Made by a program: the position numbers and the translations under genes
In this document: piece after piece, positions 1 to 42,797 of the stretch
Layout: each line of letters begins with the position of its first letter
Position numbering within the stretch: the first letter of the stretch is position 1
NCBI GenBank assembly: GCA_938009745.1
Contig: CALLII010000031.1
Span: forward strand, 1-42,797
Origin: an uncultured Flavobacteriales bacterium
GTDB taxonomy: Bacteria; Bacteroidota; Bacteroidia; Flavobacteriales_D; CAJJDF01
Reading direction: 5' to 3'
DNA length: 42,797 nt
Notes under the pieces: model-generated
Database searches by the model: none
What the model was told of the DNA's origin: nothing
Seen by the model: only the letters and a program-made list of their open reading frames with translations

Positions 1-981
<981 letters not shown>

Positions 982-1004
982 TTCTGAACCCAAAAGAACT
1001 TATT

Positions 1005-1241
1005 ATGTTATTAGACATTATCACACCAGACACACAACTTTACTCAGGAGAAGTAACTTCAATTACTTTACCAGGGATTGATGGTGATTTGGGAATTTTA
1101 AATAATCACGCACCACTGATTACTAGCTTAAAGAAAGGAACTATCTCTATCATTAAAGAAACTGGTGAAAACGAGTCTTTCGAAACTAATGGAGGAATAG
1201 TTGAAGTGTTGAATAACAAAGTGATTGTATTAGCAGAATAA
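1005..1241 (+). CDS. atpC: F1F0 ATP synthase subunit epsilon, short form
   Basis: 78 aa, LDIITPDTQLYSGEVTSITLPGIDGDLGILNNHAPLITSLKKG; directly downstream of atpD. Confidence 0.95.
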   Translation: MLLDIITPDTQLYSGEVTSITLPGIDGDLGILNNHAPLITSLKKGTISIIKETGENESFETNGGIVEVLNNKVIVLAE

Positions 1242-1264
1242 ACATTAAAAAACTATAAAATTAA

Positions 1265-1298
1265 AGTCCGATTAAGATTTCTTAATCGGGCTTTTTTA
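1265..1298 (+). terminator. Rho-independent terminator after atpDC
   Basis: Inverted repeat CCGATTAAG-attt-CTTAATCGG followed by GCTTTTTT. Confidence 0.85.
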
Positions 1299-1327
1299 TT
1301 TTGCTAAACTTATTTAATTAGTTCAAA

Positions 1328-1849
1328 TCATTTTAGTAGTCCATATCTATAATCATCATGATACTCACCAAGTTTAAAAATAGCTTGTTTAAAGACTCCT
1401 TCTTTTTCAAATCCACACTTTTCTAGCACTCGCATAGAACCAATATTAAAGTCCATTACACTGCCTATAATTCGGTTTATATCTAGATTTTGAAACCCAT
1501 AGTTGCACATTAATGAAACTCCCTGGGTAGCGATTCCATTTCCCCAATATTCTTCTCCAATAAAATAGCCGATTTCAACTGATTTTCGTTCTAATCCAGT
1601 CTGGAAATGAAGCCCAATATTCCCTACAAAAGTACCTTTCCAATAAATGCCGAAAATATGTCCGATTTTTTGTTCATGCGCTTTCGCTATAAATTCTAGT
1701 GCTTTTTCATGAGTATATGGGTTTGGAAAATTATCACTTACGCATTTAAATACATTAGGATTATCTCCAAGTCGAGCCATCTCTTTTGCAATGTTATTAG
1801 TTAACTCACAAAGCTCAATATCTCCTTTATGTATGATTACTTTTTTCAT
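1328..1849 (-). CDS. GNAT family N-acetyltransferase (RimJ/RimL-like)
   Basis: 173 aa; GYFIGEEYWGNGIATQGVSLMCNYGFQNLDINRIIGSVMDFNIGSMRVLEKCGFEKEGV matches the acetyl-CoA binding core of RimJ-type GNATs. ATGA overlap with the upstream protease gene. Confidence 0.9.
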   Translation of the reverse strand: MKKVIIHKGDIELCELTNNIAKEMARLGDNPNVFKCVSDNFPNPYTHEKALEFIAKAHEQKIGHIFGIYWKGTFVGNIGLHFQTGLERKSVEIGYFIGEEYWGNGIATQGVSLMCNYGFQNLDINRIIGSVMDFNIGSMRVLEKCGFEKEGVFKQAIFKLGEYHDDYRYGLLK

Positions 1850-3459
1850 TGCTTAACCAACTTTTTACTAGAAACTCTCCCATCATCAGATTGAACTCTA
1901 ACAAGGTAAATTCCTTTTGGTAAACCGATTAAGTTAATTTCGTAAAAAGTATTCATTTGATCGGGAGAAATAGATTTAACCATCTTTCCATCTAGTTGAA
2001 TAATGGAAATTGATTCAATAATTTCGGTAGTACTTACTGTAATAAAATCATTTGTTGGATTTGGGTAAATAGAAAATTTAAGGCCTATAACCAATTCATT
2101 TATTCCTAAAGCAATCGAATCTAATTCAGCAAGCTCAGAGTCAATTTTACAACTATTTGGTATTCCCCAACCATAAATATTATCTGGATTTGATGCTCTG
2201 TCGGAATTGTTTCTTACTGCATCCATAATTTCAAAACTCGATCGATTTGGGTGGGCTTGTTTTAGGCAAGCTACCATTCCAGTCATAAGTGGAGTGGCAA
2301 ATGAAGTTCCGTTACCAAACCTAGCTGTATCATCCAGCCCTACAAACCAGCACCCTTGTCCAATAGTCACCACATCTGGTTTTATTCTTCCATCAGAAGT
2401 TGGTCCTTCGGAGGAAAAGCCTGCTCTAGTACTATCATATTTTATTGCACCAACACAAAGTACACTGTCAGCATCACAAGGCGAAGAAAGTGTTCCTGCT
2501 CCGCTTCCACTATTCCCAGCAGCTACTGAAATGATGATTCCTTTTCGCTTAGCAATATTTACTCCTTGTACAGCAATGGTTGTACTCCCGTTCATGTCGT
2601 TATAGGAATAGCTTACTTGCAGTGTGTCGAAGTTTCTGTACCCTAAGGAAATACTACAAATATCCGCCCCAATAGAATCTGCTCTTTCTAGTCCTAGAAT
2701 CAAATTAAATTCTTCTACATTTCGTTCAAATCGTCCAATTTCAGTTAAGTAAAAAGCATAATCTGCTTTGGGTGCTGCACCCAAGTAATTACTGTCGAGT
2801 TGGGCAGCAATAACAGAGGAAACAACTGTTCCATGAGAGTTTTTGTGGTAAACATAGCTTGTATTATCCTCAAAATCCCAAGTGTCAATTATTCTTCCAT
2901 CATTTCGTAGAGATTCAAATGCTTTCATTGAATCTAATTCGGGGAAACCTGCATCTAAAACTGCTATTAACACTCCTGTTCCATCCAATCCGTTATCATG
3001 CAAACAAGATATAGTTTTGGTTATTTCCAATTGTTCAAAGGCATTTCCGTAACTTGAGCTATCCGAAGTTGAAACTGTAGAGTTAGTTTCTAAAGTTGCT
3101 AATTCGCCTCTTTGTTGAGGATTTATTACAATAATCTTATCAATAAATTCAAATCTATTAACCAATTCAGTCTCGTTTAGTTTTGATGAAAACTGAACTG
3201 CATTTAACCACCTTGAAGTATTAATTAATTCACCCTCTTTTTTTAATTCAGATAAATAAGAGTTTGAAACGGGAAGATCATAAAAGTCATAACCAAAATC
3301 AGATTTTTGAATTTGAGCTCTAGGAGAAAAAAGAGCAGTTAACTCAGGTTGAGTTAGCTTTTCTTTGCCTTTAAGGAAAATAATATATTCGTTAGATTGT
3401 CCCATTAATAAGAAGGGAAAAAGCGATAAAAAGAGTAATAAAATGCGCGTAATTTTCAT
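1846..3459 (-). CDS. S8 (subtilisin-like) serine peptidase with T9SS type A C-terminal sorting domain
   Basis: Catalytic motifs VLDAGFPELDSM (Asp), NSHGTVVSSVIA (His), GTSFATPLMTG (Ser); C-terminal FSIYPNPTNDFITVS...GLPKGIYLVRVQSDDGRVSSKKLVKQ. Start placed at MKITRILLLFLSLFPFLLMGQS (signal peptide), not the longer ORF start at 3483. Confidence 0.93.
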   Translation of the reverse strand: MKITRILLLFLSLFPFLLMGQSNEYIIFLKGKEKLTQPELTALFSPRAQIQKSDFGYDFYDLPVSNSYLSELKKEGELINTSRWLNAVQFSSKLNETELVNRFEFIDKIIVINPQQRGELATLETNSTVSTSDSSSYGNAFEQLEITKTISCLHDNGLDGTGVLIAVLDAGFPELDSMKAFESLRNDGRIIDTWDFEDNTSYVYHKNSHGTVVSSVIAAQLDSNYLGAAPKADYAFYLTEIGRFERNVEEFNLILGLERADSIGADICSISLGYRNFDTLQVSYSYNDMNGSTTIAVQGVNIAKRKGIIISVAAGNSGSGAGTLSSPCDADSVLCVGAIKYDSTRAGFSSEGPTSDGRIKPDVVTIGQGCWFVGLDDTARFGNGTSFATPLMTGMVACLKQAHPNRSSFEIMDAVRNNSDRASNPDNIYGWGIPNSCKIDSELAELDSIALGINELVIGLKFSIYPNPTNDFITVSTTEIIESISIIQLDGKMVKSISPDQMNTFYEINLIGLPKGIYLVRVQSDDGRVSSKKLVKQ

Positions 3460-3517
3460 AACAAAACTATAACTGGTATTCACTAGTGAAGATACAAAAT
3501 GCTAGTTACAATATGTG

Positions 3518-3525
3518 TATATTTG
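3518..3525 (+). promoter_or_regulatory. Candidate Bacteroidota -7 box (TATATTTG) upstream of rfbC
   Basis: TATATTTG matches TAnnTTTG; lies inside the artificial N-terminal extension of the ORF-track call; no convincing -33 element seen. Confidence 0.4.
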
Positions 3526-3540
3526 CAAAATTGGAAAAAT

Positions 3541-4086
3541 ATGAAGGCAATTAAGACTAAAATAAAAGATTTATTAATTCTTGAACCAGCTGTTTTTGGT
3601 GACGAAAGAGGTTATTTCTACGAATCGTTTAATAAAGATTTATTCAATAAATTGGCAGGTAAAGAAGTGAATTTTGTTCAAGACAATCAATCTATGTCTG
3701 GAGCTAATATTGTTAGAGGACTTCATTTCCAGAATCCTCCATTTGCTCAAGGAAAATTAGTAAGAGTAATAAAAGGTGAAGTGATAGATGTAGCTGTAGA
3801 TATCCGTAAAGATTCTCCTACTTATGGTGAACACGTTTCTGTAAGATTATCTGAAGAAAACAAGTTGATGTTTTGGGTTCCTGAAGGATTTGCACATGGT
3901 TTTTCTAGTTTAAAAGAAGGAACTATTTTTTCTTATAAATGCACTAATTATTACAATAAAGAATCTGAAGGAAGTTTGGCTTGGGATGATTCCGATTTAG
4001 GGATTAACTGGGAAGTAGAAAATCCTATTATTTCTGAAAAGGACAAAAATTCAGATAGTTTCAATCAATTTAAATCTCAATTCTAA
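3541..4086 (+). CDS. rfbC: dTDP-4-dehydrorhamnose 3,5-epimerase
   Basis: DERGYFYESFN, VQDNQSMSGANIVRGLHFQNPPFAQGKLVRVIKGEVIDVAVDIRKDSPTYG, FWVPEGFAHGFSSL are RmlC signatures. Start set to ATG 3541 (MKAIKTKIKDLLILEP). Confidence 0.96.
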   Translation: MKAIKTKIKDLLILEPAVFGDERGYFYESFNKDLFNKLAGKEVNFVQDNQSMSGANIVRGLHFQNPPFAQGKLVRVIKGEVIDVAVDIRKDSPTYGEHVSVRLSEENKLMFWVPEGFAHGFSSLKEGTIFSYKCTNYYNKESEGSLAWDDSDLGINWEVENPIISEKDKNSDSFNQFKSQF

Positions 4087-5204
4087 TGAAGGCTTTCATA
4101 TACATATTGTCATTAAGTATTTGTTTGATAGCCTTTTCGTGTAATCAAAACAAAGCCAAAACCGACCCAAGAATTGAAAACATGTCTAAGGGTGATTCAG
4201 AAGAATCAATTAAAGATTATCAGGATTATATCAATAGTAAATATCAAGTTTTTGCTATTCCATTACCTAAAAAATTAAAGTTTGCTGATGAATTAGTTCC
4301 ATTAGAAAACTTAATGGTTAGAGAGAATTTAGATCGCGAAATATTGGTTAATACTTATTGGCATTCCAATACTTTTTTGCTTCAAAAAAGAGCGAATAGA
4401 TGGTTTCCTATTATCGAAAAGGTTCTTAAAAAGAACAAAATGCCAGATGATTTAAAATACTTAGCGCTTATAGAAAGCGGATTAGATAATGTTGTGTCTC
4501 CAGCAGGAGCAGCAGGGTTTTGGCAATTTATGAAGCCTACAGCTAAAGGGTACGATTTGGAAATTAATAGCTTTGTTGATGAACGTTATAATCTTGAGAA
4601 ATCAACTGAAGCGGCATGTAAATATTTAAAAGCTGCCTACAAACAATTTGGTTCCTGGTCTCTTGCAGCAGCTTCTTATAACATGGGAAGAGGAGGTGTA
4701 AACAACCAACTTAACAAGCAAAAGGTTGATAGCTATTATGAGCTTTATTTAAATAAAGAAACATCAAGGTATGTGTATAGAATTTTAGCAGCAAAGCTAA
4801 TTTTATCTAATTCTAATGATTTTGGGTTCCAAATAAGAAAATCGGAATTGTATTATCCATACAATACTTACTCAATAACTATTGATTCATCAATATCGGA
4901 TTTAGCTCAGTTTGCCATTGATAATGGAACAAATTATGCTACAATGCGCCATCTTAATCCTTGGTTAAGAGGATATGAATTACCTAATCCTATTGGAAAA
5001 AAGTATTCAATTAAATTTCCTAAAGGAGATTTTCATGTGGAAGAGTTTATTGAAGAAGACTCTGTTTTTATGGATTCAGATGAAGAGATTGAAGAAGTAG
5101 AAGATTCAGTTAAGCTGAAATTAGATTCTATTCCTAAGGAGGTAAAGAAGATAGATTCTGTAAAGTCGCAAACAAATATTAAAGAAGTAAAACCAACTAA
5201 ATAA
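4086..5204 (+). CDS. Membrane-bound lytic transglycosylase (MltD-like lipoprotein)
   Basis: SLT domain signature [33 protein letters not shown] and [12 protein letters not shown]; lipobox-like LIAFSC; LysM-like C-terminal segment plus acidic tail. Confidence 0.9.
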
Positions 5205-8021
5205 ATGGAAAACCAAACGGAATTTCTCGAAGTATATGGAGCTCGTGTCCATAACCTCAAAAACATAGATATTAAAATTCCTAGGGATAAATTAGTTGTA
5301 ATTACTGGATTAAGTGGTAGTGGAAAATCATCTTTGGCTTTCCAAACCATTTATGCCGAAGGGCAAAGAAGGTATATTGAAACTTTTTCTTCTTATGCTC
5401 GGCAGTTTTTAGGAAACTTAGAAAGACCAGACGTAGATAAAATTACTGGATTAAGCCCAGTAATTTCTATTGAGCAAAAAACAGTAAATAAAAATCCTCG
5501 ATCTACAGTTGGAACAATTACTGAAATTTATGATTTCTTAAGATTGTTTTATTCTAGAGTAGGAGAAGGTTACTCGTTCAATACTGGCGAAAAAATGGTG
5601 AAGTACACCAATGACCAGATTATAGAAAAAATAACCAATGATTATATTGGTAAAAAAGTGATGTTGCTTTCGCCAATTGTAAGAGGAAGAAAAGGACATT
5701 ACAAAGAACTTTTTGTAAAGATTAAAAGGCAAGGATTTATCCGTGCAAAAGTAGATGGAGAAATAATAGATTTGATAGAAGAAGTGAAGCTGGATAGGTA
5801 TAAAATTCACGACATTGATATTGTAGTCGATAGATTAGATGTAAATGCCGAAGCAGAAAATAGACTGAAACAATCGATTGAAACTGCTTTTAAATTTGGT
5901 AAAGGAACTTTATCTGTTCAGGATTTTGAGACAGGAGATGTAAAGTTTTTTAGTAAGTCACTAATGTGTCCTACAACAGGAATCGCTTACGAAGAACCAG
6001 AACCAAACTTCTTTTCATTTAATTCGCCTTATGGTGCTTGTCCTAGTTGTAGAGGTTTAGGAACTGTTCTTGAAATTGACAGTAAAAAAATCATACCTGA
6101 TGATTCACTATCTGTAAAAAAAGGAGGTTTTGCTCCACTTGGAAAATACAGCCAAAACTGGATTTTTAGACAAGTAGAAGCTTTATTGGAAATGGAAGGT
6201 TTTACAGTAAATACTCCTCTTAAAGAAGTTTCGGATGATGTTATTAATGAAGTTCTTTATGGAACTAATAAGCAGTTTAAATTAAAGAATCAAACGGGAA
6301 TTAATGAGAACTCTTCTGGTTTTGAAGGGATTATCAATTTTATTTCTAGATACCAAGAAGATTCATCTAGTTCATTACAAAACTGGGCTAAATCATTCAT
6401 GAACAGAATAAATTGTTCTTCTTGTGAAGGTACTAGATTAAAAAAGGAAGCGCTTTATTTTAAAATAAACGAAAAAAACATATTTGAATTAGCTGATATG
6501 GATATTGCTGATTTAGTTGTTTGGTTCGAGGATATTGAAAAGGATTTAAATAAAAAGCAGCTTAAAATTGGGCAAGAGATAATTAAGGAAATCCGAACGA
6601 GATTAAGCTTTTTGATAGAGGTTGGATTGGGATATTTAACTCTTAACAGAACTTCTAGCACTTTATCTGGAGGGGAAGCACAAAGAATAAGGCTTGCCAC
6701 ACAAATTGGAACTGAGCTTACAGGAGTTTTATACATTTTGGATGAGCCAAGTATTGGTTTGCATCAAAGAGATAACGATAGATTAATACAGTCTCTAAAA
6801 AAATTAAGAGATGTAGGCAACTCAGTTATTGTTGTGGAGCACGACAAAGACATGATGATGGAGTGTGATTATCTTATTGACATTGGCCCAGGAGCTGGTG
6901 TGAAAGGAGGTAATATTCTGGTAGCTACAGAACCCAGTAATTTGGCCAATGTATCGTCTAGCACAACTGATTATCTTAAGGATTTAAAAGAAATTGAAAT
7001 CCCTAAAGAGAGGAGAAAGAACTACGACAAAGAACTTGTTTTAAAGGGTGCAACAGGAAACAACCTGAAGAATGTTACAATTAAAATTCCGTTACAAAAC
7101 ATGGTGTGTGTAACAGGGGTTTCGGGTAGTGGAAAATCGAGTTTGATAAACCAAACTTTATACCCAATTCTTAATGAATACATCTATAATGGAGTTAAAA
7201 AACCATTGCCATACAAAAAGATAGAAGGACTTGAGCACATTGATAAAGTAATAGAAATAGATCAGTCTCCAATTGGTAGAACTCCAAGATCTAACCCTGC
7301 AACTTACACGAATGTTTTTGGAGAAATTCGTTCGCTTTTTGCCGAAATGAATGAATCTAAAATTAGAGGATATAAAGCAGGAAGATTTTCTTTTAATGTA
7401 AAGGGAGGAAGATGCGAAGAGTGTAGAGGAGGAGGAGTAAAAACTATTGAAATGAACTTCTTGCCAGATGTTCATGTGCAATGTGATGTGTGTAACGGAA
7501 AACGATATAACAGAGAAACTTTGGAAGTGAAATACAGAGGAAAATCTATTAATGATGTGCTGTCAATGTCTATTGAAGAAGCTGTAAAATTCTTTGTAAA
7601 TATCCCTAAGATTCACAAGAAACTGGATACATTACAATCTGTTGGATTAGGATATTTAACTCTTGGTCAGCCTTCTACGACCTTAAGTGGAGGAGAGGCT
7701 CAAAGAGTAAAATTAGCAACCGAATTATCTAAAAAAGATACTGGAAATACGTTTTATATTTTAGATGAACCAACAACAGGACTTCATTTCGAAGACATTC
7801 AATTACTACTAAATGTATTGAATAGATTGGTAGATAATGGAAATACAGTATTGGTAATTGAGCATAATATGGACGTAATAAAAAGTTCAGATTATATTAT
7901 TGATATTGGCCCTGAAGGTGGAAGTAAAGGAGGAGAATTACTTTTTGCTGGAACACCAGAAGACTTGGTAAAAGTGAAAAAATCACATACTGGAAAGTAT
8001 TTAAAAAAGGAACTTAAGTAA
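5205..8021 (+). CDS. uvrA: Excinuclease ABC subunit A
   Basis: 938 aa; two Walker A motifs ([24 protein letters not shown]), two ABC signatures ([24 protein letters not shown]), zinc-finger CxxC pairs. Confidence 0.99.
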
Positions 8022-8026
8022 AGACC

Positions 8027-8058
8027 AAAAAAAGCGATTCGTAAGAATCGCTTTTTTT
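8027..8058. terminator. Bidirectional rho-independent terminator between uvrA and aspS
   Basis: AAAAAAAGCGATTC-gtaa-GAATCGCTTTTTTT with A and T tracts on both sides, between convergent genes. Confidence 0.88.
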
Positions 8059-8086
8059 ATGTTTATTTTTTTTGTCTTGATTAAGA

Positions 8087-9832
8087 CTATAAATTTAGTT
8101 TTAAACTCAACTCATCTAACTGAGCATCATCAACATTAGCCGGAGCATCAATCATTACATCTCTACCGCTATTATTTTTAGGGAAAGCAATGTAATCTCT
8201 TATTGATTCAGACCCTCCAAAAATGGAACAGATTCTATCGAATCCAAAAGCAATTCCTCCGTGTGGTGGCGCTCCGTATTCAAAAGCACTCATCAAGAAT
8301 CCAAACTGAGCTTCAGCTTCTTCTTTTGTAAATCCTAATAAATCAAACATTCTAGATTGTATTTCTCTGTCGTGTATTCTAATCGATCCTCCTCCAATCT
8401 CTACTCCATTTATTACTAAGTCATAAGCATTCGCTCTTACAGCTCCTGGGTTTGTGTTTAGTAATTCAAAATCTTCTTTCTTTGGTGAAGTAAACGGGTG
8501 GTGCATGGCATGAAATCTTTCGCTTTCTTCATCCCATTCCAATAATGGAAAATCAAGAACCCACAAAGGAGCAAATACTTTTCCGCCTCTCAATTCCATC
8601 ATGTCTCCCATATGTAACCTCAAGTCGTTCATTTGAGATTGCACCTTAGCGGTATCTCCAGATAAAACCATAATCAAATCTCCAGGTTTTGCTTCAGTGA
8701 TTTCAACCCATTTGGCTAATTCCTCTTGGTTGTAAAATTTATCTACAGATGATTTGAAAGTACCATCTTCATTTACTCTGCAATAAATTAATCCCATAGC
8801 ACCCACTTGTGGTGTTTTTACATAAGCCGTGATTTTATCAATTTGCTTTCTTGTTAAGGTATTTCCGCCTTCCACATTTATTGCAATAATATCTTCTGCT
8901 TCGTCAAATATTTTAAAATCTTTTCCTTTTACAGCTTCAGTAATGTAATTGAATTTCATTCCAAAACGAATATCAGGCTTATCCGAACCATAGTTCAACA
9001 TAGCATCTGCATAAGTCATTCTTTGTACTTCTGGCAATTCTACTTTTAGCACTTCAGTAAATAAATTCTTAATCAATCCTTCAAAAGTTTGTAAAATATC
9101 TTCTTGTTCTACAAAAGCCATTTCGCAATCAATCTGAGTAAACTCTGGTTGTCTGTCCGCTCTTAAATCTTCATCACGGAAACATTTTACAATTTGGAAA
9201 TACCTATCATAACCACTAACCATAAGTAATTGCTTAAAAGTTTGTGGCGATTGAGGAAGAGCATAAAACTGACCTTCGTTCATTCTACTAGGAACAACAA
9301 AATCTCTGGCTCCCTCTGGAGTGGATTTTATTAGAAATGGAGTTTCAATTTCAAGAAACTCCATGTTATTCATGTAATTTCTTGTAGCTAATCCTATTTT
9401 GTGTCTTAAAATTAAGTTTTCTTTTACAGGATTTCTTCTAAGGTCTAAATAACGGTATTTCATTCGTAATTCATCTCCACCATCCGTATTGTCTTCAATA
9501 GTAAATGGAGGAGTTTTAGAACTATTAAGTATTTCTAATTCAGTTACTTCTATTTCAATTTCGCCAGTAGGAATATTCTTATTTTTACTACTTCTTTCAG
9601 TAACTTTTCCTGTAATTTTTATTACAAATTCTCTACCAAGTTTTCTAGCTTGTTCGCACAATTCAGAGTTAGATTCTTCATTAAAAACTAATTGAGTAAT
9701 TCCATATCTGTCTCTGAGGTCAACAAAAGTCATTCCTCCTAAGTCACGAGATTTTTGAACCCATCCACAAAGAGTAACCTCTTTATTTATATCTTCAATT
9801 CTTAATTGTCCGTTAGTGTGCGATCTATACAT
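8087..9832 (-). CDS. aspS: Aspartate--tRNA ligase
   Basis: 581 aa; [105 protein letters not shown]. Confidence 0.99.
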
Positions 9833-9902
9833 TATATAAGGTATTATTTAGAATCGCAAAGTTAGAAAACTATTAAGAAGAATCAATCGTATTTAATCAA
9901 GA

Positions 9903-10679
9903 TTATAGACAAGGAGTTCTTCCTCCGTCTACAGGTAAGTTAATTCCATTAATATAGCTAGCTAGAGGAGAAGCTAAAAAACCAATAGCATTTGCAACTT
10001 CTTCTGGTTCCGCAATTCTGTTCATAGGAACTATACTTTCCATTCCTTTTTTAATTTCAGCAATAGATTTTCCAGTCTTTTGAGACTTAGCTTCAAATAT
10101 TTCATTTAGTCTACCAGTATTGGTTGCTCCTGGCAATACATTATTAACTGTAATATTGTATTGACCCAATTCATTAGCCATAGTTTTTGCCCAATTAGCT
10201 ACTGCACCTCTAATAGTATTAGATACACCAAGTCCATTTAATGGAGCTTTTACAGAAGTAGAAATAACATTTATAACTCTTCCATAAGGTTGGTTTTTCA
10301 TATTTGGTAACACAGCTTGCACTAATTTATGGTTAGCAATAAGATGTTGGTTAAATGTATTTATAAAGGCAACTGGGTCGGCTTCGGTTATTGGCCCACC
10401 AGCTGGTCCTCCAGTATTGTTCAATAAAATGTCAATTTTTATTGATTTTATTTGTGTACAAGCTTTTTCTAAAGAATCATCATTACTTAAATCTGCAATT
10501 AAGTATGAGTGAGTTTGTCCTTTAGTTGTATCTAACAACACCAAAGTCTTTTTAAGCTTTTCCTCATTCCTTGCCATTAATATCACATTGGCTCCAAGCT
10601 TTGCAAAGTTTATAGCAGATGCCATTCCTATTCCTCCTGTTGCTCCAGATGCTAATGCTGTCTTTCCTGATAAATTCAT
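9903..10679 (-). CDS. SDR family oxidoreductase
   Basis: ASGATGGIGMASAINFAKLGANVILMAR (Rossmann), LLNNTGGPAGG, GFLASPLASYINGINLPVDGGRTPCL. Start moved to MNLSGKTALASG at 10679. Confidence 0.92.
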   Translation of the reverse strand: MNLSGKTALASGATGGIGMASAINFAKLGANVILMARNEEKLKKTLVLLDTTKGQTHSYLIADLSNDDSLEKACTQIKSIKIDILLNNTGGPAGGPITEADPVAFINTFNQHLIANHKLVQAVLPNMKNQPYGRVINVISTSVKAPLNGLGVSNTIRGAVANWAKTMANELGQYNITVNNVLPGATNTGRLNEIFEAKSQKTGKSIAEIKKGMESIVPMNRIAEPEEVANAIGFLASPLASYINGINLPVDGGRTPCL

Positions 10680-10882
10680 GTAGTTTTTTTTAATTCGTTT
10701 CAAATATAGCAATTACACTTTCTATTTTTGACTATAACTATTATGCAAATTTTAATATATCCTTATAAATCATTCATAATTACTTAAAAATTAGAGCAAT
10801 ATGTTTTTATTTAAACAAAAATAAATCAATTTGTTAAAAAAATCATAGTCGTGTTTAAATAAACATTTAATGACAAAAAAGC

Positions 10883-10913
10883 TTGACAAATCTAATTCGT
10901 TTTCTTATTTTCG
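10883..10913 (+). promoter_or_regulatory. Candidate promoter for the giant gene at 10952
   Basis: TTG - 20 nt - TATTTTCG (one mismatch to TAnnTTTG), 39 nt before the ATG. Confidence 0.4.
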
Positions 10914-10951
10914 AGAATTACAACTCAATTTTAACCATAAAATACAATACA

Positions 10952-13900
10952 ATGAAGAAAATTTACTCAATGCTGGCACTTTTATCTGTGTCGCTTTTAA
11001 TGCTTTTTAGCACAAATTCTTATTCACAGGCTTATGATGTGAGATTAACAAGTCAATGTTTTGCTACTCTAGCAAAAACAGTTTCATTTGCTGGAACAAC
11101 TCCAAATGCAAATGGTGATGGTACTTTCACACTTATATATTACAATGGAGATTTAGATGGAACAGGAACAAATCTTGAGAACATTGACATTACTGGAGAA
11201 ACCGGTTCTTCTTTAGGTAACTCATTGCCAACAGGTCAGTGTAGTGCTGTTAGAGATTCCGTTTCAGTTACTATACCTATGGCCTTAATAAATGCCTGGG
11301 CTTCTACTGGAGGTTCTATTGATATTGATTTACAAGCTACATCTGCGGTAAGTTTAACTCTGTGTGGAGGTGGACTTTGTGTAGATGCAAGGTTAACTTA
11401 CCCAGTATCTACTGTACCAAATGATGCTGGAGCATCAGCAATTACTCCTTCAATTATTTGTCCAGGTTCTGATTCGGTTAGAGTTCAGATTAATAACTAT
11501 GGTACAAATCAAATTGATTCTGTTTGGGTTAATTGGTCTAAGAATGGAACACTTCAAACACCAATTCACTTAAAAACATTGTTAGATACAGCTGCTGGAA
11601 CTGGTTCTAGTTCTGCAATTGTAAACTTAGGTCTTCATACATTTACTGCTGGAGCTACAGAAACTTTCGTAGTTTGGACAACATTACCAAATGGACTTGT
11701 TGATACAACAACTGTTAATGATTCAGTTACTGCTGGTATTAAACCATCACTTTCAGGAATTTACACTATTGGAGGAACAACTCCTGATTATGCTACATTT
11801 GCAGCAGCTTTAACTGACCTAAATACAATTGGAGTGTGTGGACCTATTACATTTAATGTAAGACAAGGTACTTATGTTGAGCAAATTTCAATGAATCCAG
11901 TAGCAGGAGCTTCTGCAACAAATTCAATTACTTTCCAAAGTGATCCAGCTAATACAGCAATGCCTATAATTGAGCATACAGCATCTTCTACAGGTAATTA
12001 TACTTTAGGTTTCTTAGGAGGAGCAAGTCATATTACTTTTGATAGTTTAAACTTAGTAGCTAAAGGAACAACCTATGCAATGGTTGTTAACTTCTTAGGA
12101 GGTTCTGAGCATGTAACAATCAAAAATTGTGTTCTTGATGGAAGTAGTACAGCTACAACATCTACTTTCCAAACAGTTATTTATCAAAACTCTGGAGTTG
12201 TTAAGCACATTACAATTGATAATAACATTACTAATGATGGTTCATATGGAGTTTATTTCAGAGGTTCTGGAACAACTTCTAATGATGAAAACGTTACCGT
12301 AACTAACAATGAGTTTAATGATACATGGTATTACTGTAGTTATTTTTATTATCATGATTCTGCATTAATTGAAAACAATGAGTTTACTCAAAAAGCAACT
12401 TCTACCTCATTTGCTTACGGTTTATATACATACCGTATGAATAATACAAAAGTATCTAGAAACAAAGTTGAGTTAAATACAACTTCAACTAACTATGCTA
12501 TGATGGCAGGTTATTATAGTGGAACTTCAAACGAAATTTCTAACAACATGATTGTAGGTTCTGCTAATGGAACAGGAACAAGTTATGGATTATGGATAAA
12601 CTATTGTTTAAATACAAATGTGTATCATAACTCAATAAATATTAGATCAGGTAATGCAACAAGTACTAGAGCACTTTACATTTCAGGAAGTACTTCTACT
12701 TTATATGGAAATGTAGACGTTAGAAATAATGTTGTTTCAAATGAAGTTGCAGGAGGTTATGTTCTTTATGCAACATCTGGAGCTACAACTGGATTCCTTT
12801 CAAATTTAGATTATAACATCTATAATGGAGCAACTGGAACACAATTCTTCTATGCATCAGCTTATCCTACATTAGCTGCTTACCAAGCAGTAGCAACTAC
12901 TGATTCAAATAGTATTTTTGCTAACCCTGGTTTCTTTGCATCAGATGATTTACACTTACAAGGAGGAGTTGCAGCAGATGCAGGAGCTAATGTAGGAGTA
13001 ATGATTGATATTGATGGAGACGCAAGACCAATATTACCATCTACTGGATACGATATTGGAGCTGATGAGTACATTCCACCAACATGTCCTGTAGGATATG
13101 GAACAACTTCATTTAACTTAACTTCAACAACAGCTGACATAACTTGGGTTCCTGGAACAAATGATACTGGATGGATAGTAGAATATGGACCTACAGGATA
13201 TACAGCTGGAACTGGAACATCTTCTCAGCCAAGTAACGATACTACTACACTTTCTACACTTACTCCAGTAACAACTTATGATGTATACATCAAAGGAATT
13301 TGTGGAATAGGAGATACTTCTTTGTGGATGGGACCTTATACATTTACTACAAGATGTGTGTCATCTTTAGCTGGTATATATACAATTGATAACACTCTAC
13401 CAACAGGAGGTACAAACTATAATTCATTTGCAGATGCAATGAGTGCACTTAACGTATGTGGAGTGTCAGCCCCAACAACTTTCCATGTGAATCAAGGAAC
13501 TTATACGGAGCAAATAAATCTTACGAGTATTATTGGATCAAGTCCAGTGAACACAGTAACATTTAAAGGTGACCCTACAAACACTGCTGCTGCAATCATG
13601 ACTTATGGAGCAACTACAACACTAGACAACTATGTTGTAAGATTTGATGGGGTTGAGAATATTATTTTCGATAGCTTAACAATTAATCCAACAGGAGCAA
13701 CTTATGCTTATGGATTCTTTTTCCCAACATCAGCAAATAACATTACAATTCAAAATTGTGAGATTAATGGAAATACTAACTCTACATCAAGTTTAGCGTC
13801 TGCAATCTACAATCAGTCTGGAACGGCAAACTTATCAAATAATGTAACAATTGATAATAACGTTATCAATGGAGGGTCTTATGGAGTATACTGGTGGGGT

Positions 13901-16612
13901 GGTGGAACCACAACTAAAGAGAATAACTTAACTTTTACTAACAATAAAGTATTAGGGTTTAGATCTTATGGTACTTATTTCTACTATCAAGATACAGTAA
14001 CAATTGAAGATAACTTGATTAAGCAGGCATCAGGATCTACTTCATTTGGATATGCGATATTGTCCTACTACTTTGATAATTCAACAGTAAAGAGAAATGA
14101 TATTGAAATGACTACTACTTCTACTAATTATGGAATAATGGTAGGAAGGTATGCAGGAACAAGTAATGAAGTATCAAATAACATGATTGTTCTGTCTACA
14201 AATCAATTTGCAACAGGATCAGCTTATGGTATTTATGTTAATTATTCTTTAAACACTAATATTTATCATAACTCTGTGCATGTAAGAAGTGGTTCGCCAA
14301 CAAATACAAGAGCCTTATATTTAACAGGTTCTACATCTACATTATACGGAAACGTAGATATTAGAAATAATATTTTTGTAAACAGTGCTGGTGGTTTTGC
14401 ATTAGATGTACAAGCAGGAGCATCAAACTCTACTTATATTTCAAACTTAGATTATAACGTTTACAGTTCATCAGGAACAACACCATTTAGATATAACAAT
14501 CAAACATATGCTAACTTAACTTTGCACCAGGCAGGAAGTTTATTAGATAGTAATAGTTTATATGGTAACCCTGGATTTGTAGCTGGAGATGACCTTCACT
14601 TATTAGGAGCAATCGCTTACGATAATGGAGATGCAACATTAGGAGTTATGGATGATATTGATGGTGATGTAAGACCATTATCTCCATCAACAGGATATGA
14701 TATTGGAGCAGATGAATACATGATACCATCATGTCCAAGTCCTTATTCAATCCAAGCAGGAACTACAGGAACAAATAACCTTAACGTAACATGGACAAAT
14801 GGACCAAATGATATTAGTTGGGAGTTACAATACGGACCAGCTGGATTTACATTAGGAACAGGAACAATAGTTAGTACAACAACTAACCCAGTAAACGTTA
14901 CAGGACTTACACCATCTACATGTTACCAGTTTTGGGTAAGAAGTATATGTTCAGCAGGAGATACAAGTGTTTGGCAAGGGCCAACAACAATTTGTACTGA
15001 TTGTGCACCATTAACAGATTACTGTACTGATTTTGAATCAGCATCAGTAGGTTCATTGCCATTGTGTTGGACAAGTTTTATCAATACAACAGCAACAGCT
15101 GCTTTTATTCAGACTGCAAATTTCAATGCAAATAGTGGAACTAACTGTATTAGAATGTACAACCAAAATGATGCTAATGCAACAATGATGTTAATAGCAC
15201 CTGAGGTAAGTACCTTATCTGCAGGGACTCACAGAGCAAACTTCTGGATGAGAGCAGATACAACAGTTACAATTGGAACTATGACTAATCCTACTAACCC
15301 AGGAACATTTACTCCATTGCAAACACTACAAGGTTTAAATAATGGATCTTATACCAATTTTAAAGTAGATTTTACTGGATATACAGGAACAGATACTTAT
15401 ATCGCATTCCTATGGAATCCTGGAGCTACATTTGATAATGTATACTTAGATGATTTCTGTTGGGAAATTTTACCAACATGTGAAAAAGCACCATCAGTAA
15501 CGGTACTTAATCCAGGAATTGATTCTACATCAATAAATGTTGGATGGAATAACGATACAAGTCAAGTATCATTTATTGTAAACTATGGACCTGCAGGATA
15601 TGATCCTGTGAACAACCCAGCAGGAGGGCAAACAACAACAGCAACTTCTAACTTTAAAACAATTAGTGGACTAATGCCATTAACAGAATACTGTTTCTGG
15701 GTAAAAGCTATCTGTACCAATGGAGATACAAGTGCATGGTCAGGACCACATTGTGGATCTACAGGATGTCCGGATGGAGTAAGCGTACCTTACTTCGAGG
15801 ATTTTTCTACCTATGCAAGTGCATTCCCAGAAGACATTACACCTCAATGTTGGACAGAAGCAAATGGAGTATTAGGAACAGCACCTACTTTCTTGGCAGC
15901 AGGAGAGAGTTTATGGGAGCCAGACGGGTTGGCAAACAATGGAACAACAGGAGCAGCAAGAATGAATGTAGCATTTACGAATAGAAACGAATGGTTGATA
16001 TCACCTACATTTAACTTTGGACCTAATCCTAACGTAGCAAGAATAATAGAATTTGATGTGGCATTTACACAAGCATTTGGAACAGGACTAGCTTCTGGAT
16101 TTGGACCAGATGATACAGTAGCCTTAGTTGTTTCATATAACAAAGGAGTGTCATGGAGAAAAGCTGATATTATCATGCAGTGGGATACTTCAAATGAGCC
16201 ATCAAATGTACCAAGTCATGTAATACTTGAGATGAAGAATACTTCAGGGTATGTAACATTTGGATTCTATGGAGCATCAACAGTAACAAACCAGTCAAAT
16301 GACTTCAGTTTTGATAACTTCGAGATAAGAGATACTACCTATTTAGGAGTTGATGAGATTAGCTTTAACAATAGTTTCAAGGTTTATCCAAATCCAAACA
16401 ATGGAGAGTTTACTATCCAAAACATTGGAGATGCACAGCAATCGAGTGTGAAACTGATGGATATTCAAGGAAGAGTAGTTTACGAAAGTCAGTATTACTT
16501 TAACGAGAATGGAATGAAGCAGATTAAAGTTGGAAAACTAAACGCAGGAGTATATTTATTACTACTACAGAGTGATGGAAAACTAGAACAACACAGAATA
16601 GTGATTCAGTAA
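10952..16612 (+). CDS. Giant T9SS-secreted protein: signal peptide, duplicated beta-helix + Fn3 modules, jelly-roll domains, type A CTD
   Basis: Start MKKIYSMLALLSVSLLMLFSTNSYSQA. Parallel beta-helix-like N/T-rich repeats, 'STGYDIGADEY' twice, Fn3 segments (ITWVPGTNDTGWIVEYGPTGY...), C-terminal FKVYPNPNNGEFTIQN...GVYLLLLQSDGKLEQHRIVIQ. ORF-track start (TTG 10883) judged artificial. Confidence 0.88.
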   Translation: MKKIYSMLALLSVSLLMLFSTNSYSQAYDVRLTSQCFATLAKTVSFAGTTPNANGDGTFTLIYYNGDLDGTGTNLENIDITGETGSSLGNSLPTGQCSAVRDSVSVTIPMALINAWASTGGSIDIDLQATSAVSLTLCGGGLCVDARLTYPVSTVPNDAGASAITPSIICPGSDSVRVQINNYGTNQIDSVWVNWSKNGTLQTPIHLKTLLDTAAGTGSSSAIVNLGLHTFTAGATETFVVWTTLPNGLVDTTTVNDSVTAGIKPSLSGIYTIGGTTPDYATFAAALTDLNTIGVCGPITFNVRQGTYVEQISMNPVAGASATNSITFQSDPANTAMPIIEHTASSTGNYTLGFLGGASHITFDSLNLVAKGTTYAMVVNFLGGSEHVTIKNCVLDGSSTATTSTFQTVIYQNSGVVKHITIDNNITNDGSYGVYFRGSGTTSNDENVTVTNNEFNDTWYYCSYFYYHDSALIENNEFTQKATSTSFAYGLYTYRMNNTKVSRNKVELNTTSTNYAMMAGYYSGTSNEISNNMIVGSANGTGTSYGLWINYCLNTNVYHNSINIRSGNATSTRALYISGSTSTLYGNVDVRNNVVSNEVAGGYVLYATSGATTGFLSNLDYNIYNGATGTQFFYASAYPTLAAYQAVATTDSNSIFANPGFFASDDLHLQGGVAADAGANVGVMIDIDGDARPILPSTGYDIGADEYIPPTCPVGYGTTSFNLTSTTADITWVPGTNDTGWIVEYGPTGYTAGTGTSSQPSNDTTTLSTLTPVTTYDVYIKGICGIGDTSLWMGPYTFTTRCVSSLAGIYTIDNTLPTGGTNYNSFADAMSALNVCGVSAPTTFHVNQGTYTEQINLTSIIGSSPVNTVTFKGDPTNTAAAIMTYGATTTLDNYVVRFDGVENIIFDSLTINPTGATYAYGFFFPTSANNITIQNCEINGNTNSTSSLASAIYNQSGTANLSNNVTIDNNVINGGSYGVYWWGGGTTTKENNLTFTNNKVLGFRSYGTYFYYQDTVTIEDNLIKQASGSTSFGYAILSYYFDNSTVKRNDIEMTTTSTNYGIMVGRYAGTSNEVSNNMIVLSTNQFATGSAYGIYVNYSLNTNIYHNSVHVRSGSPTNTRALYLTGSTSTLYGNVDIRNNIFVNSAGGFALDVQAGASNSTYISNLDYNVYSSSGTTPFRYNNQTYANLTLHQAGSLLDSNSLYGNPGFVAGDDLHLLGAIAYDNGDATLGVMDDIDGDVRPLSPSTGYDIGADEYMIPSCPSPYSIQAGTTGTNNLNVTWTNGPNDISWELQYGPAGFTLGTGTIVSTTTNPVNVTGLTPSTCYQFWVRSICSAGDTSVWQGPTTICTDCAPLTDYCTDFESASVGSLPLCWTSFINTTATAAFIQTANFNANSGTNCIRMYNQNDANATMMLIAPEVSTLSAGTHRANFWMRADTTVTIGTMTNPTNPGTFTPLQTLQGLNNGSYTNFKVDFTGYTGTDTYIAFLWNPGATFDNVYLDDFCWEILPTCEKAPSVTVLNPGIDSTSINVGWNNDTSQVSFIVNYGPAGYDPVNNPAGGQTTTATSNFKTISGLMPLTEYCFWVKAICTNGDTSAWSGPHCGSTGCPDGVSVPYFEDFSTYASAFPEDITPQCWTEANGVLGTAPTFLAAGESLWEPDGLANNGTTGAARMNVAFTNRNEWLISPTFNFGPNPNVARIIEFDVAFTQAFGTGLASGFGPDDTVALVVSYNKGVSWRKADIIMQWDTSNEPSNVPSHVILEMKNTSGYVTFGFYGASTVTNQSNDFSFDNFEIRDTTYLGVDEISFNNSFKVYPNPNNGEFTIQNIGDAQQSSVKLMDIQGRVVYESQYYFNENGMKQIKVGKLNAGVYLLLLQSDGKLEQHRIVIQ
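11750..14997 (+). repeat. Tandem intragenic duplication, about 539 aa (1617 nt) per unit, of beta-helix + Fn3
   Basis: LSGIYTIGGTTPDYATFAAALTDLN (11750) and LAGIYTIDNTLPTGGTNYNSFADAMSALN (13367) begin units with collinear motifs: GTYVEQI/GTYTEQI, STSTLYGNVDVRNNVV/STSTLYGNVDIRNNIF, ISNLDYN, STGYDIGADEY. Confidence 0.85.
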
Positions 16613-16636
16613 GTTTTAACTAAAACATATAACCAC

Positions 16637-16670
16637 AAAAGCCTCTTGAAATGCACAAGGGGCTTTTTTT
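16637..16670 (+). terminator. Rho-independent terminator after the 10952 gene
   Basis: AGCCTCTTG-aaatgca-CAAGGGGCT followed by TTTTTT (one G-U pair). Confidence 0.82.
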
Positions 16671-16824
16671 ATGGATTTCACTATAAAATATTGAAGCTTA
16701 TTATTTAGAGCTATTCTTATTAATAAAATCTATAACAAGTTTATATTTTAACAACTAATTGTGAGTTTGTTTAAAATTTATTCAGTATCTTGGTGGGATA
16801 TATAACTCAATACAAAAATATAAT

Positions 16825-19800
16825 ATGAAAAAAAATTACTTTTTACTCTCATTAATGCTTGTTTTTATAAGCTTTAGTGGAAACTCACAGTTGACTGCTC
16901 CTTTTGTTGAGCAATTTAACACAACTACTTTTCCTTCAACTTGGAATCAAAGTACAACTTCAGGAGGTCCATGGATACTAACTGGAACCTTAGGTTATTC
17001 TGGATCTACCATTCTTGATCACACTGGTACTGCTGGTAGTACAAGAGCTTGGATGGATTTCTCAGGAACTGATGTTGGTGTAATTATGTCATCAGATACA
17101 ATTGATGTAACTAATGTTCCTAATCCTGAATTTTCTTTTTGGTTTAATAACAACTTAGGAACTAATGTAATTAATCCTTTAAATCTTCTTTATGTTGAAG
17201 GATATGATGGAACTGCTTGGGTTCAGATTGATGTTTTACAACAAAATAATGCAGGTGTATGGTCAGAACATTTTTATGATATTTGTGGATTTGTTCTTCC
17301 AGGAGATAAAGTTTTAATTCGATTTAGAGCTGAAAGTGGAGGAGATGGATCAGATTTTTATCAAGATTTAGCGATAGACGATATTGCTGTAGATACTTTA
17401 AGAGTAAATTGTTTTTTACCACAAGCATTAAATGCTGATACTGCTACCATTACAGTTTCTACTGCAGTTTTAAAGTGGGCAGCAGGATGTTCAGATACAG
17501 CTTGGAGTGTTAAATACGGATTAACAGGATTTGACCCATTAGTAACAGGAAATTATGTTCACACTAATATTGATTCATTATTAGTGACTTCTTTAAATGA
17601 TATAACTACTTATGATTTTTATGTAAGATCATATTGTAATCTGGGTGATACTTCAACTTGGGCTGGGCCGTTTACTTTTACTACCCTTCCTTTATGTATA
17701 GCGCCTACAAACCAATCTATAAGTAATCTTACTGCTACTTCAGTAACACTGAGATGGAATGCAGGAGGAGGACCATTAGCTGATACCGCTTGGAGTATAG
17801 TGCATGGGGCTACAGGATTTGCTTTACCAGCTGGAGGAACCTATGTTCATGTTAATGTAGATTCATTAAATATTTCTGGACTTTTACCTGTTACAACTTA
17901 TGATTTTTATGTCAGAGGATATTGTAATTCAGGAGATACTTCGGCATGGGTTGGTCCATTTACTTTTACTACTCCATGTAGTTCATACGTTCCAACTTAT
18001 TTAGAAGATTTTACATCAATGACTTTTGCCGCAACACCAAATTGCTGGGAAGAAGGGCAAGGCTTACTTACTGTAAATTCTTCAATAGTAATAGGAACTT
18101 CGAACTGGGGAAGTGATGTTTTTGGAAATGCTACAGGAGCCTCAAATTCTGCTTATTTGAATTTATGGACTACAAATAGAAACGACTGGTTAATTTCTCC
18201 ATCAATCGATTTAGGAACAGGAGCATTACCATATCAAGTAGAGTTTGATATTGCTTTAACAGATTATGCAAATACATCAGCTACAACTTTAGGTGTTGAT
18301 GATTCAGTTGTATTTCTTATATCAACTGATAACGGAACAACTTGGTCAGACACAAACATATTAATATCTTGGAATTCTACAAAAACTCCAATATCTCCAA
18401 CTGGTCAGTTTCAAGCCATTAATTTAACAAGTGCTGGATATACTGGTTTAGTAAGGTTTGCTTTTTATTGTGAGAGTACAGCTTCAAATGCAGATAATGA
18501 TGTCTTTGTAGATAATTTTTCTGTAAGATTTGTGCCAACATGTCCTAGACCTTTAAATTTAAGAACTTCATCTATCTATTCTGATTCTGTTAATTTAACT
18601 TGGGATACTGCTGCTACTGATAGTATTTACTTTTTGGAGTATGGAACACCAGGATTTGCTTTAGGTGCAGGAACACCACTTACATCTAATACAGATTCAA
18701 CTTTCATTAACGGTTTATTACCCAATACAACATATGAGGTATATTTAAGAAGTTTTTGTACAGTAGGTGATACAAGTTTATGGACTGGTCCATTTACTTT
18801 CACAACACCATGTGCTTCTTTTACACCACCATATTTAGAAGATTTCTCAACATATGCATTTAACAACAATCCTGCTTGTTGGGAAGAAGCGACTGGAGTA
18901 CTTACAGTAGCTTCAACATTATCTGTTGGAACTTCTGGATGGGGTAATAGAGCGAATTTTGCTAACAATGGACTTGGTACATTGTCTGCTTCAATGAATA
19001 TTTGGAATACAAATAGATATGAGTGGTTACTTTCTCCTTCTATTGATTTAGGAAACGGATCTATTCCATATCAAGTTGAGTTTGATGTAGCAATTACAGA
19101 TTATTTTACTGCAGCTGCACCAACTGCCCAAGGTGGACTTATGGGACCAGACGATAAATTAGTATTAGTTATTTCAACCGATAATGGTAATACTTGGTCT
19201 GACACTAATATTCTTGAGATTTGGGACACAGCTAATATGCCTTCTTTTGCGGGTGATTACTTCTATTATGATTTAACTGCTGCAGGTTATACAGGTCAAG
19301 TAAGATTTGGATTGTATGCAGAGTCTTCTATTTCTAATGAAGATAATGACGCATTTGTAGATAATTTTGCTGTAGTTCAAGTTCCTACTTGTCCTAGACC
19401 ATTAAAATTAACATTTGATAGTGCAACACAAACAACAGCTAACTTAAGTTGGACAAATGGTTCTAATGATATTTCTTGGATTCTTGAATATGGAGCTCCA
19501 GGATTTACAAGAGGAACAGGAACTCAGGTTACTTCAGCTACAAATCCTGCTGTAATTACTGGTCTAGTAAATAGTACTTGCTATGATGTATACTTAATGA
19601 GTATTTGTGGAGCTGGTGATTCAAGTTTATGGATAGGGCCAACAAGATTTTGTACTGATTGTGCACCTGTTGTTGACTTATGTGAAGGATTTGAGAATTA
19701 CTCAGCTGGTGAATTACCAATCTGTTGGTCAAGTTTCTTATCAACTACTGGTTCTTCTACTATAGGGATCAACACATTTGGTGCTTACCAAGGAACTAAC

Positions 19801-21288
19801 ATGGTAAGAATGAATACTGGAAGTGATGCTAACGCAACAATGATTTTAGTTTCTCCTGAAATGACTGCTCTTGGAGCAGGAACTCATAGGGCTAGTTTTT
19901 GGTTACAAGGTTCATTTACACCAGATACTACTATGATTATTGGTACAATGTCGGATCCTACTGACCCAAGTACATTTACTGGATGGGATACTATAAGAGA
20001 TGTAACTTCAGCTTACCAATTTTATAGAATACCCTTTGATACCTACACGGGAACTGATAGACATGTTGCATTCTTATATCCTGCGACATCTACCTTCAGA
20101 TTTATGAATATTGATGAGTTCTGTTTTGAAGTTATACCAACATGTGAAAAAGCACCATTTGTAACTGTGCTTAATCCTGGCCAAGATTCAACCTCAATTA
20201 GACTAGGTTGGAATAATGATCCATTAGGATTACAAACTAGTTTCTTTGCAGCATATGGTCCAGTAGGATATAACCCAATTACTAATACAGCAGGCGGAGA
20301 TACAGTATCAAGTACTATAAATGCTGTGACAATAGGAGGTTTAAACTCATTAACAGAATACTGTTTCTGGGTGAAAGCTATCTGTACAAATGGAGACACA
20401 AGTGCATGGTCTGGACCACATTGTGGTTCTACAGGATGTCCTTCAGGTACTAAACTTCCTTATTTTGAAGATTTCTCTACTTACCAATCTCAATTTCCAT
20501 CGGATATTACTCCACAATGTTGGGAAGAAGCAGTAGGAACATTAACTACATCTGGAGGATTGGCTACAATGACAGAATCTAACTGGGAGCCAGATGGATT
20601 TGGAAATGTAGGGTTTAATGGAGCTGCAAGATTTAATATCTCTGCTTTTACTCCTAGAGAAGGATGGTTATTATCACCAACTTTTGATTTCGGTCCAAAC
20701 CCTAACGTAGCCAGAATAATTGAGTTTGATGTAGCATTAACTGATGATTTCAACTCAAATCCTGCGATTAATGGATTTGGTGCTGATGATACAGTAGCTT
20801 TAGTAGCTTCATATGATGGAGGAATCACTTGGAAATTAGCTGACATTATTATGCAGTGGGATACAAGTAATGAACCATCGGCTACTGGAGACCATGTTGT
20901 TTATACAATGAGGAATACAAGTGGATTTGTGAAATTTGGTTTCTATGGTCTATCAAACATAGGAAACGAAGGAGTAGATTTCTTTATTGATAACTTCGAA
21001 ATTAGAGATACTACTTGGGTAGGAACAGATGAAATTAGTTTTAACAATAGTTTCAAAGTTTATCCTAATCCAAACAATGGAGAATTTACAATCCAAAACA
21101 TTGGTGATGCACAACAATCAAGTGTTAAGCTTATGGATATTCAAGGAAGAGTAGTTTTCGATAGTGAGTACTACTTTAACGAGAATGGAATGAAACAAAT
21201 AAGAGTAGGAAAGTTAAACGCAGGAGTTTACTTACTACTATTACAAAGTGATGGTAAACTGGAACAACACAGAATTGTAATTCAGTAA
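16825..21288 (+). CDS. Giant T9SS-secreted protein: Fn3 plus repeated cleaved-adhesin/MAM-like jelly-roll domains, type A CTD
   Basis: Signal peptide MKKNYFLLSLMLVFISFSGNSQ; repeated '(T/P)YLEDF...CWEE...NRNDWLISPSIDLG...YQVEFD' modules near 17977, 18811 and 20437 resembling gingipain cleaved-adhesin domains; Fn3 spacers; CTD nearly identical to the upstream gene. Confidence 0.88.
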   Translation: MKKNYFLLSLMLVFISFSGNSQLTAPFVEQFNTTTFPSTWNQSTTSGGPWILTGTLGYSGSTILDHTGTAGSTRAWMDFSGTDVGVIMSSDTIDVTNVPNPEFSFWFNNNLGTNVINPLNLLYVEGYDGTAWVQIDVLQQNNAGVWSEHFYDICGFVLPGDKVLIRFRAESGGDGSDFYQDLAIDDIAVDTLRVNCFLPQALNADTATITVSTAVLKWAAGCSDTAWSVKYGLTGFDPLVTGNYVHTNIDSLLVTSLNDITTYDFYVRSYCNLGDTSTWAGPFTFTTLPLCIAPTNQSISNLTATSVTLRWNAGGGPLADTAWSIVHGATGFALPAGGTYVHVNVDSLNISGLLPVTTYDFYVRGYCNSGDTSAWVGPFTFTTPCSSYVPTYLEDFTSMTFAATPNCWEEGQGLLTVNSSIVIGTSNWGSDVFGNATGASNSAYLNLWTTNRNDWLISPSIDLGTGALPYQVEFDIALTDYANTSATTLGVDDSVVFLISTDNGTTWSDTNILISWNSTKTPISPTGQFQAINLTSAGYTGLVRFAFYCESTASNADNDVFVDNFSVRFVPTCPRPLNLRTSSIYSDSVNLTWDTAATDSIYFLEYGTPGFALGAGTPLTSNTDSTFINGLLPNTTYEVYLRSFCTVGDTSLWTGPFTFTTPCASFTPPYLEDFSTYAFNNNPACWEEATGVLTVASTLSVGTSGWGNRANFANNGLGTLSASMNIWNTNRYEWLLSPSIDLGNGSIPYQVEFDVAITDYFTAAAPTAQGGLMGPDDKLVLVISTDNGNTWSDTNILEIWDTANMPSFAGDYFYYDLTAAGYTGQVRFGLYAESSISNEDNDAFVDNFAVVQVPTCPRPLKLTFDSATQTTANLSWTNGSNDISWILEYGAPGFTRGTGTQVTSATNPAVITGLVNSTCYDVYLMSICGAGDSSLWIGPTRFCTDCAPVVDLCEGFENYSAGELPICWSSFLSTTGSSTIGINTFGAYQGTNMVRMNTGSDANATMILVSPEMTALGAGTHRASFWLQGSFTPDTTMIIGTMSDPTDPSTFTGWDTIRDVTSAYQFYRIPFDTYTGTDRHVAFLYPATSTFRFMNIDEFCFEVIPTCEKAPFVTVLNPGQDSTSIRLGWNNDPLGLQTSFFAAYGPVGYNPITNTAGGDTVSSTINAVTIGGLNSLTEYCFWVKAICTNGDTSAWSGPHCGSTGCPSGTKLPYFEDFSTYQSQFPSDITPQCWEEAVGTLTTSGGLATMTESNWEPDGFGNVGFNGAARFNISAFTPREGWLLSPTFDFGPNPNVARIIEFDVALTDDFNSNPAINGFGADDTVALVASYDGGITWKLADIIMQWDTSNEPSATGDHVVYTMRNTSGFVKFGFYGLSNIGNEGVDFFIDNFEIRDTTWVGTDEISFNNSFKVYPNPNNGEFTIQNIGDAQQSSVKLMDIQGRVVFDSEYYFNENGMKQIRVGKLNAGVYLLLLQSDGKLEQHRIVIQ

Positions 21289-21308
21289 TTACATAAATAA
21301 CTAAAATT

Positions 21309-21346
21309 AAAAAGCCTGATTCGAATTTCGAATCAGGCTTTTTTTG
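21309..21346. terminator. Strong bidirectional terminator between the 16825 gene and porX
   Basis: AAAAAGCCTGATTCGAA / TTCGAATCAGGCTTTTTTT inverted repeat between convergent genes. Confidence 0.9.
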
Positions 21347-21376
21347 TGGCTTATTTTTAAGTAAACCTTAACAGGT

Positions 21377-22927
21377 TTATTTCTTAACTTTCAATCTTAC
21401 TATTGGGATTATAACTTCTTCCATAGAGATTCCACCATGCTGAAAGGTGTCTTTATAGAAGTTAACATAGTAATTGTAGTTATTAGGATAAGCAAAGAAA
21501 GTACTATCCTTACAGAAAACGTAACGCGTATTCTGGTTTATCTTTGGTAAGAAGGCATCATCAGGATTCTTAACCTCAAATACTTCTTTTTGGTTATAGC
21601 TTAGGTTTTTACCAAGCTTGTATCGCAAATTAGTATTCACGTTTTTGTCTCCAACAATCTTAACAGGGTTATCAACCTTCACCATTCCATGATCAGTTGT
21701 TAAAACAATATTGCATCCACTTTCAGCAATTTTCTTTACAACTTCCAATAAAGGAGAGTGTCTAAACCATGACTCTGTAATTGATCGGTAAGCCGAATCA
21801 TCATCTGCCAATTCTTTAATTACTTCCATGTCTGTACGGGCATGCGAAAGCATATCGACAAAGTTGTAGACAATAACATTAAAGTCATTATTTAATAAAT
21901 CAGAAAAATTATCTACAAGCTTTTTCCCTTTTGTATTGCTTGTTACTTTGGTATAAGATGTTTTTAAGCCGATTCCTAGCCTTTTTAGATGGTCATTAAG
22001 AAAATCCTCCTCAAAATTGTTTTTACCTCCTTCTTCGTCCTCTTCTACCCATTTAGATGGAAATCTCTTTCTTATTTCTGAAGGCATTAAGCCTGCAAAA
22101 AGAGAATTTCGAGCATATTGAGTTGCAGTAGGTAATATACTGAAGTAAGTATCTTCTTCTTCTACATCAAAATACTCACCAAAATAAGGTTTCAAAATTT
22201 TCCATTGATCATATCTAAAATTATCAATAACAATCAAAAAAGTATTTTTCTCTTTTATGAAAGGAGCAATTTTTTTAGAAAATAAAGTGTGAGATAAAAT
22301 GGGTAATTCATCAGAAGTCCCATTTAACCAATCTAGATAATTCTTCTCAATAAATCTACCAAACAACTGATTAGCCTCCCTTTTTTGCATTTCAAAAATC
22401 TCAGCCATACTTTTATCTTCCGAAGCATCCATTTTTAACTCCCAAAAAGTAAGTTGATCGTGCAGGTCTTTCCAATCATCAATATCCAGCCTATCCATTA
22501 ATCTCATTCCGATTTTTCTGAACTCTTGTTGGTAACTGTGAGTAGTTTCCTCACTTATTAATCTATTCTGGTCAATGTTTTTCTTTATCGCCAATAATAT
22601 CTGATTTGGATTTACTGGTTTAATTAAATAATCAGAAATATTTTTCCCAATTGCGCTCTCCATTATAGATTCTTCCTCACTTTTGGTAATCATTATAATT
22701 GGTAAAGAAGGACTAATTCGTTTGATCTCACTTAAAGCTTCTAAACCAGATATTCCTGGCATATTCTCATCCAAAAAAACAATATCATAATTATTATCAC
22801 CTACCATATCAATAGCTTCTGAGCCATTGTTTATAGTGTCTACATCAAATCCTTTTTGTTCCAAAAACATGATGTGTGGTTTTAATAAATCTATCTCATC
22901 ATCAGCCCATAAAATTCTTCCTGCCAT
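21377..22927 (-). CDS. porX: T9SS response regulator PorX (receiver + PglZ/alkaline-phosphatase-superfamily domain)
   Basis: N-terminal receiver ILWADDEIDLLKPHIMFLEQKGFDV...YDIVFLDENMPGISGLEALSEIK; C-terminal TFLIVIDNFRYDQWKILKPYF...FNVIVYNFVDMLSHARTDM...IVLTTDHGMVKV is the PglZ-type domain of PorX. Confidence 0.95.
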   Translation of the reverse strand: MAGRILWADDEIDLLKPHIMFLEQKGFDVDTINNGSEAIDMVGDNNYDIVFLDENMPGISGLEALSEIKRISPSLPIIMITKSEEESIMESAIGKNISDYLIKPVNPNQILLAIKKNIDQNRLISEETTHSYQQEFRKIGMRLMDRLDIDDWKDLHDQLTFWELKMDASEDKSMAEIFEMQKREANQLFGRFIEKNYLDWLNGTSDELPILSHTLFSKKIAPFIKEKNTFLIVIDNFRYDQWKILKPYFGEYFDVEEEDTYFSILPTATQYARNSLFAGLMPSEIRKRFPSKWVEEDEEGGKNNFEEDFLNDHLKRLGIGLKTSYTKVTSNTKGKKLVDNFSDLLNNDFNVIVYNFVDMLSHARTDMEVIKELADDDSAYRSITESWFRHSPLLEVVKKIAESGCNIVLTTDHGMVKVDNPVKIVGDKNVNTNLRYKLGKNLSYNQKEVFEVKNPDDAFLPKINQNTRYVFCKDSTFFAYPNNYNYYVNFYKDTFQHGGISMEEVIIPIVRLKVKK

Positions 22928-22998
22928 TATTTTTTCTTTTTTATTTATCTATAATTTTTTTCAGTCTGGTACATGATTCAATAACCCGTTATTATTGT

Positions 22999-23006
22999 TA
23001 TTTTTG
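22999..23006 (+). promoter_or_regulatory. Candidate -7 box TATTTTTG upstream of the HD-lpxK-PNP operon
   Basis: Matches TAnnTTTG 34 nt before ATG 23040; no convincing -33 element seen. Confidence 0.35.
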
Positions 23007-23039
23007 TTTTGAAATAGCAACAAGCTATCAATTTATACC

Positions 23040-24263
23040 ATGAAGATACTTAACGACCCAATTTACGGTTTTATTACTATTCGTTATCCAATTATATTAA
23101 ATTTAATTGACCATCCTTATTTTCAGAGGTTGAACCGAATAAAACAGCTTGGATTATCCTATTTGGTATATCCTGGAGCACACCATACGCGATTTCATCA
23201 TGCTATTGGTTGCATGCACTTAATGCAAAATGCACTTGAGGTACTAAAAGTGAAAGATATTGAAATTACCGAGGAAGAAGAATTGAGTGTTTTAATAGCT
23301 ATTTTGCTTCATGATATTGGTCATGGACCATTTTCTCACGCTCTGGAACATACTTTAGTTCATGGAGTAACACATGAGGATATTTCTTTATTATTAATGG
23401 ATAAGTTGAACGAAGAATTTGATGGAAAGTTATCGTTAGCAATTCAAATCTTTACTAATAAATACAAAAAGAAATTCTTACACCAATTAGTTTCCTCCCA
23501 ATTGGATATGGATAGGTTGGATTATTTAAAAAGAGATAGTTTTTACAGTGGAGTTTCTGAAGGAGTGGTAAGTAGCGATCGAATTATAAATATGCTTAAC
23601 GTTTATGAAGATGAACTGGTTATAGAGGAAAAAGGAATTTATTCTATCGAGAAATTTATTGTTGCTAGACGATTAATGTATTGGCAGGTTTACCTCCATA
23701 AAACAGTTCTTTCAGCAGAAAATTTATTAGTAGAAATTTTAAAAAGAGCCATTCATTTGGCAAGAAATGGTGAAGAGGTACATTGTAGCCCAGTTCTCAA
23801 AAAATTCTTGTATGAAAGTTATGATACTGCGGAGTTTGGTGATTCTACAATTTTAGAGAGCTTCACAAAACTTGATGATTCAGATATTTATAGCGGAATT
23901 AAAGCTTGGTGCGACCACAGTGACTTTACCTTGTCTTCAATTTCAAGATCATTAATCAACAGGAATTTACCTAAAGTTTTAATCCAGAAAGAACCTTTTG
24001 AATCTGAAAGAATCCAATCTTTAAAAAATCAAGTAAAAGAAGCCTATGGAATTACTGATAGTGAAGTAAACCACTTTGTAATAAATAGCGAAATTGCTAA
24101 TAATGCCTACAATGCGCTTAAGGATAAGATTAATATTAGATACAAAGACGGAACTATTGCTAACATCACTGAAGCTTCTGACAACTTTAATATCAAGGCG
24201 TTAACTGAGCCTGTAAAAAAGTATTTCGTTTGTTATCCTAAAGAGTTTAGAGGCAAATGGTAA
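23040..24263 (+). CDS. HD-domain phosphohydrolase (dGTPase-like)
   Basis: RFHHAIGCMHLM, LIAILLHDIGHGPFSHALEH, SSQLDMDRLDYLKRDSFYSGVSEG. Confidence 0.93.
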   Translation: MKILNDPIYGFITIRYPIILNLIDHPYFQRLNRIKQLGLSYLVYPGAHHTRFHHAIGCMHLMQNALEVLKVKDIEITEEEELSVLIAILLHDIGHGPFSHALEHTLVHGVTHEDISLLLMDKLNEEFDGKLSLAIQIFTNKYKKKFLHQLVSSQLDMDRLDYLKRDSFYSGVSEGVVSSDRIINMLNVYEDELVIEEKGIYSIEKFIVARRLMYWQVYLHKTVLSAENLLVEILKRAIHLARNGEEVHCSPVLKKFLYESYDTAEFGDSTILESFTKLDDSDIYSGIKAWCDHSDFTLSSISRSLINRNLPKVLIQKEPFESERIQSLKNQVKEAYGITDSEVNHFVINSEIANNAYNALKDKINIRYKDGTIANITEASDNFNIKALTEPVKKYFVCYPKEFRGKW

Positions 24264-25288
24264 AGGTATTTCGATATTTGCTTTTGCCTATATCTTTCCT
24301 TTATGGATTGGTAGTTGGTTTGCGAAATATTTTGTTCAACAACAATATTTTGAAGTCGAGCGAATTTGATGTTAAAACTATCCTAGTAGGAAATATTGCT
24401 GCCGGAGGAACAGGAAAAACTCCTCATGTAGAGTATTTAATTAGGCTATTAAAAAATAAAAAAATAGCAACTCTATCAAGAGGATATGGAAGAAAAGTCC
24501 CTGGATTTCAGCAAGCTAATGAAGAGTCAACAGCTGTTAGTATTGGAGATGAACCGCTACAGTTTTATACTAAACACCCAGAGGTGAATGTGTTTGTTGA
24601 TACCAGTAGGGTAAATGGAATTATAGGTATAATGTCAAAAGAGGAAATTCCTGAAGTTGTTTTGTTAGATGATGCTTTTCAGCATAGGTCATTAAAAACC
24701 GGTTTTTCAATTTTGCTTACCGATTATAATGCTCCTTTTTATAAAGATTTTATGTTACCAACAGGTAATTTACGTGAGTTTACTAAAGGTAAAAAGCGAG
24801 CAGATGTAATCATTGTATCAAAATGCCCTTCAGCTTTATCTGATGCTGAGAAACAGCAAATAACAGAAAAAATAGATGCTTTACCAGAGCAAAAAGTGTT
24901 TTTTACTACAGTAAAATATGGAAGTTTCAATTCTCTTTTCAACCTTAAAGAACAGGTTGATTTAAAAGGAAAAGAGTTAATTGTTGTAACAGGTATAGCT
25001 AAATCAGAACCTTTTATAAATCATTTGACCAAGAATAATAATATTTCAAAGCATTTTAATTTTCCTGATCATCACAGATTTACGGATAAAAATATTCAAG
25101 AAATTATTTCTATTTTTGAGCGTAATAAGGATTCTGTGATAGTAATCACAGAAAAAGATGCAATGAGACTAAAAGAGCATAAAGCACTAGAAAGCCTGCC
25201 AATATTCTACTTACCGATAGAAGTAGATTTTATTCAAGACAAAGAAATTTTCGAAAAATTAATACATACTTATGTTGAATCAGATTAA
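24257..25288 (+). CDS. lpxK: Tetraacyldisaccharide 4'-kinase
   Basis: VGNIAAGGTGKTPHVEYLI, ATLSRGYGRK, GDEPLQF, VLLDDAFQHRSL. ATGGTAA overlap with the preceding gene. Confidence 0.96.
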   Translation: MVKVFRYLLLPISFLYGLVVGLRNILFNNNILKSSEFDVKTILVGNIAAGGTGKTPHVEYLIRLLKNKKIATLSRGYGRKVPGFQQANEESTAVSIGDEPLQFYTKHPEVNVFVDTSRVNGIIGIMSKEEIPEVVLLDDAFQHRSLKTGFSILLTDYNAPFYKDFMLPTGNLREFTKGKKRADVIIVSKCPSALSDAEKQQITEKIDALPEQKVFFTTVKYGSFNSLFNLKEQVDLKGKELIVVTGIAKSEPFINHLTKNNNISKHFNFPDHHRFTDKNIQEIISIFERNKDSVIVITEKDAMRLKEHKALESLPIFYLPIEVDFIQDKEIFEKLIHTYVESD

Positions 25289-26084
25289 AGAAACTGCTGA
25301 ATTTATCAAGAACAAAATAAATAAAACTTGTGAGGTTGGAATTATTTTGGGAACAGGATTGGGTGAATTAGCTAATGATATAGAAACTACACATAGTTTC
25401 GCTTATGAAGAAATTCCAAACTTCCCAGTCTCAACTGTAGAAGGGCATTCGGGAAAATTAATAATAGGGTCTCTTGGTGGTAAAACTGTTGTTGCACTCC
25501 AAGGGAGGTTTCATTATTACGAAGGATACTCAATGAATGAAGTGGTTTTTCCAGTTCGAGTAATGAAGTTTTTGGGAATTGAAACTCTTATAGTTTCCAA
25601 TGCAAGTGGAGGAGTAAATCCAGACTATGAAATTGGGGAAATAATGATAATTGATGATCACATTAACCTATTTGGAGACAATCCTTTAATTGGAAAAAAC
25701 ATGGATGAGTTAGGACCTAGATTTCCTGATATGAGCGAACCTTACGATAAAAAATTGATAGCTAAAGCTCACGAAATAGCTAAAAATGAAAATATAAAAG
25801 TGGTTCAAGGAAGTTATGCTGGCTTATCTGGACCAACTCTTGAAACCCCAGCTGAATATAAATATGTGCGAAATATTGGAGCAGATACTGTGGGTATGTC
25901 AACCGTGCCCGAAGTAATAGCAGCAAGGCATATGGGGATTCCTTGTTTTGGGTTTTCAATAATTACTGACCTTGGAGTGCCAGGAAAAATAATTGAAATG
26001 ACTCACGAAATTGTTCAAGAAGTTGCAAGAAAAGCAACTCCAAAAGTTACCAAAATCACTAAAGAATTAATAGCATCTCTTTAA
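25272..26084 (+). CDS. Purine-nucleoside phosphorylase (family 2)
   Basis: GIILGTGLGELA, VEGHSGKLIIG, GRFHYYEGYSMNEVVFPVRVMKFLG, NASGGVNP, GTYAGLSGPTLETPAEYKYVRN-like (GSYAGLSGPTLETPAEY), GMSTVPEVIAARHMG. Confidence 0.96.
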   Translation: MLNQIKETAEFIKNKINKTCEVGIILGTGLGELANDIETTHSFAYEEIPNFPVSTVEGHSGKLIIGSLGGKTVVALQGRFHYYEGYSMNEVVFPVRVMKFLGIETLIVSNASGGVNPDYEIGEIMIIDDHINLFGDNPLIGKNMDELGPRFPDMSEPYDKKLIAKAHEIAKNENIKVVQGSYAGLSGPTLETPAEYKYVRNIGADTVGMSTVPEVIAARHMGIPCFGFSIITDLGVPGKIIEMTHEIVQEVARKATPKVTKITKELIASL

Positions 26085-26188
26085 AGAAACAGAGTTCACT
26101 TAATTAACAAAAATCGGATGATAACCTCTTGCATATCTAACTATTGGATGTTCTTTTTTATGTAAATTAGTAGCAATTACCAATCATA

Positions 26189-27565
26189 ATGAAAAAACTC
26201 CTTCTTTTAGTTTGTCTTTTTTTAATGTCTACAGCCTTTTTAAAAGCTCAAGATAGCTTTAAAATGAACAAACTTTTTCAATGGAAAGATAGCTCAATAT
26301 CTGCAACATCCTTGTACAACAATACCTATAACGAAATTTGGGGGTACGTTAAAGATGGAAAAGAATATGCAATTATAGGATCTACAAGAGGTACCCACTT
26401 TTTTGACGTTACAAATCCATCCTCACCAATCCAAGTAGATTTTGTAATGGGTCGAGATACTGGAGTTCAAATTGTTCACAGAGATTATCACGATTATAGA
26501 GGGTATTTATATATGGTTTCGGATGAAGGAGATGCCTCCTTGCAAATAGTTGATTTGTCGTTTTTGCCCGATTCAGTTCATGTAGTTTATGATCAAGACA
26601 CAACAATTAAATTATCGCATAATATTTTTATCGATACCGCAGTAGGTAAATTATACTCTTGCGGAGGAGGTAATCAAAGAAAATTTGATGTTTTTTCTTT
26701 GACCAACCCATTATCCCCTGAGCTATTATTTAGATGCGAAAACGATATTTCTTGGTGGGCATCTACAGTAGGAACTTTGGGCTATGTGCATGATGCTTTT
26801 GCCAGAAACGATTCTGTTTATTGCAATGCAGGAACAGGATTGTTTGTAGTTGATTTTAGTGGAACGCCAACATTAATGGGAACTATAACTAGTTATCCAG
26901 ATAGAGGTTACAACCATTCTGGGTGGCTTAATGAATCGGGAACTATTTATGCAATGGGTGATGAAACTCACGGTAAAAAAATGAAAATTTTAGATGTTTC
27001 TGATCTAACCAATATTCAGTTTTTAGATACAGTTGGGGTGCAAGATAATGTTGGGATTATACATAATCAAATCATTATGGGTGATTATGTGTATGTTGCT
27101 TACTATTACAATGGAGTTTATGTATATGATATTTCTAATCCTTCAGTACCCGAATTAGTAGGTTTTTATGACACTTCAAAAGAAAGAAATTTCGGAAGCT
27201 TTAGAGGGGCCTGGGGTATTTATCCTTTTTTACCTTCTGGAATATTATTAGCATCCGACATGCAAGAAGGTTTATTTGTTCTTGAACTTGAAAAACCTTT
27301 AGAAAAAGAGGAAGAAAGTAGGTTCATGATTTTTCCTAACCCTGTTGTTTCTGATTTAATTATTGCAGGATTAAGTAATTATGACGAAGAATATACGTTA
27401 CAGGTTTTCGATAGTAAAGGAGCAATGATTGTCGATACTAAATTCTACAGTAAGTTTTTAGAAAAAAACATCATTCCTTTACCAGCAGAAATGAATCAAG
27501 GAGTTTATGTAGTAAACATATTTAATAGTACTTTTACCGAAAGTATAAAACTAATTAAACAATAG
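26189..27565 (+). CDS. Choice-of-anchor B family / LVIVD-repeat-like secreted protein with T9SS CTD
   Basis: Signal peptide MKKLLLLVCLFLMSTAFLKAQ; GTHFFDVTNPSSPIQVDFV, HRDYHDYRGYLYMVSDEGDASLQIVDL, VYDISNPSVPELVGFYDT; C-terminal RFMIFPNPVVSDLIIAG...GVYVVNIFNSTFTESIKLIKQ. Confidence 0.85.
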   Translation: MKKLLLLVCLFLMSTAFLKAQDSFKMNKLFQWKDSSISATSLYNNTYNEIWGYVKDGKEYAIIGSTRGTHFFDVTNPSSPIQVDFVMGRDTGVQIVHRDYHDYRGYLYMVSDEGDASLQIVDLSFLPDSVHVVYDQDTTIKLSHNIFIDTAVGKLYSCGGGNQRKFDVFSLTNPLSPELLFRCENDISWWASTVGTLGYVHDAFARNDSVYCNAGTGLFVVDFSGTPTLMGTITSYPDRGYNHSGWLNESGTIYAMGDETHGKKMKILDVSDLTNIQFLDTVGVQDNVGIIHNQIIMGDYVYVAYYYNGVYVYDISNPSVPELVGFYDTSKERNFGSFRGAWGIYPFLPSGILLASDMQEGLFVLELEKPLEKEEESRFMIFPNPVVSDLIIAGLSNYDEEYTLQVFDSKGAMIVDTKFYSKFLEKNIIPLPAEMNQGVYVVNIFNSTFTESIKLIKQ

Positions 27566-27567
27566 AG

Positions 27568-29022
27568 TTGAGCACTATATACGATAAATACGAAACAGTA
27601 ATTGGACTAGAGATTCACGCTCAGTTACAAACAAAGACCAAAGCATATTCTAGCGATAGAAATGAATATGGAGCAACACCCAACACCAATGTTAGTGTAG
27701 TAACTTTAGGTCACCCAGGAACTTTACCACTTTATAATAAGGAGGCCGTAAAGTTTGCTGTAAAAATGGGATTAGCTTGTGAAAGTGGCATTACTCAAGA
27801 CATGATTTTTGCAAGAAAAAACTATTTCTATCCAGATTTACCAAAAGGATATCAAATAACCCAAGACGAAACACCAATTTGTACGGGAGGTTATATTCAA
27901 ATTACTGATGCAGATGGTAACCCTAAAAAGGTAACATTAACCAGAATTCATCTTGAAGAAGATGCAGGAAAAAGTATTCATGATTTAGATCCTTACAACA
28001 CACTAATTGACTTAAACAGGGCAGGAACTCCTTTGATTGAAATTGTAAGTGAGCCAGAAATTAAATCTTCGCAAGAAGCATATGACTACGTTACAGAAGT
28101 GAGAAAGCTAGTTCGTTACCTTGATATTTGTGATGGAAACATGGAAGAGGGAAGTTTAAGATGTGATGCGAACGTATCAGTAATGCTTAAAGGAGCAAAT
28201 AAATTTGGGAACAGAACAGAGGTAAAGAATATGAACTCAATGAGAAATGTTCAGAAAGCCATTGATTATGAGGTAAAAAGACAAATTGATTTATTAGAGC
28301 AAGGAGAAACTATTGCTACTGAAACAAGAAGTTTTAATGCAGCTGATGGCTCTACTATTTCTATGAGAAGTAAGGAAGGGGCTAACGATTACCGTTTCTT
28401 CCCTGAGCCAGATTTACAGCCATTAAGGGTTTCTGAAGACTACATAAACAAAGTGAGAGAAGTAATGCCTCCTCTGCCTAATCAGCTAATTAAAAAGTAT
28501 ACTGAGGAGTTAGAATTATCGGAGTATGATGCACATGTATTAACCGAAAACAAAGAAGTAGCTCTTTACTTTGAAGAAGTAATAAAAACTCAAAAAAACT
28601 ATAAGTCTGCATCAAACTGGGTAACAGTAAACATCAAGTCTTATCTTAATGAAAAGGCTATCGAAATAGATGAGTTTGGTGTGAATCCTGCTACTATTTC
28701 GGAGTTAATCCAGCTTATAGAAGACAATAAAATAAGTAATTCGGTTGCCTCTCAAAAGGTATTTCCACTACTTATCGAATCACCAGAAAAATCACCATTA
28801 GCAATTGCACAAGAAAATAATTGGATTCAAGATTCTGATGAAGATGCAATGCTGGAGCTAGTGAATAAAGCGTTAGCAAAATTCCCTGCAAAAGTAGAAG
28901 AATACAAAAGCGGAAAAAAAGGTCTTTTAGGTTTGTTTATGGGAGAAGTGATGAAACAGTCACAAGGTAAAGCTGACCCAAAAGTTGCCAATCAATTATT
29001 AATGAAACAATTAGAAAAATAA
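27568..29022 (+). CDS. gatB: Aspartyl/glutamyl-tRNA(Asn/Gln) amidotransferase subunit B, TTG start
   Basis: YETVIGLEIHAQLQTKTKAYS, GHPGTLPLYNKEAVKFAVKMGLA, RKNYFYPDLPKGYQITQ, MEEGSLRCDANVSV, NDYRFFPEPDLQP. Confidence 0.97.
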   Translation: MSTIYDKYETVIGLEIHAQLQTKTKAYSSDRNEYGATPNTNVSVVTLGHPGTLPLYNKEAVKFAVKMGLACESGITQDMIFARKNYFYPDLPKGYQITQDETPICTGGYIQITDADGNPKKVTLTRIHLEEDAGKSIHDLDPYNTLIDLNRAGTPLIEIVSEPEIKSSQEAYDYVTEVRKLVRYLDICDGNMEEGSLRCDANVSVMLKGANKFGNRTEVKNMNSMRNVQKAIDYEVKRQIDLLEQGETIATETRSFNAADGSTISMRSKEGANDYRFFPEPDLQPLRVSEDYINKVREVMPPLPNQLIKKYTEELELSEYDAHVLTENKEVALYFEEVIKTQKNYKSASNWVTVNIKSYLNEKAIEIDEFGVNPATISELIQLIEDNKISNSVASQKVFPLLIESPEKSPLAIAQENNWIQDSDEDAMLELVNKALAKFPAKVEEYKSGKKGLLGLFMGEVMKQSQGKADPKVANQLLMKQLEK

Positions 29023-29033
29023 TAAGTTTTAAT

Positions 29034-30197
29034 ATGAAAAAATTAAGTTTATATATTCTCGTTCTTTTCGCACTATTAAACTGCGAAAAAAAAGCCAATC
29101 ACGTAATCAATGGATCTGTTGATATGATAGGTTTAGCCGAAAATCAACAAGTGTATTTGTATGCACTTGAAGATAAATTTTTAACACCAATTGATTCGGT
29201 TGTTCTAACCAAAGAAGGTAAGTTTACTTTAAATATTAAAGAGCCAAAAAAAGGAGTTTTCCACTTTGGGAGTTCGCTTCGTAATACTTTTCCAATAGTA
29301 TTGGATTCTGAAACTAAGGAAATGAATTTAGAGATAAATAATAACCAGCAGTTCGCTATGGATTATACTGTTTCTGGTTCTAAATCTTCTGCTCAAATTT
29401 CCGAGTTCTACAACAAGGTTTATGACATGATGATTTTTAATCAAAAGAAATCTGAGGAAAGAAATATGGTTTCAAACAATCCAGAATCAATTTCATCAAT
29501 TGAAATGGAGATGATGAAAAAAAATCAGGAGTTTTTGGAGTATAGAAAAAACTACATTAAAAGCAACAAAGGATCTGAGGCACTAATAGCAGTAATAGCT
29601 CAAATCGATCCAAACTCCGAGATGGAATTACTGAAAGAAGTAGCTACAGACATTAACTTAACTCTTCCTAATTCACCATACTCTAATAGTTTAAATGAAG
29701 ACATTAAAAGATTAGAAGAGCAACAGGCTAAACAAATAGAAGAACAAAGAAAGCAAGAGGGAAAGATGAATGCAATGCTTCCGATAGGAGGAATGGCTCC
29801 GGAGCTGGACTTCCCAAGTCCAAATGGCAAGAATATCAAGTTGTCTTCATTAAGGGGGAAGGTTGTGTTAGTAGATTTTTGGGCATCTTGGTGTAGACCA
29901 TGTAGAGCTGAAAATCCTAACGTAGTTAGGCTGTATAACCAATATAAATCTAAAGGATTTGAAGTATATAGTTTTTCTTTAGATGATAACAAAAGCAAAT
30001 GGGAGGAAGCGATAAAGACTGATGGTTTAGTATGGAAATCTCACACTAGTGATTTAAAACAATGGCAAACTGAAGCTATAAATTTATATGGATTCAGAGG
30101 CATTCCTTTTACTGTTTTAATTGATAGAAATGGAAAAATTTTAGCCCGAGGATTAAGAGGATTAGAGTTAGAAGAAAAACTTAAAGAACTATTATAA
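29034..30197 (+). CDS. TlpA-family thioredoxin-like lipoprotein with DUF4369-like N-terminus (CRPC active site)
   Basis: Lipobox-like ALLNC; VLVDFWASWCRPCRAENPNVVRLYNQYKSKGFEVYSFSLD. Confidence 0.92.
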   Translation: MKKLSLYILVLFALLNCEKKANHVINGSVDMIGLAENQQVYLYALEDKFLTPIDSVVLTKEGKFTLNIKEPKKGVFHFGSSLRNTFPIVLDSETKEMNLEINNNQQFAMDYTVSGSKSSAQISEFYNKVYDMMIFNQKKSEERNMVSNNPESISSIEMEMMKKNQEFLEYRKNYIKSNKGSEALIAVIAQIDPNSEMELLKEVATDINLTLPNSPYSNSLNEDIKRLEEQQAKQIEEQRKQEGKMNAMLPIGGMAPELDFPSPNGKNIKLSSLRGKVVLVDFWASWCRPCRAENPNVVRLYNQYKSKGFEVYSFSLDDNKSKWEEAIKTDGLVWKSHTSDLKQWQTEAINLYGFRGIPFTVLIDRNGKILARGLRGLELEEKLKELL

Positions 30198-30213
30198 TTT
30201 AGATATTGGCTCA

Positions 30214-31323
30214 ATGAAAAAGCACATTTTTTTACTATGTATCTTAGGGTTTTTCACCCAGCAAATAGTTGCTCAAAGTCAGTTTGCCGTAAAGGGTAAA
30301 ATAAAGAATAGTAAATCTAAAAAAGTTTGGATTTACAACCTTGATAGGTCTATAAGTGATACACTTGATTTAAATTTCTTTGGAAAATTTAAATATGCCA
30401 ATACTATTGCAGATAATCAATTACTTTTTGTAAAACCCTTAGATGATGAAGCGCCAATAGTTTTAAAAATCAAGCCAGATTCTAAGATAAAATTGGTGTC
30501 TAAGTTACCAGGAGCTCAGCTTAATTTAAAAGTAAGAGGAGCACAAGGATCCGAGAAAATGAATGAGTTTTTAAACATTATGTCTCAATATCAAAGTGAT
30601 ATATTGAACAATGAAGAAAAAATGTATAAGGACGAAACAGCTGATGGTCAGTATTATTACGACAGCATAATTTCGGGACTAAGAACACAATCTAAGAGCT
30701 ATTTAAAGGAGTTTATTGATGGAGCAAAGAATTCCGAAGTGATTATTGTAGGAATGGAATACATTGATTTTGATTCTGATTACGAACATTTGTTGTCCAT
30801 GGAGAAGGGGATGAGAAGAAAGTATGAGAACACTGAAATGCATGAAAGAGTTAAAACAGCTATTTATAAGTATGAAATAGCTCAAATTAAAGTTAAAAAT
30901 ATTGGTGAAAGAGCCCCTCAATTAATCCTGCCAGGAGTTGACGGTAAGGATGTTAAAATGGAAGATTTAAAAGGAAATTATATTTTAATTGACTTTTGGG
31001 CATCATGGTGTGGTCCATGCAGAGCCGAACATCCCAGATTAATTAGATTATATAATACATACAATGAGCAAGGTTTTGAAGTATATAGCATTGCACTAGA
31101 TAAGGACAAGCAAAAATGGCTAGAAGCTATTAAAAAAGACAACTTACCTTGGGAGTATCACGTAAGTAATTTAATGATGTTCCAATCTCCAGCTGTAGAT
31201 ATATATGATGTGAAATCAATCCCATTTAATGTACTGATTGATAGAGAAGGGAATGTAATAGCATTTAATTTAAAAGGACAAAAGTTAGAAGATAAATTGA
31301 ACGAAATTTTTGAAAATGAATAA
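30214..31323 (+). CDS. TlpA-family thioredoxin-like protein (CGPC)
   Basis: Signal peptide ending IVAQSQ; LIDFWASWCGPCRAEHPRLIRLYNTYNEQGFEVYSIALDKDKQKWLEAIKKDNLPW. Confidence 0.92.
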   Translation: MKKHIFLLCILGFFTQQIVAQSQFAVKGKIKNSKSKKVWIYNLDRSISDTLDLNFFGKFKYANTIADNQLLFVKPLDDEAPIVLKIKPDSKIKLVSKLPGAQLNLKVRGAQGSEKMNEFLNIMSQYQSDILNNEEKMYKDETADGQYYYDSIISGLRTQSKSYLKEFIDGAKNSEVIIVGMEYIDFDSDYEHLLSMEKGMRRKYENTEMHERVKTAIYKYEIAQIKVKNIGERAPQLILPGVDGKDVKMEDLKGNYILIDFWASWCGPCRAEHPRLIRLYNTYNEQGFEVYSIALDKDKQKWLEAIKKDNLPWEYHVSNLMMFQSPAVDIYDVKSIPFNVLIDREGNVIAFNLKGQKLEDKLNEIFENE

Positions 31324-32365
31324 GACACTAATTATTACGTTACTTATTGGGCTTTTTATTAGCACTGGTTATTCGCAAGAAAACACAGTAATAAAAGGGA
31401 AAATGAAAAAGGGCAGAGGAACTGTTGTTTACTTAAACCATAACAAAGGAAACCAAGTAGTAAAAGTTGACTCCTGTAAAGTTAATTTTTTGGGTAACTA
31501 CAAGCTTGAAACACCAGTTGAAACTGATGATTTCTTTTCTTTATCTACAGTAGAAAATGACAAAGAAACTCAGCTTTTAATTCTTAAAAAAGAGGAGCAA
31601 ATCAAGATTAAAACAACCACTGATTTTAAAAACAAAGACTATCAAGTTTCGGGCTCCAAGGATAATGAATTAATCCAACAATATTATTTGGTTAAAAGCT
31701 CAGATATAACAAAAGATTCAATGTCTAAGTATGCTTTTAATTTCGTAAAAGATAATTCTACTTCACTAGTAGTATTTGTTGCTTTAAACGATATTATTGA
31801 GCCTAAAGAAGCAATAAGTATTGCCGCAAAAGGAATAGGAGAAACTTATCCAAAAACATTGTATCACACAAGTTTGTTAACTGCTCAAAGACAAATAGCT
31901 CAAGCAGAAAGAACTAAGAGAAATCAACCAAAGCCTAAAACACCAGTAGGAAGTATTGCACCTGAAGTAAATATGACAAGTCCTGATGGGAAACTTATTA
32001 CTTTAGAATCACTGAGGGGCAAGTACGTATTAATTGATTTTTGGGCATCATGGTGCGGTCCTTGCCGAAGAGAAAACCCAAATGTTGTTAATTTATATAA
32101 GAAGTACAAAGATCAAGGCTTTGAAGTTTACAGTGTTTCTCTAGATAAAAATAAAGCTGCTTGGATGGGGGCAATTAAAAAAGATAATTTGATTTGGAAA
32201 AGTCATGTGAGTGACTTAAGAGGTTGGGGTTCAGCAGCAACTCAGATATATGGGTTTAGAGGAATTCCTTACACAGTACTTATTGATAAAGAAGGTAAAG
32301 TAATAGGAACTCGTTTAAGAGGTGCAGCTTTAGGGAAAAAACTTCAAGAGATTTTCGGTAATTAA
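31310..32365 (+). CDS. TlpA-family thioredoxin-like protein (CGPC)
   Basis: LIDFWASWCGPCRRENPNVVNLYKKYKDQGFEVYSVSLDKNKAAWMGAIKKDNLIW; overlaps the preceding gene (an alternative ATG at 31316 is possible). Confidence 0.92.
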   Translation: MKMNKTLIITLLIGLFISTGYSQENTVIKGKMKKGRGTVVYLNHNKGNQVVKVDSCKVNFLGNYKLETPVETDDFFSLSTVENDKETQLLILKKEEQIKIKTTTDFKNKDYQVSGSKDNELIQQYYLVKSSDITKDSMSKYAFNFVKDNSTSLVVFVALNDIIEPKEAISIAAKGIGETYPKTLYHTSLLTAQRQIAQAERTKRNQPKPKTPVGSIAPEVNMTSPDGKLITLESLRGKYVLIDFWASWCGPCRRENPNVVNLYKKYKDQGFEVYSVSLDKNKAAWMGAIKKDNLIWKSHVSDLRGWGSAATQIYGFRGIPYTVLIDKEGKVIGTRLRGAALGKKLQEIFGN

Positions 32366-33183
32366 TTAATAAATCAACAGTTATCCAAGAAGACACTAAA
32401 AGAAAACGTGATAATGTTCAATCATTTGAATTACCTAGTGGTAAGAAAATTTATTTTGCCTCAGATTTTCATTTAGGAGTCCCATCTCATGAAGAAAGTA
32501 GGAAGCGAGAAGATAGAATTGTGAGTTGGTTAGACTCAGTTAAAAATGATGCTTATAGAATATATTTAGTAGGTGATATTTTTGATTTTTGGTTCGAGTA
32601 CAAACGCGCTATCCCAAAAGGTTTTACAAGGTTTTTAGGTAAAATTGCCGAATTAACAGACTCAGGAATAGAAGTCGAGTTTTTTACTGGAAATCATGAC
32701 ATGTGGATGTTCGACTACCTCAAACAAGAACTTGGTGTTAAAATTCACAAACAAGAAATAGAACTTAATGTTAACGGAAAATCTATTTTTATAGCTCATG
32801 GAGATGGTTTAGGCCCTGGTGACAAGGGTTACAAGTTTATAAAGAAAATTTTTTCAAGCCGAATATGCCAATGGCTATTTGCTCGTTTACATCCTAATTT
32901 TGGGATTGGCTTAGCTAATTTTTTCTCAAAATCTAGTCGTAAACACTCCGTAAATGACAACAAGTTTTTAGGAGAAGACAAGGAATGGTTAATTACATTT
33001 TCTAAAGAAAAGCTAAAAAGTAAACATTTCGATTTCTTTATTTTTGGCCACAGACATCATCCCATTGAAGTGCAATTAAATGAATCATCTAAGTACATTA
33101 ATTTAGGAGAGTGGATTTCCTATAATACTTTCGCTAAGTTTGATGGCGAAAATATCGTAACTAATACGTATACAAAGTATTAG
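32365..33183 (+). CDS. lpxH: UDP-2,3-diacylglucosamine diphosphatase; putative non-canonical ATT start
   Basis: In-frame KKIYFASDFHLGVPSHEESRKREDRIVSWL..., VGDIFDFWFEYKRAIPKG, FTGNHDMWMFDYLKQELGVKIHKQ, AHGDGLGPGDKGYKFIKKIF, FGHRHHP. The ORF-track start (GTG 32521) removes the catalytic SDFHLG motif; no ATG/GTG/TTG lies in frame between stop 32359-32361 and 32521. Confidence 0.9.
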   Translation: MNKSTVIQEDTKRKRDNVQSFELPSGKKIYFASDFHLGVPSHEESRKREDRIVSWLDSVKNDAYRIYLVGDIFDFWFEYKRAIPKGFTRFLGKIAELTDSGIEVEFFTGNHDMWMFDYLKQELGVKIHKQEIELNVNGKSIFIAHGDGLGPGDKGYKFIKKIFSSRICQWLFARLHPNFGIGLANFFSKSSRKHSVNDNKFLGEDKEWLITFSKEKLKSKHFDFFIFGHRHHPIEVQLNESSKYINLGEWISYNTFAKFDGENIVTNTYTKY

Positions 33184-33227
33184 GCTCGGCTTAGATTAAA
33201 ATTATCTTCAAATTTTAATTAGTATAT

Positions 33228-33265
33228 TTATTAAGGTATAAAATGAATTTTATTAACCTTAATAA
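33228..33265. other. AT-rich bulged hairpin between convergent lpxH and the 33259 minus-strand ORF
   Basis: TTATTAAGGT-ATAAAAT-ga-ATTTTAT-ta-ACCTTAATAA: 10-bp and 7-bp arms with a 2-nt bulge; overlaps the stop codon of the minus-strand ORF. Confidence 0.6.
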
Positions 33266-34014
33266 TAGAACTCTTTAGGTGCCCTTTTATACAAAGGAAG
33301 TATCCAGCCAACTTGAATGTTCCAGAAGAAATCTTTTCTTTGTCCAAAACGAGGATCATTTATTTCATAGTCTACCTGATAGTCTCTTCTTATTTTAGTA
33401 AAAGCTTGATTAAATTCTATTCCACCATAAAAATTCATTAGTTTATTTTTACTCATATATCGATATCCAACATACTGAGTCAAACTTATTCCAGAAGTGT
33501 ACCTATCATAGCCAGCTACATAATCTGAAGTAAATTGAATAATGTCTCCACTAATGTTATTGAAATTAACCCTATAAGCTAATAAGCCAACACCAGCTGT
33601 GGTTATTATACCTGAGTTAGGATTTGGAGAAAAAACAGGAAAAAGCCTACCAACATAAATGCCTAAATGATGCCCTCTCTGTAGCATTTCATAGGAACCG
33701 TATTGCCCGTTAACATTTATTATCTCTCCTCCATCATTTGCTAAATCCTTTAGCATTCCAGAATCTTTGAAATTATTACCAAATAAAAAGTCATATCTAG
33801 TTCCGATAATAAATTGGTTTTTCAATTTTATTTCCAAGCGAACATTAAGTGAAGATGTATATCCAACTCTATCCTTTAAATCAGCCGTAGGAAAATTATT
33901 AGAATAACCAAGTTTAAGCAAAGGCATAAAAATGGAAGAATCATTTATGCTGGATTGACCTAGTGAATTACTCAAAATAAATATGGAAATAAAAAATAAA
34001 AATAATGTTCTCAT
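33259..34014 (-). CDS. Probable outer-membrane beta-barrel protein, uncharacterised
   Basis: Signal peptide MRTLFLFFISIFILSNSLGQS (start chosen at 34014); alternating hydrophobic/aromatic strands (LNVRLEIKLKNQFIIGTRYDFLFG, GISLTQYVGYRYMSKNKLMNFYGGIEFN, FFWNIQVGWILPLYKR). Confidence 0.65.
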   Translation of the reverse strand: MRTLFLFFISIFILSNSLGQSSINDSSIFMPLLKLGYSNNFPTADLKDRVGYTSSLNVRLEIKLKNQFIIGTRYDFLFGNNFKDSGMLKDLANDGGEIINVNGQYGSYEMLQRGHHLGIYVGRLFPVFSPNPNSGIITTAGVGLLAYRVNFNNISGDIIQFTSDYVAGYDRYTSGISLTQYVGYRYMSKNKLMNFYGGIEFNQAFTKIRRDYQVDYEINDPRFGQRKDFFWNIQVGWILPLYKRAPKEFYY

Positions 34015-34158
34015 CTTTTCTAGCGGATTAAGTTTATGATATTGCTGTAAATATACATAAATCAATTTTTTGTGAACAGAATAAAGTTTAATAAAACATA
34101 CAAATTCAAAGCTTTTAAATTTTATTATTTACTAAGTGTTAAAATATGTTATGAAATT

Positions 34159-34190
34159 TTTGTCTGCGAAACAATCAATCCCTATATTTG
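34159..34190 (+). promoter_or_regulatory. Candidate Bacteroidota promoter of the giant adhesin gene
   Basis: TTTG (34159-34162) - 20 nt - TATATTTG (34183-34190), 30 nt before ATG 34221; matches TTTG-N~19-TAnnTTTG closely. Confidence 0.65.
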
Positions 34191-34220
34191 CTCGATTATA
34201 TTTTAGACAAATAACATATT

Positions 34221-37200
34221 ATGAGAAACAAACTACTGTTAACTGTATCGTTTTTATTACTTGGTATAGCTTCTGCATTTGCGCAATTAGCTCAAACCTC
34301 AATCTCACCATCCATTTGTGCTGCAGACGGATCTGTGAGTTACACATTCACTCCAGCTTCCGCTTCTGGATTCTTTAGCTTAACTGCTGGCCCAGCAACT
34401 TATCCTGGTTTAAATCAGCTTCAAGGTTCTGGAAACTTTTTTGCGCTTCCAGCAGGTAATTATACTGTCACTTATACTGACGGAGCTAACCCTGCATTCA
34501 CTGACAATTTTACTATTGCAGGAACATACATAGAAGGTATTTTTGGTGTAGATACGGTAATTGACGCAATTTGTCCTAACCAAGGAGAGATTCACGTGTC
34601 ATTAACAGATGGGGTTCCTCCTTATCAGTATAGACTTTTGCATACTGATTCGGCTGCTGGCAATTACCAGCCTTATGTTTCTTCTGGTATTTTTACAGGA
34701 TTAAGAGCTGGAACATATTCAGTACAATCGCTAGATAATTGTGGAGTTCCAAAACAGATATCAGGTTTAGTTGTCGATTATCCAAATGGAGGACCTTTGT
34801 CTTATAATTTCAATGGAGCAGGTGATGTTCGTGCTTCTGATGAAGCTACCTCATTCCCTACAAGTTGTACAGAGACTACTGTAGCTATTATGGGAAGAAG
34901 AAACAATCTTTTTCAAGCACAAAGTACTAATACAGCTTATTATTTTGATGGAAATGGAGTTGGTGTTGCTGATCAAACAGATCCAAATCAAGTTCCTTTA
35001 ACAATGATTGGTGGATTACCACCATACTCTTATTCTATTGTAGAGTCAGAAGCTTATTCCTTTCACCCTCCAATTACTGATAGGTTAAATGATTTAAGAC
35101 ATGACACTCCATATTCAAGTCAATCTTCTACTACTTCTACAACTTATTTTGGTTTAGGAAGAGGAATTGAATTTGATGTAGCTAATGATTTAACTATTTA
35201 CTCTGTGAGTATGATAGGTCAAAGGTCTGGTTATAATGCTTTAATAGTATTGTATGATAACCTTGGAAATGAGCTTTACAGGAAATGGGAAGAGCAAGAT
35301 GTTAATTCAGCAAATGATAACGTAGCAAGTTTAGGTTGGTTTGTACCTGCAGGTACAGGTTATAGAATGACTGTTGAAGCAATTAATTCTCCAGGTAGGT
35401 TAGAGAGTGCTTTTTATTCTACAGGTGTTAATTACCCAATTGCTGCAGGTGATATTACGGTTACAGGTAATGCTGATCCTTCTGTGGATGCAAGAATATT
35501 AAATTTCTTTGATGCAATAGTTTATACTAAAAATCCATCTCCTGTTGCTACCAATTCTACTCCAATATTTTCTAACATTCCAAGAACAAATGCTAACACA
35601 CACACTGTAATTGCAGAAGATGGATGTGGTCAAAAGATTTATAGGTCTATCACTACTAAAATTCCATTAGAATATGTTGGGATGAGAAGATCTGCCGCAG
35701 AATGTGGAATCGGTCCTGATCAATTATACCCAGATAATAACGTATATACTTTTTTACATTATGATCCAGCCCAGCATTTTTATACCTATGTTCACAAGGG
35801 TAACTCAGTGGGTGGTACTTTTCCTTATACTTTTACTGTAACTTCGGATATTGGTTATTCGCCAGACCCTATTACAACCTCAAAAGGATTTATTAATGCA
35901 AATACTACTTCTACATCTGCCTATTATGATGATGTAAAATTAAGAAACTTAGATGGTAGTCAGTGGCAGCCTACTCCTGGTTCTGTTGTGTCTGTTAATA
36001 TTACAGATGCCTGTGGTGAGTCAATCACAGAGGTTTTTGGTCCACCTTCAGGAAATACACCCATTGAAGAAATACTTACAAATAATGACCTTTCAGGTTG
36101 TGCACCTTGGAGAAGATATAGAATTTATCATAATCCTTATGTAGATACTTTTGAGAATTTTAAATTGAATATTAATCCTTTAACGGGAGGTGCTCATGCA
36201 AGAGTACTTACAAGCGTTGATTATTTTAACCCTGAAATTGATTACTATCAAGGGGCGACAATGAGAGGTAATACTTCTCTTTATCCTTATTTTTTACCAG
36301 GTGATTACGAAATAGTTTTCACAGGGGTATGTTCAGGGGATGAATTAAAAGACACCATCACGGTATTGCCAAGTAGTTTTTCTTTCAATGCTACTGCAGT
36401 TCAGCCTTGTTCTAGCACACCTACTGGACAAATAATGGTTGACCATACTGGTAGTCAAATTTATACTTCGCCAGTAGATTTGATTTATGCAGGACCTTAT
36501 GACGCTTCTATCAACTATGCAACTGCAACACCATTAGAACAAAGAGTTGTTTCAGGTAATATGACAACATTTAGCGGTTTAGCTCCAGGAACTTATACTA
36601 TTATTCATGGAAGTACAAATAACGCGTACAGATTTACAATGAATTGTGCAGAATACAGAACGATAACTATTATTCCTTATAAGGACCCAAGCATAGTATT
36701 AAATTACGACCCAATTTGTGCACCTGCAACTACAGGAAATGTTTACGTAACTGTTTCAAACGGAATACCTCCTTTTGTATATGAGTACAAATTAGCATCT
36801 AACCCTAATGTAGCTGATTACTTATTAACCTCTCAGTCTTCTCCAGTATTCACAGCATTACCAGGAGATGTATATAACATAAGAGTTACAGATTCTTGTG
36901 GACAAGGTACAGTAGGTACTATTGATAATGGTCAAGCATTTGTTTTGCCTCCATTAACTTCTAATGCACCAGCAGGTATTTGTGTAGGAAGTCAATTAAG
37001 AGTTTCTACAGTTTATTTCCCAAATGCAACTTATGTTTGGAACTTTAATGGATTACCAATAGCTGGTGCCGCAGATACTAGTGTTTACATTAAGAATAAC
37101 ACTACTGCTGCAGATGGAGGGAATTACTCAGTTGATGTAACCGTTCCAAGCTGTGGTACTTCAACAGCCTTGCTTGCAATAACAAGTGTAGTAGGAACTA

Positions 37201-40200
37201 CTACAGCATTAAGTAATGCTACACCTGATAGATTTTGTGAAGGAGCAGGTTCAATTCTGTTAGAAGGAGGTGCAACAACTCCAGCAGCTTTAACAACTGC
37301 GGTATGGAGTCAAGTTAGTGGTCCGATCTCCCCATTAACTCCAACAATCACTCAGGTAGGAAATGACGCTACAGTTACTGATGTATCCAATACTGATGGA
37401 CCTCCAGAAGATCCTTACGTTTTTATGTGGGAAATAAATGACGGTAACTGTACCTCAAATTCTTTTGATTCAGTTTATATTCATAGAAACCCACCAACTG
37501 CTTATTCTGGTTTCGATCAGAATTTGTGTGAAGCATCAACTGCAACTATGAGTGCAACTGCAATTCCTTTCGGATTTGGATATTGGACTCAAACTTCAGG
37601 TAATCCTGTTATAATATCAGATACTACGGATCCAGCTGCAACACTTACTGGAATGATTTGGCCAGATACAGTTGTTATGAGATGGAATGTAGTAAATGAT
37701 TCTGCAAATGCAACTTGTACTAGTTTCCACGAAATAATGTTAATAAACAAAGTGCAACCAATAGCCTCAACTGCTAATGCTGGAGCTGATGATACTGTAT
37801 GTGGTGGTACTACTTATGTTTTACAAGCAAGACCGATACCTGCAGATTCAGGAATTGGAAGGTGGTCGGTTGTTTCACAACCAGGTATTGCACCAACTTT
37901 TAATACTAATACTAACCCAAATGCAACTGTTACAATGTCAACTGGAGGTGAATATATCTTTGTTTGGGCAGTTAGCAATGGAGTTTGTAGTGCAGTAACT
38001 GATACGGTTAAAATATTCCTTATTAATGCAAATGCAGGTGCAGACATTGTAGTTTGTATGGATAATTTAGCTGGATTAAGAATGAATGGGGATACTGTTG
38101 CTGGTTTACCAGGAACATGGTCTTCTGCATCTCCTCTTACTTTTACACCTAATGGAGTTGCTGGAGTAGATACTGCTTTAGTGACAGGTATTACGGCAGG
38201 AACTCACATTGTAACTTATACAGTTACTTCAGGTTTATGTACTCAAACTGATGATGTAACTATTTTGGCAAGTAACCCACCTTCAGTATCAATGGCTGGT
38301 ACAGATCAATTAGGTCTTTGTAAAGATACTGCCGTTTTAGAAGCAAACATTCCTTTAGATGGTTCTGGAGTTTGGACACAAATTAGTGGTCCTAATACTG
38401 CAATAATGACGGATTTTGATTCGGCATTTAACATTATCGAAGGATTAATTGTAGGGTCTTACGAGTTTGTTTGGACTATTAGTAATCAGCCTTGTGCACA
38501 GGAATTGGATACAGTTGTGATTGAAGTAACTTCTTTACCACCAACAGCAACAATTGTTGCTTTAACTAATCCTACTTGCGTAACTACTGGCTCTGTTACC
38601 TTAAGTGGTTCCCCAGTTGGTTCTTATGAGTATTCTTTGGATACATCAATGGGTTATCAACCAACAGCAACATTCTTTGGACTAGATACTCTAACATATA
38701 GAGGTTATGTAAGATCTTTAACTAATCCAGCATGTATTTCAAGAGCTTCTGCATCAGTAACTTTAGTAGATACATTGCCGGGACCTATGTTTGATACTGC
38801 TTTCTTTACACCAGTTAGTTCTTGTAATGGAACTACTACTAGAGGTTCTATAACAGCAGTTGCTACAGGAGGAAATGGAACTTTAACTTATAATTTAACA
38901 GGATCTTTTACAGCTACTAATAATACTGGTATCTTTACAAATTTATTACCAGGAACATACACTGTTATTGCTACAGACAGTATTAATTGCCCTGTAGACA
39001 TGGTTACAAGTTTTGAAATGCCAGTAATTTCATGCGATACTTTATTTGCAGGTATTCCTGTAACTGGAGGTACTGATACTACTTGTCTTAATACACCTAA
39101 CACAGGTGGACCTTATTCAATAGGATCTTGTACAGGAACTGATGGGACGTATGATGGTGTTTTATTTAACAAATATGATTCATGTGTAGTTTATCCATTT
39201 AATATTGCAACACTTGTTTTACCATTTGCTGGTGATACAGCATGTGTTGTTATTTGTGATACTGTTGATAATGCAGGAATGAATCAAATACTATGTGATA
39301 CAACTATATTAATATACTACCCAATACCAGTACCAGATACTACGGTAACTTTATTACCAAGTAATGGTGGATCAGTTACAGTATGTGTTGATACGAGTCA
39401 AGTATTGGGAACAAACTTAACTTATAGTTCATGTAAAGGAGCAACAGCAGGTGTATTCACTCCATCAACAGGAAATTGTTATACATACATTCCTTTGATT
39501 AATCAGATTGACACTACGTGTGTAATTGTTTGTGACGAGAATGGAGTATGTGATACTTCGGTATTTGTTTTTATTCCAGCCTTATCAAACGATACAGTTA
39601 TTTCAACTAATCCTGTAACTTGTGTTGATACTACAGAAATGCCAGCACCATTCCATACTATAACTGGATGTGATGGTTTGTCACCAACAACTACTTCAAA
39701 TGGAGGGACTGCGACAATAGATCCAGTAACAGGATGTGTAACAACAACACCAGATTTCACATCTACAAATTCAGATACGACATGTATTATAGTATGTGAT
39801 ACAGTTAATGGAATATGTGACACAACTATCATTATTACGGTTCAACCTCCAACACCAGATACGGTTGTTCAGTTTACAAATGGAGGTTCAGTAGATAGTT
39901 GTTTATCAACAAGTGAATTATTAGGAAGTATGTTTACTTACTCAAGTTGTGGAAGTCCAGTACACGGAGTACTGAGTAACAACAATGATACTTGCTTTAC
40001 TTATATTCCAATAAATGATAATATTGATAGTTCATGTGTAATCATTTGTGATGAATACGGAATATGTGATACTACTTATTTCTATTACTTACCACCAGTA
40101 ACACCAGACACAATTGTAACAACAAATCCAATAACATGTGTTGATACGACTGAGTTAATGGGAGCAATGGTAGATTCGATAGCAACATGTGATGGAATGA

Positions 40201-42797
40201 ATATGAGTAGTAATGGCGGAGCAGTAGTAATAGATCCAATAACAGGATGTGTAACAACAACTCCAGACTTCACAAGTTCAAACTTTGATACAACATGTAT
40301 TATCGTATGTAAATCAGTAGCAGGAGCAGTAATTTGTGACACTACGATTATAGTAACAGTAGCACCACCAACAATTGATACAGTAGTTCAGTTAACAAAT
40401 GGAACAACAACAGACAGTTGTATTACAACAAGTCAGTTACCAGGAACTATGTTTAATTACACGAGTTGTGGAGCACCAGCAAATGGGGTATTAAGTAATG
40501 TAGATTCATGTTACAGATATGTACCAACAACAAATGTGTTAGATACTGCCTGTGTAATTATCTGTGATGAGTTTGGAATCTGTGATACAACAATCTTCAT
40601 TTATGTACCACCAGTAACTAATGATACAGTTATAACAACTAATCCAATTACTTGTGTAGATACTAACGAGTTGATGGGAGCAAGTGTAGATTCAATCTCA
40701 ACCTGTGATGGAATGAACATGAGCAGTAATGGAGGAGCAGTATTAATAGATCCTGTAACAGGATGTGTAACAACAACTCCAGATTTCACAAATGGTATTA
40801 CTGATACTACTTGTATTATTGTATGTAAGAATATTAGTGGAGTAGTTGTATGTGATACAACAATTATCATCACTGTTCAACCACCTACACCAGATACAAT
40901 TATCCAATTAACTAATGGTAATCCAACAGATAGCTGTTTAGCACAACCTGAATTGCCAGGATCAATGTATACTTATACCAACTGTGGGAATCCAATAAAC
41001 GGACTTTTAACAAACAGTAATGATACTTGCTTTACATACACACCAATAAATAATGTGTTAGACACTGCCTGTGTAATTATCTGTGATGAGTTTGGAATCT
41101 GTGACACTACGATTTTCATTTATGTACCACCAGTAACTGTAGATACAATATATACGTTAGATACAAATGTATGTGTAGATACGACAGAGTTACCAGGAAC
41201 AAGACACACAGTAACAGGATGTGATGGATTAAGTCCAACAACCACTAGTAATGGCGGAACAGTGACATTAGATGCAGAAGGATGTGCAACAATCTCACCT
41301 GTATTCACTACTAGTAAGACTGATACAACATGTATTATAATCTGTGATACGGTATTCGGAATCTGTGATACAACTTTAATCATCAACATGAGAAGAGCAG
41401 TACCAGACACGATAGTAGAGTGTATTCCAAGGGATGGCCAAGCAAATGATTCAAATATGAATACTAATGATTTACTAGGGCCAGTAACAACAATTAGTGT
41501 ATTTAAGCTACCAGCACATGGTCAGTTTACATTAACAAACGATACTAACTCTAGTTACCAGACTTCACCATTCCCAGTATTGGATACGGTACAAGTTTCT
41601 TTCTGTGATGAATATAACTTCTGTGATACTTTCACATTCATTTATATTCCACCAATGACCAATGATACTATCTACACGCAAGGTGCAGGAGTAACATGTG
41701 TTGATACAACAGAGATGCCAGTAACTTATACTAGTATCGCTACTTGTGATGGAATGAACATGACTAGCAATGGAGGAACAGTGGTAGCATTACCAGGAGG
41801 ATGTGTAGATATCACTCCAGACTTTACAACAAGTATTGTAGATACAACATGTATTATTTTATGTGATACAATCTTACCAATGTGTGAGTGTGACACTACT
41901 TACATCATTAGTTTTGCACCAACAATGCCAGATACATTTGCAATACAATTACCAAAAGGAACAAACACAGCAGATACATGTTTAACAACAGCAGAATTGT
42001 TTGGAACAACTTATACTTATAGAAGATTAGGAGCACCAACTCCACATGGACCAGTAACTACACATAATGATACGTGTATCAACTATGTTCAGACATCAAC
42101 TACAAAGTATTTAGATACAGCAAGAGTATTAATCTGTGATGAGTACAATAATTGTGATACGACAGTTATCATTTATGTACCAACACCAGATCCAGATACA
42201 TTATTAGTAGGACCTGTAATTCCAGTAAGTAATGTTGATACTTGTGTGAGGTTAGAGTCAACATTTATGACAGGTCACTTTATAAGTACTTGTGATAGTT
42301 CACTTACAACCAATTCAGGAGTTCCAGTAACAATTACAGGACTATGTGTAAGGTATCCAGTACCAGCACCAGTATTTACAGGAGATACTGCTTGTATTAT
42401 AGTATGTGATACGATTTTAAATATTACAATTTGTGATACAACATTAATCGTATACTTACCAGATACAACACCACCAACAATTATCTGTAAAGATGATACA
42501 GTATACTTAGATAACTTTGGAACTGTAACAATTGATACAAGTAATGTAATGGATACTGTGTTTGATAATACATTGATAAACGCAGTTTGGTTAACACCAA
42601 CTTCATTCAACTGTGCTAATGTTGGACCAAATATGGTAACAGTATACGCAAGAGATACCAATAGAAATATTGATAGCTGTATGTCAACAGTGACTGTATT
42701 AGATACGATATCTCCAATGGTAATGTGTCAGAACATCACTATTCAATTGGATAGTAATGGAAACGCATCTATCCTAGCAGTAAATGTAGATGGAGGA
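34221..42797 (+). CDS. Giant multidomain surface adhesin-like protein, 3'-truncated by the window edge (at least 2859 aa)
   Basis: Signal peptide MRNKLLLTVSFLLLGIASAFAQ. Frame spot-checked at 35943, 37263, 39543 and the last codon 42795-42797; 8577 nt is divisible by 3. SprB-like repeats, PKD/Ig-like repeats, six-Cys modules and HYR-like modules. Missing from the ORF track because no stop occurs in the window. Confidence 0.9.
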   Translation, partial: MRNKLLLTVSFLLLGIASAFAQLAQTSISPSICAADGSVSYTFTPASASGFFSLTAGPATYPGLNQLQGSGNFFALPAGNYTVTYTDGANPAFTDNFTIAGTYIEGIFGVDTVIDAICPNQGEIHVSLTDGVPPYQYRLLHTDSAAGNYQPYVSSGIFTGLRAGTYSVQSLDNCGVPKQISGLVVDYPNGGPLSYNFNGAGDVRASDEATSFPTSCTETTVAIMGRRNNLFQAQSTNTAYYFDGNGVGVADQTDPNQVPLTMIGGLPPYSYSIVESEAYSFHPPITDRLNDLRHDTPYSSQSSTTSTTYFGLGRGIEFDVANDLTIYSVSMIGQRSGYNALIVLYDNLGNELYRKWEEQDVNSANDNVASLGWFVPAGTGYRMTVEAINSPGRLESAFYSTGVNYPIAAGDITVTGNADPSVDARILNFFDAIVYTKNPSPVATNSTPIFSNIPRTNANTHTVIAEDGCGQKIYRSITTKIPLEYVGMRRSAAECGIGPDQLYPDNNVYTFLHYDPAQHFYTYVHKGNSVGGTFPYTFTVTSDIGYSPDPITTSKGFINANTTSTSAYYDDVKLRNLDGSQWQPTPGSVVSVNITDACGESITEVFGPPSGNTPIEEILTNNDLSGCAPWRRYRIYHNPYVDTFENFKLNINPLTGGAHARVLTSVDYFNPEIDYYQGATMRGNTSLYPYFLPGDYEIVFTGVCSGDELKDTITVLPSSFSFNATAVQPCSSTPTGQIMVDHTGSQIYTSPVDLIYAGPYDASINYATATPLEQRVVSGNMTTFSGLAPGTYTIIHGSTNNAYRFTMNCAEYRTITIIPYKDPSIVLNYDPICAPATTGNVYVTVSNGIPPFVYEYKLASNPNVADYLLTSQSSPVFTALPGDVYNIRVTDSCGQGTVGTIDNGQAFVLPPLTSNAPAGICVGSQLRVSTVYFPNATYVWNFNGLPIAGAADTSVYIKNNTTAADGGNYSVDVTVPSCGTSTALLAITSVVGTTTALSNATPDRFCEGAGSILLEGGATTPAALTTAVWSQVSGPISPLTPTITQVGNDATVTDVSNTDGPPEDPYVFMWEINDGNCTSNSFDSVYIHRNPPTAYSGFDQNLCEASTATMSATAIPFGFGYWTQTSGNPVIISDTTDPAATLTGMIWPDTVVMRWNVVNDSANATCTSFHEIMLINKVQPIASTANAGADDTVCGGTTYVLQARPIPADSGIGRWSVVSQPGIAPTFNTNTNPNATVTMSTGGEYIFVWAVSNGVCSAVTDTVKIFLINANAGADIVVCMDNLAGLRMNGDTVAGLPGTWSSASPLTFTPNGVAGVDTALVTGITAGTHIVTYTVTSGLCTQTDDVTILASNPPSVSMAGTDQLGLCKDTAVLEANIPLDGSGVWTQISGPNTAIMTDFDSAFNIIEGLIVGSYEFVWTISNQPCAQELDTVVIEVTSLPPTATIVALTNPTCVTTGSVTLSGSPVGSYEYSLDTSMGYQPTATFFGLDTLTYRGYVRSLTNPACISRASASVTLVDTLPGPMFDTAFFTPVSSCNGTTTRGSITAVATGGNGTLTYNLTGSFTATNNTGIFTNLLPGTYTVIATDSINCPVDMVTSFEMPVISCDTLFAGIPVTGGTDTTCLNTPNTGGPYSIGSCTGTDGTYDGVLFNKYDSCVVYPFNIATLVLPFAGDTACVVICDTVDNAGMNQILCDTTILIYYPIPVPDTTVTLLPSNGGSVTVCVDTSQVLGTNLTYSSCKGATAGVFTPSTGNCYTYIPLINQIDTTCVIVCDENGVCDTSVFVFIPALSNDTVISTNPVTCVDTTEMPAPFHTITGCDGLSPTTTSNGGTATIDPVTGCVTTTPDFTSTNSDTTCIIVCDTVNGICDTTIIITVQPPTPDTVVQFTNGGSVDSCLSTSELLGSMFTYSSCGSPVHGVLSNNNDTCFTYIPINDNIDSSCVIICDEYGICDTTYFYYLPPVTPDTIVTTNPITCVDTTELMGAMVDSIATCDGMNMSSNGGAVVIDPITGCVTTTPDFTSSNFDTTCIIVCKSVAGAVICDTTIIVTVAPPTIDTVVQLTNGTTTDSCITTSQLPGTMFNYTSCGAPANGVLSNVDSCYRYVPTTNVLDTACVIICDEFGICDTTIFIYVPPVTNDTVITTNPITCVDTNELMGASVDSISTCDGMNMSSNGGAVLIDPVTGCVTTTPDFTNGITDTTCIIVCKNISGVVVCDTTIIITVQPPTPDTIIQLTNGNPTDSCLAQPELPGSMYTYTNCGNPINGLLTNSNDTCFTYTPINNVLDTACVIICDEFGICDTTIFIYVPPVTVDTIYTLDTNVCVDTTELPGTRHTVTGCDGLSPTTTSNGGTVTLDAEGCATISPVFTTSKTDTTCIIICDTVFGICDTTLIINMRRAVPDTIVECIPRDGQANDSNMNTNDLLGPVTTISVFKLPAHGQFTLTNDTNSSYQTSPFPVLDTVQVSFCDEYNFCDTFTFIYIPPMTNDTIYTQGAGVTCVDTTEMPVTYTSIATCDGMNMTSNGGTVVALPGGCVDITPDFTTSIVDTTCIILCDTILPMCECDTTYIISFAPTMPDTFAIQLPKGTNTADTCLTTAELFGTTYTYRRLGAPTPHGPVTTHNDTCINYVQTSTTKYLDTARVLICDEYNNCDTTVIIYVPTPDPDTLLVGPVIPVSNVDTCVRLESTFMTGHFISTCDSSLTTNSGVPVTITGLCVRYPVPAPVFTGDTACIIVCDTILNITICDTTLIVYLPDTTPPTIICKDDTVYLDNFGTVTIDTSNVMDTVFDNTLINAVWLTPTSFNCANVGPNMVTVYARDTNRNIDSCMSTVTVLDTISPMVMCQNITIQLDSNGNASILAVNVDGG
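36960..38560 (+). repeat. PKD/Ig-like repeat block inside the giant adhesin gene
   Basis: Recurring W.Q.SGP/(Y/H).F.W.(I/V)SNG.C pattern: AVWSQVSGPISPL...YVFMWEINDGNC, GYWTQTSGNPV...VVMRWNVVNDSANATC, GRWSVVSQPG...YIFVWAVSNGVC, GTWSSASPLT...HIVTYTVTSGLC, GVWTQISGPNT...YEFVWTISNQPC. Confidence 0.75.
39046..42460 (+). repeat. Array of about 13 six-cysteine Ig-like modules, alternating A/B subtypes (doublet about 173 aa)
   Basis: Module core C-VDTTEL...TCDG...SNGG...GCVTTTPDFT...DTTCIIVCDT..GICDTTIIITV (A) alternating with SCLSTSELLGSMFTYSSCG...DTCFTYIPIN..DSSCVIICDEYGICDTTIFIYVPPV (B). A-type starts near 39597, 40110, 40628, 41140, 41668. Confidence 0.85.
42461..42797 (+). repeat. HYR-like modules at the right edge of the giant adhesin fragment
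   Basis: DTTPPTIICKDDTVYLDNFGTVTID... and DTISPMVMCQNITIQLDSNGNASILAVNVDGG match the D.(I/T)(P/S)P.(I/V).C...I.(I/V).LD..G pattern of HYR-like modules in large Bacteroidota secreted proteins. Confidence 0.65.

Follow-up and report, generated by a model that had tools for sequence, protein, structure and literature searches.

The lpxH gene of an uncultured Flavobacteriales bacterium, found in a 42,797-nucleotide stretch of DNA analysed as a whole (hereafter the window), appears to be a real and intact gene whose translation begins at a near-cognate codon (AUH), a reading to which we give a probability of about 0.64. The evidence comes from the reading frame itself, from the position of its junction with the preceding gene, from the recurrence of missing canonical starts in lpxH of other Bacteroidota, and from infC of the same genome.

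An lpxH reading frame without a canonical start

31316-32365, forward strand: TlpA/ResA-like thiol-disulfide oxidoreductase, the last of three tandem copies, stop codon TAA 32363-32365 (open reading frame; Redoxin, AhpC-TSA and DUF4369 matches)
32365-33183, forward strand: LpxH-like UDP-2,3-diacylglucosamine diphosphatase, 272 codons counted from ATT, stop codon TAG 33181-33183 (profile and structure-sequence matches)
32521-32523, forward strand: GTG, the first in-frame canonical codon of lpxH (codon listing, position of the motif)

Listed codon by codon, the LpxH frame passes from TAA 32359 through TTA to ATT 32365, and onward to ATT 32518 and GTG 32521. Between that TAA and that GTG there is not a single ATG, GTG or TTG, just as an earlier note on this DNA had claimed. 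The same note placed the peptide KKIYFASDFHLG, with its DxH metal-binding motif, ahead of the first canonical codon, and it is indeed encoded at 32443-32478, 5′ of GTG 32521. Because initiation at this GTG would delete the motif, it is not the real start of lpxH, and the gene has no canonical start 5′ of its first conserved catalytic residue. The near-cognate codons upstream of the LpxH core are ATT 32365 and ATC 32383, after which come AAG 32443 and ATT 32449 within KKIYF.

The remainder of the gene looks sound. The best NCBIfam matches of the predicted protein are to two LpxH models, NF003743 (92 bits, cut-off 134) and TIGR01854 (76 bits, cut-off 190), both below cut-off, and a phmmer search against the PDB matched LpxH chains only (best E=9e-15). 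The metallophosphoesterase motifs DxH, GDxxD, GN(H/R)D, HGD and GHxH are all kept, in the forms SDFHLG, GDIFDFW, GNHD, HGD and GHRHH, with GNHD standing where 5k8k, the best-matching solved LpxH, has GNRD. The protein aligns with its relatives over its full length, and the gene body is without interruption. The window also holds lpxK, and no LpxI was found in the window genome or in five other genomes of its family, so that lpxH is probably needed. The product may accordingly be called LpxH-like, for which the nearby lpxK and the lack of a detected LpxI are circumstantial evidence of hydrolysis of UDP-2,3-diacylglucosamine.

The TlpA-lpxH junction

32363-32367, forward strand: TAATT stop-start junction, with TAATG at the same position in G002, G003, G004 and G005 (alignment)
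32365-32424, forward strand: 20 codons (60 nt) absent from relatives, before the common core (INKSTVIQEDTKRKRDNVQS) (alignment, codon usage)

In the codon listing, ATT 32365-32367 shares a base with the TAA (32363-32365) of the TlpA gene, whose ATG at 31316 lies two codons 3′ of a TTG at 31310; the TAATT overlap is thus as the earlier note described it. The note had further supposed that TAATT stands in place of an ordinary TAATG, and this gains positional support: TAATG occurs at the junction in four of five family relatives, and alignment of the TlpA C-termini (EIFGN, EIFSK and EIFAE, each followed by the stop) sets the TAATT of the window at the same place as the TAATG of the relatives. In G001 the lpxH ATG lies two bases downstream of the TlpA stop, with no TAATG overlap. 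The same-genus relatives (n=3), which are the closest genomes, with a protein about 70% identical, all begin lpxH with a plain ATG. Position therefore supports the view that the ATT of the window occupies a former ATG position and that TAATT is derived from a TAATG coupled junction.

By codon usage, the 20 extra codons resemble coding sequence when read in the frame of LpxH. There they score 0.27 bits per codon, a value reached by 67% of real coding pieces of this genome, by about 1% of out-of-frame pieces and by 10% of stop-free intergenic pieces; in the TlpA frame, which is that of ATG 32414, they score -0.17 bits per codon, and only 0.5% of coding pieces are as low. The possibility that the 60-nt insert is a repeat or duplicated piece was ruled out, there being no second copy in the window genome, and viral contigs held no further copy of this DNA.

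As to the neighbourhood, three tandem TlpA/ResA-like genes occupy 29034-32365 between gatB and lpxH, and the distance between gatB and lpxH stays within a few kb in many genomes of the order. The gatB gene (27568-29022) has a conserved weak start of its own, TTG in the window and in all same-genus relatives and GTG in the two remaining members of the family. An open frame of at least 2859 aa (34221-42797) runs off the contig end.

Two candidate start codons

32365-32367, forward strand: ATT, a near-cognate codon that could serve as start by coupling to the TlpA stop (its A-rich context is poor, at the 5th percentile of ATG starts in this genome)
32383-32385, forward strand: ATC, the other near-cognate codon that could serve as start (its A-rich context is good, at the 39th percentile among true starts and the 99th percentile against background)

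Contexts were scored with a matrix built from 129 genes of the window genome, which has the A-rich pattern known for Bacteroidota (PMC6847099). The earlier note preferred ATT 32365 as the start; the TAATG of the relatives at that position speaks for it, and the clearly better context of ATC 32383 speaks against it. The matrix does not exclude ATT 32365, because the TAATG starts of the relatives score similarly low or lower (-1.5, -4.2, -5.3 and -11.3, three of the four below the -2.0 of ATT 32365), as expected of a start reached by coupling. On position, we would favour ATT 32365 over ATC 32383 by about two to one. Both lie off the usual distance, relatives and other near-cognate cases starting 5-8 codons before IYF.

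Ribosomes finishing on the TlpA stop would, in the likelier of the two schemes, reach the overlapping AUU 32365; in the alternative, initiation would be at AUC 32383, reached by way of its A-rich leader. The expected consequence would be a low output of LpxH that is tied to translation of TlpA. We infer the codon used, the coupling and the low expression alike.

Recurrence of weak and missing starts in lpxH

The lpxH loci of Bacteroidota, 127 distinct ones in all, divide into 91 with an ATG, 31 with only TTG or GTG and five with none of these. Order-level relatives contribute 50 loci, four without a canonical start and 19 with only TTG or GTG. The same start test was applied to control genes of the same genome set (coaE, tpiA and gatB, with tpiA taken by strict motif), where none of 128 orthologues lacked a canonical start and 18 had only weak ones. 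The difference in missing starts (4/50 vs 0/128) has a Fisher p of 0.006, and that in weak or missing starts taken together (23/50 vs 18/128) a Fisher p of 1.7e-5, both values generous, as the genomes are related. The missing-start pattern in lpxH therefore exceeds chance, and as a recurring feature of this gene it is probably more than sequencing error.

The strongest case is the genus g24 (L279-L288), in which one and the same position reads GCC ATA AAA in nine of ten species and ACC ATG AAA in the tenth. DNA identity of lpxH within the genus goes down to 70%, synonymous divergence is near saturation, with more than half of the fourfold sites differing between its main branches, and of the other all-isoleucine columns only one in nine retains a single codon. 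With the stop of the preceding gene the ATA forms the overlap ATAA, which is ATGA in the tenth species, so that part of its conservation may reflect a preference for a TAA stop; still, the ATA start is tolerated across all nine species. Two of the species have an in-frame TAA two codons 5′ of the ATA, with no other nearby start, and coaE, tpiA and gatB sampled from g24 members start with ATG. With ATA as the sole likely start of lpxH close to the core in nine species, g24 makes a better test case than the window.

Elsewhere, the sisters L011 and L016 differ in lpxH, with CTG in L011 at the position of the ATG in L016; this CTG overlaps the upstream stop as CTGA. L129 has ATC. Should initiation be at ATT, the window's TAATT would be a stop-start overlap like those of g24 and L011. 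Not included among the clean near-cognate cases is L091, where a run of nine A and an ATG out of frame make an indel plausible. The ATT of the window is not itself conserved, its same-genus relatives having ATG; conservation of a near-cognate codon in lpxH is seen in the ATA of the nine g24 species. Nothing in the papers searched connects lpxH with AUU or with any non-canonical start.

The window genome offers a further instance in infC (L277, G000:C3:31942-32145, forward strand), which has no ATG, GTG or TTG start and reads ...GCC ATA GCG TTA AGA, with ATA as its likely start. The motif was found in nine other infC loci, and all of these likewise lack a canonical start. Since infC lacks a canonical start here, near-cognate initiation very probably operates in this organism. 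Together with the ATA of the nine g24 species and the CTG and ATC starts elsewhere, the ATA of infC strengthens the earlier proposal that lpxH is initiated at a near-cognate codon. Against this reading, the exact arrangement of the window was found in one genome only, a 165-contig assembly of 90% completeness.

Alternative explanations

32414-32416, forward strand: ATG out of frame with lpxH (in the TlpA frame), as is TTG 32426; it bears on the lesion and frameshift explanations only

An assembly error or a real small lesion, in which a base near the lpxH start was lost or miscalled and the true allele begins normally, is the strongest competitor, though we consider it unlikely. In its favour are GTG 32408, ATG 32414 and TTG 32426, which lie just out of frame at the right distance, the TTG one base away from the position of the relatives' ATG. 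Breaks of this kind do occur in drafts at about 1 in 100 genes, as where lpxH of G082 (G082:C176:7678-8393) is split into two pieces in the assembly. That figure comes from a single split lpxH in about a hundred genomes and scales to only about 0.1% for the 70 bp around the start, whereas about 3% of the other lpxH loci have near-cognate starts. Moreover, the context of ATG 32414 is poor (4th percentile), the start segment is coding by codon usage in the LpxH frame and not in that of TlpA, and the 60-nt difference together with this coding look points to real divergence. According to the earlier note, a sequencing error would have been indicated if relatives shared an ATG at the position of this codon. 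Relatives do carry that ATG, but it indicates ancestry as much as error, because other lineages truly swapped the ATG of lpxH for near-cognates.

It is improbable that lpxH is simply not usefully expressed in this strain, the insertion having parted its body from its start and the gene being in decay. The 60 extra nucleotides and the loss of the ancestral start position are what such a history would leave behind, yet the body is unbroken with every metal-binding motif present, no backup LpxI was found, and lpxK is nearby.

Least probable is expression by frameshift, in which initiation at ATG 32414 or within TlpA is followed by a -1 slip into the LpxH frame: at AGA AAA TTT 32444-32452 the P-site AAA tRNA could re-pair after such a slip to give ...RK-IYFASDFHLG, but there is no in-phase X XXY YYZ heptamer, a leader RNA structure such as stimulates programmed slips of the dnaX kind was rejected (z = -0.1, no Rfam match), and the relatives, with their plain ATG starts, need no slip site. 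The earlier note had already found a TlpA-LpxH fusion by frameshift unsupported, and its rejection stands with a refinement, namely that an A AAA AAC heptamer is present at 32336. This heptamer does not have the phase that a -1 slip in TlpA requires, and any -1 slip there would meet TAA 32359.

Relation to known near-cognate starts

The infC gene of E. coli and other bacteria, which encodes IF3, has a near-cognate start and is autoregulated by IF3. A near-cognate lpxH start would resemble it in being a conserved start of this type in a housekeeping gene, and infC of the window genome is also without a canonical start. It would differ in that LpxH is no translation factor and in that near-cognate starts of lpxH turn up only sporadically among lineages.

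In pcnB of E. coli an AUU start, experimentally proven (Binns and Masters, 2002, as cited in PMC13009471), throttles a gene that does not belong to the machinery of translation, as AUU would in lpxH; for lpxH, in contrast, the start is read from the DNA, with a stop-start overlap. In S. aureus, cvfC1 (AUU), ccpN (AUA) and citZ (AUA) have near-cognate starts, those of cvfC1 and ccpN being conserved among relatives, and in poor medium AUU and AUA starts yield about 10% of the expression obtained with AUG (PMC13009471). Extended Shine-Dalgarno pairing, however, is predicted to direct initiation at cvfC1 and ccpN (PMC13009471), whereas Bacteroidota ribosomes do not use Shine-Dalgarno sequences (PMC6847099, PMC9976891), and therefore selection of a near-cognate start would need an A-rich context or coupling. 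In L. monocytogenes, rsbW mutants with ATG changed to ATA or ATT, together with infC (ATT) and rnhC (ATC), likewise present near-cognate starts as an evolved route to altered protein output, although these are other genes in another phylum and the rsbW changes arose under laboratory selection (PMC13068326). Such changes are rare, with one of 61,358 ancestral AUG starts having turned to AUU in 36 groups of close genomes (PMC5622118). A lowering of LpxH by its weak start, coupling of that start to TlpA and control of it by IF3 are extrapolated from the S. aureus cases (PMC13009471) and from infC and pcnB.

Implications

Few near-cognate starts are known in bacteria. A clean case would be a lipid A gene whose AUG several lineages have lost and in which at least nine species share a fixed AUA. 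Gene callers that are limited to ATG, GTG and TTG would miss such genes, or begin them internally with the active site cut off. A lpxH of this kind would serve two questions, how ribosomes without Shine-Dalgarno pairing choose a weak start and whether such a start throttles LPS synthesis. More tentatively, lpxH output across Bacteroidota could be held down at initiation by weak, repeatedly near-cognate starts (AUA, CUG, AUC, AUU) that often overlap the upstream stop and are chosen without Shine-Dalgarno pairing, a generalization that we regard as possible and still doubtful. If it is true, lipid A synthesis in these bacteria would respond both to IF3 and to how the gene upstream of lpxH is translated.
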